Origin: Limnochorda pilosa
GTDB taxonomy: Bacteria; Bacillota; Limnochordia; Limnochordales; Limnochordaceae
Assembly (NCBI RefSeq): GCF_001544015.1
Contig: NZ_AP014924.1
Span: 2,914,001 to 2,978,000 of the forward strand
Direction of reading: 5' to 3'
Length of the DNA stretch: 64,000 bases
Part shown: in pieces, positions 1 to 64,000 of the stretch
How the letters are laid out: each line of letters starts with the position of its first letter
How positions within the stretch are numbered: the stretch's first letter is position 1
Translations under genes and position numbers: made by a program
The notes under the pieces: model-generated
Told to the model about the DNA's origin: nothing
Database searches by the model: none
What the model saw: the letters and a program-made list of their open reading frames with translations, nothing else

Positions 1-894
1 TCGACGAACGATGGCATCGTGACGGGTCAGCGTCGCGAGCGCCCGGTGATAGATGGGAGCATCGACCATCCGCCCTTCGACGGAAATGGCACCCCGACCC
101 TCCGCGGTGGCGCGCTCGTACTCCGAGACGATCAGCCGCGCTTGAGCGATTTCGCTCTCGGACGGCCCAAACTCCTCGTTGAGCACCAAGACCTGACTTG
201 GATGAATGGCGCTCGCCCCAACGAATCCGAGTCTCCGCGAGCGACGGATGCTCTGACGGAAGGCATCCAGGTCCCGGTAATCCGCGACCGTTCCGACGAA
301 ACCGAGTGGCATCACACGTGCGGAGCGGGCCGCGAAGACCACCTGCAGTTTGGGGTAAAGCAGACCCTCGGGTTCAGGGAGCATTCCTGTGGATGAAGCA
401 AAGTCCTCCGCGCCGAGCGTAAGCGCGACGACCCGTGGAGAGGACGAGGCAATCTCCTGCATCCGAAAGAAGGCGCTCGCCGTCTCTACCATCGTAATGA
501 ATGCGATCGAGCCGACCTCAAGACCGCGCTCGCGCTCCAGCTCGGAAACGACCTCGTCGATCATTCGCACGTGGTCGGCGCTCTCCACCTTAGGAAGGGC
601 GAAAGCGTTCACCCCGGGCATGACGCATGCCTCAAGATCGGCAACGGCCAGCCGCCAGGGGCGGTTGATGCGGATGACCACATCAGCCCCTCCTCGGCTC
701 ACCTTGGCCACGGCGTCCGGGACGCGCGATCTGGCTTCCGCCTTCTCGCTTGGCGAAACGCTGTCCTCGAGGTCGAGCTGTATGGCGTCTGCGCCGCGTG
801 TGTGCGCTTTCTCCACGAAACGGTCCACCGTTACCGGCACGTAGAGGAGAGACCGCCAAACTGGCAGATCTCGGACGGACGTCCTGCTGCTCAT
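1..894 (-). CDS. HpcH/HpaI-CitE family CoA-ester lyase, 3' end off the window
   Basis: 298 codons are open from an ATG at 894 to the window edge, so only the last few residues and the stop are missing (family about 280-320 aa). The N-terminus reads SLLYVPV, then DAIQLDLEDSV near residue 45, the metal/CoA-site signature of citrate lyase beta-subunit, malyl-CoA lyase and citramalyl-CoA lyase proteins. Later come an RIN strand, ALPKVESAD, TMVETASA and a GAEDFAS segment, all family hallmarks of a TIM barrel using Mg2+ to cleave a 3-hydroxyacyl-CoA. It starts 24 bp after the CoA transferase gene; GGAAGG lies about 11 bases upstream of the ATG. Together the pair could activate an organic acid and split its CoA thioester (malyl-, citramalyl- or similar). 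The exact substrate cannot be read from sequence. Confidence 0.88.
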   Translation of the reverse strand, partial: MSSRTSVRDLPVWRSLLYVPVTVDRFVEKAHTRGADAIQLDLEDSVSPSEKAEARSRVPDAVAKVSRGGADVVIRINRPWRLAVADLEACVMPGVNAFALPKVESADHVRMIDEVVSELERERGLEVGSIAFITMVETASAFFRMQEIASSSPRVVALTLGAEDFASSTGMLPEPEGLLYPKLQVVFAARSARVMPLGFVGTVADYRDLDAFRQSIRRSRRLGFVGASAIHPSQVLVLNEEFGPSESEIAQARLIVSEYERATAEGRGAISVEGRMVDAPIYHRALATLTRHDAIVRR

Positions 895-918
895 CTTGTC
901 CACACCTTCCCTTTTCCG

Positions 919-2157
919 CTAGATCACCTGCTCGCTTGCGAGCTGCTCCAGCTCGTCGGGTCGCAGGCCCACTTCCGTCAGAACCTCCTCGTTGTGTCGA
1001 CCCAGGTCAGGACCCGGCCAGGCGATGGAGCCGGGGGTACGGGAGAACCGCGGGACTACAGCATGCATCAGCACGGATCCTGGGTCCTCGCCTCCATCGA
1101 GATCCGCGACCTCCACGACGACGCCCCGCTCCCGAATGTGCGCATCGCCGAGCAGGTCTCGGATGTCGTAGACCGGCGCCACCGAGACGCCCGCCGCCTG
1201 CAGCTCTCGAAGGTTCTCTTCAAGGGTTCGCTCCGAAAACCTGGCCTGCAGGATGGCATCCAGCTCTTCGACGTGGGCCACCCGGTCTGAATTGGTCCGA
1301 AAGCGCGGATCGGAGATGAGTTCGGCACAGTCGAGGGCTCGGAAGAGGCGCTCGGTCATGACCTGAGTCGAGGCCGAGAGCGCCATCCAACGTCCATCTT
1401 TCGTCCGGTAGACGTTTCGAGGAGCCGTCGTGTTCGATCGACTTCCCACGCGTTTCGGCACCTCGCCTGTCAACTGAAAGCTTGCAGCCAGCGGGCCCAG
1501 GATAGACAGGAGGGGTTCCAGGAGAGACAAATCGACGACCTGGCCACCCCCTCCTTCCACCTCCACATGCCGCAAAGCAGCCAGCGTGGCCATGGCCCCA
1601 TAGGTCCCTGCTACCATGTCGGCCAGGGAGAGAGGGGGCAGCAAGGGCTCCCGGTCCTCGAAACCGTTCATGGCGGCAAACCCTGACATGGCCTCAACCA
1701 ACGTGCCAAAGCCGGGCTTTGGGGCGTACGGCCCTGTCTGGCCCCATCCCGAAAGCCGGACGATGACCAGCCGTGGATTGCGCCCCAGCAGCGTAGCCGG
1801 CCCAAGTCCCATCTGTTCGAGCGTTCCCGGCTTGAAGTTCTCCACAAAGATAGAGGCGGTCTCCAGCAATTTGAGAAGGATCTCCCGAGCCCTGGGATCT
1901 TTGAGGTTGAGAGTGATGCTCCGCTTGCCGCGCCCGTAGACCTTCCAGTTTAGGCTGACGCCTTTCACCTTCCAGTCTCGCAAGGGATCCCCGCGTCCGG
2001 GCTGCTCCACTTTGATGACGTCGGCGCCAAGGTCGGCAAGCAGGACGGTGAGCTGGTTGCCGGCCACCAGGCGAGAGGTATCGACCACGCGCACCCCGTG
2101 GAGCGGCCCCGCCTTCTGAGCAGTCGAGGTTCCATGAGGGATCGTTTGGGGCTCCAT
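919..2157 (-). CDS. CaiB/BaiF (family III) CoA transferase
   Basis: A cytosolic enzyme that moves CoA between carboxylic acids through an enzyme-bound acyl anhydride on an Asp. Family features are GVRVVDTSRLVAG at the N-terminus, DLGADVIKVE with PGRGD, FVENFKPG, an LADMVAGTYG segment holding the likely catalytic Asp, and a C-terminal VLTEVGL tail. About 412 aa, normal for the family. The ATG at 2157 is chosen because GGAGGG lies about 10 bases upstream; a TTG seven codons earlier is the alternative. It lies between the ABC transporter ATPase and the CitE-like lyase, so it most likely activates the acid imported by the transporter. Succinyl-CoA or acetyl-CoA as donor is possible but not visible. 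Confidence 0.93.
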   Translation of the reverse strand: MEPQTIPHGTSTAQKAGPLHGVRVVDTSRLVAGNQLTVLLADLGADVIKVEQPGRGDPLRDWKVKGVSLNWKVYGRGKRSITLNLKDPRAREILLKLLETASIFVENFKPGTLEQMGLGPATLLGRNPRLVIVRLSGWGQTGPYAPKPGFGTLVEAMSGFAAMNGFEDREPLLPPLSLADMVAGTYGAMATLAALRHVEVEGGGGQVVDLSLLEPLLSILGPLAASFQLTGEVPKRVGSRSNTTAPRNVYRTKDGRWMALSASTQVMTERLFRALDCAELISDPRFRTNSDRVAHVEELDAILQARFSERTLEENLRELQAAGVSVAPVYDIRDLLGDAHIRERGVVVEVADLDGGEDPGSVLMHAVVPRFSRTPGSIAWPGPDLGRHNEEVLTEVGLRPDELEQLASEQVI

Positions 2158-2215
2158 CGTCTCAATTCCCTCCGGCAACTAAGCTGCGGATCAGGGGAAC
2201 TCAAACCTCAAAATG

Positions 2216-3403
2216 TCATAGCTCACCTACCGCCCCCTCGGGCATCGGCTGTCTCAGCGGCCTACCCAGAGGGTGCGAGCTGGGGAAGATGGCGCAACTC
2301 TCCTCGGGGAAACGGACCCCGACCCGATCAGCGTCGATGGCACTACCGGTCTCGACCCGGAGCACGGACGAACCGACTTCCACATGGTATTGATAACGCG
2401 CCCCGAGGTAGGTACGCGCCACGACCCTCCCAGGGGCGGTGTTTCTCGAATGCACTGATGCGGCGCCCTTGGACGCGTTCCGTCCGTTGCCCCCTGAGAG
2501 GACGCGGTCAAACCCTGGCTCGAGTTCGATACGTTCTGGACGAACGGCCAAGGTAACCCGAACGCCCTCGCGGTACGCGGAGGCTGCTCTCACTCGTAGC
2601 GGCGTCCCGTCGCCATCGAGCGCGACAAGCACACCGTCCTCTCCCGTCGACACGATCTGGCCCTCAAGGAAGTTGGTGGTACCGATGAAGTCGGCCACAA
2701 AGGGGTCCACAGGCTGCTCGTATACTTCGAAGGGTGTTCCAACCTGCCTGATGTGGCCTGAATCCATGACAGCGATGCGGTCACTTAGCGCAAGAGCCTC
2801 CACCTGATCGTGCGTGACGTAGACCGTGGTGATGCCGAGCTCTCGCCTCAGCCGGCTGAGCCAGACGCGCGCCCGCTCCCGTAGCTTCGCGTCCAGGTTC
2901 GATAGTGGCTCGTCGAGGAGGAGGATGCTCGGCGAGTAGACGAGCGCTCTCGCTAGTGCAACGCGCTGCTGCTGGCCACCGGAAAGCTGATGCGGGTATC
3001 GCCCCTCGTACCCCTCGAGCTCCACGAGCCGCAGAGTTTCCCTGATCCGGCCGTCCTGGTCGGGTTTGGGAACACGGCGGAGCTTCAACGGAAACGCGAG
3101 GTTCTCTCGTACGGTCATGTGAGGCCAGAGTGCATACGACTGGAAGACCAGCCCGACGTCCCTCTCCTCAGGATAGAGGTAGCGGCCCGTGTTGCTGTCG
3201 AAGAGCACTCGGTCGCCTACGAGGATGCGGCCATCGTCGGGGACCTCGAGGCCCGCGATCGACGCGAGGGTCGTGGATTTACCGCAACCGCTTGGCCCCA
3301 GCAGCGTGAAGAACTCACCGTCCTTCACTCGGAAACTGACGTGGTCGAGCGCCGCTACATTCCCGTAGTTTTTGGAGAGGCCTTCAACCGTCAGTTCAGG
3401 CAT
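2216..3403 (-). CDS. ABC transporter ATPase, FbpC/PotA type
   Basis: The energy-coupling subunit of the importer encoded upstream. It shows Walker A GPSGCGKS near residue 40, Q-loop VFQSYALWPH, signature LSGGQQQRVALARAL, Walker B ILLLDEPLSNLD and the switch His in VTHDQVEAL. A roughly 150-residue C-terminal TOBE-type extension follows, as in PotA, FbpC and CysA ATPases. The start MPELTVEG overlaps the permease stop by 8 bp (ATGCCTGA), typical of translational coupling; the in-frame extension upstream only reads through permease sequence. The family includes iron, polyamine, phosphonate and carboxylate importers, so function rests on the CoA genes behind it. Confidence 0.93.
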   Translation of the reverse strand: MPELTVEGLSKNYGNVAALDHVSFRVKDGEFFTLLGPSGCGKSTTLASIAGLEVPDDGRILVGDRVLFDSNTGRYLYPEERDVGLVFQSYALWPHMTVRENLAFPLKLRRVPKPDQDGRIRETLRLVELEGYEGRYPHQLSGGQQQRVALARALVYSPSILLLDEPLSNLDAKLRERARVWLSRLRRELGITTVYVTHDQVEALALSDRIAVMDSGHIRQVGTPFEVYEQPVDPFVADFIGTTNFLEGQIVSTGEDGVLVALDGDGTPLRVRAASAYREGVRVTLAVRPERIELEPGFDRVLSGGNGRNASKGAASVHSRNTAPGRVVARTYLGARYQYHVEVGSSVLRVETGSAIDADRVGVRFPEESCAIFPSSHPLGRPLRQPMPEGAVGEL

Positions 3404-5123
3404 AGACGCGCACCCCCAGGACTCTTCGGCCGACGTATACCACCGCCGTGATAATGGCGACCTGTACCGTGGACAGCGCCGCGACAGGTCCGACATCGCC
3501 CTGCAGCCAGAGCTGCAGCATTGTGAGCCCCATGATCTCGCTTCCTGGAGCCACCAAGAAAGCGGCTGAGGCGTATTCCTTCATGAAACTCACGAAAAGC
3601 AGGACGAACGACGAGAACGTCGCTCCACGGAGAAGTGGAACGACGATGCGGCGCGCGGCGGTCCACCAGTCCGCCCCCATCACTCGCGCCGCCTGATCCA
3701 ATTCGGGGCCGATCCGCATCAACATGGGTGAGATAGCACCGTAGGCGCTCGGGATGTACCGGACGCCGAAGGAGATGACGAGCGCCAAGATGGTGTTCCT
3801 AAGATACCCGAAGGGAGGGAGCAGAACCATCGCCCAGAAAAAACCGATGCCGATGATGATGCCAGGTATCGCGCGAGGCGCGAGCGCCAGGAACTCCAAG
3901 ACACGGCGATGGCGGAAGCTTGACCGGTGGGCGACAAGAGCAACCAGGATCACGAAACCGGTGGTGAGACTGGCCCCTACCAGCGAGATCAGGAGGCTGT
4001 TCCAGATGGACCGGACGTAACTCGGGTAGGAGAAAACGAGCCGCATGTTATCCATGGTCAGGAAGGACCACGGGGGTACGAGCGGCGTGAGAACCGTGGT
4101 GAAGGCCCGGGCAAGCAAGCCGGCAATAGGGATCACTGCCCCCACCAGCATGTATCCCAGAACGAGGGCGAACGCTACCCAGCGTAGCCATCCAATTCGA
4201 AAGATCTGACCCCGATAGGCCTTGCCCCGAACCATGACGAAGCGCGCCGTGTTGCCGAGCAGCCTCCCTTGCAGAAAGACGAGAATGAAGACTGCAAGCA
4301 ACAGCACGACGGCAGCGGCTCCGATGAGGCCGTAGTCGGGCCTGGATGCCAGGAGTCCTTTGGTGTAGATGAAGCTTGCGAAGAAGTCGATCCCCACCGG
4401 ATTACCCAGGATCAGCGGGATGCTGAGCAACTCCAAGGACGTGGTGAAGATGAGGACGGCGCTGTACAGAACCGGCGGTCGCATAAGGGGCAGGGTGACT
4501 GAGCGAATAACACGAACGGGTCGTGCCCCCGAGATGCGGGCTGCGTCCTCGAGGGACGGATCGGAGACCATGATGGTATTGAGGCAGTAGAGGTACGCAA
4601 GGGGCGTCTCACTGACCGCGGCAGCGAGGGCCATGCCAGGGATCGTATAGAGGTTCCACGAAAGGCCCAGCGCCTGTCGAGCCCACGTGGTCACGTAGCC
4701 TGCGGGACCGTACATCAAGACCCAGCCGAAGGCGACCACCATCGGGGACAGGTACATCGGCCAGAGGAGGACATCGTTGAAAACGTGCCGGCCCGGAACA
4801 TCTGTCCGGCCCACCGCGATGGCCATCAAGGTACCCAAGGCCACGGAGATCAGGGTCGTCAGGGCAGCGAACTCCAGTGAACTCACGATGACGCGCTGGA
4901 ACCGCGTGTCGGCGAGTAACTCCGCGAAGTTCGCTAGGGTGAGAACCCCGCCCGGATCGTATAGTGCCCGGTCGCGCAGGGACTGGTAGACGATCGGCAG
5001 AAGTGTGGAGATTACCAACGCCGCCGTGACCAGCGTAATCGCCCACTGGATCCAGCCTTCCCGGTTGACGCCCAAGAACGTCGATGTCCGCGGTAAGGAG
5101 AGCGTCGGTTCTCTGGTACCCAT
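3396..5123 (-). CDS. ABC transporter permease, fused double domain (FbpB-like)
   Basis: 575 aa with two BPD-type permease halves in one chain, about 12 membrane segments. Half one spans residues 1-290 and half two about 310-575, joined by a basic linker (RFVMVRGKAYRGQIFRIGW). EAA-type loops are visible as EDAARISGARP in half one and DQAARVMGADWW in half two; these dock on the ATPase. This architecture matches ferric/thiamine-type (FbpB/ThiP) permeases, where one fused protein replaces a heterodimer. The start ATG at 5123 follows a 114-bp gap after the binding-protein gene; the gap holds a strong stem-loop. Confidence 0.93.
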   Translation of the reverse strand: MGTREPTLSLPRTSTFLGVNREGWIQWAITLVTAALVISTLLPIVYQSLRDRALYDPGGVLTLANFAELLADTRFQRVIVSSLEFAALTTLISVALGTLMAIAVGRTDVPGRHVFNDVLLWPMYLSPMVVAFGWVLMYGPAGYVTTWARQALGLSWNLYTIPGMALAAAVSETPLAYLYCLNTIMVSDPSLEDAARISGARPVRVIRSVTLPLMRPPVLYSAVLIFTTSLELLSIPLILGNPVGIDFFASFIYTKGLLASRPDYGLIGAAAVVLLLAVFILVFLQGRLLGNTARFVMVRGKAYRGQIFRIGWLRWVAFALVLGYMLVGAVIPIAGLLARAFTTVLTPLVPPWSFLTMDNMRLVFSYPSYVRSIWNSLLISLVGASLTTGFVILVALVAHRSSFRHRRVLEFLALAPRAIPGIIIGIGFFWAMVLLPPFGYLRNTILALVISFGVRYIPSAYGAISPMLMRIGPELDQAARVMGADWWTAARRIVVPLLRGATFSSFVLLFVSFMKEYASAAFLVAPGSEIMGLTMLQLWLQGDVGPVAALSTVQVAIITAVVYVGRRVLGVRVYA

Positions 5124-5188
5124 TGGCTCTCAGAATGCCTCCCTCATGGGTGCTCTGCGATTCTCACGCCGAGCGCAATCTGTGTCGC

Positions 5189-5220
5189 GGGTGCGACGCG
5201 GACACTCCCGCGCCGCACCC
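5189..5220 (-). promoter_or_regulatory. Intercistronic stem-loop between binding protein and permease
   Basis: GGGTGCG-a-CGCGG pairs with CCGCG-c-CGCACCC, a 12-bp GC-rich stem with one central mismatch and a 6-base loop. No U-run follows on either strand. Such hairpins after periplasmic-binding-protein genes commonly protect the upstream mRNA or thin transcription into the permease, giving more binding protein than membrane subunits. Role inferred from position. Confidence 0.6.
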
Positions 5221-5237
5221 TTAGCGCAACGCTCCGG

Positions 5238-6344
5238 TTAGCGCCCGAGCAGTGATTCCCATCTGGCCTGGAAGTCGTCGAGTTGGCGGAGCGATTCCTC
5301 ATCGTAGCCGACGATGATGGCTTTAGATTCGCCTCCGATGCGCTCCAGGATGGAACGGTAGGTGTTGAACTCGCCCGCGTCCACGTCAGCCCGATAGGGT
5401 GTGAGCCCGCCCCGTCCGAAGGCCTCTTGTCCCTCCTTGGAAAGGATGAAGTCGAGCATTAGCTTGGCGGAATTGACGTTGGTGGAGTGCTTCGGGATGG
5501 CCATCCCGCGCATGAAGAAGGGCGTTCCTTCGTCCATGTACGTCCACCCAAGGATCTGCCCGGACCGTTCGAGACGCGGGAACAGCACGATACCGGAGAT
5601 GAAATAGCCCGCCACGTACTCTCCTATGGTGATCTTCTCGAGCATCGGGCCAGCCGAGCGCTCAGGCCGTACGTTGGGTAGGAGACGGCTAAGGATCGCC
5701 CACGCCTCCTCACCACCCCGGTCGCGGACAAAGGCCCAGTTGATCGCGTACCCAAAGGCCTCTGTAACGTCGTAGGTCGTGATCTTCCCGCGAAAGACTC
5801 CCGGCTCTTGCTCGCCGAGGTCGGCGAGATGTTGCAGGCCCGTGGGACGCAGGTTCTCGGCAAGAAGCAGCTTGTTGTACGCGAGGACCATGGGATCGAG
5901 GGAAACTGTGTAGAGGCCCGGGAGCGGACTGGCCAACTCCTGCGGGTAGTTAGCGAGTTCCGGCGAGACGTACTCCACGGCCTCACGCCGATTGCTCACG
6001 AACTCGATCCACTGCTCAGGAGAGCCGGATATCATGAGATCGGCCGTGCGAGCCCCGCTGCCCACTTCGCTGTAATATCTCTCGAACACCTCTCCGCTGC
6101 CAAGGTCCAGTGTTTGAACGGTGATCCAGGGATAGTGACGGTTAAAGGCTTCGATCACAGGCTGCCAGTTGTAGGCCGCCATGTTCGAGTATACCAGCAG
6201 GCTCCGTTCCTGCCTGGAGGCATCGATGATCTGTTGGTAGTGCGCCGGGTAATCCGCCGGTTGGGCGGCAGTTGAAAACGAAAGCACCAGGCCGACCAAC
6301 CCGATCGCTGCCAGCGCTATCCTCACACGTTGCCCTGTACTCAT
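5238..6344 (-). CDS. ABC transporter extracellular substrate-binding protein (COG1840-like)
   Basis: About 368 aa. A secretion signal is clear: MSTGQRVR, a hydrophobic stretch of about 17 residues (IALAAIGLVGLVLSF), then a cleavage-like STAAQPA. There is no lipobox Cys. The mature part opens with YQQIIDASRQERSLLVYSN and carries SGSPEQW, LAYNK, FGYAINWAF and a final ILSKEGQEAFGRGG, typical of FbpA/AfuA-type binding proteins. The double-Tyr iron site of ferric-binding members was not found in the C-terminal lobe, and the neighbouring CoA enzymes favour an organic anion ligand. Start choice is uncertain: ATG 6344 has GAGG 8 bases upstream, while GTG 6353 has a better AGGAGGT about 9-10 bases upstream. 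Confidence 0.88.
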   Translation of the reverse strand: MSTGQRVRIALAAIGLVGLVLSFSTAAQPADYPAHYQQIIDASRQERSLLVYSNMAAYNWQPVIEAFNRHYPWITVQTLDLGSGEVFERYYSEVGSGARTADLMISGSPEQWIEFVSNRREAVEYVSPELANYPQELASPLPGLYTVSLDPMVLAYNKLLLAENLRPTGLQHLADLGEQEPGVFRGKITTYDVTEAFGYAINWAFVRDRGGEEAWAILSRLLPNVRPERSAGPMLEKITIGEYVAGYFISGIVLFPRLERSGQILGWTYMDEGTPFFMRGMAIPKHSTNVNSAKLMLDFILSKEGQEAFGRGGLTPYRADVDAGEFNTYRSILERIGGESKAIIVGYDEESLRQLDDFQARWESLLGR

Positions 6345-6479
6345 CCTGCGCACCTCATTTGCACCTCCTGACCTGGAGTGTTTGACAGTCGTGCTCGCAC
6401 CTCTTGTCCCGAAAGGCTCACCTGCCTCCGGGATGTCTATCCCAGAAAGCAAGAGCCTGCACGTCCCAAGCAGGACAGC

Positions 6480-7331
6480 CTAGGGGTTGATCATCGCCAG
6501 CCGTCTCGCGATGTGGTTGCTCACCTCCACCACTTCCCGGGCGATCGCCGCGGTATCCGCGACAGCCAGGCGGGTGGCAGGCCCCGATACGGATAGCGCC
6601 GCGAGCGCTTCTCCGTCTGCGGATAGGATAGGGGCCGCGATCGCCGTCACCTGAGGATCTCGTTCACCGTGGCTGATGGCCCAGCTCAGGTGCCGGACCT
6701 CATCCAGCTCACCGATGAACGCTTCCCAACCGTGAACGGGCGCTTGCTGGGTGCGTCGAGCCATGTATTCCTGCAGGACGCGCTGCCGCTCCTCATCCGC
6801 CGTGAAGGCCAGGAGCACCTTGCCCGCGGCGCCCCGCGTGAGCGGGTACCGTTCTCCGATGGAAACCACCTGACGCACGGACTGCGGGCTCTCCACCCGT
6901 TGGATGCAGATCCGATCCGCTCCCTCTCGCACGTAAAGGGTCACGGTTTCTCGCGTCTTGTCGCGGACGTAGCGCATCTCAGGCAGAGCTACCTCCACCA
7001 ACTCCGAATCGCGCAGGAAGCCCGCGGCCAGCTCGAGGACCCGGTATCCCGGGCGGTAACGACGCGTTGCGGGGTCCTGGACAGCAAACCCGCACCGTTC
7101 GAGCGTGGTCAGGAGTCGATGAGCGGTGGCCTTGTGGAGCCCGGTCACCTGGTGCGCTTCGGTGACGGCCAGGCCCCCTCGGGCCTGGGCGAGGTGCACC
7201 AGCAATTCAAGGGCGCGCTCCACCGCTCGCACCCCCGAGGAGAGCCCGGACAGGCCTTTCGTGATCTCAGGGCTCAGGGACGAGCCAGCCTGCATGCCGA
7301 CAGGTCCGTGTTGTTTCATAGAACGAGACAT
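6480..7331 (-). CDS. IclR-family transcriptional regulator
   Basis: 283 aa with the standard two-domain plan. A winged helix lies near residues 35-95 (VRAVERALELLVHLA, VTGLHKATAHRLLTTLE), then an effector-binding domain (PEMRYVRDKTRETVTLYV, TRGAAGKVLLAF, GWAI-type SWAISHGERD, AIAAPIL and AALSVSGP). IclR proteins sense small organic acids and control their catabolic operon. It is the first gene of the minus-strand cluster, 135 bp before the binding-protein gene, so it probably regulates uptake and the CoA enzymes and may control itself. The first ATG (7331) is used; a second Met four codons later is possible. Upstream, TTGACG at 7397-7392 has only a poor -10, so no promoter is called. Confidence 0.92.
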   Translation of the reverse strand: MSRSMKQHGPVGMQAGSSLSPEITKGLSGLSSGVRAVERALELLVHLAQARGGLAVTEAHQVTGLHKATAHRLLTTLERCGFAVQDPATRRYRPGYRVLELAAGFLRDSELVEVALPEMRYVRDKTRETVTLYVREGADRICIQRVESPQSVRQVVSIGERYPLTRGAAGKVLLAFTADEERQRVLQEYMARRTQQAPVHGWEAFIGELDEVRHLSWAISHGERDPQVTAIAAPILSADGEALAALSVSGPATRLAVADTAAIAREVVEVSNHIARRLAMINP

Positions 7332-7415
7332 ATTCTCACGTCCTCAATCCTCTTATACTTCATTGCAAGTCTATTTCCTGCTGATAGAACGCGTCAACTT
7401 GGATAAGTTGTCCTG

Positions 7416-8501
7416 GTGCCAGGATGTGGTACCAGCCGCCGGCTGAGACCGGGGGGCGCCGGCCCGGTCCTGCTACGCAGGACCGCCCCCTCCCCCCATG
7501 GAACCCGTGCTGGTGGGGTGGTACCCTTTTCCGCCATCACGGTGGGCTACTTTCGGGTTGACATCTACAGAGTCCACATTGCGCCGGTACTTGGCAACGT
7601 GAAGCTCACCGAGCTGACCTACCGTCACGTGAACACGTTCTATGCCCTGCTCGATGAGAAGGTGGAGACGGGCGAGATGAGCCCCCGCACGCGGGCCTAC
7701 ATCGTATGGCTTCTGAGGAGCGCCCTCGACGACGCCGCAGACAAAGACATCCTCGCCAAGAATGCAGCCAGGAAGGCCGACAGACGGACGTACAAACCCA
7801 AGGAAGCTGAGTTCATGGAGCGGGATGAGATTGAGAGGCTTTCCTCCGGGCTGCCAAGGGCGAGCGCCTGGAAAACCTCTTCGTCCTGATGCTGCAGACG
7901 GGTCTTAGGCCCGGCGAGGCCACGGGGCTCGCCTGGGAGCATGTCGATCTTAAGAACACCAAGCTAGATTTCCGGCAGGCGCTCCACGAAACCGGAGGGG
8001 AGCTGTACCTGGGAGCGCTTAAGACGGACCCTGCCCTCAGAACCCTCTCCCTGTCCAAGAGCGCGGTCCAGGCGCTCAAGCGTCAACGGATACGACAGAT
8101 GGAGGAACGTCTCCGCGTAGGATCCCAATGGAGTAACCAAGACGATCTGGTCTTCACCAACCTTTATGGGGGCTTCTTGCGGAGGACCAACAGCCAACGA
8201 CGGGACCTCAGGCGGGTCATCAAGCGAGCGCGGATAGCTATGCCGAGGAGCTGATCCGTACTAGGCAGGCGGCATCGGCCTCAGAGGTCGAGGAGAATTC
8301 CTCGCCGGGGTAACCCTTCACACGTTCCGTCACACGCATGCCTCGCTCCTCATTTTCGCCGGAGCGGACGCCAAGGTCGTCCAGCGCCGTCTGGGGCATG
8401 AGGACATCAGGATCACCCTCCAGACCTACGGCCACCTGTTCAAGGGGCAGGACAAGCGGGCTGCTGAGATGGTGGACGAGCTGATCTCCATCCCAGAGTG
8501 A
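7416..8501 (+). pseudogene. Tyrosine (phage-type) integrase, broken by at least three frameshifts
   Basis: Pieces of one integrase lie in order in changing frames. The SAM-like core-binding domain (HIAPVLGNVKLTEL, SPRTRAYIVWLLRSAL) occupies about 7550-7845. The catalytic domain start (AAKGERLENLF, MLQTGLRPGEATGLAW with Arg I, GALKTDP with the beta-strand Lys) is in another frame to about 8240. A third frame reads to a TAA at 8311-8313. A fourth holds HTFRHTHASLL, RRLGHED and TLQTYGHLF, supplying His/Arg II, His III and the Tyr nucleophile, ending at TGA 8499-8501. Every catalytic residue is still recognisable, so decay is recent. No clear N-terminal arm-binding domain or start codon survives. 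It lies about 100 bp from the 3' end of tRNA-Ala, the classic arrangement for tRNA-targeted integrases. Confidence 0.88.
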
Positions 8502-8567
8502 CCGTAGCCCGATAAGCTATCCCATAAGCTATCCTCGCCTCACAGTGAGGCCGCATGCCAACAGCAA

Positions 8568-8603
8568 GCCCCGCCAGAAACTCGCTCCTGGCGGGGCTTT
8601 CTC
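8568..8603. terminator. Bidirectional intrinsic terminator between integrase relic and tRNA-Ala
   Basis: GCCCCGCCAG (8568-8577) pairs with CTGGCGGGGC (8588-8597), a perfect 10-bp stem with a 10-base loop. TTTCTCTT follows on the plus strand; TTGCTGTT follows on the minus strand. It can end the integrase transcript and the tRNA transcript. Confidence 0.8.
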
Positions 8604-8604
8604 T

Positions 8605-8680
8605 TGGTGGAGCCGAGCGGGATCGAACCGCCGACCTCGTGAATGCCATTCACGCGCTCTCCCAGCTGAGCTACGGCCCC
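8605..8680 (-). tRNA. tRNA-Ala (anticodon GGC)
   Basis: A 76-nt cloverleaf. Acceptor GGGGCCG pairs with CGGCTCC (one G-U). The D-arm reads GCTC-AGCTGGGA-GAGC. The anticodon stem CGTGA/TCACG closes the loop ATGGCAT, giving anticodon GGC. The T-arm contains GGTTCGATCC. The 3' CCA is encoded. It reads GCC, a frequent Ala codon in this GC-rich genome. Its 3' end faces the integrase relic and is a plausible attB. Confidence 0.97.
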
Positions 8681-8717
8681 ACGTTGAGCGCTGCGCGGCC
8701 CTCCGGCCGCACCCCCG

Positions 8718-8746
8718 ATTATAGGGCACGGGGGAAGGCGCGTCAA
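8718..8746 (-). promoter_or_regulatory. SigA-type promoter of tRNA-Ala
   Basis: On the minus strand TTGACG (8746-8741), a 17-bp spacer and a perfect TATAAT (8723-8718). It lies 38 bp upstream of the tRNA 5' end. Confidence 0.9.
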
Positions 8747-8982
8747 GGTGCGGTTCAGGTCGTTCCCGCCAGGCCCCGGCCCCTGTGCGCGACGCCCCAA
8801 ACCCCGCGGGGGGCGCCAGGCGCCCCCCGCCCCAACCTTCCTCCTCAGGTTTGCTAGGATTGTACCGGACCCGGACCGGTCGCGACGTCAAGCGGAGCAG
8901 TCGGACTGACGCACTTGGACGGTTCCAGTTGACAGCCCTTCGAAGCGAGACGCCGCGTGAACGCGTGGAAGCTTGCGCGCGG

Positions 8983-8991
8983 TGGTAGAAT
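8983..8991 (+). promoter_or_regulatory. Candidate extended -10 promoter for the HTH/TPR gene
   Basis: TGGTAGAAT matches the extended -10 form TGnTAnAAT, with no good -35 at 17 bp. It lies about 170 bp before the chosen start of the plus-strand regulator. The rest of 8747-9162 shows no gene on either strand beyond this element and the tRNA promoter. Confidence 0.45.
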
Positions 8992-9162
8992 ATGGTATCT
9001 TTTTCTTGTAACGCAAGCCTTTTCGTCGCCGGCGGCGGCCTCCGGGGGGCCGGCTGGGGACCTGTCCCCGCAGGTACGCCGCTTCCGCCGGGCCCGGCTC
9101 GGATTCGAACGCCGTGGGCGGCACGTGCGCGACGCTGGCACGATGATCTCGGGGGCACATCG

Positions 9163-10533
9163 ATGGCTGGCAATCCTTTCGCTGACCTCTTGCGCGACGT
9201 GCGCGAGCGGCACCACCTCTCTCAGATCGAGCTGGCAGCCGGCCGCTGCACCCGGGCCCACGTCTCGGCGATCGAGCAGGGGTATGGACGGCCGTCGGGT
9301 CTCCTCCTGCGGCACTTCCTCGAACGGCTTCCCGAGCGGCGGGCGCTGGCTGAGGCCTTTTGCGCGAGCTTCGCACCGCGCCCCGACTGGCTTCATGCCG
9401 GCATCTACCTGGCGATGAAGGGAGAGCGCGAGGGGGCGTATGCTGTTCTGCAGGCCATGGGGCGCGCGAGCGATCCCTCCTCCCCGCCATGGGCGGGCTT
9501 CGCCGACCGCGCTCAGGGGTGGAGCCGCTACCTGGCCGGTGAGGTCGACCGGGCCCTCGATCTGCTCACAGCCGCAGTCGATCTCCACCGCCGGACCGGC
9601 AGGTACCAGGAGGCCGGCCGCACCCTGTGGGAGCTGGGGCTCATGGTCACCGAAACGGCCCCCAGCCCGGACGCGCTCCTCCTCTTCAAGGAGGCCCGGG
9701 AGACGTGGGGAAACGCGGCAGAGGCCCGCGAGCAACGCTTCCACGCGGTCGTCTTCCACTCGGAGGCCAGGGCCCTGCGGCGCATGGGGTATTACCGGCG
9801 GGCCCAGGAGGCGGCGACGAAAGCCTGCCGCCTTTACCGGGCCGCCGGAGACCTTGCCGGCGAAGGACACGCTCTGCTCGAGCGAGCCTACGCCGCCCAC
9901 GAAGACAGGCGGAGGGACATGCTGCGCCCCCTCGCCGAGCACGCCCTGGACCTCTTCCAGAGATCCGACCACCACGAGTGCCTGGGGGTGGCCGAGCTCG
10001 CGGTCGGCATCGGCCTGTTGGACGGCGGCGAGAGCGGGGTGCAGATGGCCGCGGCGAGGATCGAAAGGGCCCAGTCCTTGCTCGCGGCGAGCCCCGGCGG
10101 AAGAGAGGCCCATGCCTTGTCGGAGCTGGCGCGGCTTGCGTGGGCCCAGGGCGACCTCCAGACCGCCCGGAGTCACCTGCACCGCGCCTTGGAGCAGCCC
10201 GCGTCCTCTCGAGAGCGGGCTGCACAGATCTGCCTCGCGGCCGCGGTCGGGCTGCGCGACTGGCCGCCCAGCCGGCAGGAGATCGCAGGCCTGGGCTGGG
10301 CGCTGGCCTCCCCCTGGGAACGCCACGCGTTCTTCCAGAGCGCCGCCCGCTTCTGCGAGCGGCTGAACCGGTGGAGATGGGCCGCCGAGCTCGGCCGCCT
10401 CATCCACCAGGTCTACGAGGGAGCGGCGTGGAGCACCGCCTCCGGCGGAAGCCCACGCCCGTTCTGGAGCCTGTTCCTCGACACCAGGGGGAGACGAGCG
10501 GGAAGCGGTCAGGGGGTCCGGCGCAACCGGTAG
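9163..10533 (+). CDS. HTH/TPR-type transcriptional regulator
   Basis: 456 aa from the ATG at 9163 (GGGGG about 8 bases upstream). An XRE-like helix-turn-helix occupies about residues 5-60 (FADLLRDVRERHHLSQIELA, THVSAIEQG-like RAHVSAIEQGYGRPS). The rest is helical repeats with alternating Ala/Leu/Arg and W/Y anchors (WAGFADRAQGWSRYLAGEVDRAL, YYRRAQEAATKACRLY), consistent with TPR-like repeats. This layout resembles peptide-sensing RRNPP-type or other HTH-TPR regulators, but no peptide partner or target operon is visible beside it. The frame continues upstream to 8992, but that part is low-complexity and lacks family features. It overlaps the convergent methyltransferase gene by 25 bp. Confidence 0.7.
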   Translation: MAGNPFADLLRDVRERHHLSQIELAAGRCTRAHVSAIEQGYGRPSGLLLRHFLERLPERRALAEAFCASFAPRPDWLHAGIYLAMKGEREGAYAVLQAMGRASDPSSPPWAGFADRAQGWSRYLAGEVDRALDLLTAAVDLHRRTGRYQEAGRTLWELGLMVTETAPSPDALLLFKEARETWGNAAEAREQRFHAVVFHSEARALRRMGYYRRAQEAATKACRLYRAAGDLAGEGHALLERAYAAHEDRRRDMLRPLAEHALDLFQRSDHHECLGVAELAVGIGLLDGGESGVQMAAARIERAQSLLAASPGGREAHALSELARLAWAQGDLQTARSHLHRALEQPASSRERAAQICLAAAVGLRDWPPSRQEIAGLGWALASPWERHAFFQSAARFCERLNRWRWAAELGRLIHQVYEGAAWSTASGGSPRPFWSLFLDTRGRRAGSGQGVRRNR

Positions 10534-11324
10534 AGGAGCAAGGAGCCGGTGCGGGCCACGGGATGCTCGCCGCCCTCCAGGCCGGCCGCCCGGGAGGCGG
10601 CCAGGAGAGCCTCATCGGGGTGGTGGTGCAGGCCGACCACGTCGTCCATGCGGGCGAAGCGCGTCGGGACGTGCGTGGGAACGAAGGCCATGAGGTGAAG
10701 CTCCTGATGGTGTCCCGCGCCATCGTATCGAGCCTCCCATGCCCACGCCCAGTCCGCCGAGTCTCTGCCGCCCGTCCGGTGGCCCCATCGCTGGGCCAGC
10801 TGGCTGTGCCGGTAGAGGGTGAGAAAGAGCCTCCCCCCGGCGCGCCCTGCCGGCGCTGCGGCGCGCCGCCCGGCACCTGGGCCTTGCAGGAGCGCGGCCA
10901 GATCCCGAAGCCACCGTTCCATGCGGTCCGGCCGTACGGCACCGGTGGTCCACGGGTGAACCACGATGAGATCGAAGGGGGCGCCGGGAAGGGGCGCCGA
11001 GAGGTACCGGGGATCCCGCCGGAGCCAAAGGACCCCGGGCGCCCGGGCTGAGGCCAGCGCCAGCCGTTCCTCGCTCACGTCAACGGCGATGAGGGCCGCC
11101 GGGCAGCGCCGGGCCAGGAAACGGCTGACCAGCCCGGTGCGGCACCCCAGCTCCAGCAGGTGCGCGGGTTCTGGCCCATCCTGGGCTTTGGCCAGGAGGC
11201 TCAGGACCTCGTGCACCAGAAGGACCCGGTCCCACCGTTCCAGGGCCCGCTTCCGGAACCCAGGATCGGGGGTTCCTGCGGGCCCCGGAGGGGACGCGAC
11301 GGAGGGGCCCACGGGACCCGTCAC
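10509..11324 (-). CDS. SAM-dependent methyltransferase, YqeM position
   Basis: About 271 aa with a class I Rossmann methyltransferase fold: HLLELGCRTGLVSRFLA (motif I), LIAVDVSEERLALA (motif II), then FDLIVVHPW. It follows rsfS directly, where Bacillus carries yqeM, also a predicted methyltransferase. The open frame extends further upstream inside rsfS, but that part is out-of-frame rsfS sequence. GTG 11324, five bases after the rsfS stop region, is the most likely start; no strong ribosome site decides it. Substrate unknown. The middle is rich in Gly/Ala/Arg (GPGAGRRAAAPAGRAGG), unusual for the fold and possibly a disordered loop. Confidence 0.75.
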   Translation of the reverse strand: MTGPVGPSVASPPGPAGTPDPGFRKRALERWDRVLLVHEVLSLLAKAQDGPEPAHLLELGCRTGLVSRFLARRCPAALIAVDVSEERLALASARAPGVLWLRRDPRYLSAPLPGAPFDLIVVHPWTTGAVRPDRMERWLRDLAALLQGPGAGRRAAAPAGRAGGRLFLTLYRHSQLAQRWGHRTGGRDSADWAWAWEARYDGAGHHQELHLMAFVPTHVPTRFARMDDVVGLHHHPDEALLAASRAAGLEGGEHPVARTGSLLLYRLRRTP

Positions 11325-11328
11325 GGGA

Positions 11329-11706
11329 TCATGGGCCGATCCGGACCCGCTCCTCCATGCGGGAGAGGCCGATTCTGGGGGCATCCTTCCAGAGCCGCTC
11401 GAGATCGTAGTAGTCACGGACCTCCTCGTCCATGACGTGGACCATGACCGAGTCGTAGTCGAGGAGCACCCAGCGCGCCTCCTGGCGTCCCTCGCGCCGC
11501 CGGGCATGGCCGCCGTTCGCGGCCACCCGCTCGTCGATGGCCTCCACGATGGCCCGCACGTGCGGGGGCGTCTCGGCGCTCGCGACGACGAAGTAGTCCG
11601 TGAGCACCGTCTGCTCGCGAACATCCAGGATCAGCACGTCGATGGCCTTCTTCTCCTCTGCCGCCCGGGCCGCCAGGAGCGCGATCTCCTCACCGCTCAG
11701 GTGCAA
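11329..11706 (-). CDS. rsfS: Ribosome silencing factor RsfS
   Basis: 125 aa, full length for the family. Conserved stretches are AARAAEEKKAIDVLILDV, TDYFVVASAE and EGRQEARWVLLDYDSVMVHVMDEEVRDYYDLERLW. RsfS binds ribosomal protein L14 and blocks 50S-30S joining when nutrients are low. The start is TTG at 11706 inside the 3' end of the LCP gene (17-bp overlap), with AGGAGG close upstream. It sits in the usual nadD-yqeK-rsfS-methyltransferase cluster. Confidence 0.96.
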   Translation of the reverse strand: MHLSGEEIALLAARAAEEKKAIDVLILDVREQTVLTDYFVVASAETPPHVRAIVEAIDERVAANGGHARRREGRQEARWVLLDYDSVMVHVMDEEVRDYYDLERLWKDAPRIGLSRMEERVRIGP

Positions 11707-13075
11707 CCACCTCCTGCGCCGTCTCCCACGGGATCCGGCCGTGGTCCAGATCCGCCGGGTTGATCGCCCAACCGTCGGGGAAGTCCGTGCCGAGCACCAG
11801 CCGCAGCGAACCGCCGTCGCCCCGGAGGGGGACCAGCTCGGGCTTCACAGGAAGCTCTTGGGCCAGAGCCTGCGCCTGCTCGCCCCACCCCGGCGGCGCC
11901 TCGATGCGGGTACGTCCCACGCCAAAGCGCTGGGCGTTGCTCACCTGCAGCACCGGGAACCCCCGGCGCTTCAGCTCCAGGGAAACCCGCCCCGCCAGGC
12001 CCGGCGTGCCCTTGCCGTTCACCACCTGGACTGCCGGCCGCTCCTGACCCAGCAACACCTCGGCCACGGTGCTTCTGAGCCAGAGGGGGTCCGGAACCCA
12101 GTAGCCCACGCCGTTCTGCATGCTGGCCGTGCCTGGGACCAGGCCGGTGCGAACGTCTTCGGGCTGGACCCGGGCGAGGGCCCGCGCCAGCCGTGTCAGC
12201 TCGTAGGTGGGCAGGTCCGTGGTGACCGAGCGCCGGTATTCCGCCACCAGCCTGGGGAGCTGCAGGACCGTCTCGGGCTGGAGCACCTCCCGCGCCAGGG
12301 CCTGGACGAACTTGAGCTGGCGTTCCACCCGGCCCCCGTACTCGCCCCGGGAGGGATCCACCAGGGCCACGTCGCCCAGGTTGTCGGCCCGGAAGCGGAC
12401 GTACTCGAGGGCCTGGTCGCCATCCAGATGCTGGTCGCCGGCGGGAAGGTCGATATAGAGGCCCTGGGCCTGGTCCTCGTAGCGCATCGGCCGCTCCACC
12501 ACCAGCTGCACGCCGCCCAGCGTATCCACGAGGCGGGCGAAACTCTCGAAGTCCAGGAGCACGTAGTAGTCCACGGGTACGCCCAGCAGCTGGGAGACGG
12601 TCTCCGCCGCGAGCCTGGCCCCCCCCATGGCGTACGCCGCATTCAGCTTGCGATAGCCTTGGGTGCCCGGAACCTGCACCCGGGTGTCGCGGGGGAGCGA
12701 GAGGACCCCAGCCTCCCCCGTCTTGGGGTTCAGGCTGGCCACCAGCATGGTGTCGGTCCGCTCCACCTGGTTCACCCGGGAGTCCAAACCCATGATCAGG
12801 ACGAAGACCCGGTCCTCGGCCCCCGCCGGCATGGGCGCCTCCGCCCGGTGTGACGTGGAGGGCGGCAGGTGCAGAAGGAGCACGTAGGCCAGCCCCACCA
12901 CCAGAAGAACGACGGCCGCCGCTCCCGCCAGAACCAGGCGGCGGCGCCTGCTCTGCGCCCTTTCCAGGCGCCTCTGCTCCAGCTCGCGGCGGAGCTGGGC
13001 TACCAGGTCCGGTCCTGCCGCCACGGACGAACCCTTCCCCTCGTCATCTCCATCACCTGGACCCCCCTGGATCAC
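11690..13075 (-). CDS. LytR-CpsA-Psr family protein with LytR_C tail
   Basis: About 461 aa. A cytosolic Arg-rich N-terminus is followed by one membrane anchor near residues 50-70 (LVLAGAAAVVLLVVGLAYVLLLHL). The extracellular LCP domain follows (FVLIMGLDSR, ERTDTMLVASLNP, LSLPRDTRV, KLNAAYAMGGA, VDYYVLLDF, ALEYVRFR with the catalytic Arg cluster). A C-terminal LytR_C domain carries VQVVNGKGTPGLA. LCP enzymes transfer undecaprenyl-linked polymers to peptidoglycan. GTG 13075 overlaps the yqeK stop (GTGA) with GGGGGAGG just upstream; a GTG 17 codons later is possible. Its place between yqeK and rsfS is common in Clostridia. Confidence 0.93.
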   Translation of the reverse strand: MIQGGPGDGDDEGKGSSVAAGPDLVAQLRRELEQRRLERAQSRRRRLVLAGAAAVVLLVVGLAYVLLLHLPPSTSHRAEAPMPAGAEDRVFVLIMGLDSRVNQVERTDTMLVASLNPKTGEAGVLSLPRDTRVQVPGTQGYRKLNAAYAMGGARLAAETVSQLLGVPVDYYVLLDFESFARLVDTLGGVQLVVERPMRYEDQAQGLYIDLPAGDQHLDGDQALEYVRFRADNLGDVALVDPSRGEYGGRVERQLKFVQALAREVLQPETVLQLPRLVAEYRRSVTTDLPTYELTRLARALARVQPEDVRTGLVPGTASMQNGVGYWVPDPLWLRSTVAEVLLGQERPAVQVVNGKGTPGLAGRVSLELKRRGFPVLQVSNAQRFGVGRTRIEAPPGWGEQAQALAQELPVKPELVPLRGDGGSLRLVLGTDFPDGWAINPADLDHGRIPWETAQEVVAPER

Positions 13076-13611
13076 CCTCCCCCGAGCATCAGGGCGTTCC
13101 GTGCCTCGAGGCTGCGCGGGTGGATGAGCCAGCCCCGGTCCAGGCAGTACCGCAGGGTCTGCTCCAGGCCGGCGCGGCACGCGGCCGCCAGATCCTCCCC
13201 AGCCAGCTTACGTAACGCCTCCACACCCGGGTAGCTCCGGCCCGGCTCGATCAGGTCCGCCGTGTAGACGATCATCTCCAGCAGGCCCATCCGGGCGCGC
13301 CCCGTGGTGTGGTAGCGGATCGCATCAAGCACCTGCTCGTCGGCGATGCCCAGTTCCTCCCGCACGAGCTCCGCTGCCAGCGGCCCGTGCAGGAGCATGG
13401 GGTTGGCACGCTCGACCTCGTCCACCACGATACCAGAGCGTTCGGCCTCTTTCAACAGAGCTTCCGGGGAAAGAGGCTTGGCAAGATCGTGCAGTAGACC
13501 CGCCACGTGGGCGGCTTCCCTGTCGGCCCCGAAGCGGGCGGCCATCACCCGGGCGGTTCCGGCCACCCCGAGGGAGTGCTCGTAGAGATCCCTGGGCAAC
13601 CGCCCTTCCAC
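13072..13611 (-). CDS. yqeK: HD-domain Ap4A hydrolase YqeK
   Basis: 179 aa. HD-domain ligands are visible as YEHSLGV, AGLLHDLAKP (HD), HGPLAAELV and IRYHTTG, and the family motif YTADLIEPGR is present. YqeK splits diadenosine tetraphosphate to two ADP. The start is GTG at 13611, 30 bp after the nadD stop. It couples to nadD and rsfS as in most Firmicutes. Confidence 0.95.
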   Translation of the reverse strand: MEGRLPRDLYEHSLGVAGTARVMAARFGADREAAHVAGLLHDLAKPLSPEALLKEAERSGIVVDEVERANPMLLHGPLAAELVREELGIADEQVLDAIRYHTTGRARMGLLEMIVYTADLIEPGRSYPGVEALRKLAGEDLAAACRAGLEQTLRYCLDRGWLIHPRSLEARNALMLGGG

Positions 13612-13640
13612 CCAGGCGGGGAGATCGGGGGTGGCAGGGT

Positions 13641-14324
13641 TCAGAGGGAGTCACCCCGAGAAACCAGGGACTCGGCGACGGCTTCTTCCGCCTCCGTCTC
13701 GACGTTCGCAGGGACGGTCCGGTAGAGGCCGTTCTTCTCGATGTAGTAAAGGACGGTCTCGGGCACCAGGTAGCGGATGGGCCGGCCGGCTGCCACCCGC
13801 TCGCGGATGTCGGTGGAGGAGATGGCCAGAGCGGGCACGGTCAGGATGTGCACCCGGGCGCCGTACTGGTCACCCAGCTCATCCACCGTCTCCCGCAGCT
13901 GGGTCACGGGGAACCCCGGCCGCGTGGCCGCGATGAACTCGCAGAGACCCAGGAGCCGGTCCGGCTCCTTCCAGGTGAGCAGCTCCTTGATCGCGTCGGC
14001 GCCGCTGATGAAGAAGTACTCCTCGTCGGGCCCGTACTGGCGCCTGAGGAGCTCGATGGTGTCGATGGTGTACGAGGGCCCGGGGCGGTCGATGTCGACC
14101 CGGGAGACCGCGAAGTCCGGGTTGGTGAGGGTGGCCAGGACGGTCATCAGGTACCTGTGCTTCGAGGTCGTGATGCTCCGATCGGTCTTGTGGGGTGGCT
14201 GCCCCGAGGGGACGAAGAGCACCCGGTGGAGCTGGAAGTCGGCGCGGGCCTCCTCGGCCGCCACCAGGTGGCCGTAGTGAATGGGATCGAAGGTGCCGCC
14301 CATGATACCGATGCGCGTTGCCAT
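13641..14324 (-). CDS. nadD: Nicotinate-nucleotide adenylyltransferase
   Basis: Makes deamido-NAD from nicotinate mononucleotide and ATP. GIMGGTFDPIHYGHL gives the nucleotidyltransferase GxFxPxHxGH motif, and SSTDIRERVAAGRPI gives the C-terminal SxTxxR site. About 227 aa. ATG 14324 matches the family start, although its GGAGG is only 2-3 bases away; GTG 14342 with AAGGGG at better spacing is the alternative. A roughly 20-residue tail after the usual YIEKNGLY end is acidic and specific to this protein. Confidence 0.96.
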   Translation of the reverse strand: MATRIGIMGGTFDPIHYGHLVAAEEARADFQLHRVLFVPSGQPPHKTDRSITTSKHRYLMTVLATLTNPDFAVSRVDIDRPGPSYTIDTIELLRRQYGPDEEYFFISGADAIKELLTWKEPDRLLGLCEFIAATRPGFPVTQLRETVDELGDQYGARVHILTVPALAISSTDIRERVAAGRPIRYLVPETVLYYIEKNGLYRTVPANVETEAEEAVAESLVSRGDSL

Positions 14325-14365
14325 CCCCTCCTGCGGCCCCACCCGGACAGCCCCTTGGCCGGCGC

Positions 14366-16877
<2,512 letters not shown>

Positions 16878-16879
16878 GC

Positions 16880-17191
16880 TCAGCCCTCAATCTTCTCGAT
16901 ACGGAGTCGGGTCAGCTCCTGCCGGTGGCCCAGCTTCCGGTGCTGGTTCTTCTTGGCCTTGTAGGTGAAGACCGTCACCTTGGGGCCCCTCAGGTGCTTC
17001 TCCACCCGTGCCACCACGCGCGCGCCGTCCACCACGGGGGTGCCCACCTTGCAGGTCTCCCCGTCGGCTACGAGCAGGACCCGCTCCAAGGCGACTTCGC
17101 CGTCGGCCGGGGCATCGAGGCGCTCCACCACGAGGCTGTCGCCCTCCTGAACCCGGTACTGCTTTCCACCCGTCTCAACCACAGCGTACAC
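16880..17191 (-). CDS. rplU: 50S ribosomal protein L21
   Basis: 103 aa, full length. YAVVETGGKQYRVQEGD starts the fold; the tail FTYKAKKNQHRKLGHRQELTRLRIEKIEG binds 23S rRNA. The start is GTG 17191 with AGGAGGTGA about 9 bases upstream. First gene of the rplU-prp-rpmA-obg unit. Confidence 0.98.
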   Translation of the reverse strand: MYAVVETGGKQYRVQEGDSLVVERLDAPADGEVALERVLLVADGETCKVGTPVVDGARVVARVEKHLRGPKVTVFTYKAKKNQHRKLGHRQELTRLRIEKIEG

Positions 17192-17237
17192 CGAGTCGTC
17201 TCACCTCCTGCAGCCCGGCCTGCGCACCCGCGTTGCG

Positions 17238-17267
17238 AGTATAGCAAAGCCCTTCCGCGGGTGTCAA
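17238..17267 (-). promoter_or_regulatory. SigA-type promoter of the rplU operon
   Basis: TTGACA (17267-17262), an 18-bp spacer and TATACT (17243-17238) on the minus strand, about 47 bp before the rplU start. A GC-rich inverted repeat (GGCCGGGG with CCCCGGGCC, about 17292-17315) lies between the rng stop and this promoter; it lacks a U-run and was not called a terminator. No long L21-type leader is visible. Confidence 0.9.
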
Positions 17268-17319
17268 CGCAAGGCACCAGGCCGACCGTCGCGGCCCGGG
17301 GACCATACCCCGGCCGCCC

Positions 17320-19020
17320 TCATCCTGACACGACCCGCGCCTTCGCGTAGGTCCGGAAGACGCGCGTGATCTCCACCTGGAGCTGCTGGCCCACCCGACG
17401 GCCCGCTCCTTCGATGTCCACCACGTACCCCTCGACCCGTGCGATGCCATCCTTGGGGTTCGAGATATGGGGCTCCTCCACCTTCAGGCTGACGACCTCA
17501 CCCTCCCGCACGGGCATGGCCTGCCGCTCGATCTCTTCCTGGCTGCCCGCGACCACCGACGGCTTCTCCACGTGGCGGTGCTCCATGCCCCGGACGTAGA
17601 CCGAACGATTCAAGTCCTGCTCGAGCCGCTTGAGGTTCGCCCCCCCGGGCCCGATGAGCAGCGCCGCCACGGACGGGTGGGCCTCCACCATGAACGCCCC
17701 CGCCGGGCTGGCGTGGGTCAGCTTGCGCAGCTCCCGCTCGAGCCGGTGAGCCACCGTGGCCTCCGACAGGACGCGGCCGCTCCCGTCGCAGTGCGGGCAC
17801 GGCTTCTGGAGGATGTCGGGCACGTTCTGCTTGGTCTTCTTCCGCGTGATCTCCACCAGCCCCAGGTGCGTGAAGCCGAGCACGTGGGTCTTGGTCTTGT
17901 CCTTGCGCAGCTCTTCCTCCAGGCGGCGCAGCACCATCTGTTCGTGCTCGCGGGAGTCCATGTCGATGAAGTCGACCACGATGATGCCGCCGAAGTTGCG
18001 CAGGCGAAGCTGGCGGGCGATTTCGCTGGCCGCCTCCAGGTTGGTCCGCAGCACCGTATCGGCCAGGTTGGTCGTGCCGATGAAGCGGCCCGTGTTGACG
18101 TCGATGCTCACCAGGGCCTCGGTCTGGTCGATGACGATGTAGCCGCCGCTCTGGAGCCAGACCTTCCGGTCCAGCGCCTTCTCGATCTCCGGCTCGATCT
18201 GGTACGACTCGAAGATGGGCGGACCCTCGTGGTAGCGGTACACCCGGTCCTTCAGGTTCGGCGAGAGGGTCTCCAGGAGCTCCAGAGTCTTCTGGTACTC
18301 CTCCTCCGAATCGACGACGAACTTGGTCACCTCGGGCGTGAAGGCGTCGCGCACCAGCCGGTAGACCAGGTCGTAGTCCTTGTAGAGGAGGGCGGGCGCC
18401 TTCTCCTCCCCCGCCTTCCGGCGCACCCGGTCCCACACCTTCAGGAGGAACTGGCCGTCTCGCACCAAGTCCTCCTCGTCCTTGCCGCCGGCGATGGTGC
18501 GGACGATGAGGCCCATGCCCTTGGGGCGCAGGCGCTTCGCCAGTGCCTTGAGCCGGGTCCGCTCCTCCTCGTCGTCGATGCGCCTCGAGACGCCCACGTA
18601 CTCCACCGTGGGCATGAGCACCAGGTAGCGGCCGGGAAGGGTCAGGTTGGTGACCACCCGGGCCCCCTTGGTGCCGATGGGCTCCTTGGTGACCTGGACG
18701 ATGACCTCTTCGCCCTCGTGGAGCACGTCCTTGATGGAGCGGGCCTTGACCCGCTCCGCGGGCTCGTCGTCTCCCCCCATCCCGTTCCGGTAGTGCGCCA
18801 GCGCGTCGTCGACATAGAGGAACGCGTTCCGTTCCAACCCGATGTTCACGAACGCTGCCTGCATCCCAGGCAGAACGTTCTCCACACGACCCTTGTAGAT
18901 GTTGCCTACGACCCGTTCGTCCTCGTCGCGCTCAATGTAAAGCTCTGCAAGCCGGCGGTCTTCCAGGACCGCGGCCCGCGTCTCGCCGTGGCCGGCGTTG
19001 ACCACGATCTCTCTCCGCAT
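17320..19020 (-). CDS. rng: Ribonuclease E/G family endoribonuclease
   Basis: 566 aa, longer than E. coli RNase G (489). An S1 RNA-binding fold at about residues 37-120 (VGNIYKGRVENVLPGMQAAFVNIG) is followed by the catalytic core with the two metal-ligand Asp segments (SIDVNTGRF and VVDFIDMD) and the Zn-link CPHCDGSGRV. A C-terminal KVEEPHISNPKDGIARVEGYVVDIEGAG segment resembles a TRAM-like RNA-binding fold. It cuts single-stranded A/U-rich RNA and processes rRNA. Location just before rplU-rpmA is conserved in clostridial relatives. ATG 19020 has GGAGTGA upstream. Confidence 0.95.
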   Translation of the reverse strand: MRREIVVNAGHGETRAAVLEDRRLAELYIERDEDERVVGNIYKGRVENVLPGMQAAFVNIGLERNAFLYVDDALAHYRNGMGGDDEPAERVKARSIKDVLHEGEEVIVQVTKEPIGTKGARVVTNLTLPGRYLVLMPTVEYVGVSRRIDDEEERTRLKALAKRLRPKGMGLIVRTIAGGKDEEDLVRDGQFLLKVWDRVRRKAGEEKAPALLYKDYDLVYRLVRDAFTPEVTKFVVDSEEEYQKTLELLETLSPNLKDRVYRYHEGPPIFESYQIEPEIEKALDRKVWLQSGGYIVIDQTEALVSIDVNTGRFIGTTNLADTVLRTNLEAASEIARQLRLRNFGGIIVVDFIDMDSREHEQMVLRRLEEELRKDKTKTHVLGFTHLGLVEITRKKTKQNVPDILQKPCPHCDGSGRVLSEATVAHRLERELRKLTHASPAGAFMVEAHPSVAALLIGPGGANLKRLEQDLNRSVYVRGMEHRHVEKPSVVAGSQEEIERQAMPVREGEVVSLKVEEPHISNPKDGIARVEGYVVDIEGAGRRVGQQLQVEITRVFRTYAKARVVSG

Positions 19021-19057
19021 GAAGTGTCACTCCAATCACCCCAATCGACGGGCAAAG

Positions 19058-19083
19058 GCGCGCCCGGACGGATCCCGGCGCGC
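19058..19083 (-). promoter_or_regulatory. Stem-loop in the rng 5' region
   Basis: GCGCGCC pairs with GGCGCGC around a 12-base loop, flanked by TTT on the 5' side and TTT on the 3' side of the minus strand, ending about 38 bases before the rng ATG. It could be a terminator, or a leader hairpin used for RNase E/G autoregulation as in E. coli rne. The 362 bases from 19021 to 19382 hold no gene that I can support. Confidence 0.4.
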
Positions 19084-19135
19084 AAACGTACCTTCAGCGC
19101 CCCGTGGCGCTGGAGAATCCGGAAAAGACCGAACG

Positions 19136-19163
19136 TCCCGCCGCGCCTAGAACGGCGGCGGGA
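19136..19163 (-). terminator. Probable terminator after the SpoIVFB-like gene
   Basis: TCCCGCCGC pairs with GCGGCGGGA, a 9-bp stem, followed on the minus strand by CGTTCGGTCTTTTCC. The U-run is interrupted, so efficiency is uncertain. It lies about 220 bp past the protease stop. Confidence 0.45.
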
Positions 19164-19382
19164 GAGGTGGGCACGCGCCCCACCCGGGCGATGGCTTCGC
19201 GCCCCCACGAGGTAGTATGGAACACTCTGGGTAGGCCATGCACGGGCTTCGGTCCGATTCCAGGAAAGCAGGTTCAAGCGGCACCTCCGAGCCGAAACAG
19301 AAACAGGCGGCGAACACGCGTTGGCATCTATACGATACCACAGGCTTCCCCGTCTGTCAAATGGGCTCCTCCGTTCTCCCCA

Positions 19383-20336
19383 TCACACCGGCTTCCCCGG
19401 GTCCCGGCGAGCGCCCCCGGAGCATGTCGCCCCCAGCCGCCCACCGGCCCCCGCCTGCCCCGCGGCCAGCAGCTCGCCCAGGGTCGACTCGCCCCCGCCG
19501 CGGGCCAGGGCCGCGGTGATCTCCCCTTCTCCGAGCAACCCCCGCACCCTGCCGCCGGCCTCCACCACCGCCACCACCCGGTAGGGTCCGGGACCCAGGC
19601 TCTGGGCGACGTCGCGCGCCCGGGCCTCCACCGGAGCGGCCACCAACCGAGCCGGCCCTACCGCTGGGCGCCGCGGCCCCTTCAGGCTGCGGCGCAGGAC
19701 CGCCAGCAATGTCCCTGCCCGCTCGCGGTGCGAGGCCACGGCCAGGAAGGGGCCGAAGAGCACCAGGCTCCCCCATGGGCGGCCCGTGGCCAGCCCAGCG
19801 GCGCCCACCACCGCCAGGCCCGCCCCCGCCACCGCGCCCGCCGTGAGAAGGAGGCGCCGGGCCCGGCCGGTCCCCACCCAGCGTTCCAAGACCATCTCCG
19901 CCATACGCCCGCCGTCCAGCGGCCCCAGTGGGAGCAGGTTGACCACCAGGATGCCCAGGTTGGCCCGCGCGAGCGTATCGACCCACGCCGGCACCGGCGT
20001 CCCCCCCAAGGCGCTTGCCCAGGCCAGGCTCCCCAGGGCCGCCAGAAGGTTGGCGGCGGGGCCCGCTGCCAGCACCAGGACCCGGGCCGGCGCCGCTGCC
20101 TCTTCCAGTCCGGGAATGTGGGCCACGCCCCCGAATGGGTAGAGGGTCACCCGGCTGGGCCGCAGGCCGCACCGCACTGCGACCCCCACGTGGGCCAGCT
20201 CGTGCAGGAGGACGCTGCCGAAGACCAGCACGAACTCGAGCCCCCGATCCGCGAGCCAGGCCACGAGCGCGAGCAGGATGAAGGCGGGGTGCAGCGTGGG
20301 CCGGGGCCAGGCCGCTCCTGGCATGCGCTCCGCCAC
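19383..20336 (-). CDS. M50 (site-2) membrane metalloprotease, SpoIVFB-like
   Basis: 317 aa with about six membrane segments. HELAHVG near residue 46 is the HExxH zinc motif, and VVNLLPLGPLDGGR supplies the third ligand Asp. A C-terminal region (about 235-300, DVAQSLGPGPYRVVAVVEAGGRVRGLLGEGEITAAL) looks like a single CBS-type motif, as in SpoIVFB, where it binds ATP. In Bacillus spoIVFB lies between minD and rplU and processes pro-SigK; the same position here supports that role. SpoIVFA is not found. GTG 20336 has GGGAGGGG upstream. Pro-SigK is not in the window. Confidence 0.88.
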   Translation of the reverse strand: MAERMPGAAWPRPTLHPAFILLALVAWLADRGLEFVLVFGSVLLHELAHVGVAVRCGLRPSRVTLYPFGGVAHIPGLEEAAAPARVLVLAAGPAANLLAALGSLAWASALGGTPVPAWVDTLARANLGILVVNLLPLGPLDGGRMAEMVLERWVGTGRARRLLLTAGAVAGAGLAVVGAAGLATGRPWGSLVLFGPFLAVASHRERAGTLLAVLRRSLKGPRRPAVGPARLVAAPVEARARDVAQSLGPGPYRVVAVVEAGGRVRGLLGEGEITAALARGGGESTLGELLAAGQAGAGGRLGATCSGGARRDPGKPV

Positions 20337-20484
20337 GTGCAGCCCCCCTCCCGATCAAACCTATGGAGAGGGACGGGTTGTGTTGAAGGAAGGCCCGAGC
20401 CGGCAGCCCGCCCGGAGGCTCCCATGGGGCCGGACCCGAGAGTCAGGGCTCAGGAGCTTTCTGGGCCCGGCCGCGTGTCGGTGG

Positions 20485-21618
20485 CTACTCGTCGAAGAGG
20501 AGCTTCTTCCGCCGCAGCGCCACGTTGAGGGCGAGCCCCAGCGCGCCGAAGCTGGTCACCACGTTGCTGCCGCCCGAGCTCACGAAGGGCAGGGGGAGGC
20601 CGGTGACGGGCAGGAGCCCCACGGCCATGCCCACGTTCACCGTGGTGTGGAAGAAGATGAGGCCGAAGGCGCCCAGGGCCAGGAGCCTGCCCTCCCGGTC
20701 CTTGGCCTGGTCGGCGATGATGAGGATCCGCCAGAGTAACACGAAGTAGAGGAAGAGCACCAGGCTCGCGCCGAGGAACCCCCACTCCTCGCCCACCACC
20801 GAGAAGACGAAGTCCGTGTGCCTCGAAGGAAGGAAGGCCAGCTGCGTCTGCGAGCCGCCCAGCAGGCCCTTGCCGAAGAACTGCCCCGAGCCGATGGCGA
20901 TCATGGACTGGATCACGTTCCACCCGGCGCCATACCGATGGGCGGCGGGGTCCAGGAAGACCACGAGCCGTTGGATCTGATAGTCCTTCAGGATCTCCAC
21001 CCAGCCCAGCCGGCTCACCACCGCCGCGCCCAGCACGGCCGCCACGCCGAGCCCTGCCAGCACCCCGAGCCGCCACGCAGGCACCCCGGCCCCGTAGAGC
21101 ATCACGAAGAGGATCCCGATGAAGGCCAGCGACGTCCCCAGGTCCGGCTCCAGGAGGACCAGGAGGACCGGGATCCCCATCAGCGCCAGAGGCGCGGCCA
21201 GAGGGAGGAAGCCGTTCCACTCCTCCCGCCGGGACAGGAGCCACGCCAGCGCCGCGATGCTCGCGACCTTGGCCAGCTCCGAAGGCTGGACGTTGATCGG
21301 GCCGAGGACGAGCCAGCGACGGGCACCTGCGATGACAGGGCCCACGAGCAAGACGGCCATGAGCAAGAGGACGGAGCCCGCCAGCAGCGCCGGTCCCCAG
21401 GCGACGACGACCCGGTAGTCCCAGAGCGCGGCGGCCACCAGGACGACCAGCCCTACCCCCAGCCACAGGGCCTGCCGCGTCACGTAGTAGTAGGGGCCCG
21501 GACCGCCCGGCAGGTTGCGCGTGGCACTGTAGACCGCCACCAAGCCCAGGCAGGACAGGAGGGCCGCCACCAGGAGGAGGGGCCAGTCGGTGTACTTGAG
21601 GAAGCGTCGTTCGAGCAC
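20485..21618 (-). CDS. rodA: SEDS peptidoglycan polymerase RodA
   Basis: About 377 aa, ten membrane segments. SEDS signatures are LEPDLGTSLAFIGILFVMLYG (catalytic Asp region), LPSRHTDFVFSVVGEEWGFLGAS and LPVTGLPLPFVSSGGSNVV. RodA polymerises glycan strands with a class B PBP; PBP2 and MreBCD are encoded just upstream in the same direction, so RodA rather than FtsW is favoured. GTG 21618 has GGGAGG about 8 bases upstream. It lies between minE and the M50 protease, an insertion relative to the Bacillus order. Confidence 0.93.
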   Translation of the reverse strand: MLERRFLKYTDWPLLLVAALLSCLGLVAVYSATRNLPGGPGPYYYVTRQALWLGVGLVVLVAAALWDYRVVVAWGPALLAGSVLLLMAVLLVGPVIAGARRWLVLGPINVQPSELAKVASIAALAWLLSRREEWNGFLPLAAPLALMGIPVLLVLLEPDLGTSLAFIGILFVMLYGAGVPAWRLGVLAGLGVAAVLGAAVVSRLGWVEILKDYQIQRLVVFLDPAAHRYGAGWNVIQSMIAIGSGQFFGKGLLGGSQTQLAFLPSRHTDFVFSVVGEEWGFLGASLVLFLYFVLLWRILIIADQAKDREGRLLALGAFGLIFFHTTVNVGMAVGLLPVTGLPLPFVSSGGSNVVTSFGALGLALNVALRRKKLLFDE

Positions 21619-21640
21619 CCCTCCCACCTCCCGCCCCAGC

Positions 21641-21916
21641 TCAGCGGGGCGGCGCCGCCGCGCCGCGTCGGACCTGCCGCACGGGAACACTGGCCACCAG
21701 CATGGCCTGCTCCCGCTCCTGGTCCAGATCCACCTGGACGCCCTCCGCGTCGATCTCCATGTACTTGGAGATCACCTGAACCATCTCGTCCTTGATGAGG
21801 CTCATCATCTCCGGTGACAGGCTCTTCCGATCGTACATGAGCACGAGGCGGAGACGGTCCTTGGCTGCGTCCTTGCTACCGCCCGCGCGGCCGCCCCACC
21901 TGCGGAAATCGAACAT
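21641..21916 (-). CDS. minE: Cell division topological specificity factor MinE
   Basis: 91 aa. The MinD-binding stretch KDRLRLVLMYDRKSLSPEMM and the dimerisation part IKDEMVQVISKYMEIDAEGVQVDL match MinE. With MinD it produces pole-to-pole oscillation. Bacillus lacks MinE and uses DivIVA/MinJ; its presence here marks a clostridial-type Min system. It starts 23 bp after minD. Confidence 0.96.
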   Translation of the reverse strand: MFDFRRWGGRAGGSKDAAKDRLRLVLMYDRKSLSPEMMSLIKDEMVQVISKYMEIDAEGVQVDLDQEREQAMLVASVPVRQVRRGAAAPPR

Positions 21917-21939
21917 GCATCGAAGCCTCCCTCAAGGGT

Positions 21940-22755
21940 TCAACCGCTCACCGGCCGACGTCCCATGGCCATCCAGTTGCGCAGCCGTTCCAGGAGGTTC
22001 CCCTGTCCCTCCAGGGCCACGATGGGGACCTCCCTACCCAGGAAGCGGTCCACCAGGTTCCGGTACGCCTCGGCCGAGCGCCCCTTGGGCTGCATCACCA
22101 CCGGCTCGCCCCGGTTGGTGGCCACGATGACCGCCTCGTCGTCGGGGATGACCCCCAGGAGCTCGATGGCCAGGATCTCCATGATGTCGTCGATGTCCAT
22201 CATGTCCCCGCGGCGGACCATGTCCGTCCGGATCCGGTTGATGATGAGGCGGGGGTTGCGCAGCTCCCGCGACTCGAGCATGCCGATGATGCGGTCGGCA
22301 TCGCGCACTGCCGCGACCTCGGGCGTGGTCACCACCAGCGCCTCATCGGCCCCGGCCACGGCGTTTCTGAACCCGTGTTCGATGCCTGCGGGCGAGTCGA
22401 CGAGGACGTAGTCGAACTCCTCGGCCAGGGCGGCCGTCAGGTCCTTCATCTGCTCCGGGCTGACGGCATCCTTCTCCCGGGTCTGCGCCGCCGGAAGCAG
22501 GTACAGGTTGTCCACCCGCTTGTCGTGGATGAGCGCTTGGCGCAGCCGGGCACGTCCTTCCACCACGTCCACCAGATCGTAGACGATCCGGTTCTCCAGC
22601 CCCATCACCACATCCAGGTTCCGGAGACCGATATCGGCATCGATCAAGCAAGCGCGCAGGCCCTCGAGTGCGATGCCCGTCCCGAGGTTGGCGGTCGTGG
22701 TCGTCTTGCCCACGCCGCCCTTCCCGCTGGTTATGACCACCACCCGACCAGGCAT
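21940..22755 (-). CDS. minD: Septum-site determining ATPase MinD
   Basis: 271 aa. The deviant Walker A is SGKGGVGKTTTTANLG; switch regions are DADIGLRNLD and VLVDSPAGIEHGF. The C-terminus (NLLERLRNWMAMGRR) is the amphipathic membrane-targeting helix. ATG 22755 has AGGAGG about 9 bases upstream. Forms the Min unit with minC (4 bp upstream) and minE. Confidence 0.98.
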   Translation of the reverse strand: MPGRVVVITSGKGGVGKTTTTANLGTGIALEGLRACLIDADIGLRNLDVVMGLENRIVYDLVDVVEGRARLRQALIHDKRVDNLYLLPAAQTREKDAVSPEQMKDLTAALAEEFDYVLVDSPAGIEHGFRNAVAGADEALVVTTPEVAAVRDADRIIGMLESRELRNPRLIINRIRTDMVRRGDMMDIDDIMEILAIELLGVIPDDEAVIVATNRGEPVVMQPKGRSAEAYRNLVDRFLGREVPIVALEGQGNLLERLRNWMAMGRRPVSG

Positions 22756-22759
22756 GGTC

Positions 22760-23407
22760 TCACCCTCCTCCTTGGGCCCCTGGCTCGTACGCCTCCACCT
22801 GAATCCACTCACCGACGATCCGGGCCACCTCCGGCCCCCCGGGGCCATGCTCGTCGTCGGGTGGGCGGGCGATCCGGTCGGCGATGCGGAGTTGCGTGGG
22901 TTCCAGCCGGAGCGCCCAGACCTGCGCCTTCTGGTTGCCCCCGGCCCCGGCATGCACCACGCCCCGCAGGTGGCCGAGAACGATCACGTCGCCCGTGGAA
23001 CGCACCACGGCGCCAGGGTTCAGATCGCCCAGCACCACCACGTTGCCGTCGAACTCCACGGCCCGGCCGGAACGGAGGGGACCCCGTACCAGCAGGGTCG
23101 GCTCCGCTTCGGCCTGCGCCGGCGCCCGCCGCGCGGGCAGCGCGGCCACGGCCCGCGAGCCCTGCGCCCGGCCTCGCTGGGACGACACCTCACCGACGTC
23201 CATGCCGAACTCGGACGCGGCCTCCTCCACCAGACGGCGCTCGAGGGGGCTGAGCTCCCGGCTGCCGGTCTCGATCCAGACCCGCCCGCCCTCGAAGAAC
23301 CGCTGGTAGAGACCAAGGCGCCTCCTCAGCTCGGCCAGGGCTTCAGAGAAGTCGACCGTCTCGTCGAAGAGGATGTAGACCCCGTCTTTGCCGCCTTTGA
23401 AGCGCAC
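22760..23407 (-). CDS. minC: Septum-site determining protein MinC
   Basis: 215 aa. The C-terminal beta-helix is clear (RGPLRSGRAVEFDGNVVVLGDLNPGA, GDVIVLGHLRGVVHAGA). The N-terminal FtsZ-interaction half is more divergent. GTG 23407 has GGGGAG 7 bases upstream. It inhibits FtsZ rings away from mid-cell when recruited by MinD. Confidence 0.95.
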   Translation of the reverse strand: MRFKGGKDGVYILFDETVDFSEALAELRRRLGLYQRFFEGGRVWIETGSRELSPLERRLVEEAASEFGMDVGEVSSQRGRAQGSRAVAALPARRAPAQAEAEPTLLVRGPLRSGRAVEFDGNVVVLGDLNPGAVVRSTGDVIVLGHLRGVVHAGAGGNQKAQVWALRLEPTQLRIADRIARPPDDEHGPGGPEVARIVGEWIQVEAYEPGAQGGG

Positions 23408-23519
23408 GGCCTGGCTCCCCGCCTGTGCCGTCTCCCTTCACCTCGCCCGCGCCCGTCCCCGTCGCGTCACGACGCTCGTCCAGCATTCGGCGCCCTCGCT
23501 GCCAGATCCTTCCCTGCCG

Positions 23520-25379
23520 CTAGCGACCGGTCTCCGGCCCGAGCCCGAAGTACGCCTCAAGAATCTGCCGGCCCACGGGGGCCGCAGTCGAGCCGCCCCC
23601 GCCCGCGTGCTCGATGAAGACCACCACCACCACCTCCGGGCGCTCCACGGGGGCAAACCCCGCGAACCATCCGTGCACCGCCTTGCCGGTCACCTCCACC
23701 GAACCGGTCTTCCCCGCCACGGAGACCTCCCGTGGGAAACCGGCAAAGGCAGTCCGGGCGGTCCCCTTCCGATCGCGGACGACCCCTTCCATCCCCTGGA
23801 CGATCGCCTGCCACCAGGCCGCCGGGGCCTCCACCCGCCCGGCCGGCTCGGGCCGGAAGGGACGGACCATGTCGCCTCCGGGTCCATGGATCTCCCGAAC
23901 CATCTGAGGGCGGTAGTAGGTGCCCCGGTTCGCCACCGCGGAGAAGGCCTGGGCCATCTGGAGCACCGTGACCTCGAGGGCTCCCTGCCCGATGGCCACG
24001 TCCATGGTCTCGCTCTCGAACCACCGCCGGTCCTGCGGGGGGCTGGTGGCGTAGCGGCGCGCCTTCCAGGCCGGGTCGGGCACGGTCCCGGCCCGCTCCT
24101 CCGGCGCCAGGTCGATCCCCGTGGGCTTTCCGAACCCGAAGGCCCGCGCCTCGCGGGCGATGGCCTCGACCCCCGCCCGGACGCCCATCTCCCAGAAGTA
24201 GTCGTTGATGGACTGGGTGATGGCCTCGCTGAGGGTAATGGTTCCCGGCGACGGCAGCCCCAGGGGCACCCACCAGTCCGTCTTCACCAGGCCGCCGGTA
24301 CGGGCGAACCCGTCCGCGTGAAAGGGGGTGCGAGGAGTGGCCGCGCCCGAGCGAAGGATGGCCAGGGCGGTGACGGGCTTGAAGGCCGATCCCGGCGGGT
24401 ACTTGGCAAAGGTGGCCCGGTTGAGCAGCGGCAAGCGCGGGTCCCGCTCCAGGGAGGCGTAGTACTCGGCCCGGCCGCTTCCGCTCATGCGCTCGGAATC
24501 GAAGCCGGGAACGCTGGCCATGGCCAGGACCTCTCCCGTGCGGGGATCCATGACCACCGCCGCCCCGCCCCGGGCATCGGGGTACTTGCCCGTGGCCCGA
24601 AGGTCGTCCACCTTCTGGGTCAGGGCTCCCTCCACCGCCGCCTGGAGCCTGGCGTCCAGGGCGAGCACCAGGTCGTGCCCGGGCACAGGCGGCTCCCTTC
24701 CCAGGACCTGAACAGGCCGGCCCAGCGCGTTCACTTCCAGCTCCTGGCGGCCCTCCTTGCCGCGCAGGAACCGCTCGTAGGTCGCCTCGAGCCCCGTGCG
24801 CCCCACCAGGTCGGTGCCGCGGTAGCTAGGATCCTGCCGGAGCTGCTCGACGGTCACCGGGGCCAGGTAGCCCAGCACGTGGCCCGCCAGGACGCCCGCC
24901 GGCTCGGGATAGGACCGGGTCGGTTCCTGCTCCACCACCACCCCGGGCAGCTCGTCCCTCTGCTCCTCCAGGGCGATCACCGCCGCCTGGGGCAGGTCGC
25001 GCCGGATCCGTACCGGCTCGTAGGCGTATCCCCGGCCACCTTCTTCCAGGGCGTCCAGGATCTCCTCGGGGGTCATGTCGATGATGGCGCCCAGCCGCTG
25101 GAGCAGATCCTCATCCGAGGAATCGAAGCGGCCCGGCAGGAGGGAGGCGGTGAAGCTGTTGCGGATGGTGGCCAGGGGCAGGCCGTGCCGGTCGAGGATC
25201 TCGCCGCGGGGCGCCGGGACGGGGAGGAGGCGGAGCCGGTTGCTGACCGCGAGGTCCTGGTACCACGGCCCCTGAACCACCTGCAGGTGCCAGAGCCGGA
25301 GCACCAGCCCGGCGAAGACCACCGCCGCGAGCCAGAAGAGCGTGCGCGCGGGCCTCGGGCGTTCCGGTGGCCTGGGCAC
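23520..25379 (-). CDS. mrdA: Penicillin-binding protein 2 (elongation class B PBP)
   Basis: About 619 aa. A single N-terminal anchor (TLFWLAAVVFAGLVLRLWHLQV) precedes the PBP dimerisation domain (RGEILDRHGLPLA) and the transpeptidase. Active-site motifs are PPGSAFKP (SxxK), SINDYF (SxN) and AGKTGSVEV (KTG). GTG 25379 has GGAAGGAGG about 8 bases upstream; open frame upstream is noise. Works with RodA and MreBCD in sidewall synthesis. Confidence 0.95.
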   Translation of the reverse strand: MPRPPERPRPARTLFWLAAVVFAGLVLRLWHLQVVQGPWYQDLAVSNRLRLLPVPAPRGEILDRHGLPLATIRNSFTASLLPGRFDSSDEDLLQRLGAIIDMTPEEILDALEEGGRGYAYEPVRIRRDLPQAAVIALEEQRDELPGVVVEQEPTRSYPEPAGVLAGHVLGYLAPVTVEQLRQDPSYRGTDLVGRTGLEATYERFLRGKEGRQELEVNALGRPVQVLGREPPVPGHDLVLALDARLQAAVEGALTQKVDDLRATGKYPDARGGAAVVMDPRTGEVLAMASVPGFDSERMSGSGRAEYYASLERDPRLPLLNRATFAKYPPGSAFKPVTALAILRSGAATPRTPFHADGFARTGGLVKTDWWVPLGLPSPGTITLSEAITQSINDYFWEMGVRAGVEAIAREARAFGFGKPTGIDLAPEERAGTVPDPAWKARRYATSPPQDRRWFESETMDVAIGQGALEVTVLQMAQAFSAVANRGTYYRPQMVREIHGPGGDMVRPFRPEPAGRVEAPAAWWQAIVQGMEGVVRDRKGTARTAFAGFPREVSVAGKTGSVEVTGKAVHGWFAGFAPVERPEVVVVVFIEHAGGGGSTAAPVGRQILEAYFGLGPETGR

Positions 25380-25435
25380 GGCGGCATCCTCCTTCCTATC
25401 GGCGCCGCGGGAGGCGGCGGCCCCGCGGCGAGGGC

Positions 25436-25960
25436 CTACTCCTCCCGCGCCAGCCGGGTCTGGCCTTCCAGGACGGGCCCGTGACGGCGGGTCAGCGCCA
25501 GGATGCCGGGCAGGATGGGCACCGCAAGCAGGGCACCGTACCAGGCGGTGGCCGCCGCGGCCAGGAGGAACCCCGCGTTCCACGGGCCCGACAGGCCGTA
25601 GATCCAGGCACCCAGCACGAAGAGGGCCTGCTCCAGCAGCGTCCCCACCAGCACTGAAAGGATCGGCACCAGGAAGTTCTCGCTGAAGAACCGCTCACCC
25701 GCCAGGCCGGCCAGCCCCCCCACCACCGCCCGGCTGAGGGCACCGAGACCCACCAGATACCCGGTGAGGAGGTCCAGCGCCATCCCCCCGGCGAACCCCA
25801 ACGCGGCTCCGCTGCGCGGCCCCCAGAGCAGCCCGAAGAGCACCACCAGCAGGGTCACCAGGTCCGGGCGGGCCCCGAAGAAGGCGAAGGCAGGGAAGAA
25901 GGCTGTCTGGAGCAACAGCCCGGCCAGGAGGATCAGCCCGGCGTAAGCCAAGCCTTTCAT
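25436..25960 (-). CDS. mreD: Rod shape-determining protein MreD
   Basis: 174 aa, five to six membrane helices, ATG start. ARPDLVTLLVVLFGLLWGPRSGAALGFAGGMALDLLTG is the family core. Lies between mreC and pbp2. Confidence 0.93.
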   Translation of the reverse strand: MKGLAYAGLILLAGLLLQTAFFPAFAFFGARPDLVTLLVVLFGLLWGPRSGAALGFAGGMALDLLTGYLVGLGALSRAVVGGLAGLAGERFFSENFLVPILSVLVGTLLEQALFVLGAWIYGLSGPWNAGFLLAAAATAWYGALLAVPILPGILALTRRHGPVLEGQTRLAREE

Positions 25961-25982
25961 GCCACGCCCTCCCCCGAGCGCC

Positions 25983-26822
25983 TCACCCGCCGCTCCCCGC
26001 CTCGGCGCCCGCCCCGGGATCCAGAAGGATCTGTACCACGTTCAGGCGCTGGAAGTCCACGAAAGGCGTCGCGTACCCCGTCTGGCTGAGCCCGTAAGGC
26101 TCCGTCTCCACCCGGGTGAGCCGGCCGATGGGAATCCCGGGCGCGTAGATCGAAGAGAGCCCCGAGGTCACCAGCACCTCGCCGGGCTGGAGGTTTGCGT
26201 GCGCGTCGATGGGCCGCACCCGGAGCACGTCGTCGAAAGAACCGTTGCCCTCCACCAGCACCAGCTCGCCGCCGGGCTCGGTGCGGGCGCCCACGGCGCT
26301 GGCGGTGTGGGTGAGGAGGGTCACGTCGGCAGTGTGGGCCGTGGTGGCCGTCACCTTCCCCACCAGCCCATCGGGGGTGACCACGGGCAGCCCGCGCCGG
26401 ATCCCGTCGGCGCTTCCCCTGCTGACGCTGATCCGCTTCAGCCACTGGTTGGGGGAGCGAGCGATGACCTCGGCGGCCACCCAGCCCCCGGGTCCCCGCG
26501 CTTGCAGCCCCAGCGCGGCGCGGAGGCGCTGGTTCTCCCGCTCAAGCTGGCTGAGCTGGAGCAGGTGGTTCTCCACCTCTTCGAGCTGCTCCCGCAGGCG
26601 CTCGTTCTCCTCTTCCAGCGCGCGCCAGCGGCGCAGCCGGTCCCAGGACCGATCCAGCCAGAGGGAGGTGCGGGCCAGCACCGCCTGGACGGGGGCCAGC
26701 CCTTCCCGAGCGACCCACTCCAGAGGGCTCACCTGGATCCGGTCGCGCGCGGTCGCGTAGATGGAGGCGCTGAGCGCCAGCAGCACCAGGATCAACGCAG
26801 CCGCCCGCCAGCTGAAGCGCAC
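25983..26822 (-). CDS. mreC: Rod shape-determining protein MreC
   Basis: 279 aa. One membrane anchor, then a coiled coil at about residues 65-105 (RALEEENERLREQLEEVENHLLQL), then two beta-barrel lobes (VIARSPNQWLKRISVSRGSADGIRRGLPVVTPDGLVGKV, VTSGLSSIYAPGIPIGRL). It bridges MreB to the PBP2/RodA machine. Confidence 0.95.
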   Translation of the reverse strand: MRFSWRAAALILVLLALSASIYATARDRIQVSPLEWVAREGLAPVQAVLARTSLWLDRSWDRLRRWRALEEENERLREQLEEVENHLLQLSQLERENQRLRAALGLQARGPGGWVAAEVIARSPNQWLKRISVSRGSADGIRRGLPVVTPDGLVGKVTATTAHTADVTLLTHTASAVGARTEPGGELVLVEGNGSFDDVLRVRPIDAHANLQPGEVLVTSGLSSIYAPGIPIGRLTRVETEPYGLSQTGYATPFVDFQRLNVVQILLDPGAGAEAGSGG

Positions 26823-26891
26823 GGTACCCCCTCACCTCACGGCCCAGCATTCTCCCGCTCGCCGGCGGATCTCCGCCGGGAAGGGCTCACT

Positions 26892-27920
26892 TCATGCTTC
26901 GGCGCGTCGGGAGTTGACCGTGACCCTGCTCAAGAGGTCGAAGTGCTCCAAGGCGATGCCCGTGCCCACCGCGACCGCGCTCAGGGGATCCTCGGTGAGG
27001 TGGACGGGCATCTGGGTCTCCTCCGCGATGAGACGGTCGATCCCCCGCAGCAAGGCCCCGCCGCCCGCCATGACGATGCCCTTCTCCATGATGTCCGCCG
27101 AGAGCTCCGGGGGCGTCCGCTCCAGCGTCTGGCGCACCGCCTCCACGATCGCGGCCACCGGCTCCGACATCGCCTCCCGGATCTCCTGGGAGGTGAGGGT
27201 GATGGTCTTGGGCAGCCCGCTTACCAGATCCCGACCCCGCACCTCCATGGTGAGCTCCTCATCCGGCGGATAGGCGGTGCCGATGGCCTTCTTCACTTCC
27301 TCGGCCGTCCGCTCCCCCAGGAGGAGGTTGTAGGTTCGGCGCACGTGCTGGATGATGGCCTCGTCCATCTCGTCCCCCGCCACCCGGATGGAGCGGTGCG
27401 CGACGATGCCGCCCAGGGAGATCACCGCCACCTCGGTGGTGCCGCCGCCGATGTCGACGATCATGTTCCCCGTCGGCTCCTGAACCGGCAGGCCCGACCC
27501 GATGGCCGCCGCCATGGGCTCCTCCATCACCCGGGCGTCCCGTGCGCCGGCCGAAAGGGTGGCGTCGATCACCGCCCGCTTCTCCACCTCGGTGACGCCC
27601 GACGGAACGCCCACCACCACCCGCGGGCGGAAGAGGCCGTTGGCCCCCTGCATCGCCCGCCGGATGAAGTGGCGAAGCATCTTCTCCGTGGTCTCGAAGT
27701 CTGCGATGACGCCGTCCTTCAGGGGTCGGACCGCAACGATGTTGCCCGGGGTGCGGCCGACCATCCGCTTGGCCTCCTCACCCACGGCCAGGACGTTGCG
27801 GGTCACGGTATCCATGGCCACCACCGAAGGCTCCTGCACCACGATGCCGCGGTGCTTGATGTAGACCAGGGTGTTGGCCGTCCCCAGGTCCACCCCCATG
27901 TCTCTGCTCCTGCCCAACAT
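26892..27920 (-). CDS. mreB: Actin-like cell shape protein MreB
   Basis: 342 aa. Actin-fold ATP motifs are [13 protein letters not shown] (phosphate 1), [16 protein letters not shown] (phosphate 2) and [15 protein letters not shown] (adenosine). It polymerises under the membrane and guides wall synthesis. 17 bp after radC. Confidence 0.98.
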
Positions 27921-27937
27921 CTGCCGACCCCTTCCCT

Positions 27938-28636
27938 CTACCGATCGAGGAGCCCTCTCGCCCGAAAGCTCACGTAGCCTTCCTGGGCCACGACGATGTG
28001 GTCGGCCACGTCGATCCCCAGGATCTCGCCCGCACGGCAGAGCCGCCGGGTGATCCCCAGGTCCGGGTCACTGGGCTCCGGATCGCCGCTAGGGTGGTTG
28101 TGGGCCAGGATCACCGCCGCGGCGCTCCGCTTGATCGCTTCCTTGAAAACCTCCCGTGGGTGAACCGGCGCCGAGTCCAGGCCACCCAGGGCCACCACGT
28201 GCTGGTGCATCAGACGGTTGCGGGCGTCCAGCAGCAACACCCGGAACTGCTCCCGGTCCAGGTGGGCCATCTGCGCCCGCAGGAAGGCGGCCACTGCTTC
28301 GGGGCGGGCCAGGATGATCCTTTCGGGGACCGCCCCCGACCACCGTCGGCCCAGCTCCAGGGCCGCCCGTACCTGAGCCGCCTTCGCGAGGCCCACCCCG
28401 GGAATGCGGTTCAGCTCCTCCACGCTCGCCTCGGCGAGCGGCCGGCCCGCACCGTACTCGGCCAGGATGCGGCGTGCCAGGTCCAGCGCTGATTCGGTCT
28501 GGCTCCCCGTCCCCAGGAGGATGGCCAGCAGTTCCTGGTCCGTCAGGGCCTCGGGGCCCAGCAGCCGGAGCCGTTCCCGCGGCCGAAGGCTCTCGGGCAG
28601 CTCCCGTATGCTCATCCGGTGTCTCATCGCAGGCAA
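27938..28636 (-). CDS. radC: RadC family JAB-domain protein
   Basis: About 232 aa. The N-terminal helix-hairpin-helix is visible ([24 protein letters not shown]). The JAB1/MPN metal site is [14 protein letters not shown]. Despite the name its DNA-repair role is unproven. The TTG at 28636 is chosen because GGAGGAGG lies about 9 bases upstream; ATGs at 28627 and 28615 lack such a site. Between maf and mreB as in Bacillus. Confidence 0.92.
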
Positions 28637-28683
28637 GAGGCGGTTCCTCCTCCACCTCTCCCCCTGCGTTCCACGCCCCGTCC

Positions 28684-29313
28684 CTACGGCCAGGTCACCC
28701 CGAAACGCCGGAGCTCCTCGACCAGCCGGGCCAAAGGCAGGCCCATGACGCTGAAGAAGCACCCCTCAACCCGGCTGACGAAGGTGGCCGCCTGGTCCTG
28801 GATCCCGTAGGCGCCCGCCTTGTCCATGGGCGAGCCGGTGGCGACGTACGCCACGATCTCCCGGTCGTCCAGCGGCCGGAAGCGGACCCGGGTGCTCTCG
28901 TGGGCCGCCTGGCTGCGTCCGCCCGGCCCTACCAGCGCGAGCCCCGTGTGCACCGAGTGCTCCCGCCCGCTCAGGAGCCGCAACATGGTGGCCGCTTCGG
29001 CCTCGTCGCGGGGCTTGCCCAGGACGCGACCGTCCACCTCCACCAGGGTGTCGGCACCGATCACCACCGCCTCCGGACGGGCGCGGTGCACCGCCTGCGC
29101 CTTCACCAGCGCCAGGCGTTCCACCCGCACCTCCGGGGGATCCCCGGGCGAGACGTCGTCCTCCGCTACGTTCGCCGGCGCCACCTCGAAGGGGATGCCG
29201 AGTTTCTCCAGCAGCACCTTCCGGCGCGGCGACGCGGAGGCCAGAACCAGACGGGGCCGCTCGACCTGGAGAGGGCCATCCTTGCCGGTTGCCAGGGCTT
29301 CATATTCCACCAT
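28684..29313 (-). CDS. maf: Maf-like nucleoside triphosphate pyrophosphatase
   Basis: About 209 aa. LVLASASPRRKVLLEKLGI is the signature N-terminus; GADTLVEVDGRVLGKP and GAYGIQDQAATFV complete the active site. Hydrolyses dTTP/UTP or modified NTPs. ATG 29313 follows AAGGAG by about 12 bases. First gene after a strong terminator. Confidence 0.95.
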   Translation of the reverse strand: MVEYEALATGKDGPLQVERPRLVLASASPRRKVLLEKLGIPFEVAPANVAEDDVSPGDPPEVRVERLALVKAQAVHRARPEAVVIGADTLVEVDGRVLGKPRDEAEAATMLRLLSGREHSVHTGLALVGPGGRSQAAHESTRVRFRPLDDREIVAYVATGSPMDKAGAYGIQDQAATFVSRVEGCFFSVMGLPLARLVEELRRFGVTWP

Positions 29314-29350
29314 GTCGCGTTGAACTCCTTGTCTCTCCGTGATGACCACG

Positions 29351-29378
29351 AAAAGGGCCGGGCATACATGCCCAGCCC
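29351..29378 (-). terminator. Intrinsic terminator after mrp
   Basis: GGGCTGGGCA and TGCCCGGCCC form a 10-bp stem (one G-U) with a TGTA loop, followed by TTTTCGT on the minus strand. It separates mrp from the maf-radC-mre unit. Confidence 0.85.
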
Positions 29379-29415
29379 TACCGCACGCGTTCTCACCGTT
29401 CCGGCGGGCGCGCCT

Positions 29416-30498
29416 TCAGCGGCCGGCTGTGCCCGAGCGGGCCTCCTGGCCCTGCATCTCCGTCACCAGCTTCCGGGCCAGGTCCTCGAAGACCTCCCCG
29501 ATGACCGGGTCGGTGAGGGCGGCAGGCTTGCCGGCATCCCCGCCCTGGCGGATCGAGAGCGTCATGGGGATCTGGGCCAGGAGCGGCACCGCGAGCTGCT
29601 TGGCCAGGAACTCGCCGCCGCCCTCGCCGAAGAAGGCGGTCGCCTCGCCGCAGTGCGGGCAGATGAAAGTGGACATGTTCTCCACGATGCCCACCAGTCG
29701 CTGCTCCGACTTGCGCGCCATGTGGGCCGCCCGGCTGGCGACGCCCGAAGCCACCGTCTGGGGGGTGGTGACGATGACCAGGCCCGCCTTGGGCATGAGC
29801 CGGGCCACGTCCAGGGCCATGTCGCCCGTTCCGGGGGGCAAGTCCACCAGCAGGTAATCCGGCTCGCCCCAGAGAACGTCGCCCACGAACTGGTTCAGGA
29901 TCTTGCCCAGCATGGGCCCCCGCCAGATGACGGGCGTGCCCTCCTCCACGAAGTTCCCCATGGAGATCACCTTCACGTCGTGGGCCACCATGGGGAGGAT
30001 CTTGTTGTCGATGGCGGTGGGCTGGCGGCCCGAGAGGAGGAACATCCGCGGGATGCTGAAGCCGTAGATGTCGGCGTCGAGCAACCCCACCTCGTAGCCC
30101 ATGCGGGCCAGGGTGACCGCCAGGTTGGCGGTGACCGTGGACTTGCCGACCCCACCCTTGCCGCTGGCCACGGCGATGATCTGGGTCCGCGACTCGGGAG
30201 CCAGGATGGGCGCTTTCTGAACGGTGCCGTTGAAGAGGTTCGCCCTCTCCTGGGGATCCATCTCCGAAAGCTGCACCACCACCTGCCCCACGCCCGGCAT
30301 CCCCGCCAGGCGTTCCTTCACCATGCCCTCGATCTGGCCCTGCAGCGGGCAGCTCTTGGTGGTGAGCTTCACCTTCACCGTCACCCGATCGCCGTCGGCC
30401 TCCACGCCCTCCACCATGTGAAGGTCTTCCAGGGTCCTCCGCAGCTCCGGGTCCCGGAGCCCCCCGACCGCCTTCCGTACCGCCTCGAGATCGACCAC
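29416..30498 (-). CDS. mrp: Mrp/NBP35-type P-loop ATPase, iron-sulfur carrier
   Basis: 360 aa. An N-terminal DUF59/MIP18 domain (AVRKAVGGLRDPELRRTLEDLHMV) precedes the P-loop (ASGKGGVGKSTVTANLA) and DADIYGFSIPR. The CPHCG motif after NMSTFI binds the bridging Fe-S cluster. It loads Fe-S clusters on apoproteins. GTG 30498 has GGGAGG 7 bases upstream; a promoter lies 45 bp further. Its own unit, ended by the terminator at 29351. Confidence 0.95.
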   Translation of the reverse strand: MVDLEAVRKAVGGLRDPELRRTLEDLHMVEGVEADGDRVTVKVKLTTKSCPLQGQIEGMVKERLAGMPGVGQVVVQLSEMDPQERANLFNGTVQKAPILAPESRTQIIAVASGKGGVGKSTVTANLAVTLARMGYEVGLLDADIYGFSIPRMFLLSGRQPTAIDNKILPMVAHDVKVISMGNFVEEGTPVIWRGPMLGKILNQFVGDVLWGEPDYLLVDLPPGTGDMALDVARLMPKAGLVIVTTPQTVASGVASRAAHMARKSEQRLVGIVENMSTFICPHCGEATAFFGEGGGEFLAKQLAVPLLAQIPMTLSIRQGGDAGKPAALTDPVIGEVFEDLARKLVTEMQGQEARSGTAGR

Positions 30499-30541
30499 AT
30501 CAAACCCTCCCGTCCAGCCGGCGCCACGCCTCTCCTCGCCC

Positions 30542-30570
30542 ATTCTAACCGCGTCGCTCGGAATTGCCAA
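30542..30570 (-). promoter_or_regulatory. SigA-type promoter of mrp
   Basis: TTGGCA (30570-30565), 17-bp spacer, TAGAAT (30547-30542) on the minus strand. Confidence 0.82.
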
Positions 30571-30658
30571 GGACGGGCGCGCGGGGCCGGGGGTCCTCCC
30601 GGGCGGACTTGGCTGTCCGGAGCGGCGGGACCCGGGCGTGGTGCGCGCCATAGACGGG

Positions 30659-31588
30659 TCAGTGCAGGAGGTCTTGCGCCACCTGGCGCCAATCCAGACC
30701 TTCTCGGGAGCAGCCAAAGACCTCAGGGTGGAGGATCTGGGCCAGGATCTCGACCCCGTCGACGACCCGGGGGCCCGGCCGGCTGAAGTAGGCGCTGGCG
30801 TCGACGGCGTAGACCTGCCCCGCCTGCACAGCCGGCAGGCCGCGCCACCACGCGGGCCACTGAATTCGGCTGGCCTCACGCAGGGTACCCTCCAGATCGA
30901 ACCCGCAGGGAGCCAGGATCACAACGTCGGGCCTCGCCTCGGCCACGTCGCTCCAGTGGATCCGTTTCGAGGGACCGGTCGCCGCTCCCAAGACCTCCTG
31001 CCCGCCCGCGGCTTCGACCATCTCAGGGACCCAGTGGCCCGCGGCCCACGGCGGATCCAGCCATTCCATGCAGTAGACGCGAGGGCGGCCCCGCTCAGCG
31101 TCCTGCACCCGGGTGCGCACGGTCTCAAGCCGCTGATCGAGCGCCTGGCGCACCTGCTTCGCCTCATCCACCCGGTCCGTCTCCCGGCCCAGGATACCCA
31201 GCTGCGCCAGGACGTCCGCCAGACTCATGGGCTCCAGCGAGATCACCCGCCTGGGGCCCCGGAGGATCCTGGCGGCCTCCAGCACCTCGTCGTAGTTCAC
31301 GGCGCAGACGTCGCAGAGCTCCTGTGTGACGATGAGGTCAGGTGCGAGCTGCTCGAGACGCTCGATGTCCAACCGGTAGAGGGAGCGGTGCTCGTGGATC
31401 GAGGCGCGCACCAGGCTTTCGATCTCGGCGCCGGTGGCACCCGCCGGGATCAGGCTCCGCGTCACAGCGGGAAGGTCGCGGACCTCGGGCGGGTGGTCGC
31501 ATTCGTGCGTCACGCCCACCAGCGAGTGCTGTAGGCCCAGGGCGCAGAGGAGTTCCGGCGCGCTGGGAAGGAGCGAGCAAATGCGCAT
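30659..31588 (-). CDS. btuF: Cobalamin-binding protein, BtuF-like
   Basis: About 309 aa. The two-lobed class III binding fold is shown by RICSLLPSAPELLCALGL, VGVTHECDHPPEV, APDLIVTQELCDVCAV, a long backbone helix (VRQALDQRLETVRTRV) and WVPEMVEAAGGQEVLG. No signal peptide or lipobox is visible, as is often seen for this subgroup, so export is uncertain. ATG 31588 has GGGAGG about 7 bases upstream. The BtuCD genes lie 0.9 kb upstream behind a B12 riboswitch, separated by an aadA-like gene. Confidence 0.85.
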   Translation of the reverse strand: MRICSLLPSAPELLCALGLQHSLVGVTHECDHPPEVRDLPAVTRSLIPAGATGAEIESLVRASIHEHRSLYRLDIERLEQLAPDLIVTQELCDVCAVNYDEVLEAARILRGPRRVISLEPMSLADVLAQLGILGRETDRVDEAKQVRQALDQRLETVRTRVQDAERGRPRVYCMEWLDPPWAAGHWVPEMVEAAGGQEVLGAATGPSKRIHWSDVAEARPDVVILAPCGFDLEGTLREASRIQWPAWWRGLPAVQAGQVYAVDASAYFSRPGPRVVDGVEILAQILHPEVFGCSREGLDWRQVAQDLLH

Positions 31589-31592
31589 AGCG

Positions 31593-32375
31593 TTACCTCC
31601 CATCTGCGCGACCCGGATTCATCGCCCGTCGAAGACCCAAGGCCCACCGAACCGCCCGGCGGCTCCCTGGGGGCAAGCGTTCAAGGGCCCAGGCTGCGCC
31701 CTCGTCCTTGGAGAGGACGCGGCCGGTCTCCAGGTAGGCCAGGGTGCGGCAGGCGTTCATGATGGCGTACTCCGGGTCTTGATCGAACCGCTCCAGCGCC
31801 CAGTGCAGATCGCTCAGGATGGACACGAGGTAGTCCTTCGGAGGCACCAACGGAAAGACACTGGCCGGTGGAGGACCATACAGAGCCGCCCCGCGGGCGC
31901 GCGCCACCGTGATGTGGGCTGCGAGGTCCGGATCGACGTGAACCTCGTCGTTCCACTGCCGCCAACTCCCGTCCCCAATTTCGGCGGTGAGCCGTTCCCG
32001 CCAGGACTCACTGAAGTGAAACAGGTACGGGGCCGGGTGACGCCACGGGTCGAGGTCTTCGGCGGCAAGGAGATGGAATTCGACCACGCAGGGTGAACCC
32101 GACAGCCGGAGGAGCAGCGCCGCCAAACGGCGCTTCTCGATGGGCTCCACAGGTAGCCGGCTGATCCCGATCAGGTCGACGTCACTCCGAGCCGGCCTGA
32201 AACCCCCCGTGGCCAGCGACCCATGGAGGTAGATGCCCAGCAGCCGGTTTCCCAGGATCCGGAGCAGCTCCTCGACCAACCGGTGCACCTGCACGTACAC
32301 CGGTTGAGGAACGTCGGGCCAACGAACGGGCTCACGCCCTTGCTCTGATTCCATGTCCCACTCAGAACGCACCAT
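31593..32375 (-). CDS. AadA-like aminoglycoside nucleotidyltransferase family protein
   Basis: 260 aa, the length of ANT(3'') enzymes. GIYLHGSLATGGFRPARSDVDL is the GS-x9-DxD nucleotidyltransferase motif. The C-terminal helical domain matches AadA-type proteins (NACRTLAYLETGRVLSKDEGAAWALERLPP). Known members adenylate streptomycin/spectinomycin, but chromosomal relatives may have other substrates. It ends 4 bp before btuF and interrupts the btu locus. ATG 32375 has GGAG about 9 bases upstream; ATG 32354 is an alternative. Confidence 0.82.
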   Translation of the reverse strand: MVRSEWDMESEQGREPVRWPDVPQPVYVQVHRLVEELLRILGNRLLGIYLHGSLATGGFRPARSDVDLIGISRLPVEPIEKRRLAALLLRLSGSPCVVEFHLLAAEDLDPWRHPAPYLFHFSESWRERLTAEIGDGSWRQWNDEVHVDPDLAAHITVARARGAALYGPPPASVFPLVPPKDYLVSILSDLHWALERFDQDPEYAIMNACRTLAYLETGRVLSKDEGAAWALERLPPGSRRAVRWALGLRRAMNPGRADGR

Positions 32376-32376
32376 A

Positions 32377-32403
32377 GATCACGCTCCGCGAGCGTTCGTG
32401 ATC
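32377..32403. repeat. Imperfect inverted repeat at the aadA-like start
   Basis: GATCACG (32377-32383) mirrors CGTGATC (32397-32403), with CTC/GAG extending the symmetry inward around a small bulge. It begins one base upstream of the ATG. It could be an operator or a translation-blocking hairpin; it has no U-run. Confidence 0.5.
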
Positions 32404-32437
32404 GTGGACCCCAGCAACCGCACGGGGTGGAACGACC

Positions 32438-32614
32438 ATGGGGGTGAGCGCCAGGTCGTCCCGAACCTTCACGGCCATCATCCATCGTGAAGACGACCTG
32501 TACGTGGCCGAGTGCCCTGAAGATGGGTCCCTTACCGTCACGCCTGTCACACCAGGGAAGCCCGGTGCCTCCTCAGCAGCCAGAGGAAGAAGGGCACGCC
32601 CGCCAGGGCGGTGA
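32438..32614 (+). pseudogene. Truncated HicB-type antitoxin
   Basis: A 58-codon plus-strand frame starts with SRTFTAIIHREDDLYVAECPEDGSL, which is the conserved N-terminal strand-turn-strand of HicB antitoxins. After about 30 residues similarity stops and the frame runs into the 3' end of btuC on the other strand. The usual middle (EEALANLKEA-like helix) and DNA-binding tail are missing, and no HicA toxin is found next to it. It looks like a relic, probably left by the event that also placed the aadA-like gene in the btu locus. Confidence 0.65.
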
Positions 32615-33629
32615 CCACGCCCACCGGCAGCTCCACGGGGCTGAGCAGCATCCGGGCCAAGGTGTCGCTGGCCACCAGGAGGGTGGCTCCCATCAGCCCC
32701 GCGACGGGGATCAGGAGCCGGTGGTCCGGTCCCATCACCAGCCGGACCGCGTGGGGCACGATGAGCCCCACGAAGCCGATCACCCCGCTCACCGAGACCG
32801 CAGCCGCGGCCATCACCGAGGCGGTGAAGAGCAGCCTTCGCTTCACCCGCTCCGGTTCCACGCCCAGGTGGTAGGCAGCCTCCTCACCCAGGAGGAGCAG
32901 GTTCAGCTCGCGGGCGTGCACCATGGCCAGCAGGGCGCCCGCGGCGAAGTAGGGCGTGACCACGGCCACCTCCCGCCAGCTCGCCCCCGAGAGGCTCCCC
33001 ATGAGCCAGAAGATGGCGGTCTCGGCGCTCTTGCGGTTCAGGGTGAGGACGAGCGAGACCAGGGCCGAGCAGAGGGCCGAGACCGCGACCCCCGCCAGGA
33101 GCAGCCCGGTCATGGGAACCTCTTCCCGCACCCGGGCCAGACGGTAGACGAGCGCCACGGTCGTCAAGGCGAAGAGGAGGGCGGCCCCCGGGACCGCCTG
33201 GAACCCCAGCCAAGGCGCCCGGCCGGCCAGGGTGAGCGCAAGCACCGCCCCCACCGAGGCTCCACCTGAGACGCCCAGGATGTAGGGGTCGGCCATGGGG
33301 TTCCGAAAGAGGCCCTGCAGGGTCGTGCCCGCCACCCCCAACGCCGCCCCGATCAGCGCCCCCAACACCACCCGGGGCAGCCGCACCTGGAAGAAAATGG
33401 CCTCGTAGCTCTGGGGCCACGGGGTCTCCACCGGCCCCAGACTCAACCGGGCTCCCACCATCTGGAGCAGGGTCAGGGGTCCGATGCCGGCCGGCCCCAG
33501 CGCGGCCGAGACCAGCGCAACCCCCGCCAGGAGGAGGGCGGCCGCAGCCAGGGCGCTCCCAGGCCGAAGGCGGCGGCTCGACCCGGACCCCTGCAACCCG
33601 CCCGGGCTTTCCGGGGCCGGCGTGCTCAC
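32547..33629 (-). CDS. btuC: FecCD-family ABC permease, cobalamin-type
   Basis: 360 aa, about ten membrane segments. Family marks are QVRLPRVVLGALIGAALGVAGTTLQGLFRNPMADPYILGVSGGASVGAVLAL and GVIGFVGLIVPHAVRLVMGPDHR. GTG 33629 overlaps the btuD stop (GTGA). Specificity for corrinoid is inferred from the B12 riboswitch and btuF. Confidence 0.92.
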   Translation of the reverse strand: MSTPAPESPGGLQGSGSSRRLRPGSALAAAALLLAGVALVSAALGPAGIGPLTLLQMVGARLSLGPVETPWPQSYEAIFFQVRLPRVVLGALIGAALGVAGTTLQGLFRNPMADPYILGVSGGASVGAVLALTLAGRAPWLGFQAVPGAALLFALTTVALVYRLARVREEVPMTGLLLAGVAVSALCSALVSLVLTLNRKSAETAIFWLMGSLSGASWREVAVVTPYFAAGALLAMVHARELNLLLLGEEAAYHLGVEPERVKRRLLFTASVMAAAAVSVSGVIGFVGLIVPHAVRLVMGPDHRLLIPVAGLMGATLLVASDTLARMLLSPVELPVGVVTALAGVPFFLWLLRRHRASLV

Positions 33630-34498
33630 GCGGTTCCCTCGCCGGGCAGCCCATTCCCCGGCGCCGGCACGCCCGCCGCGCGCAGGGGCAGCAGGTGAAC
33701 GGCCGGGGCCTCCGCCGCCGGGTGCCGCCCCAGGATCACCCGGGTGCCGTACACCCGCTCCAGCACCGGGGCGGCCAGGACTTGGGAGGGCGGTCCGTCG
33801 GCCACCACCTGTCCCCGATCCAGGAGGATCAGCCGCGGCGCGTAGAGACTTGCCAGGTTCAGGTCGTGGAGGACGGCCAGCACCGTCATGCCGCCGGCGT
33901 GGCAGAGCCCGGCCAGGAGGTCCAGGACCTCCACCTGGTGGCCGATGTCCAGGTGGCTGGTGGGCTCGTCCAGGAGGAGGAGCGCCGGTTCCTGCGCGAG
34001 CGCCCGGGCCAGGATCACCCGCTGGCGCTCACCGCCCGAGAGCTCGCTGAAGGGCCGGTCCGCCAGGACCCGTACCCCCGCCCGCTCCATGGCGCGGCGC
34101 ACGGCCTCTCGGTCCCCTTCCCGCTCCCGCTGGAAGCGCTTCAGGTGAGGGCTTCGCCCCATGGCCACCACCTCGTCCACCCGGAACGTGAAGGGCACCG
34201 GCTCTTCCTGGGCCACCACCGCCACCCGCCGCGCCAGCTCGGCGACGGGCCAGACGGCCAGGGGCCGGCCGAAGAGGCGGATCGTGCCCGCGCTGGACCT
34301 TACCCTGCCGGTAATCGCCCGCAGCAGGGTGGACTTGCCCGAGCCGTTGGGTCCGATCAGGGCCGCAAGCTCGCCGCGCTGGAGTCCGAGGGAGAGATGC
34401 CGCAGGACCGGAGCCGTGCCGTACCCGCCCGTAAGGTCATCGATGGACAGCACCGGCGTATCGGGGAGGGGAGCGCGCACGTCGAGTCCTTCCTTCAC
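33626..34498 (-). CDS. btuD: ABC ATPase of the corrinoid importer
   Basis: 290 aa. Walker A GPNGSGKSTLL, signature ELSGGERQRVILARAL, Walker B LLLLDEPTSHLDIGHQ and VLHDLNLASLY are typical of FepC/BtuD ATPases. GTG 34498 has GAGG 7 bases upstream. First gene behind the B12 riboswitch and its terminator. Confidence 0.93.
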   Translation of the reverse strand: MKEGLDVRAPLPDTPVLSIDDLTGGYGTAPVLRHLSLGLQRGELAALIGPNGSGKSTLLRAITGRVRSSAGTIRLFGRPLAVWPVAELARRVAVVAQEEPVPFTFRVDEVVAMGRSPHLKRFQREREGDREAVRRAMERAGVRVLADRPFSELSGGERQRVILARALAQEPALLLLDEPTSHLDIGHQVEVLDLLAGLCHAGGMTVLAVLHDLNLASLYAPRLILLDRGQVVADGPPSQVLAAPVLERVYGTRVILGRHPAAEAPAVHLLPLRAAGVPAPGNGLPGEGTA

Positions 34499-34517
34499 GC
34501 GCCGCCCTCGAGGGGTA

Positions 34518-34542
34518 CGAAACCCGGCTGCGGGCAGCCGGG
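34518..34542 (-). terminator. Riboswitch expression-platform terminator
   Basis: CCCGGCTG and CAGCCGGG form a perfect 8-bp stem with a 4-base loop, followed by TTTCG on the minus strand, 20 bp before the btuD start. It is the likely off-switch when cobalamin is bound. Confidence 0.75.
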
Positions 34543-34615
34543 TGAAGGAACCAGGGCCCCGTGCGGGGACCCGGCCAGACGGTTCCCTCTCACCGCGGAG
34601 GGCAACGCAGTCTCA

Positions 34616-34781
34616 GCGCGTGGCAGGTCTCCTGGCTCCCGGTTCCTCGCCCGCCCTCACCTTCCCCGGCCTCAGGCCAGGTGGTCTTCCGAAGGGGGCT
34701 CACCGGTGACAGTGGCGGGGCCGCTCGGGACTCGCACCCGATTCCCTATTCTCCGCCCTTGTGAGGGGCGGCACCACGCGC
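34616..34781 (-). ncRNA. Cobalamin (B12) riboswitch aptamer
   Basis: On the minus strand an outer helix GCGCGTGG (34781-34774) with CCACGCGC (34623-34616) encloses the conserved core. Within it lie AATAGGGAA, GGGTGCGAGTCCC, the CCGCCACTGT box, GGGAAGG and the B12 box GAGCCAGGAGACCTGCC, in canonical order and spacing. A terminator follows before btuD, implying transcriptional control of btuDC. The 5' 36 bases of the aptamer lie inside the last codons of the upstream MFS gene, so the RNA must start within that gene or come from readthrough. Confidence 0.95.
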
Positions 34782-36242
34782 CCGCCTGGAATGATCTGCT
34801 TCCATCATAGTGCCGGCGGGCTCGGGCGTCAACGGCACCGGCGCCCCCCGTACCAGCGAGGTGAGCACACCCACCATCGCCAGCACCGCCCCGGCCAGGA
34901 ACGCGTCGCGCACGGCCCAGGCGTAGGCCTGCTGGGCGACCACGCCGGCCGGGCCGGCGAGGTAGGCGGCGCGCCGGGTGGTGAAGATCGCCCCGCTCAC
35001 CGCGATCCCCAGGACCATGCCCACGTTGCGCATGGTGGCCAGCATGCCGCTCCCCTGGCCCAGCCGCTCTCGGGGCACGCTGCCCATGATGGCGCTGTTG
35101 TTGGGCGGCTGGAAGAGGCCCGCGCCCACCCCCACCAAGGCCAGGCGCCAGACGATGGAGGCTGCGCCGCTCTCGGGCACCAGCCGGCTCAGCGTCCATC
35201 CCGCCAGGGCCAGCACCGCCATGCCCGCGGCGGCCAGCTCCCGGGTGCCCCAGCGGTCGGACAGCCACCCTGCCAGCGGCGCGAGGGGCAAGAACATCAG
35301 GGGGAAGGCGAGCATCAGCAGCCCCGCCTCCTGGGCCGTGCGGCCCTGGACGTCCTGGAGGAAGAACGGCATCAGGAAGGTGACCGAGAACTGGGCCATG
35401 AAGTTCAGCAGCGCGCTGGCGCTGGACGAGGCGAAGACCCGGTTGCGGAAGAGGGCGACGTCGACCATCGGGTCCCGCCGGCGGCGCTCCACGGCCACGA
35501 AGAGCCCGAGGGAGGCGATCCCCACGAACCCGAGGAGCAGGACGGCCCCGCTCCCCCATCCCCACACCTCGCCCCGGCTCAGAGCCAGGAGGAGCGCTCC
35601 CAGCCCGAGCCCCGCCAGCGCCGCGCCCGGCACGTCGAAGGCGCCGGTCCCCGGCCGGGTGGGGAGGCGGGGAATCACCCGTCCGGCCCAGAAGATGCCG
35701 GCGGCCCCGATGGGCAGGTTGATGAGGAAGATGGAGCGCCATCCGAAGCGGGTCACCAGGTAGCCGCCGAGAACCGGGCCCAGGGCCAGCCCCGCCGCGA
35801 CCACCATCCCGTTGAGGCCCAGCGCCCTTCCCCGTTCCTGGCTCGGAAAGGCCGCGGTGATGATGGCAGGTCCGGCGGCCATCATCATGCCGGCCCCCAG
35901 CGCCTGCACGGCCCGGGCCCCGATGAGCGCCCCCATGGTGGGCGCCGCGGCGCAGAGGAGCGATCCGAGGCTGAAGACCCCGAAGCCGCTCAGGTAGACG
36001 GGGCGGTGGCCGTACAGGTCGCCCAGGCGCCCGTAGGTCAGGAGCAGCGTGCTCACCAGGAGCAGGTAGATCATGGCCACCCACTCGGAGGTGACCAGCG
36101 GCACCCCGAAGGCATGGGTGAGCGTGGGCAACGCGATGTTCACCACGCTGCCGTCCAGCGGCGCCATCAGGGTCCCCAGGTTGATCGCAGCCAGGATGCG
36201 CCACCGCTCCGGGAGTCCTGCGGGTTGGGTCGCTGTGCTCAA
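34746..36242 (-). CDS. MFS multidrug exporter, DHA2/EmrB-QacA type
   Basis: 498 aa, fourteen predicted membrane segments. Motifs: LDGSVVNIALPTL (motif D), LLTYGRLGDLYGHRPVYL (motif A), ARAVQALGAGMMMAAGPAII (motif B), NGMVVAAGLALGPVLGGYL (motif C). Proton-driven export of drugs or other small amphipathic molecules; substrate unknown. TTG 36242 with GGAG 5-6 bases upstream is the likely start. Its 3' end is also the beginning of the B12 riboswitch. The tail after the last helix (ADHSRRARGAAPHKGGE) is basic and may simply be riboswitch sequence read as protein. Confidence 0.93.
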   Translation of the reverse strand: MSTATQPAGLPERWRILAAINLGTLMAPLDGSVVNIALPTLTHAFGVPLVTSEWVAMIYLLLVSTLLLTYGRLGDLYGHRPVYLSGFGVFSLGSLLCAAAPTMGALIGARAVQALGAGMMMAAGPAIITAAFPSQERGRALGLNGMVVAAGLALGPVLGGYLVTRFGWRSIFLINLPIGAAGIFWAGRVIPRLPTRPGTGAFDVPGAALAGLGLGALLLALSRGEVWGWGSGAVLLLGFVGIASLGLFVAVERRRRDPMVDVALFRNRVFASSSASALLNFMAQFSVTFLMPFFLQDVQGRTAQEAGLLMLAFPLMFLPLAPLAGWLSDRWGTRELAAAGMAVLALAGWTLSRLVPESGAASIVWRLALVGVGAGLFQPPNNSAIMGSVPRERLGQGSGMLATMRNVGMVLGIAVSGAIFTTRRAAYLAGPAGVVAQQAYAWAVRDAFLAGAVLAMVGVLTSLVRGAPVPLTPEPAGTMMEADHSRRARGAAPHKGGE

Positions 36243-36264
36243 CCGGGCTCCGGCCTCCTGGACC

Positions 36265-37251
36265 TCAGCGGCCGGCCCACGTTTCCAGGGCAGTGCCGGG
36301 ATAGTAGTGCGACAGGATCTCCTCGTAGCTCCGGCCGGCCTGGGCCAGGCCGTCGGCGCCGTACTGGGACATCCCCACGCCGTGGCCGAACCCCCGGACG
36401 ACGAAGCGGGCGCCCGTGCCCTCCCAGGTCACGTCGAACCAGGTGGAGGGCAGGTTCAGCGCCTCCCGGACCTCGCGCCCCGTGTAAACCCTGGAGCCGT
36501 AGGCGAAGCGGCTCACCCGCCCCGAGGGATGACGCCCCGCGATCTTCAGCGGGGGCGCCTCTCCCCGCCACTCCAGGGGTCCGAGCCGCCCCGCAAGCTG
36601 GGCCCGGTCCACGAAGCGCTCGGTGCGGGCAAAGGGTCCCCGGTCCCCATAGGGATCCGGCTGGCTTACCAGGTAGGGGAGCGGCTCCTGCCAGACGTTC
36701 TCCGCCGCCTCGGTCTGCCCGCCGCTGGTGCTGTGGAAGGCCGCGAAGATGGGTGCTCCCTGGTACGTGAGGATCAGACCGCGCGTCGCCAGCACGGCCT
36801 CGGCCACCTTCCTCCAGGCGAAGGGGTAGCGCCACCAGCCCCAGCGACGCTTGAGAACCTCAGGGGAGCTCCAGGCCTGGTCCCGCGCGGCCTGGTCCGT
36901 GATGGTCGCCGTACCGCCCGCCGCCTGCTCCTGCAGGCGACGGACCGCCAGGGTCCGCGAGGCGACCGCCTGGGCCTTGATCGCCTCAGGGTGGAAGGTG
37001 ACGGGCACCTCGCCCGCCACCGCGCCCGCCACGTAGGCCTCCAGGGGGATCTGCACGACCCGCCCCAGGTCGCTGCGCCAGAGCGCGACCGGGGGCCCGC
37101 CCAGCTCGGGCAGGGGCGGCCAGAGCGCAGCAAGGACCGCCAGGCCCAGGCCCAGAACGAGCCCCGCCAGCGCCGCCCAGCCCAAGGCAGGCCGGTACCA
37201 CCCGCGGGCGATGGTGCGGAGCCGGACGGTGGAGTCGGAGAGGCGCCTCAT
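36265..37251 (-). CDS. SpoIID/LytB-domain protein
   Basis: 328 aa. One membrane anchor at about residues 20-45, then the SpoIID domain: IPLEAYVAGAVAGEVPVTFHPEAIKAQAVASRTLAV, IFAAFHSTSGGQTEAAENVW and GFGHGVGMSQYGADGLAQAGRSYEEILSHYY. SpoIID is the lytic transglycosylase that degrades septal peptidoglycan during engulfment. Whether this is the canonical SpoIID or a paralog is not settled. ATG overlaps the SPOR gene stop by 4 bp (ATGA). Confidence 0.92.
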   Translation of the reverse strand: MRRLSDSTVRLRTIARGWYRPALGWAALAGLVLGLGLAVLAALWPPLPELGGPPVALWRSDLGRVVQIPLEAYVAGAVAGEVPVTFHPEAIKAQAVASRTLAVRRLQEQAAGGTATITDQAARDQAWSSPEVLKRRWGWWRYPFAWRKVAEAVLATRGLILTYQGAPIFAAFHSTSGGQTEAAENVWQEPLPYLVSQPDPYGDRGPFARTERFVDRAQLAGRLGPLEWRGEAPPLKIAGRHPSGRVSRFAYGSRVYTGREVREALNLPSTWFDVTWEGTGARFVVRGFGHGVGMSQYGADGLAQAGRSYEEILSHYYPGTALETWAGR

Positions 37252-37808
37252 TGCGAGCTGACGAAGGCCTGGGGATAGCCCGCCTCGCGCAGCGCCTGCA
37301 GGCGCTGGTTGGCACCGTCGGCGCTGCGGAACGCCCCCGCCTGCACCCGGTAGGGCGGCCCCGAGGTGATGCTGGCCTCGAAGCCCTTCGACTTCAGCTC
37401 CTCGACCAGGACCTGCGCCCGCTCCCGCTCGGAGAAGGAGCCCACCTGCACCCGGTAGAGCCCGCTCCCCGCCGGCGGGGCGGTGGCGGGGCGCGCGGCC
37501 TCCGGTCGGGTCTGCCCGGTCCCGCCGGCCCCTGCCTCTGAGGAAGCCGGTACGGGCGTGCTTGCCTGGTCCCGGGTCTCTGCGGGCGCCTCGCTGCCCG
37601 CCCCAGGCGACGGCGCCGGGCGGGGGGCGGAGACGGTCGCTTCGCCCGCCGAGGCCGGCGGCATGGTGAGCATGGCGATGGCGTAGTAACCCAGTCCGTA
37701 GCCCAGGGCCAGGGCGGCCAGCGCCACGAGCCCAACCTGCACCCGGAAGGGAATGGCCCGGCGCTTGCGCACCGTCCGCCTCGCGGCCCCACGGCTGTCT
37801 GCCCTCAT
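37248..37808 (-). CDS. SPOR-domain membrane protein, SpoIIB position
   Basis: 186 aa. A basic N-terminus, one membrane helix (VQVGLVALAALALGYGLGYYAIAML), a roughly 60-residue Pro/Ala linker and a C-terminal SPOR domain from about 115 (GLYRVQVGSFSERERAQVLVEELKSKGFEASI, YRVQAGAFRSADGANQRL). SPOR domains bind glycan strands lacking stem peptides at septa. Lying between folC and the maf-radC-mre genes, it occupies the place of Bacillus spoIIB, also a SPOR protein that helps engulfment. Overlap with spoIID-like supports a joint role. Confidence 0.88.
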   Translation of the reverse strand: MRADSRGAARRTVRKRRAIPFRVQVGLVALAALALGYGLGYYAIAMLTMPPASAGEATVSAPRPAPSPGAGSEAPAETRDQASTPVPASSEAGAGGTGQTRPEAARPATAPPAGSGLYRVQVGSFSERERAQVLVEELKSKGFEASITSGPPYRVQAGAFRSADGANQRLQALREAGYPQAFVSSQ

Positions 37809-37824
37809 GCGCGCTCCCCCCGCC

Positions 37825-39336
37825 TCATACTTCCCTGGCCTTCCCGGCGCTCCTTCCGCGGAACCATACTTCCCCCGCCCCGAGCCTGGCCTTCACCTCT
37901 CCCACCAGGTAGAGGGAGCCGCAGACGCAGATCCAGTCCCTCGGGCCGCGCAGCCCGTCCGCCAGCCGCAGGGCGTCCAGGGCGTCGTCCGCGGACCACA
38001 CCCGTTCGGTGAAGCGGCCGGCCAGGGCCGCCAGGCTTGCGGGCGCCGCAGGTGGGGTACGGCTCTCCCGCGGCCGGGTGGCCACCACCCCCGCGGCCAG
38101 AGGCGCCAGCGCCTGCAGCATAGGCTCCACCGCCTTGTCCGAGAGGCATCCGAAGACCAGGAAGAGCGCCGGCACCCCGGGGTCTGGGCCCGGCACCGCG
38201 CCGCCTCGGGGCGACGAGGGGAAGAGCGAGACGAGCGCTCGGGCCAAGGCCTGGGCACCCTCGGGATTGTGGGCCCCGTCCAGGATCACCCGCTCCCCGC
38301 GAAGCACCTCCAGCCGCCCCGGCCAGCGCAGGCCGCGCCACCCTTCCGCGAGCCACCGGGCCGCCGCCTCGTCCAGCGCCCGGCGGCCGGCCGGTTCGTT
38401 GGGCGAAGGCGCACCCGCGGGCGGGCCCGCACCCGCCGCGAGCTCGGGGGCCAACAGCAGGACCGCGGCCGCGGCCGTGGCCCCGTTGGCGGCCTGGTGG
38501 GGTCCGGCCAGGGGCAGCTCCAGCTCCAGGCTCGTGCGCCACGGCGTTTCCAGCCGGAAACGGGTACCGGCGAGGCTGGCGTCCAGGAGGCGGTACGTGA
38601 AGGCCTCTCCGGACGGCCCCTCCGCCACGCGTTCCACGGGCGAACCCATCTCGGCCGCCCGGGCCTCGAGCACCTCCAGCGCCCCGGGCGGTTGCGGCGC
38701 GAGGACCACGGGCCTCCCCGGCTTGATGATGCCGGCCTTCTCGGCGGCGATGGCCTCCAGGCTCCCGCCCAGTACCTCCACGTGGTCGTGGCCGATGGGG
38801 GTGATCACCGACAGCTCGGGGGTCACCAGGTTGGTGGCGTCCCAGCGGCCGCCCAGACCCACCTCCAGTACCGCCCACTCCACGCCCTTCCGGGCAAAGT
38901 GATCGAAGGCCAGGGCCGTGCCCACCTCGAACTGGGTCGGCCGCCCCACCGCCGGATCGGCCGCCGCCTCCTCGGCCCAGGGGCGGATCCGCTCCACCCC
39001 CGCCGCCAGGGACTCGTCGTCGATGGGCTCGCCGTCCACCTGGATCCGCTCGTGGAAGCGGATCAGGTGGGGTGAGGTGTAGAGGCCCACCCGGGCCCCG
39101 GCGGCCCGGAGCGCCGCGGCCACCGCCGTCGCCGTGGACCCCTTGCCGTTGGTGCCCGCCACGTGCACGCTGCGGAAGGCCCGGTGGGGGTTTCCCAACC
39201 GCTCGGCCAGGTAGGCGATCCGCTCCAGCCCCGGACGGGCACCGAAGCGGGCCAAGTCGGCCAGGTAGGCCAGGGCCCGCTCCGCGGCCGCGGTCCCCTC
39301 GGTGCCGCCGGCGGCCACCGGTTCGTTCCCCGTCAC
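37825..39336 (-). CDS. folC: Folylpolyglutamate/dihydrofolate synthase
   Basis: 503 aa, somewhat longer than usual (about 430). HVAGTNGKGSTATAVAAALRAAGARVGLYTSPHL is the Mur-ligase-type P-loop and omega-loop region; EVGLGGRWDATN and ILDGAHNPEGAQAL are further markers. It adds glutamate to folates. Ala/Gly/Pro insertions explain the extra length. GTG 39336 overlaps the valS stop (GTGA). Confidence 0.95.
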   Translation of the reverse strand: MTGNEPVAAGGTEGTAAAERALAYLADLARFGARPGLERIAYLAERLGNPHRAFRSVHVAGTNGKGSTATAVAAALRAAGARVGLYTSPHLIRFHERIQVDGEPIDDESLAAGVERIRPWAEEAAADPAVGRPTQFEVGTALAFDHFARKGVEWAVLEVGLGGRWDATNLVTPELSVITPIGHDHVEVLGGSLEAIAAEKAGIIKPGRPVVLAPQPPGALEVLEARAAEMGSPVERVAEGPSGEAFTYRLLDASLAGTRFRLETPWRTSLELELPLAGPHQAANGATAAAAVLLLAPELAAGAGPPAGAPSPNEPAGRRALDEAAARWLAEGWRGLRWPGRLEVLRGERVILDGAHNPEGAQALARALVSLFPSSPRGGAVPGPDPGVPALFLVFGCLSDKAVEPMLQALAPLAAGVVATRPRESRTPPAAPASLAALAGRFTERVWSADDALDALRLADGLRGPRDWICVCGSLYLVGEVKARLGAGEVWFRGRSAGKAREV

Positions 39337-42158
39337 CGGCGCCCCTCCACCCGCTCCAGCTCGCCGATCTGTTGAAGGAGCTTCGCTTCCCTTTCCGCGG
39401 CTTCAGCCAGCCGGCCCTCCTCCTGCTGCACCACCCGCTGGGGGGCCTTCTCCCGGAAGCCGGGCCGGTCGAGGATGGCCCGCGAGCGCTCCACCGCCGC
39501 CCGGGCCTCGGCCAGCTCCTTCTCCAGACGCCGGCGCTCCGCGCCCACGTCCACCAGATCGGCCAGGGGCAGGAAGACCTCCACGCCGCTCGCGACCGCG
39601 GTGAGGGCCTGGCCGTCTCCGGGGGTGGCGTGCGGGCCAGGGCCCAAGGGCGCCTGATCCGGGCCCGTCAGGTCCAGCCGTTCGAGCCGGGCCAGGGAAG
39701 CGATCTCCGCCCGGAGGTCAGCGAGAGCCTTCCGGACCGGGGGCTCCGCCCGCAGCACCGCCCGGATGCGGCGGGCCGGTTCCACGCCCCGCTCGGCCCG
39801 CAGGTTCCGGATGGCCCGGATCACCTCCAGAGCCCGCCCCACCTGCTCCTCCGCCTCGGGGTCCTCCAGGCCCCTGGGCTCGGGCCATGACGCCCGGGAG
39901 AGGGTCTCACCGTGGACGGGCAGACGTTGCCAGATCTCCTCGGTGAGGAAGGGCATGAAGGGATGGAGGAGCCGGAGGCTCCCGTCCAGCACCGTGAAGA
40001 GGGTGGCCTGGGCCGCGGCCCGGTCGTCCCACCTGTTGCGGCCGGAGGGTGCCGGGGAGGTCCCTGCGCCGTCCCGTTCGTCTCCCGGGGAGGCTCCCGG
40101 CGGGGAGGCCTCATCCGCATCCTCTTTCCGATAGAGGCGGGGTTTCACCAGCTCGATGTAGGCATCGCAGAGGTCGCCCCAGATGAAGTCGTAGAGCACC
40201 TGCGCCGCCTCGCCCGGATCGAGGCGCTCCAGGTGCCGGTGCACCTCGGAGGCGGCCCACTGGTAGCGGGCCAGGATCCAGCGGTCCGTGCGGGCCAGGG
40301 GCAGGCGCGCCCGCAGGGCGGCCGGGTCCGCCTGGTCCGGGGTCCCCCCGGTCCCGAGCAGCGTAGCGGGGTCCGCGTCCGCCAGGTTCATGATGGCGAA
40401 GCGGGAGGCGTTCCACACCTTGTTGGCGAAGTTGCGGGCCGCCTCCACCCGGTCGGTGCGGAAACGGAAGTCGTTCCCCGGCCCCACGCCTTGGACCAGG
40501 CTCAGGCGAAGGGCGTCGGCGCCGTACCGATCGATCACGTCCAGCGGGTCCACGCCGTTGCCCAGGGACTTGCTCATCTTGCGGCCCAGGCTGTCCCGCA
40601 CGATGCCGTGGATGAGCACCGTGGGGAAGGGCGGCCGGCCCGTGAACTCCAGCCCCATGACGATCATCCGGGCCACCCAGAAGAAGATGATCTCGTAGCC
40701 GGTCACCAGGAGGCTCGTGGGGTAGAAGCGCCGCAGCTCGGGCGTCTCCTCGGGCCAGCCCAGGGTCTCGAAGGGCCACAGGGCCGAGCTGAACCAGGTG
40801 TCCAGCACGTCGGGGTCCTGTTCCAGCCGGTCCGACCCGCAGCGGGGGCAACGCTCCAGGTCTTCCTCGGACGCGCTCGACTCCCCGCACGCCCGGCAGG
40901 TCCAGACGGGGATGCGGTGTCCCCACCAGAGCTGGCGGGAGATGCACCAGTCCCGCACGTTCTCCATCCAGCTGAGGTACATGCGGGTGAAGTGATCGGG
41001 CACGAAGCGCACCCGGCCCTCTTCCACCGCCCGGATGGCGGGCTCGGCCAGGGGCCTCATCCGCACGAACCACTGGCGCGAGACCAGCGGCTCCACCACC
41101 GTGCCGCACCGGTAGCAGCGGCCCGGAGCGTGCCGGATCGCCTTCTCTTCCACCAGGTAGCCGCCTTCGCGCAGCGCCTCGAGCACCGCCTGGCGAGCCT
41201 CGTCCCGACTGAGCCCCTGGAAGCGGCCGGCCTCCGGGCTCATCCGGGCATCCCGGCCGATCACCTGCACCCGGGGCAGGCCGTGGCGCCGGCCGATTTC
41301 GAAATCGGTGGGATCGTGCGCAGGCGTCACCTTCACGGCACCCGTCCCGAAGGAAGGATCCACCGCCTCGTCGGCCACCACCGGGATCTCCCGGTCCATC
41401 AGGGGCAGGCGCACGGTGCGGGCCAACCACGCCCGGTAGCGCTCGTCCCCGGGGTGGACCGCAACCCCCGTGTCGCCTAGCATCGTCTCGGGGCGGGTGG
41501 TCGCCACCTGGATCTCGCCCTCACCGTCGGCGGCCGGGTAGCGCAGGGTCCACAGGTGCCCCTGCTCCTCCTCGTGCTCCACCTCGATGTCCGAGAGGGT
41601 GGTCTGGCACCGGGGGCACCAGTGGACGATGTAGTCGCCCTGGTAGATGAGCCCCTTCCGGTAGAGGTGGACGAAGACGCGGCGCACCGCCCGCGAGCAT
41701 CCGGGGTCCATGGTGAACCGCTCGCGTTCCCAGTCGCACGAGGCGCCCAGACGTTTGAGCTGTTCCAGGATGCGCCCCCCGTAGTGCTCCTTCCAGGCCC
41801 ACACCCGCTCCACGAAGGCCTCCCGCCCCAGCTCGCGGCGGTTGGTCCCTTCCTTGGCCAGCTCCTCCTCCACCCGCACCTGGGTGGCGATACCGGCGTG
41901 GTCGGTTCCGGGGACCCACAGGGTCTCGTCGCCCCGCATCCGGTGCCAGCGGGCAAAGATGTCCTGCAGGGTGTTGTCCAGCGCGTGACCCACGTGGAGG
42001 GCGCCGGTGACGTTGGGGGGAGGGATCACCATGGAGAAGCGCGGCCTCTCGGGGCCCTCCGCCTCCGCGTGGAAGGCCCGCAGCTCCTCCCAGCGCCGGG
42101 TCCAGCGGTCTTCGGCGGCCTTCGGATCGTACCGGTGCGGCATCTCTGCCATGCCCAT
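39333..42158 (-). CDS. valS: Valyl-tRNA synthetase
   Basis: About 941 aa. HIGH motif PPNVTGALHVGHAL, KMSKS motif GRKMSKSLGNGVDPLD, CP1 editing domain (ATTRPETMLGDTGVAVHP), a zinc-binding CxxC pair (TCRACG and RCPRCG) and a C-terminal coiled coil (GAERRRLEKELAEARAAVERSRAIL) are all in order. ATG 42158 has AGGAG about 9 bases upstream; in-frame Met codons at 42152 and 42143 follow. Controlled by the T-box leader before it. A Gly/Pro/Asp insertion of about 30 residues near position 690 (DEASPPGASPGDERDGAG) is unusual. Confidence 0.97.
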   Translation of the reverse strand: MGMAEMPHRYDPKAAEDRWTRRWEELRAFHAEAEGPERPRFSMVIPPPNVTGALHVGHALDNTLQDIFARWHRMRGDETLWVPGTDHAGIATQVRVEEELAKEGTNRRELGREAFVERVWAWKEHYGGRILEQLKRLGASCDWERERFTMDPGCSRAVRRVFVHLYRKGLIYQGDYIVHWCPRCQTTLSDIEVEHEEEQGHLWTLRYPAADGEGEIQVATTRPETMLGDTGVAVHPGDERYRAWLARTVRLPLMDREIPVVADEAVDPSFGTGAVKVTPAHDPTDFEIGRRHGLPRVQVIGRDARMSPEAGRFQGLSRDEARQAVLEALREGGYLVEEKAIRHAPGRCYRCGTVVEPLVSRQWFVRMRPLAEPAIRAVEEGRVRFVPDHFTRMYLSWMENVRDWCISRQLWWGHRIPVWTCRACGESSASEEDLERCPRCGSDRLEQDPDVLDTWFSSALWPFETLGWPEETPELRRFYPTSLLVTGYEIIFFWVARMIVMGLEFTGRPPFPTVLIHGIVRDSLGRKMSKSLGNGVDPLDVIDRYGADALRLSLVQGVGPGNDFRFRTDRVEAARNFANKVWNASRFAIMNLADADPATLLGTGGTPDQADPAALRARLPLARTDRWILARYQWAASEVHRHLERLDPGEAAQVLYDFIWGDLCDAYIELVKPRLYRKEDADEASPPGASPGDERDGAGTSPAPSGRNRWDDRAAAQATLFTVLDGSLRLLHPFMPFLTEEIWQRLPVHGETLSRASWPEPRGLEDPEAEEQVGRALEVIRAIRNLRAERGVEPARRIRAVLRAEPPVRKALADLRAEIASLARLERLDLTGPDQAPLGPGPHATPGDGQALTAVASGVEVFLPLADLVDVGAERRRLEKELAEARAAVERSRAILDRPGFREKAPQRVVQQEEGRLAEAAEREAKLLQQIGELERVEGRR

Positions 42159-42182
42159 GGGCACCCTCTCCTCGCAGGCGTC

Positions 42183-42450
42183 AAAAAGCCCTTCCGTCCC
42201 AAGGACGAAAGGGCATACACCTTCCGCGGTACCACCTTGTTTCCCGCCGCACGCGGCCGGCGGGCTCTCGGCTCGCCGTAACGGGGCGCTCCGCCCGGAC
42301 CTACCTACGCGCTCTTCGGCCCGGAAGCTCGGGGGCGACTTCGGCGTCCGCTGCCCGGGAGGCCTTGCAGCCGGTGGGCCTCCCTCTCTGGTGGGCGCTC
42401 CCTACGCCTACTCCTCCCCGTCCTCGCCGCTGCCGCCGGCAACGAAGCCC
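42183..42450 (-). ncRNA. T-box leader of valS (Val specifier GTC)
   Basis: The T-box sequence AAGGTGGTACCGCGG (42238-42224) is followed by a terminator: GCCCTTTCGTCCTTGGGACGGAAGGGC folds as a stem and runs into TTTTT (to 42183). Upstream, stem I shows GGAGTAGG, CAGAGAGGG, GGCTGCAAGGCCTCCC and the specifier region GAA-GTC-GCCCCCGAGC; GTC at 42339-42337 is a Val codon, matching valS. Uncharged tRNA-Val would pair with GTC and with the T-box, forming the antiterminator. Confidence 0.95.
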
Positions 42451-42467
42451 GCCGGCTCAGGTTAGCG

Positions 42468-43385
42468 CTATTCTACCGGCAAGCGCTCCCGGGTGTCAAG
42501 GGACGCCTCGAGCCCGGCAAGCCAGAACCATCCGTCGCGACGGTGCTCGATGAGCTGGGGCCCGTGGTCGGTGTCGAAGCGGTACCGCTGGGAACCCGCC
42601 TGTTCGCCGGGCTCCCGCCCCAGGAGCCCCCGCACCACCAGCGGCCGGTCCGCGGTCCAGAAGCAGGCGGGCAACGCTTGCCCGGCCCGGAAGCCCGGCA
42701 CCACGGGAATAGGGACCGCCGGCTCGTCCGAACCAGCCGCCGCCTCCTCAACGTCAGGCGCTGCCTCTGCCACCGGGGGGGCTACCGGGGAGCCTCCCGG
42801 CGCGGCACCCACCTCCGTGGCGCAAACGACCCGGTTCTTCCCCTGCCGCTTGGCGATCCGCAGGGCCAGGTCCGCACGTTCCACCAGCGTCCGCCCGTCG
42901 TCACCGTCGGTGGGGTAGCTGGCCACACCGCCACTGAGCGTGATGTGCAGCCGGCCGCCCAGGAAGCCCCGCGCCTCCACCTGGCGCTGGAGGCGCCGCC
43001 CCACGCGCAAGGCTGCCTCTGCATCCGTCTCGGGCAGCAGGAGCAGGAACTCCTCGCCCCCGTGGCGGACGGCGATGTCCATGGTGCGCGCGCTCTCGCG
43101 CAGGACCTCGGCCAACTCCATCAGGAGGCGGTCGCCAGCGGGGTGTCCGAACTGCTCGTTCACGTCCTTGAACCCGTCCAGGTCGAGGAAGACCAGGCTG
43201 AACGGCCTCTCGTACCGCCGGGCCCGGTTCAACTCCTCCTCCAGCCGCAACTCCAGGTACCGGCGGTTGTAGAGGCCCGTGAGCTCGTCGGTGAGGATGA
43301 GGTGCTGCAGGCGTTCGAACTCGCGGCGAAGACGGTCCAGCGTCGCCTCCACGTCGTGGAGCAGGGTCTGGAAATCGTCTGGCAT
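42468..43385 (-). CDS. GGDEF diguanylate cyclase with unknown C-terminal domain
   Basis: 305 aa from ATG 43385 (GAGGGG 10 bases upstream; an ATG at 43466 is possible but lies on the promoter). A short coiled coil (LLHDVEATLDRLRREFERLQHLI) leads to the GGDEF domain from about residue 30 (TDELTGLYNRRYLE, FLDLDGFKDVNEQFGHPAGD). The active-site loop is GGEEF (109-113). RTMD lies five residues before it and fits the RxxD allosteric I-site, so product inhibition by c-di-GMP is likely. After an acidic Pro/Ala linker, about 75 C-terminal residues (QALPACFWTADRPLVVRGLLG, DGWFWLAGLE) form a beta-rich domain that I do not recognise firmly. No membrane segment or sensor domain is visible. Confidence 0.92.
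   Translation of the reverse strand: MPDDFQTLLHDVEATLDRLRREFERLQHLILTDELTGLYNRRYLELRLEEELNRARRYERPFSLVFLDLDGFKDVNEQFGHPAGDRLLMELAEVLRESARTMDIAVRHGGEEFLLLLPETDAEAALRVGRRLQRQVEARGFLGGRLHITLSGGVASYPTDGDDGRTLVERADLALRIAKRQGKNRVVCATEVGAAPGGSPVAPPVAEAAPDVEEAAAGSDEPAVPIPVVPGFRAGQALPACFWTADRPLVVRGLLGREPGEQAGSQRYRFDTDHGPQLIEHRRDGWFWLAGLEASLDTRERLPVE
42470..42499 (-). promoter_or_regulatory. SigA-type promoter of the valS T-box leader
   Basis: TTGACA (42499-42494), 18-bp spacer, TAGAAT (42475-42470) on the minus strand. It is embedded in the last codons of the cyclase gene, whose stop TAG is part of the -10 neighbourhood. Confidence 0.88.
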
Positions 43386-43464
43386 CCGTCCCGACCCCTC
43401 TGCTTCGAGTGCGCTGTCCGGAAAGGCATCACTCGCCTCGTCGACAACTGTCTGGCTTGTGCCC

Positions 43465-43473
43465 ATTCTAGCA
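43465..43473 (-). promoter_or_regulatory. Candidate extended -10 promoter for the cyclase gene
   Basis: TGCTAGAAT on the minus strand matches an extended -10 (TGnTAGAAT); no consensus -35. It lies about 80 bp before ATG 43385 and argues against the earlier start. Confidence 0.45.
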
Positions 43474-43508
43474 CACTCGCTGCCCGAGGGAAAACGAAAC
43501 GCGGAGGC

Positions 43509-43529
43509 GTGGGGGCGCGTGCGCCCCAC
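43509..43529 (-). terminator. Probable terminator after the sigma factor gene
   Basis: GTGGGGCGC and GCGCCCCCAC pair around a 2-3 base loop, followed by GCCTCCGCGTTTCGTTTTCCC on the minus strand. The U-run is delayed. Confidence 0.45.
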
Positions 43530-43565
43530 ATCCTTCCAGCGTACGCGCCCCTGCGGCCTCTGCGG

Positions 43566-44504
43566 TCAGGAAAGATAGGCTTCGAGCTGGTGGGCCAGCC
43601 CTTGCCGGCGCAGCTTGCGCAGGGCCTGGGCCTGGATCTGGCGCACCCGCTCCTTGGAGACCTCGATCTCGCGCCCCACCTCGGCCAGGGTGCGGGGTTG
43701 ACCGCCGTCGAGGCCGAAGCGGCGCCGAAGGACCTGCAGCTCCTTCTCGTTCAGCACCTCGAGGAGCTCTCGCAGCTCTGAGTGGAGGCTGTCCTGGGGG
43801 ACCTGCTCGTCGGGGTTGCTCGCCTGCTCGTCCTCGATGACGTCGCCCAGGCTGAAACCGTCGTCGGTGATAGGGTTCTCGAGCGAAAGGGGCTCGTAGG
43901 TGGCCTGGCGGACCTGGCGGATCTGCTCGACGTCCACCCCCAGGGCCTCGGCCAGCTCCAGGTCCGTCGGCTCGCGGCCCTCCTCGCGCAGGTACCGCTC
44001 CCGCTGGGAGAGGATCTGGCGGACAATCTCGAACTTGTTGACGGGCAGCCGGATGCCCGAGGACTGGTCGAGCACCGCCCGCTTGATCCGCTGGCTGATC
44101 CACCAGGTCGCGTAGGTGCTGAAGCGGTTGCCTCGCCGCCAGTCGAACTTCTCCACCGCCCGCATGAGGCCCAGGTTCCCCTCCTGGATCAGGTCGAGCA
44201 GGGGGACCCCCCGGTGCGCGTATCGCTTGGCGATGCTCACCACCAGCCGGAGGTTCGCCTCGATCAGGCGCCGGCGGGCGCGCGCGTCGCCCCCCTCGGC
44301 CGCCTGGGCCAACGCCACCTCTTCCTCCGGGGAGAGGAGCGCCACCTGGCCCATGTCGGTCAGATACGTCTGGAGGAGGTCGTCCCCCACCCGGGTCTCC
44401 TCGGCGGACCGGCGGATCCGAGGCTCCAGCTGCGGTGCCGCCACGCGCTCCCCGGGCGGGACCATCTCCCTCGGGACGTAGGATTCCTCCGCAACGGCTG
44501 GCAT
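43566..44504 (-). CDS. Sigma-70 family factor, primary-like but short (group 2 type)
   Basis: 312 aa. Region 1.2 ([26 protein letters not shown]), region 2 ([62 protein letters not shown]), region 3 and region 4 ([40 protein letters not shown]) are all present. Region 1.1 is absent. Region 2.4 reads [19 protein letters not shown], differing from the usual RQAITRA of SigA, so an alternative group 2 sigma is more likely than the housekeeping factor. ATG 44504 has AGGAGGT upstream and lies one base after the Fur-family stop, so both share the regulated promoters upstream. Confidence 0.9.
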
Positions 44505-44505
44505 C

Positions 44506-44955
44506 TCAGCCCACCTCCTGCGGGTGACGCTCCGCTTCCTGGCACGTAGGGCAGATCCCGTAGACCTCATGACGCTCGCGCAGGACCTGGAACCCACCCT
44601 GCTCCCGGGCGGCCCTGCCCGCCGACTCCAGCCCCTCCACCGACAGATCGTAGATGCGCCGGCACTGCACGCAGACCATGTTCAGGTGGAGGCCGGGGCT
44701 GCCGTCGTACCGGGTCATCTCGCCGCCGATAGCCAGCTCGCCCACCAGCCCCAGATCCACCAGGAGGTCCAGGGTCTTGTAGACGGTGGCGGGGCTCATG
44801 GTCGGATAGCGTTCCTGCAGGGCGCGGTAGATCTCCTCGGCGCTGGGGTGCCGGTCCGTCTGGGCGAGGTACTCGTAGATCCCCACCCGCTGGGGCGTCA
44901 CCCGATAGCCTCGCTCGGCCAGCATCTCCCGGAAGGCACGAACCCGCTCGTCCAT
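44506..44955 (-). CDS. Fur-family metalloregulator, PerR-like
   Basis: 149 aa. Winged helix [29 protein letters not shown] and [18 protein letters not shown], then the dimer domain with [14 protein letters not shown] and GICPTCQ; the two CxxC pairs form the structural zinc site. The usual His-rich run before VC is reduced to GLHLN, as in PerR-like rather than Fur proteins. ATG 44955 sits about 30 bases after the downstream promoter. First gene of a unit with the sigma factor; GATAAC repeats at both promoters suggest self-regulation. Confidence 0.9.
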
Positions 44956-44979
44956 GAGACCACACACCTATAGAGAGTG

Positions 44980-45071
44980 GTTATCTGTTACGAGTCTACG
45001 TCTCATTCGTACCCAGCGTCAAGACCCACGCCCATACTCCAAGTAACACGATCGGTTATCTCTGCGTTATC
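44980..45071. repeat. GATAAC operator-like repeats upstream of the PerR-like gene
   Basis: GATAAC occurs on the minus strand at 45071-45066, 45060-45055 (11-bp period, one helical turn) and 44985-44980. Each group lies just downstream of a -10 box, around the expected +1. GATAAT/GATAAC hexamers are the building unit of Fur-type boxes, so binding by one of the two neighbouring Fur proteins is likely. Confidence 0.6.
44993..45022 (-). promoter_or_regulatory. Proximal promoter of the PerR-like/sigma unit
   Basis: TTGACG (45022-45017), 18-bp spacer, TAGACT (44998-44993) on the minus strand; expected start near 44986, at a GATAAC copy. Confidence 0.7.
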
Positions 45072-45072
45072 G

Positions 45073-45101
45073 ATGATACCCCTCCAGGGTTCGCCCGTCA
45101 A
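45073..45101 (-). promoter_or_regulatory. Distal promoter of the PerR-like/sigma unit
   Basis: TTGACG (45101-45096), 17-bp spacer, TATCAT (45078-45073) on the minus strand; two GATAAC copies follow directly. Confidence 0.82.
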
Positions 45102-45150
45102 GGGAGGGGGCCGGAAGCCCGGCGCGGGCTGGATCTCAGCCGGCGCTGGG

Positions 45151-45678
45151 TCAGGAGGAGGCTCCGGGTGAAGCCCCCGGATCCCGCTCGCCGACGTCCG
45201 GCCGGGGCGGCGAGGCGCCTTGGGACGGTGCATCTGGCCCGGTACGGCGGCAGTCGGGACAGAGGCCGAAGAGGAGCAGCGAGTGATCGATCACCAGAAA
45301 ACCCGTCTCCTTCTCCACCGCCCGCTCGACGGGTTCGAGCAGGTCCCGCTCGAACTCCAGGATCCGGCCGCACTCCAGGCAGATCAGGTGGTGGTGGTAG
45401 TGGCCCTCGCCTTCGGGCCGGAACTCGTAGCGGGCCACGCCCTGGCCGGCGTCCAGCCGGTGCACGACTCCGAGCCGCTCGAAGAGGTCGAGGGTCCGGT
45501 AGACGGTGGCCATCCCCAGGTCCGGGGCGGCGCCGCGAGCCTCCAGGTAGACCTCCTCCGCGGTGAGGTGCTCGTTGGCGTGCTCGAGCAGGACCCGCAG
45601 GACGGTCTCGCGTTGCGGGGTGAGGCGCTGATCCTGCCGGCCCAGCCGGTCGCGGACGTGATCGATGGGATCGTGCAC
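45151..45678 (-). CDS. Fur-family metalloregulator, Fur-like
   Basis: 175 aa. Winged helix RLTPQRETVLRVLLEHANEHLTAEEVY and MATVYRTLDLFERLGVV. The dimer domain holds the metal-site GHYHHHLICLECGRILEFE and GLCPDCRR. The HHHH run and Glu pattern fit true Fur more than PerR. A roughly 25-residue Pro/Ser/Gly tail follows. GTG 45678 (GGGGG about 7 bases upstream) starts 15 bp after the lgt stop, so it is probably cotranscribed with lgt. It may bind the GATAAC repeats just downstream. Confidence 0.9.
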   Translation of the reverse strand: MHDPIDHVRDRLGRQDQRLTPQRETVLRVLLEHANEHLTAEEVYLEARGAAPDLGMATVYRTLDLFERLGVVHRLDAGQGVARYEFRPEGEGHYHHHLICLECGRILEFERDLLEPVERAVEKETGFLVIDHSLLLFGLCPDCRRTGPDAPSQGASPPRPDVGERDPGASPGASS

Positions 45679-45692
45679 CGTCCATCCCCCAT

Positions 45693-46529
45693 TCAGGAGC
45701 CGCCCATGCGCAGGTAGAAGCCCGCCACCAGCACCACCAGGCCGAGGCTCCACCACGCGGCCTCCAGGATCTCCTGGCCCGCGCCCTTAGCGTACCGAAC
45801 GCCGGGCTCTTCCTGCAAGTCGAAGGCCGAGGACCGGGCCCGCAGCCAGAGCCAGCCGATGCCCAGAACCAGGAGCGCCGCCCATTGGTCGTACCCCAGC
45901 CCCCAGAAGCGGGAACCCTCCCGCAGGAAGCCCAGCCCGAAACGGAGGGCGCCGTCGCCCAGGAGCCAGTAGAGGAACTGCTCCCCGTCGAACCGGTCGG
46001 ACCGCCGGCGGCGCCAGAGGAGGACGAAGAGCGCGTAGAGGCCGGCGAGCCAGTAGGCCTGCAGGGGATGCACCGGCGCCCCCCCCGGAATCGTCACGCC
46101 CCAGGGAAGGCCCGTGGCCCGCCCGAAGAGGTCGGATCCCACCAGGGCCACCGCCCCGGCCAGGGCCGCCGCCGGCGCCAGCGCATCGAGGAGCCGGTAG
46201 AAGAGGCCGGACCCCCTCTGCCAGGTCCACGCCAGGGCGATTACGGCCGGCAGGCCCCCGTAGAAGGTGAGCCCCCCGTCCTGGAGCAGGAGCACCTCCC
46301 ACGGGAAGGTGCGGTAGTACTGGCGGTTGAGGAGGACGAAGACGAGCCGTGCCCCGAGGAGGCCCACCACCAGGGAGAGGACCAGGAAGTCCCCCGTCCG
46401 CTCCGGAGGGATGCCCCGCCGCCTGCCCTCCCGGATGGCCACCGCGGCCCCCAGCAGGAAGCCGGCCGCCAGCGTGAGCCCGAAGCTGAAGAAGGGAACG
46501 GGCCCCAGCCGCACCAGGATCTCGCTCAA
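45693..46529 (-). CDS. lgt: Prolipoprotein diacylglyceryl transferase
   Basis: About 278 aa, seven membrane segments. Lgt motifs: VGLLGARLVFVLLN with the key Arg, GGLTFYGGL, GVTIPGGAPVHPLQAYW, DGEQFLYWLL and GLGFLREGS. It adds diacylglycerol from phosphatidylglycerol to lipobox Cys. No ATG exists near the N-terminus; TTG 46529, overlapping the EamA stop, has GGGAGG about 10 bases upstream. GTG 46541 is the alternative. The C-terminal roughly 40 residues with an extra hydrophobic helix go beyond the family norm. Confidence 0.92.
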   Translation of the reverse strand: MSEILVRLGPVPFFSFGLTLAAGFLLGAAVAIREGRRRGIPPERTGDFLVLSLVVGLLGARLVFVLLNRQYYRTFPWEVLLLQDGGLTFYGGLPAVIALAWTWQRGSGLFYRLLDALAPAAALAGAVALVGSDLFGRATGLPWGVTIPGGAPVHPLQAYWLAGLYALFVLLWRRRRSDRFDGEQFLYWLLGDGALRFGLGFLREGSRFWGLGYDQWAALLVLGIGWLWLRARSSAFDLQEEPGVRYAKGAGQEILEAAWWSLGLVVLVAGFYLRMGGS

Positions 46530-47578
46530 AGGCCCCCGCACCTCCCGCGCTTCGGTGGATGCGACGGAGCCCCCGGGTCGGCCCGGGCGGGGTCGGGGGC
46601 GTCCTGGGGTGCTTCCCCCCGCCCGAACGGCCCGTCCACCCCGCGTCCCAAGGGCGACCGGGCCCCGGACCCTTCGGATCTCCGGCCGCCCACCTCGTTC
46701 ACCAGCACCCCCACCAGGACCAGCCCCGCCCCCCAGAGGGCCTGCCCCGCCATCCGTTCGGCCAGGAAGGCCATCGCGAAGAGGGCGGCAAAGACCGGTT
46801 CCATGCTCAGGATGACGCCCACCCGGGTGGGGTCCGTGCGGTGCTGGTAACGGACCTGGATCCAGAGGGCCACGGCCGTGGCCGGCACCGCCAGGTACGC
46901 GAGGCCCCACCAGAGGCCGCTGCGGTGCACCAGGGGCAGGCCCTCCGTCCCCACCGCGAACCCCAGGCTCAGGATCGCCACCGTGGCCAGCTCCACCCCC
47001 GTCAGCAGCAGCGGGTCGTGGCGGGGCCCCAGCCGGTCCACCAGCAGGATCTGGACCGCGTAGGCCACGGCGCAGAGGAGCACCAGCACGTCCCCGTACC
47101 GGGGCGCGAGGCCGCCCCCGTCGGGCAGGCTCAGGAGGGCTAGGCCGGCCGTGGCCGCTCCCACCCCCGCCCACTGGGGGAAGGATGGGCGACGCTTGAA
47201 GACCAGGGTCCCCAGAATGGGCACGAAGACCACCGAGAGCGCGGTGAGGAAGGCAGCCTTGGAGGCGGTGGTGAAGCGCAGCCCCGCGGTCTGCAGGAAG
47301 TAGGCCGCCCAGAGGCTCACGCCCAGCAGCACCCCGTCCCGCAGCAGGCACGAGGGGTCGGAGCGGAGCGCGCCGGGCCGGACCCAGAGGGCGGGCAGCA
47401 GGAGCAGCAGGGACGCAGCGCCGAACCGGAGGGCGAGCAGGGTGTGGGGTGGAACCTCGCCCACCAGCGTCTTGATGACGGGGAAGGTGCCTCCCCAGAT
47501 CACCGTCACCCCCAGCAGCAGGAGGTCGGCGGTGAGGGCGGGCGAGCGCGGCGCCAGCAGGCGCAGGGGGCGGCTCAC
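46526..47578 (-). CDS. EamA/DMT-family transporter
   Basis: 350 aa. Two EamA repeats of five helices ([41 protein letters not shown] and [57 protein letters not shown]). Likely exports a small metabolite; substrate unknown. The last 50 residues after the final helix are charged, Gly/Arg/Pro-rich and probably disordered. GTG 47578 overlaps the gatB stop. Confidence 0.9.
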
Positions 47579-49057
47579 GGCCGGAGCCTCTCCTCCAGCA
47601 GCGCCCGCACCTGCTGCGGGTTGGCCTTGCCCTGGGTCTGCTTCATGACCTGCCCCATCAGGAAGCCTATGGCCTTGCCCTCCCCGGCGCGCACGTCCGC
47701 TGCGGGCTTGGGGTTCTCGTGGATCACCCGGTCGACGACGGCCTCCAGGGCGCCCCGATCGCTGATCTGCTCCAGGCCCCGCTCCCTCACGATCTCCCCG
47801 GCCGGGCGCCCGCTGTGGACCATCTCCTCCAGGACCTCCTTGGCCGCCGGCTGGGAGACGGTCCCCCGCTTCACCAGCTCCAGCAGCTCCGCCAGCCCCT
47901 GGACGGAGACCGGGATCGCCTCCACCTCGCCCCCCTCGGTGGGTGCGTGGCGCAGCACCTCGCCCATCACCCAGTTGCTGGCCAGCTTGGCGTCGCCCAC
48001 CCGGGCGGCGACGGCCTCGAAGAAGTCCGCGACGATCCGGGAGCCGGTGAGGACCCCCGCGTCGTACGGCGGCAGCCCGTACTCCCGCACGAATCGGGCC
48101 CGCCGGGCGTCGGGCAGCTCGGGGAGCTCGGCGCGCCAGCGCTCCACCTGGCCCGGATCCAGCACCAGGGGCGCCAGGTCCGGCTCGGGGAAGTAGCGGT
48201 AGTCGTCCGCCTCCTCCTTGGAGCGCATGGAGACCGTCTCCTGTCGCGCCTCGCTCCACGCCCGGGTCTCCTGCACCACCCGCTCGCCCCGGCGGAGCAG
48301 CTCCGCCTGCCGGCGGGCCTCGAAGGCCAGGGCCCGGGCGACGGCCCGGAAGGAGTTCATGTTTTTCACTTCCGTCTTGGTGCCGAGCTCGTCCGATCCC
48401 CTGGGGCGGAGCGAGATGTTGGCGTCGCAGCGTAGCGATCCTTCTTCCATGCGCACGTCAGAGACGCCGATGTAGCGCAGGGTGGTGCGGAGTTGCTCCA
48501 GGTAGGCCCGGGCCTCCTCGGGGCTCCGCAGGTCCGGCTGCGAGACGATCTCAATGAGCGGGATGCCCACCCGATTGTAGTCGATGTTGGAGTACTCGGA
48601 GCCGACGATGCTCTCCCCCGAATGGACGGACTTGCCCGCTTCCTCCTCCAGGTGCACCCGGACGATCCCGATCCGCCGGACCCCCTCGGGGGCGGCGATC
48701 TCCACGTAGCCGTCCCGGCAGAGGGGGAGGTCGTACTGGGAGATCTGGTATGCCTTGGGAAGGTCCGGATAGAAGTAGTTCTTCCGGTCGAACTTGCTGA
48801 AGGGAGCGATCTGGCAGTGGAGGGCCAGGCCCGCCTTCACCGCCAGCTCCACGGCCCTCTCGTTGAGGACGGGCAGCACCCCCGGCAGCCCCAGGCAGAC
48901 GGGGCAGACCTGGGTGTTGGGGGGGGCCCCGAACGCGGTGGAGCAGCCGCAGAAGAGCTTGGAGCGGGTGGAGAGCTCCGCGTGGACCTCCAGGCCGATG
49001 ACCACCTCGAACTCGTCGTGGCCGGGGTCCGGTAGGGCCTGCGCCGGTGCCGCCTGT

Positions 49058-49065
<8 letters not shown>
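47575..49065 (-). CDS. gatB: Asp/Glu-tRNA amidotransferase subunit B
   Basis: 496 aa. [22 protein letters not shown], then the zinc-site Cys in [15 protein letters not shown], the cradle ([24 protein letters not shown]) and the C-terminal YqeY-like tail. It binds mischarged Glu-tRNA(Gln)/Asp-tRNA(Asn) and phosphorylates the side chain. GTG 49065 overlaps gatA by 8 bp. Confidence 0.98.
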
Positions 49066-50572
<1,507 letters not shown>

Positions 50573-50574
50573 GG

Positions 50575-52970
<2,396 letters not shown>

Positions 52971-53092
52971 TCACCTCCGCAGGTGACCTCATTCCATCCC
53001 TGACCCGGCCTTCCTGCGCTGCCGCCGGTTCTGGCTCCGGCGCCTGGCTCATATCCCTGTCCGTGGTTGGCCTGCGACGGGGGGCACGATAT

Positions 53093-54259
53093 GTGGTCAT
53101 CAGCCGGCGCCAGCTCCAGCGGCTCGCCCTCGTGATCCTGGCGGCCGCGGTCCTCGCGGCCGGCGCTCGGCAGGTCGCCACCCGCATCCGGCCCGCCTGG
53201 GTGCCCGCCGCCCCGCCGCCGGAGGTGACCTACTGGCCTGGCGCCCGGGAGGAAGGGCCGGCGCTGCGTGCCCGCGCGGCCATTCTCCTGGAGGGTTCCA
53301 CCGGCACCATCCTCTATGCTCGCAACGAGCACCAGCAAAGGGCTCCCGCCAGCACCACCAAGATCGTCACGGCGCTCTTGGCGGTGGAGAGGGGCGGGCT
53401 CGACGAGCAGGTGCGGGTAAGCCCGGAAGCGGCCGGCACCCGGGGATCGAGCGCCTACCTGCGGGCCGGCCAGGAGCTTCCCCTCCTGGAACTGCTCCAT
53501 GCCATGATGCTCCCCTCGGGCAACGACGCGGCCGTGGCCGTGGCCGAGCACGTCGCCGGCTCGGTGCCGTCCTTCGCCCGGCTGATGAATCAGCGGGTCC
53601 GGGAGCTGGGCGCCCGCAACAGCCTCTTCCAGAACCCCCACGGGCTCGACGCGGCCGGCCACTACACCACCGCCTACGACCTGGCCCTGATCACCCGTAC
53701 GGCCATGCGGTACCCCGTCTTCGCCCGCATCGTCCAGACCCGGGAGCACCCAAGCGCCTGGGGCACCTGGAGCAACACCAACCGCCTCCTCTGGAGCTAC
53801 GAGGGAACCGTGGGCGTCAAGACCGGCACCACCGGCAACGCCGGGAACTGCCTTGTGACCGCCGTCAACCGGGAGGGCCTGGAGCTGGTGAGCGTGGTCC
53901 TGGGCAGCCCCGATCGCTGGTCCGAGTCGGTCCGGCTCCTCGAATGGGGCTTCGACACCTTCCGGCGGCTCGAGCTGGCCAGCGCCCACGCCCCCCTGGT
54001 GGAAGCCGCCGCCCCCGGTACCGAGGAGGCCATCCCCCTGGCCTCACCCCAACCCGTGCAGCTCCTGGTGCGGAAGGACCAGGTGGACGACGTCCAACTC
54101 CGGGTGCGGCTCGCGCCCGTGCGGCTGCCCGTCCGCCGCTTCGAGCCTCTGGGGCAGGTGGATCTCCTCCTGGGCGACGAGGTCGTGCGAACCCTCCCCC
54201 TGGAGGCGGCCGCCAGCGTGGGTCAACCCTCGTGGTGGCACCTCCTGCTGGGCCGGTGA
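53093..54259 (+). CDS. D-alanyl-D-alanine carboxypeptidase (S11, DacF/DacB-like)
   Basis: About 388 aa. An N-terminal hydrophobic segment (RLALVILAAAVLAAGA) serves as signal or anchor. The catalytic motifs are APASTTKIV (SxxK), LPSGNDAAV (SGN) and VGVKTGTTGNAGN (KTG). A C-terminal beta domain (residues about 320-380, PVQLLVRKDQVDDVQLRVRLAPVRLPV) is the PBP5_C-type module. It trims pentapeptides; DacF/DacB members act in sporulation. GTG 53093 has GGGGG about 8 bases upstream; GTG 53063 is possible. The only plus-strand gene between ligA and pcrA. Confidence 0.93.
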   Translation: MVISRRQLQRLALVILAAAVLAAGARQVATRIRPAWVPAAPPPEVTYWPGAREEGPALRARAAILLEGSTGTILYARNEHQQRAPASTTKIVTALLAVERGGLDEQVRVSPEAAGTRGSSAYLRAGQELPLLELLHAMMLPSGNDAAVAVAEHVAGSVPSFARLMNQRVRELGARNSLFQNPHGLDAAGHYTTAYDLALITRTAMRYPVFARIVQTREHPSAWGTWSNTNRLLWSYEGTVGVKTGTTGNAGNCLVTAVNREGLELVSVVLGSPDRWSESVRLLEWGFDTFRRLELASAHAPLVEAAAPGTEEAIPLASPQPVQLLVRKDQVDDVQLRVRLAPVRLPVRRFEPLGQVDLLLGDEVVRTLPLEAAASVGQPSWWHLLLGR

Positions 54260-54287
54260 CCGGGCGGGCGCCGCCCCCCCGAGCTCC

Positions 54288-56509
<2,222 letters not shown>

Positions 56510-56570
56510 CCTTCAAGCCCCCTGCCAAGCGTTGGCACGGCTTTCATTATAGATGGGCCGCCGGGGGATG

Positions 56571-57668
56571 TCACGCGGGCGCCCCGGGGCCTTCCCGATC
56601 GGGGACGTCCTCGGCCGGACCCACGATCCGCTGGGCCAGGTTGACCCGCAGGTCGATCTCCAGGTCGTGGCCCACCAGCCGGACCACGGGCCGGGCGGGG
56701 ACGCCCTCGTTCAGTTGCACCACGAGGGCCCTCTCGCCCGTGTTCAAGCGCACCAGGGTGCCCACGGGGTAGGGGGCGACCCGGGCCAGGAAGGTACGGA
56801 TCACGTCGGGGTCGAAGGTCTTGCCCGACTCCGCTTCCATGAGGGCCAAGACCTGGTACACGGGCCTGGCCGGGCGGTAGGCCCGATCGGTGGTCATGGC
56901 GTCGAAGACGTCCACCACGGCCACGATCCGGGCGAAGAGGTGGATCTTCTCGCCGGCCAGCCCCCGGGGGTAGCCGCTGCCGTTCCAGCGCTCGTGGTGC
57001 TGGTAGGCCACGTGGGCCGACCGCAGGTCGAACCCGGGGTTCTTGCGCAGGATCTCGAAGCCGTGGACCGTGTGCTGCTGCATCAGCCGGTACTCCTCGT
57101 CGGTGAGCTTCCCTGGCTTGTTCCAGACCGCGTCGGCGATCTTCACCTTCCCCACGTCGTGGAGGAGGGCGCCCACGGCCAGGGGCAGCAGGTCCTTCCG
57201 CTCCAGCCCCTGGTGGATCCCCAGGAGGCTCGCGGTCACGCCCACGCCCACCGAGTGGTTGAAGACGTAGTCCTGCATCGCCCGGATGTCGGCCAGCTCC
57301 AGCACCACGTTTCGGTTGGCCAGCACCTCTTCCAGCACCGAGACCACCGCCTGGGTGACCCGCTTCGTGTCCGCCAGGGTCGCGGCCAAACCCTTCCGCA
57401 TCCGCTCCATGTACTGCTTCACCGAATGGTATGCCTCGCGGCGCACCCGCTCCGAGACCACCTCGGCGGCCTCCGCGGCGGCCGAGGCGGTGAGGGCGGC
57501 GTCCCCAGGATCGCGAACATAAAGGGTCTGGATGCCGAACTGAGCCAGGCGGTCCAGGACGTGGGGCGTCAGGACCACTCCAGGAGCCACCAGGGTGCGG
57601 CCCTCGGCGTACACCGGGCGCCCCAGCACCATGCCGGGCCGGACGTCCTTCAGCAAAAGGAGCCTCAT
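56571..57668 (-). CDS. HD-GYP cyclic-di-GMP phosphodiesterase family protein
   Basis: 365 aa. An N-terminal domain (KDVRPGMVLGRPVYAEGRTLVAPGVVLT) resembles the DUF3391-like/N-terminal lobe before many HD-GYPs. The HD pair is at 170-171 (GALLHDVGKVKIADAVWNKPGKLT) and the GYP motif at 232-234 (HHERWNGSGYPRGL). It probably hydrolyses c-di-GMP, opposing the GGDEF protein at 42.5 kb. A C-terminal beta domain (VGTLVRLNTGERALVVQLN) is common in this group. ATG 57668 has GGAG just upstream. Minus strand, 61 bp before pcrA. Confidence 0.93.
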   Translation of the reverse strand: MRLLLLKDVRPGMVLGRPVYAEGRTLVAPGVVLTPHVLDRLAQFGIQTLYVRDPGDAALTASAAAEAAEVVSERVRREAYHSVKQYMERMRKGLAATLADTKRVTQAVVSVLEEVLANRNVVLELADIRAMQDYVFNHSVGVGVTASLLGIHQGLERKDLLPLAVGALLHDVGKVKIADAVWNKPGKLTDEEYRLMQQHTVHGFEILRKNPGFDLRSAHVAYQHHERWNGSGYPRGLAGEKIHLFARIVAVVDVFDAMTTDRAYRPARPVYQVLALMEAESGKTFDPDVIRTFLARVAPYPVGTLVRLNTGERALVVQLNEGVPARPVVRLVGHDLEIDLRVNLAQRIVGPAEDVPDREGPGAPA

Positions 57669-57885
57669 GGCTCTCCCCCCATTCGTCCCCCAACCCCGGC
57701 GACCCCGTGCCAGCCACCGCCCCCTCGAAGGACCCAGGGGTGCGTGGTCCGGCTTCAGGAAACATGTACCGCTTTCCAGTTCGCCCTGCGCCCCCCGGCC
57801 CCTCCCGATCCTTCCAGCAGGTTCCATCGCTGCGATTGCGAAGGTATGCACAGGACCATGCACCCAGGGACACGGGGGTGGGCTT

Positions 57886-59061
57886 GTGCGCGTCGTGATT
57901 GCACCCGATTCCTTCAAGGGGAGCCTGGACGCGGCCGATGTGGCCGCCGCCCTGGCCCGAGGCATCGCCCGGGCGTGGCCCGGTGCGGAGGTGGTCTCCC
58001 TGCCGGTGGCCGACGGGGGTGAGGGCTGGGTGGACACCCTCGTGCACGCGTCGGGCGGGTCTTTCCTCACCCGCCGGGTGACGGGGCCGCTGGGCGAGCC
58101 CGTGGAGGCCCGCTACGGCCTCATCGGGCAGGGGAACCAGCGGGCGGCGGTCATCGAGATGGCCGCGGCCTCGGGGCTGCCCCTGGTCCCCCCCGACCGG
58201 AGGGATCCCCGGATCACCACCACCCGGGGAACGGGCGAGCTGATCCGGGACGCGCTGGCCCAGGGGGCCCGGCGCCTCCTGGTGGGCATCGGGGGCAGCG
58301 CCACCAACGACGGCGGCGCCGGCATGGCGGCCGCCCTCGGGGTCCGCTTACTGGACGACCGGGGCGCGGAGCTGCCGCCGGGCGGTGCGGCCCTGGCCCG
58401 CCTGGCCCGGGTGGACCTCGCGGGTCTCGAGCCTGGTCTGGCTCAGGTGGAGGTGGTGGTCGCCTGCGACGTGGACAACCCCCTCACCGGCGAACGGGGC
58501 GCCTCCGCGATCTATGGGCCCCAGAAGGGGGCTACCCCTGCCATCGTGCGGGAGCTGGACGCCGCGCTGGGCCACTTCGCCGATGTGGTGGAGGGCGCCC
58601 TGGGGCGCCGGCTGCGGGACGAGCCCGGAGCCGGCGCGGCGGGAGGCCTGGGCTTCGGCATGATGGCCTTTGCCGGTGCGAGGCTCCAACCCGGCATCGA
58701 GCTCGCCCTGGACACGCTCCAGGCCGACCGGCTCCTGGTGGGGGCGTCCCTGGTCCTCACGGCCGAAGGACGGCTGGATCGCCAGACCCTGCACGGCAAG
58801 GTCCCCCTGGGGGTGGCCCGCCGGGCCCGGAAGCACGGGGTGCCGGTGGTCGCCCTGGGCGGCGGGGTGGAGCCCCTGCCCGTCGAGATGCTGGAGGCCC
58901 TGCGGGCCTCCGGCATCGAGGCGGTGGTGCCCACTTTGGAGGAACCTTGTAGCTTGGAGGAGGCGATGGACCCGGAGAAGACCCGGAAACGCCTGGAACG
59001 GGCGGGCGAACGGGTTGCCCGCCTGATCGGCATCGGCCACGCGCAGCGCGCGGGGCCCTGA
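57886..59061 (+). CDS. glxK: Glycerate 2-kinase (GlxK family)
   Basis: About 391 aa. VVIAPDSFKGSLDAADVAAALARG is the family start; VADGGEGWVDTLV, GIGGSATNDGGAGMAAALG, YGPQKGATP and GASLVLTAEGRLDRQTLHGKVPLGVA follow. It phosphorylates D-glycerate to 2-phosphoglycerate. GTG 57886 has GGGGGTGGG upstream. 25 bp before a GntP permease. No obvious promoter in the 217 bp upstream. Confidence 0.95.
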   Translation: MRVVIAPDSFKGSLDAADVAAALARGIARAWPGAEVVSLPVADGGEGWVDTLVHASGGSFLTRRVTGPLGEPVEARYGLIGQGNQRAAVIEMAAASGLPLVPPDRRDPRITTTRGTGELIRDALAQGARRLLVGIGGSATNDGGAGMAAALGVRLLDDRGAELPPGGAALARLARVDLAGLEPGLAQVEVVVACDVDNPLTGERGASAIYGPQKGATPAIVRELDAALGHFADVVEGALGRRLRDEPGAGAAGGLGFGMMAFAGARLQPGIELALDTLQADRLLVGASLVLTAEGRLDRQTLHGKVPLGVARRARKHGVPVVALGGGVEPLPVEMLEALRASGIEAVVPTLEEPCSLEEAMDPEKTRKRLERAGERVARLIGIGHAQRAGP

Positions 59062-59086
59062 AGATCGACGAGGAGGGAAGAGGACG

Positions 59087-60433
59087 ATGGTACAAGGCGC
59101 GTGGCTGCTCGTGATCCTCGCGGCGGCGATCGCGTTCATCATCTGGGGCACGGCCAGCCTCCGGCTTCATGCGTTCCTGGTTCTCCTGCTGGCCGCCTAC
59201 GGCGTCGGGCTGGTGGCGGGGATGCCCGCGGCCGACGTGATCGGCGCCATCACCGCGGGCTTCGGCGGGACGATGGGGGCCATCGGCATCGTCATCGCCG
59301 CCGGCACCATCATCGGCTTCGTGCTGGAGCGGAACGGCGGGGCGCGGGTGATGGCCGAGTCGGTGCTGAAGGTGCTGGGCGAGGCCCGCTCGGCCCTGGC
59401 CATGGCGGTGACCGGGGCGATCGTCTCGATCCCCGTCTTCTGCGACTCGGGGTTCGTCATCCTCTCGCCCCTGAACCGCTCGCTGGCGGCCCGGGCCAAG
59501 AAGTCGATGGCCCTCTACGCGGTGGCGCTCAGCATGGGACTCTACGCGACCCACGTCTTCGTGCCGCCGACGCCCGGCCCCATCGCGGCGGCGGGCACCC
59601 TGAACGCGGACCTGGGCACGGTGATCCTCCTGGGGCTGGTGGTCACCATCCCGGTGGTGGCGGTCACCTACTGGTTCGCCACCTTCATGGGCCGGCGGGT
59701 TCAGATCGATCCTGTGGAGGCGCCTCTGGCCGAGGCGGCCGCGACCGCCGAGCCGCAGCACCGGCCGTCGGTGCTGGCCTCCTTCGCCCCCATCGCGGTG
59801 CCGGTGATCCTCATCGCCCTCAAGTCGGTGGCGGACTATCCCACCCACCCCCTGGGCACGGGAAACCTGGCCGGCTTCTTCAGCTTCATCGGCCACCCCA
59901 TCTCGGCGCTGCTCCTGGGCGTCTTCCTGGCCTTCTGGGCCTCGGGGCGGTTCGATGAGAAGGTGATCCGCGACTGGGCGGGCGAGGGCCTGAAGAACGC
60001 AGGGAACATCGTGCTCATCACGGGCGCGGGCGGCGCGCTGGGCAAGGTGCTGCAGACCACGCCCATCGCCGACTATCTGGGATCGAGCCTCGCGACCTTC
60101 AGCCTGGGCATCTTCCTGCCCTTCCTGATCGCCGCGGCGCTCAAGACGGCCCAGGGCTCCTCCACCGTGGCCATCATCACCACCGCGGCCATCGTCTCGC
60201 CGCTCTTGCCCGCGATGGGGCTGGCCGGCGGCTTCGGCCCGGCGTTGGTGGTGCTGGCCATCGGGGCGGGCTCCATGACCGTCTCCCACGCCAACGACTC
60301 CTACTTCTGGGTCGTCTCCCAGTTCTCGGGGATGAACGTGGCCCAGGCGTACCAGCTCCAGACCATCTCCAGCGGCGTCGCGGGAGTGGCCGGGATCCTC
60401 TCTGTCTGGGTCCTCAGCCTCTTCCTGGTCTGA
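59087..60433 (+). CDS. GntP-family permease, probable glycerate/gluconate importer
   Basis: 448 aa, about twelve membrane helices. GntP marks: AGFGGTMGAIGIVIAAGTIIGFVLERNGGA, SIPVFCDSGFVILSPL, HVFVPPTPGPIAAAG, LKTAQGSSTVAIITTAAIVSPL and GSMTVSHANDSYFWVVSQFSGM. ATG 59087 has AGGAGGG upstream. Paired with glycerate kinase, so D-glycerate is the likely substrate (inference). Confidence 0.94.
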   Translation: MVQGAWLLVILAAAIAFIIWGTASLRLHAFLVLLLAAYGVGLVAGMPAADVIGAITAGFGGTMGAIGIVIAAGTIIGFVLERNGGARVMAESVLKVLGEARSALAMAVTGAIVSIPVFCDSGFVILSPLNRSLAARAKKSMALYAVALSMGLYATHVFVPPTPGPIAAAGTLNADLGTVILLGLVVTIPVVAVTYWFATFMGRRVQIDPVEAPLAEAAATAEPQHRPSVLASFAPIAVPVILIALKSVADYPTHPLGTGNLAGFFSFIGHPISALLLGVFLAFWASGRFDEKVIRDWAGEGLKNAGNIVLITGAGGALGKVLQTTPIADYLGSSLATFSLGIFLPFLIAAALKTAQGSSTVAIITTAAIVSPLLPAMGLAGGFGPALVVLAIGAGSMTVSHANDSYFWVVSQFSGMNVAQAYQLQTISSGVAGVAGILSVWVLSLFLV

Positions 60434-60488
60434 GCGGGCGACCCGCGGGGAGGGTGAGCCTCCCCGGCAGCGACCGGCTTTCGTACCG

Positions 60489-60519
60489 GCCGGCGGCGGG
60501 CCTCGGGCCTGCCGCCGGC
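60489..60519 (+). terminator. Strong hairpin after gntP
   Basis: GCCGGCGGC-GGGCC pairs with GGCCT-GCCGCCGGC, 14 bp with one G-U and a TCG loop. The following GCATCCTTTC has only a weak U-run. It is the likely end of the glxK-gntP unit. The rest of 60434-60719 holds nothing else that I can name. Confidence 0.55.
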
Positions 60520-60719
60520 GCATCCTTTCGGGCCATGAGCCCCCGCGGCCGTCTGTGCCCCCCTCTGCCCCCCAACGGAGGTCCTTTCCCCCATCCTTTC
60601 CCGGCAGGAACCGCGCGCAGGCGCAGGAAAGGCTGCCACCGACCGGTAACCACCCTGTAGCAAGGGATCGGTCTCGTGCTGGGAGAGATCTCGGCGTTCG
60701 CACCCAAGGAGGGCGTTTC

Positions 60720-63700
60720 ATGCTGATGTCGCCACGGGAGGCACGTCCGCGCCCGGCCCGACTGCCCCGTCGCCGGGCACCTCGTCCTGCCCCCGTCTTC
60801 CTTGCACTGCTGGCGTTCCTGCTCGCCGCGCCGGCCCTCTCGCAACCGGCGGCCGCCGCGGCCCGCTTCACCCTCGAGACGGATCACTTCTACGTCCACT
60901 TCGACGAAGGCTACGAGGCCCTGGCCCGGGAGGCGGCCGCCGTGGCCGAGCAGGTCCACCGGGAGCTGGCCCCCCGGGTGGGCCACGTCCCTTCGGAGAA
61001 GACGCACCTCATCCTCCTCGACGCCACCGACATGGCCAACGGCTACACGGACCCCATGCTCTACCCCAAGGTCGTCGTCTTCCCCGTCTACCCCACCTTC
61101 TTCAGCCCTTACGGGTCGGGCATCAGCCCCCGGCTCCACCAGTGGATGCGCTTCGTGATCCTGCACGAGTACGCCCACGCGCTTCACCTGGACATGAACG
61201 AGGGGGTGGGGAAGGCGCTGGCCACCCTCTTCGGCCGGGTTCCTCTCCTCACCACCCCGATGCTGGACGAGAGCTACGCCTTCATAGAGGGCTTCGCCAC
61301 CTACCAGGAGACCATCGCCGACCTCGGCGGCCGGGGCCGGGACCCCTACTACGCCATGTTCCTGCGCGCGATGGTACTGGACGACGACGTGCTCCGCCTG
61401 GACCAGATCCTGGGCCACTACCCGCTGGAGCGGTGGAAGCCCGGCGCGAACGTCTACCTCTACGGCTACGCGCTCTGGGAGTCCATGGCAGATCGGTACG
61501 GGGACGACGTCCTGGAACGCTTCAACCGCGTCTTCGCCCGCACCCGCTCCCTGGATGCGACCTTCAAGGAGGTCCTGGGCACTACCCCCGAGCGCTTCTA
61601 CCAGGACTGGGAGGCCCGCCTCACCCGGACCTACCGCGCCCAGATCCTGGAGCTGCAGGCCGAGGGAACCACCCCGGCGCAGCCCCTGGGCGGTCGCGGG
61701 TACGTCCCCGAGTCGCCGGTGGCCTCCCCCGACGGGCGCCGGGTCGCGTACGTGACCGTCAACGGCCCCGTCGCCCCGGCCCTCCGCCTGCTGGAGCTCC
61801 GGCCCGGCGCGCCCCGGGATCGGCAGCTCCTGGCCGGGGTCCCGCTGGGCCCGGTCGCCTGGTCCCCGGACGGAAAGACCCTCTACTATGCCCGGGTGGA
61901 TGTGGAGGACGGGCGCACCCTCACGGACCTCTATGCCTACGACCTCTCCACGGGCCGGGAGCAGCGCCTCACCCGGGGCCTGAGGGCCTTCGGCCCCGCC
62001 CCTTCCCCCGACGGTCGCCGGCTGGTCTTCACCAGCCGCGACGCGCTGGCCACCCGCCTGCTGGAACTGGACCTGGTAGCCTCCCCGCCCGCGGGCCCCG
62101 ACAGCCCCGCCCTGCGGGAAGTCGCTCCAGCTGAGGGAGAGCGCCAGCTCCTGGCCTCGGGCTGGGCCCCCGACGGGAGCTGGATCCTGGTGACCAGCCA
62201 CGAGACCGGCGGCGGTTCGGACCTGCTGCGGCTCGACCCGGCCTCGGGGCAACTCGAGCCCCTGGTGGTGGGAAGCCGCGCCCGCGGCGGGGCCGGGGTG
62301 GTTCACGAGAACGCCCAGTTCACCCCCGACGGCCGCTTCATCCTCTTCGACTCGGACCGCTCCGGCGTGTACGCGCTCTACGCCTACGAGCCCGCTTCGG
62401 GGCGGACCTTCCAGGTCGCCCGAACCCTCACGGGCCTTTTCGACCCCACCTTGGTCCGGGACGACGTGGGCCCCTCGCTGGTAGCCATGGAATACACCTC
62501 GCGCGGATACCGGTTGAGCCGCCTCCCTTATGATCCGTCCCGATGGCAGCCGGTCGATCCGGCGGCGCCCCGGGTCGCGGTGTCCCTGAGCCCGGCGGCC
62601 CTGTCCTCAGACCCCACCGGAGACGCCTCCGCCCGCCCGGCCTCCCGCGCCGCTTCGGCTGCTGGGGCGGAGTCCGTCCAGGGGGAGGTCCGGCCCTACA
62701 GCCCCTGGAGCTCGCTCCGGCCCCGGTTCTGGCTGCCGCTGATGGGCATGGACGAAGCGGGGCCCCAGCCGGGCGCCCTCACCTTCGGCTACGACGCCTA
62801 CCAGGAGCACGCCTACACGCTGATGGCCGGCTACGGCATCACCAGCGGCCGTCCCACCTTCCTGGCGGACTACGCGGGACCCCTCTGGGGAAGCCGGCAG
62901 GCGTTCTGGGGCATCGGGGGCGGCCAGCAGACGCTGCTGGACCCCGACGGCACCCAGGGCACCGTGCGGCGCGACCTGTACCTCGACGCCGGCTACTCCT
63001 GGCCCGGCATCGTGGCCGCCACCTCGTTTTCGGCCCGGGCCGAGATCTGGGAGGAGCAGCCGGTCTCGAGCGGCGGCGCGCCAGGCCCGATGGAGCCGGG
63101 GCAGGCGCTGACCGTGGGGGTGAACCGCCTGCGGACCTGGCCGGTGGACGCCCGGTCCTTCGACCTGGAGAGCGGTCTCACGATGACGGGTTTGCGCACA
63201 GGGGCAGGCTGGAACCGGCAGGGGGTTCTCGCCACCCTGCGGGAAAAGGCCGCGCTCCGCTGGAACCTGGGCCGCCAGAGCGTGGACGCGGACCTGGCCC
63301 TGGGCACCTCGACCCTCAGCGACGGCTTCACGGTGGGCGCCTCCTCGGACTGGCTCCGGGGGACGGACGGCGCCTGGACCCTGAACGCCGCCGGGCCCGC
63401 GCTCGAGGGGCGCCACGCGGCCCGGTTCACCGTGGGGCTCAACGGCCAGCTCCTGCGCATCACCCGGGGGATGGGCACCTCGCAGCTCTTCTTCGACGAC
63501 GTGGGCGGGCGGCTCTACCTGGAGGGCGGCGCGGCGTGGGCGTCGCTCGACGGGGCTCCGCAGGCCCGATACGGGATCGGGGCCGAGACCAGCCTCACCG
63601 CGTACGTGCAGTACGCGATCCCCCTGACCCTCTCGGTGGGCGTGGCGGTGCCGGTGAACACCCCGGACGCCTCGACCTCCGTCTACCTGCGGCTCGACGT

Positions 63701-63791
63701 GTCGGACCTGCTGGGAGCAGCCGGGAGGCTCCTCCAGGGGACGCGGCCGGGCGGGCCGTCGATCCTGGGGGCCAGCCCCCAGGGCCGCTGA
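60720..63791 (+). CDS. Secreted metallopeptidase with PD40 propeller and C-terminal beta-barrel-like domain
   Basis: 1023 aa from ATG 60720 (AAGGAGGG 8 bases upstream). Signal peptide 1-48 (VFLALLAFLLAAPALSQPAAAA). A peptidase_MA-like domain follows with HEYAH at 149-153 and IEGFATYQE near 189-197, giving HExxH plus a downstream Glu ligand. About 330-620 is a TolB/PD40-type propeller with repeated PDG turns (SPDGRRVAY, SPDGKTLYY, SPDGRRLVF, APDGSWILV, TPDGRFILF). After an Ala/Ser/Pro linker, about 680-1000 alternates polar and hydrophobic residues with G/Y/W pairs (YTLMAGYGITSGRPTFLADYAGPLWGSRQAFWGIGGG, TAYVQYAIPLTLSVGVAVPV), as in Omp85/D15-like barrels. Such a barrel implies an outer membrane, rare in Firmicutes. 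The protein may process or anchor at the surface; substrate unknown. No accessory gene is next to it. Confidence 0.8.
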   Translation: MLMSPREARPRPARLPRRRAPRPAPVFLALLAFLLAAPALSQPAAAAARFTLETDHFYVHFDEGYEALAREAAAVAEQVHRELAPRVGHVPSEKTHLILLDATDMANGYTDPMLYPKVVVFPVYPTFFSPYGSGISPRLHQWMRFVILHEYAHALHLDMNEGVGKALATLFGRVPLLTTPMLDESYAFIEGFATYQETIADLGGRGRDPYYAMFLRAMVLDDDVLRLDQILGHYPLERWKPGANVYLYGYALWESMADRYGDDVLERFNRVFARTRSLDATFKEVLGTTPERFYQDWEARLTRTYRAQILELQAEGTTPAQPLGGRGYVPESPVASPDGRRVAYVTVNGPVAPALRLLELRPGAPRDRQLLAGVPLGPVAWSPDGKTLYYARVDVEDGRTLTDLYAYDLSTGREQRLTRGLRAFGPAPSPDGRRLVFTSRDALATRLLELDLVASPPAGPDSPALREVAPAEGERQLLASGWAPDGSWILVTSHETGGGSDLLRLDPASGQLEPLVVGSRARGGAGVVHENAQFTPDGRFILFDSDRSGVYALYAYEPASGRTFQVARTLTGLFDPTLVRDDVGPSLVAMEYTSRGYRLSRLPYDPSRWQPVDPAAPRVAVSLSPAALSSDPTGDASARPASRAASAAGAESVQGEVRPYSPWSSLRPRFWLPLMGMDEAGPQPGALTFGYDAYQEHAYTLMAGYGITSGRPTFLADYAGPLWGSRQAFWGIGGGQQTLLDPDGTQGTVRRDLYLDAGYSWPGIVAATSFSARAEIWEEQPVSSGGAPGPMEPGQALTVGVNRLRTWPVDARSFDLESGLTMTGLRTGAGWNRQGVLATLREKAALRWNLGRQSVDADLALGTSTLSDGFTVGASSDWLRGTDGAWTLNAAGPALEGRHAARFTVGLNGQLLRITRGMGTSQLFFDDVGGRLYLEGGAAWASLDGAPQARYGIGAETSLTAYVQYAIPLTLSVGVAVPVNTPDASTSVYLRLDVSDLLGAAGRLLQGTRPGGPSILGASPQGR

Positions 63792-63816
63792 CCGGCGGTC
63801 GGAGCAGGGCCTTCCT

Positions 63817-64000
63817 TCACACGGGGCGCGGCGGCCGCGGCGGGCGATCCGGCCGGTGCCGCCGCGTCAGCTCCTCCTCGACCTGCGAGAGGTCGATGCC
63901 GCGCTCGGCCATGAGCACGGCCAGGTGGTAGAGGAGGTCCCCCACCTCGCCTACCAGAGCGGTCTCGTCCCCGTTCTTGGCGGCCACCACCACCTCGGTC
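63817..64000 (-). CDS. hisE: Phosphoribosyl-ATP pyrophosphatase (HisE), 5' end off the window
   Basis: The last 60 codons are present. TEVVVAAKNGDETALVGEVGDLLYHLAVLMAERGIDLSQVEEEL is the helical MazG-like core of HisE, the second step of histidine synthesis. After RRHRPDRPPRPPRPV comes TGA 63819-63817. Only the C-terminal half is seen, so fusion to HisI cannot be excluded. Confidence 0.88.
   Translation of the reverse strand, partial: TEVVVAAKNGDETALVGEVGDLLYHLAVLMAERGIDLSQVEEELTRRHRPDRPPRPPRPV

Follow-up and report, generated by a model that had tools for sequence, protein, structure and literature searches.

Locus and aptamer

The locus lies within a 64,000-nucleotide stretch of Limnochorda pilosa DNA (contig NZ_AP014924.1, positions 2,914,001 to 2,978,000; hereafter the window, from whose first base all coordinates are counted unless stated otherwise). 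Reading along the minus strand, the order is a folC-like gene, a SPOR-domain-like gene, a spoIID-like gene, an MFS exporter, a cobalamin riboswitch, a btuD-like gene and a btuC-like gene. The first three names come from reading the sequence and not from a family search. The features are as follows, all on the minus strand.

37825..39336, minus: folC-like gene (named from reading the sequence)
37248..37808, minus: SPOR-domain-like gene (named in the same way)
36265..37251, minus: spoIID-like gene (named in the same way), 76% identical to the gene adjoining the riboswitch in the congener described below
34746..36242, minus: MFS exporter of the DHA2/EmrB type, 498 aa (TIGR00711, PF07690)
34804..34832, minus: promoter-like TTGACG-17-TATGAT inside the MFS frame (pattern scan, congener conservation)
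34605..34793, minus: cobalamin riboswitch aptamer, RF00174 (cmscan, full-length)
34773..34781, minus: P1 5' strand GCGCGUGGU, entirely within the MFS frame (sequence and CM alignment)
34753..34771, minus: P2 hairpin CCGCCC...GGGCGG, entirely within the MFS frame (CM alignment)
34746..34748, minus: MFS stop codon UAG within the conserved AAUAGGGAA, that is, J2/3 and the first two P3 bases (sequence and CM alignment)
34616..34624, minus: P1 3' strand GCCACGCGC, overlapping the end of the B12 box (sequence and CM alignment)
34536..34576, minus: alternative hairpin GGCCGGGU...ACCCGGCU, a putative antiterminator (-19.6 kcal/mol)
34520..34543, minus: terminator-like hairpin ACCCGGCUG-CCCG-CAGCCGGGU, then a short U tract, UUUCGU (-17.2 kcal/mol)
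33626..34498, minus: btuD-like ABC ATPase, the first gene under predicted riboswitch control (PF00005, corrinoid/heme ABC ATPase models)
32547..33629, minus: btuC-like permease (PF01032, E 2e-96; closest NCBIfam model BtuC, below its cut-off)

Searching with cmscan returned a single RF00174 match, at 34793-34605 on the minus strand, which covered model positions 1-189 of 189 and scored 118.8 bits (E 3.5e-29; gathering threshold 31.5 bits). Alignment to the covariance model pairs G34781-U34773 with G34624-C34616 to form P1 (nine pairs), 34771-34766 with 34758-34753 to form P2, and the P3 5' strand, A34747-G34745, with C34627-U34625; the B12 box, AGCCAGGAGACCUGCC, is present alongside this P1/P2/P3 pairing. 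The aptamer lies upstream of the btuD- and btuC-like genes on the same strand, and thus resembles other RF00174 elements preceding btu uptake genes in its full-length aptamer, its B12 box, its AAUAGGGAA motif and the btuDC pair downstream. Unlike them, its P1 5' strand, its P2 and its promoter double as codons of the upstream gene. Judged from its sequence, the element is an ordinary member of the known cobalamin riboswitch family, found in an unusual overlap with a neighbouring gene. The same genome holds a second cobalamin riboswitch (L001, G000:C1:3674177-3674370), which starts 27 bases after the stop of a cobT-like gene and is followed by a further btuD-like gene, with about 55% identity.

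The MFS reading frame within the aptamer

The MFS protein exceeded the curated cut-off of TIGR00711 (277.1 against 230.2 bits) and matched PF07690 with an E-value of 2e-73. Its reading frame holds the P1 5' strand, the whole of P2 and J2/3, so that, in the one assembly from which this sequence is known, it overlaps the Rfam match by 48 bases, or by 36 bases if the count starts at the outermost P1 pair. The frame closes at the UAG, of which U34748 closes a small J2/3 pair and A34747 and G34746 are bases 1-2 of P3. A preliminary description of the locus had already placed a P1 strand (34774-34781) in the last MFS codons and the MFS stop (34746-34748) within the aptamer. Both placements were borne out: the former comprises the 5' bases of the outer eight of the nine P1 pairs, the latter reads TAG at the junction of J2/3 and P3, the Rfam model puts the P1 5' strand wholly inside the MFS frame and not outside it, and no earlier MFS stop occurs in the present sequence.

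MFS homologues aligned in the same frame up to around residue 466-470, beyond which their tails were mostly short (about 0-29 residues) and unrelated; the last ~32 residues of the L. pilosa protein lie past this conserved family end. Third-position GC was 0.95 over the first 466 codons compared with 0.4-0.67 over codons 481-498 (the last ~18). A frameshift or misannotated frame was considered and rejected, because the homologues align in frame as far as the last helix.

Promoter, leader and the congeneric locus

The -10 box of the promoter-like sequence ends 11 bases before the start of the aptamer match. In the 801 bases from 35100 to 34300, scanned on both strands, it was the one sigma-70-like promoter found (0.0 expected in shuffles). 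The 3,817,036-base genome contains 36 copies of the strict pattern TTGACR-N16-18-TATRAT and the reversed control 0, and the pattern is therefore a real signal in the present organism; from its density in the genome, it would be expected by chance, in the correct orientation, in about 2 of every 10,000 stretches of 40 bases. Promoter-like sites also precede aptamers at similar positions in several other genomes of the order. A further copy of the strict pattern, TTGACG-17-TATAAT at 8746-8718 (minus strand), just before a tRNA gene at 8680-8608, would be a useful positive control for this promoter type. Transcription from the internal promoter is predicted to start around 34797, four bases before the Rfam match, and RNA from it does not carry the MFS start codon. 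In the part of the Burkholderia cenocepacia start-site study consulted (PMC4603805), 105 of 2089 primary start sites lie inside an upstream gene, and the RNAs of cobalamin riboswitches begin 8-14 bases ahead of the element as annotated. The likeness is that a downstream gene has its promoter inside the coding sequence of the gene before it; a riboswitch aptamer inside the upstream gene is reported here and not in that part of the study.

Comparison with one other member of the genus (G001, L005/L024) showed the order folC-SPOR-spoIID-[promoter-riboswitch]-btuD-btuC, which is otherwise syntenic, with protein identities of 54-79%, and from which the MFS gene is absent. There spoIID is the direct upstream neighbour of the riboswitch and stops ~10 bases before the -35 box. 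Both promoter hexamers and their 17-base spacing are identical in the two species, whereas the sequences of the spacer have drifted apart; beyond the -35 box, in the upstream direction, the two loci become progressively less alike. The aptamer has not been weakened by the overlap, since that of the congener scores equally (119.2 bits against 118.8 here). As the congener has the promoter-riboswitch module but no MFS gene, this gene most likely arrived later, and the simplest history is most likely that it was placed upstream of an existing module, its frame being closed by the UAG of the aptamer. Alternatively, it could have been lost from the single congener compared, which would leave the present-day mechanism unchanged. 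The preliminary description, which called for the junction to be compared in relatives, had the riboswitch built partly from the MFS coding end; this probably reverses the history, the MFS end having most likely been built from the riboswitch. Its either/or, that the RNA starts inside the MFS gene or depends on readthrough, was correctly framed, and the conserved sigma-A-type promoter inside the MFS frame now favours the first alternative.

Could the promoter-like match be unused, with the riboswitch acting only on long folC-spoIID-MFS operon transcripts? The genes are co-directional and overlapping, a terminator scan of 35100-34300 found no recognisable terminator between MFS and btuD, and neither MFS nor spoIID has a strong promoter match immediately before it; going farther upstream on this strand, one is next met near 42499. 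Nevertheless, both hexamers are identical in the congener despite the diverged spacer, and the pattern is rare and non-random in the genome, which makes exclusive dependence on read-through improbable. Some read-through from the upstream operon is likely all the same, given that 35100-34300 has no recognisable terminator and that, from spoIID to the end of MFS, the riboswitch promoter is the sole match reaching 10 or more of the 12 promoter positions.

Downstream of the aptamer, the terminator-like hairpin failed the stricter T-run rule of the scanner; the congener has an equivalent terminator-like hairpin with UUUUCUCUU. The alternative hairpin would consume the 5' arm of the terminator, so that the two are mutually exclusive, and six of its pairs are possible in the congener. 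The leader as a whole was no more stable than its shuffles. Two exclusive hairpins would fit transcription attenuation. The true start of btuD is likely the GUG at 34480, which follows GGAAGGA. Farther downstream, btuC is separated from a btuF-like gene by an AadA/ANT(9)-like nucleotidyltransferase gene (31593-32375, minus strand); in the congener, the surroundings of btuC showed neither the nucleotidyltransferase nor the btuF-like gene.

Rarity and significance of the overlap

We surveyed 109 further cobalamin riboswitches of Bacillota (L102-L210) from about 120 genomes, a sample that favours high-scoring riboswitches. In none of the 109 did an upstream ORF of more than 105 codons end inside the aptamer. 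Five shorter ORFs did so, and these begin within ~155 bases of the riboswitch and lie for the most part inside it. Nor did a credible upstream gene end inside the aptamer in any of 18 other riboswitches of the order, where three long ORFs with such ends (L003, L090 and L101) were taken as shadow frames because they have no Pfam match and a third-position GC near 0.66, the background value. In two genomes of the order (L091 and L093), a genuine gene, for an ATPase of the IstB/DnaA type, extends just to where the aptamer match begins and stops short of P1, which is a near-overlap only. As the sample favours high scorers and 14 of the 109 loci exceed 55% GC, such overlap may occur at a modest frequency in high-GC genomes. 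AATAGGGAA was found in 45 of the 109 aptamers, most others having TAA at the same place; with such a stop, UAG or UAA, built into the conserved motif, a reading frame that runs in from upstream can end within the aptamer. A recurrent pairing of exporter and riboswitch was rejected, as none of 20 MFS-homologue loci had any Rfam match, riboswitch included. In annotated plasmid records, no annotated gene lay under the cobalamin-like matches where annotation was given, although these matches mostly miss P1/P2 and the gene table is incomplete. A literature search found no report of the same arrangement.

The nearest precedent for translated codons overlapping a B12 riboswitch leader is provided by the metE and ppe2 riboswitches of Mycobacterium tuberculosis with their uORFs (PMC11260477). 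However, the short ORFs there begin inside the leader, whereas here the overlapping frame is that of a 498-codon gene, which starts 1.5 kb upstream, at 36242, and ends in J2/3. Translation of a short ORF inside the metE aptamer suppresses MetE (PMC11260477), and interference between ribosome and aptamer is thus real in kind. By analogy, the overlap might have been selected as a translation-coupled switch, in which ribosomes reaching the UAG in J2/3 hold P1/P2 open and MFS expression overrides the B12 repression of btuDC on read-through RNA. The positions of the stop codon and of P1/P2 would sterically permit this, and the genes have no recognisable terminator between them. Against it, the arrangement is absent from the congener and from every other riboswitch surveyed, RNA from the internal promoter lacks the MFS start, and nothing ties the exporter to B12. 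We consider such a switch quite improbable. That the overlap has been kept as useful, with exporter translation into the aptamer letting the upstream operon override, or be ended by, the B12 riboswitch as a combined sensor of B12 and upstream translation, appears very improbable. An assembly or sequencing error, with the real MFS stop near codon 466-475 and the overlap an artefact, is hardly credible: the homologues do end close to the last helix and the MFS tail has no coding signature, but loss of that signature is expected from overprinting, the error would need to lie within the ~15 bases that separate codon 466 from the -35 box, or within the few from the -10 box to P2, the genome is a single contig, and the match of aptamer and promoter bases to the congener indicates that the overlap region itself is sound.

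We therefore favour, with good confidence, a standard cobalamin riboswitch with its own promoter controlling btuDC, upstream of which an MFS gene was later inserted, whose frame takes in the promoter and the beginning of the aptamer. In the ancestor, the promoter-riboswitch module would have been flanked by spoIID and btuD, an arrangement that the congener retains. The exporter gene would then have been inserted between spoIID and the module. Beyond the codons of the last membrane helix, its frame would have crossed the promoter, P1 and P2 and ended on reaching the conserved UAG. On RNA from the internal promoter, starting near 34797, the riboswitch would act normally upstream of the B12 (corrinoid) uptake operon btuDC, where B12 binding most likely favours the downstream terminator and switches uptake off. 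Some upstream-operon transcripts probably read through into the riboswitch. In these, its terminator would stop transcription of folC-spoIID-MFS as well, and P1, P2 and J2/3 would be occupied for a short time by ribosomes completing MFS. Competition between exporter translation and aptamer folding, as suggested in the preliminary description, is possible on these read-through transcripts only, and is made plausible there by the lack of a recognisable terminator between the genes.

The overlap is rare; it probably reflects chance in how the genes came to be arranged and not a new mode of action. It offers a clear natural case in which the 3' end of a gene overprints both a promoter and a structured RNA, and a close relative shows the locus as it is when this gene is missing. 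For annotators it is a warning that a gene end within a riboswitch can be legitimate, and it provides a natural construct for asking whether ribosomes disturb co-transcriptional aptamer folding.
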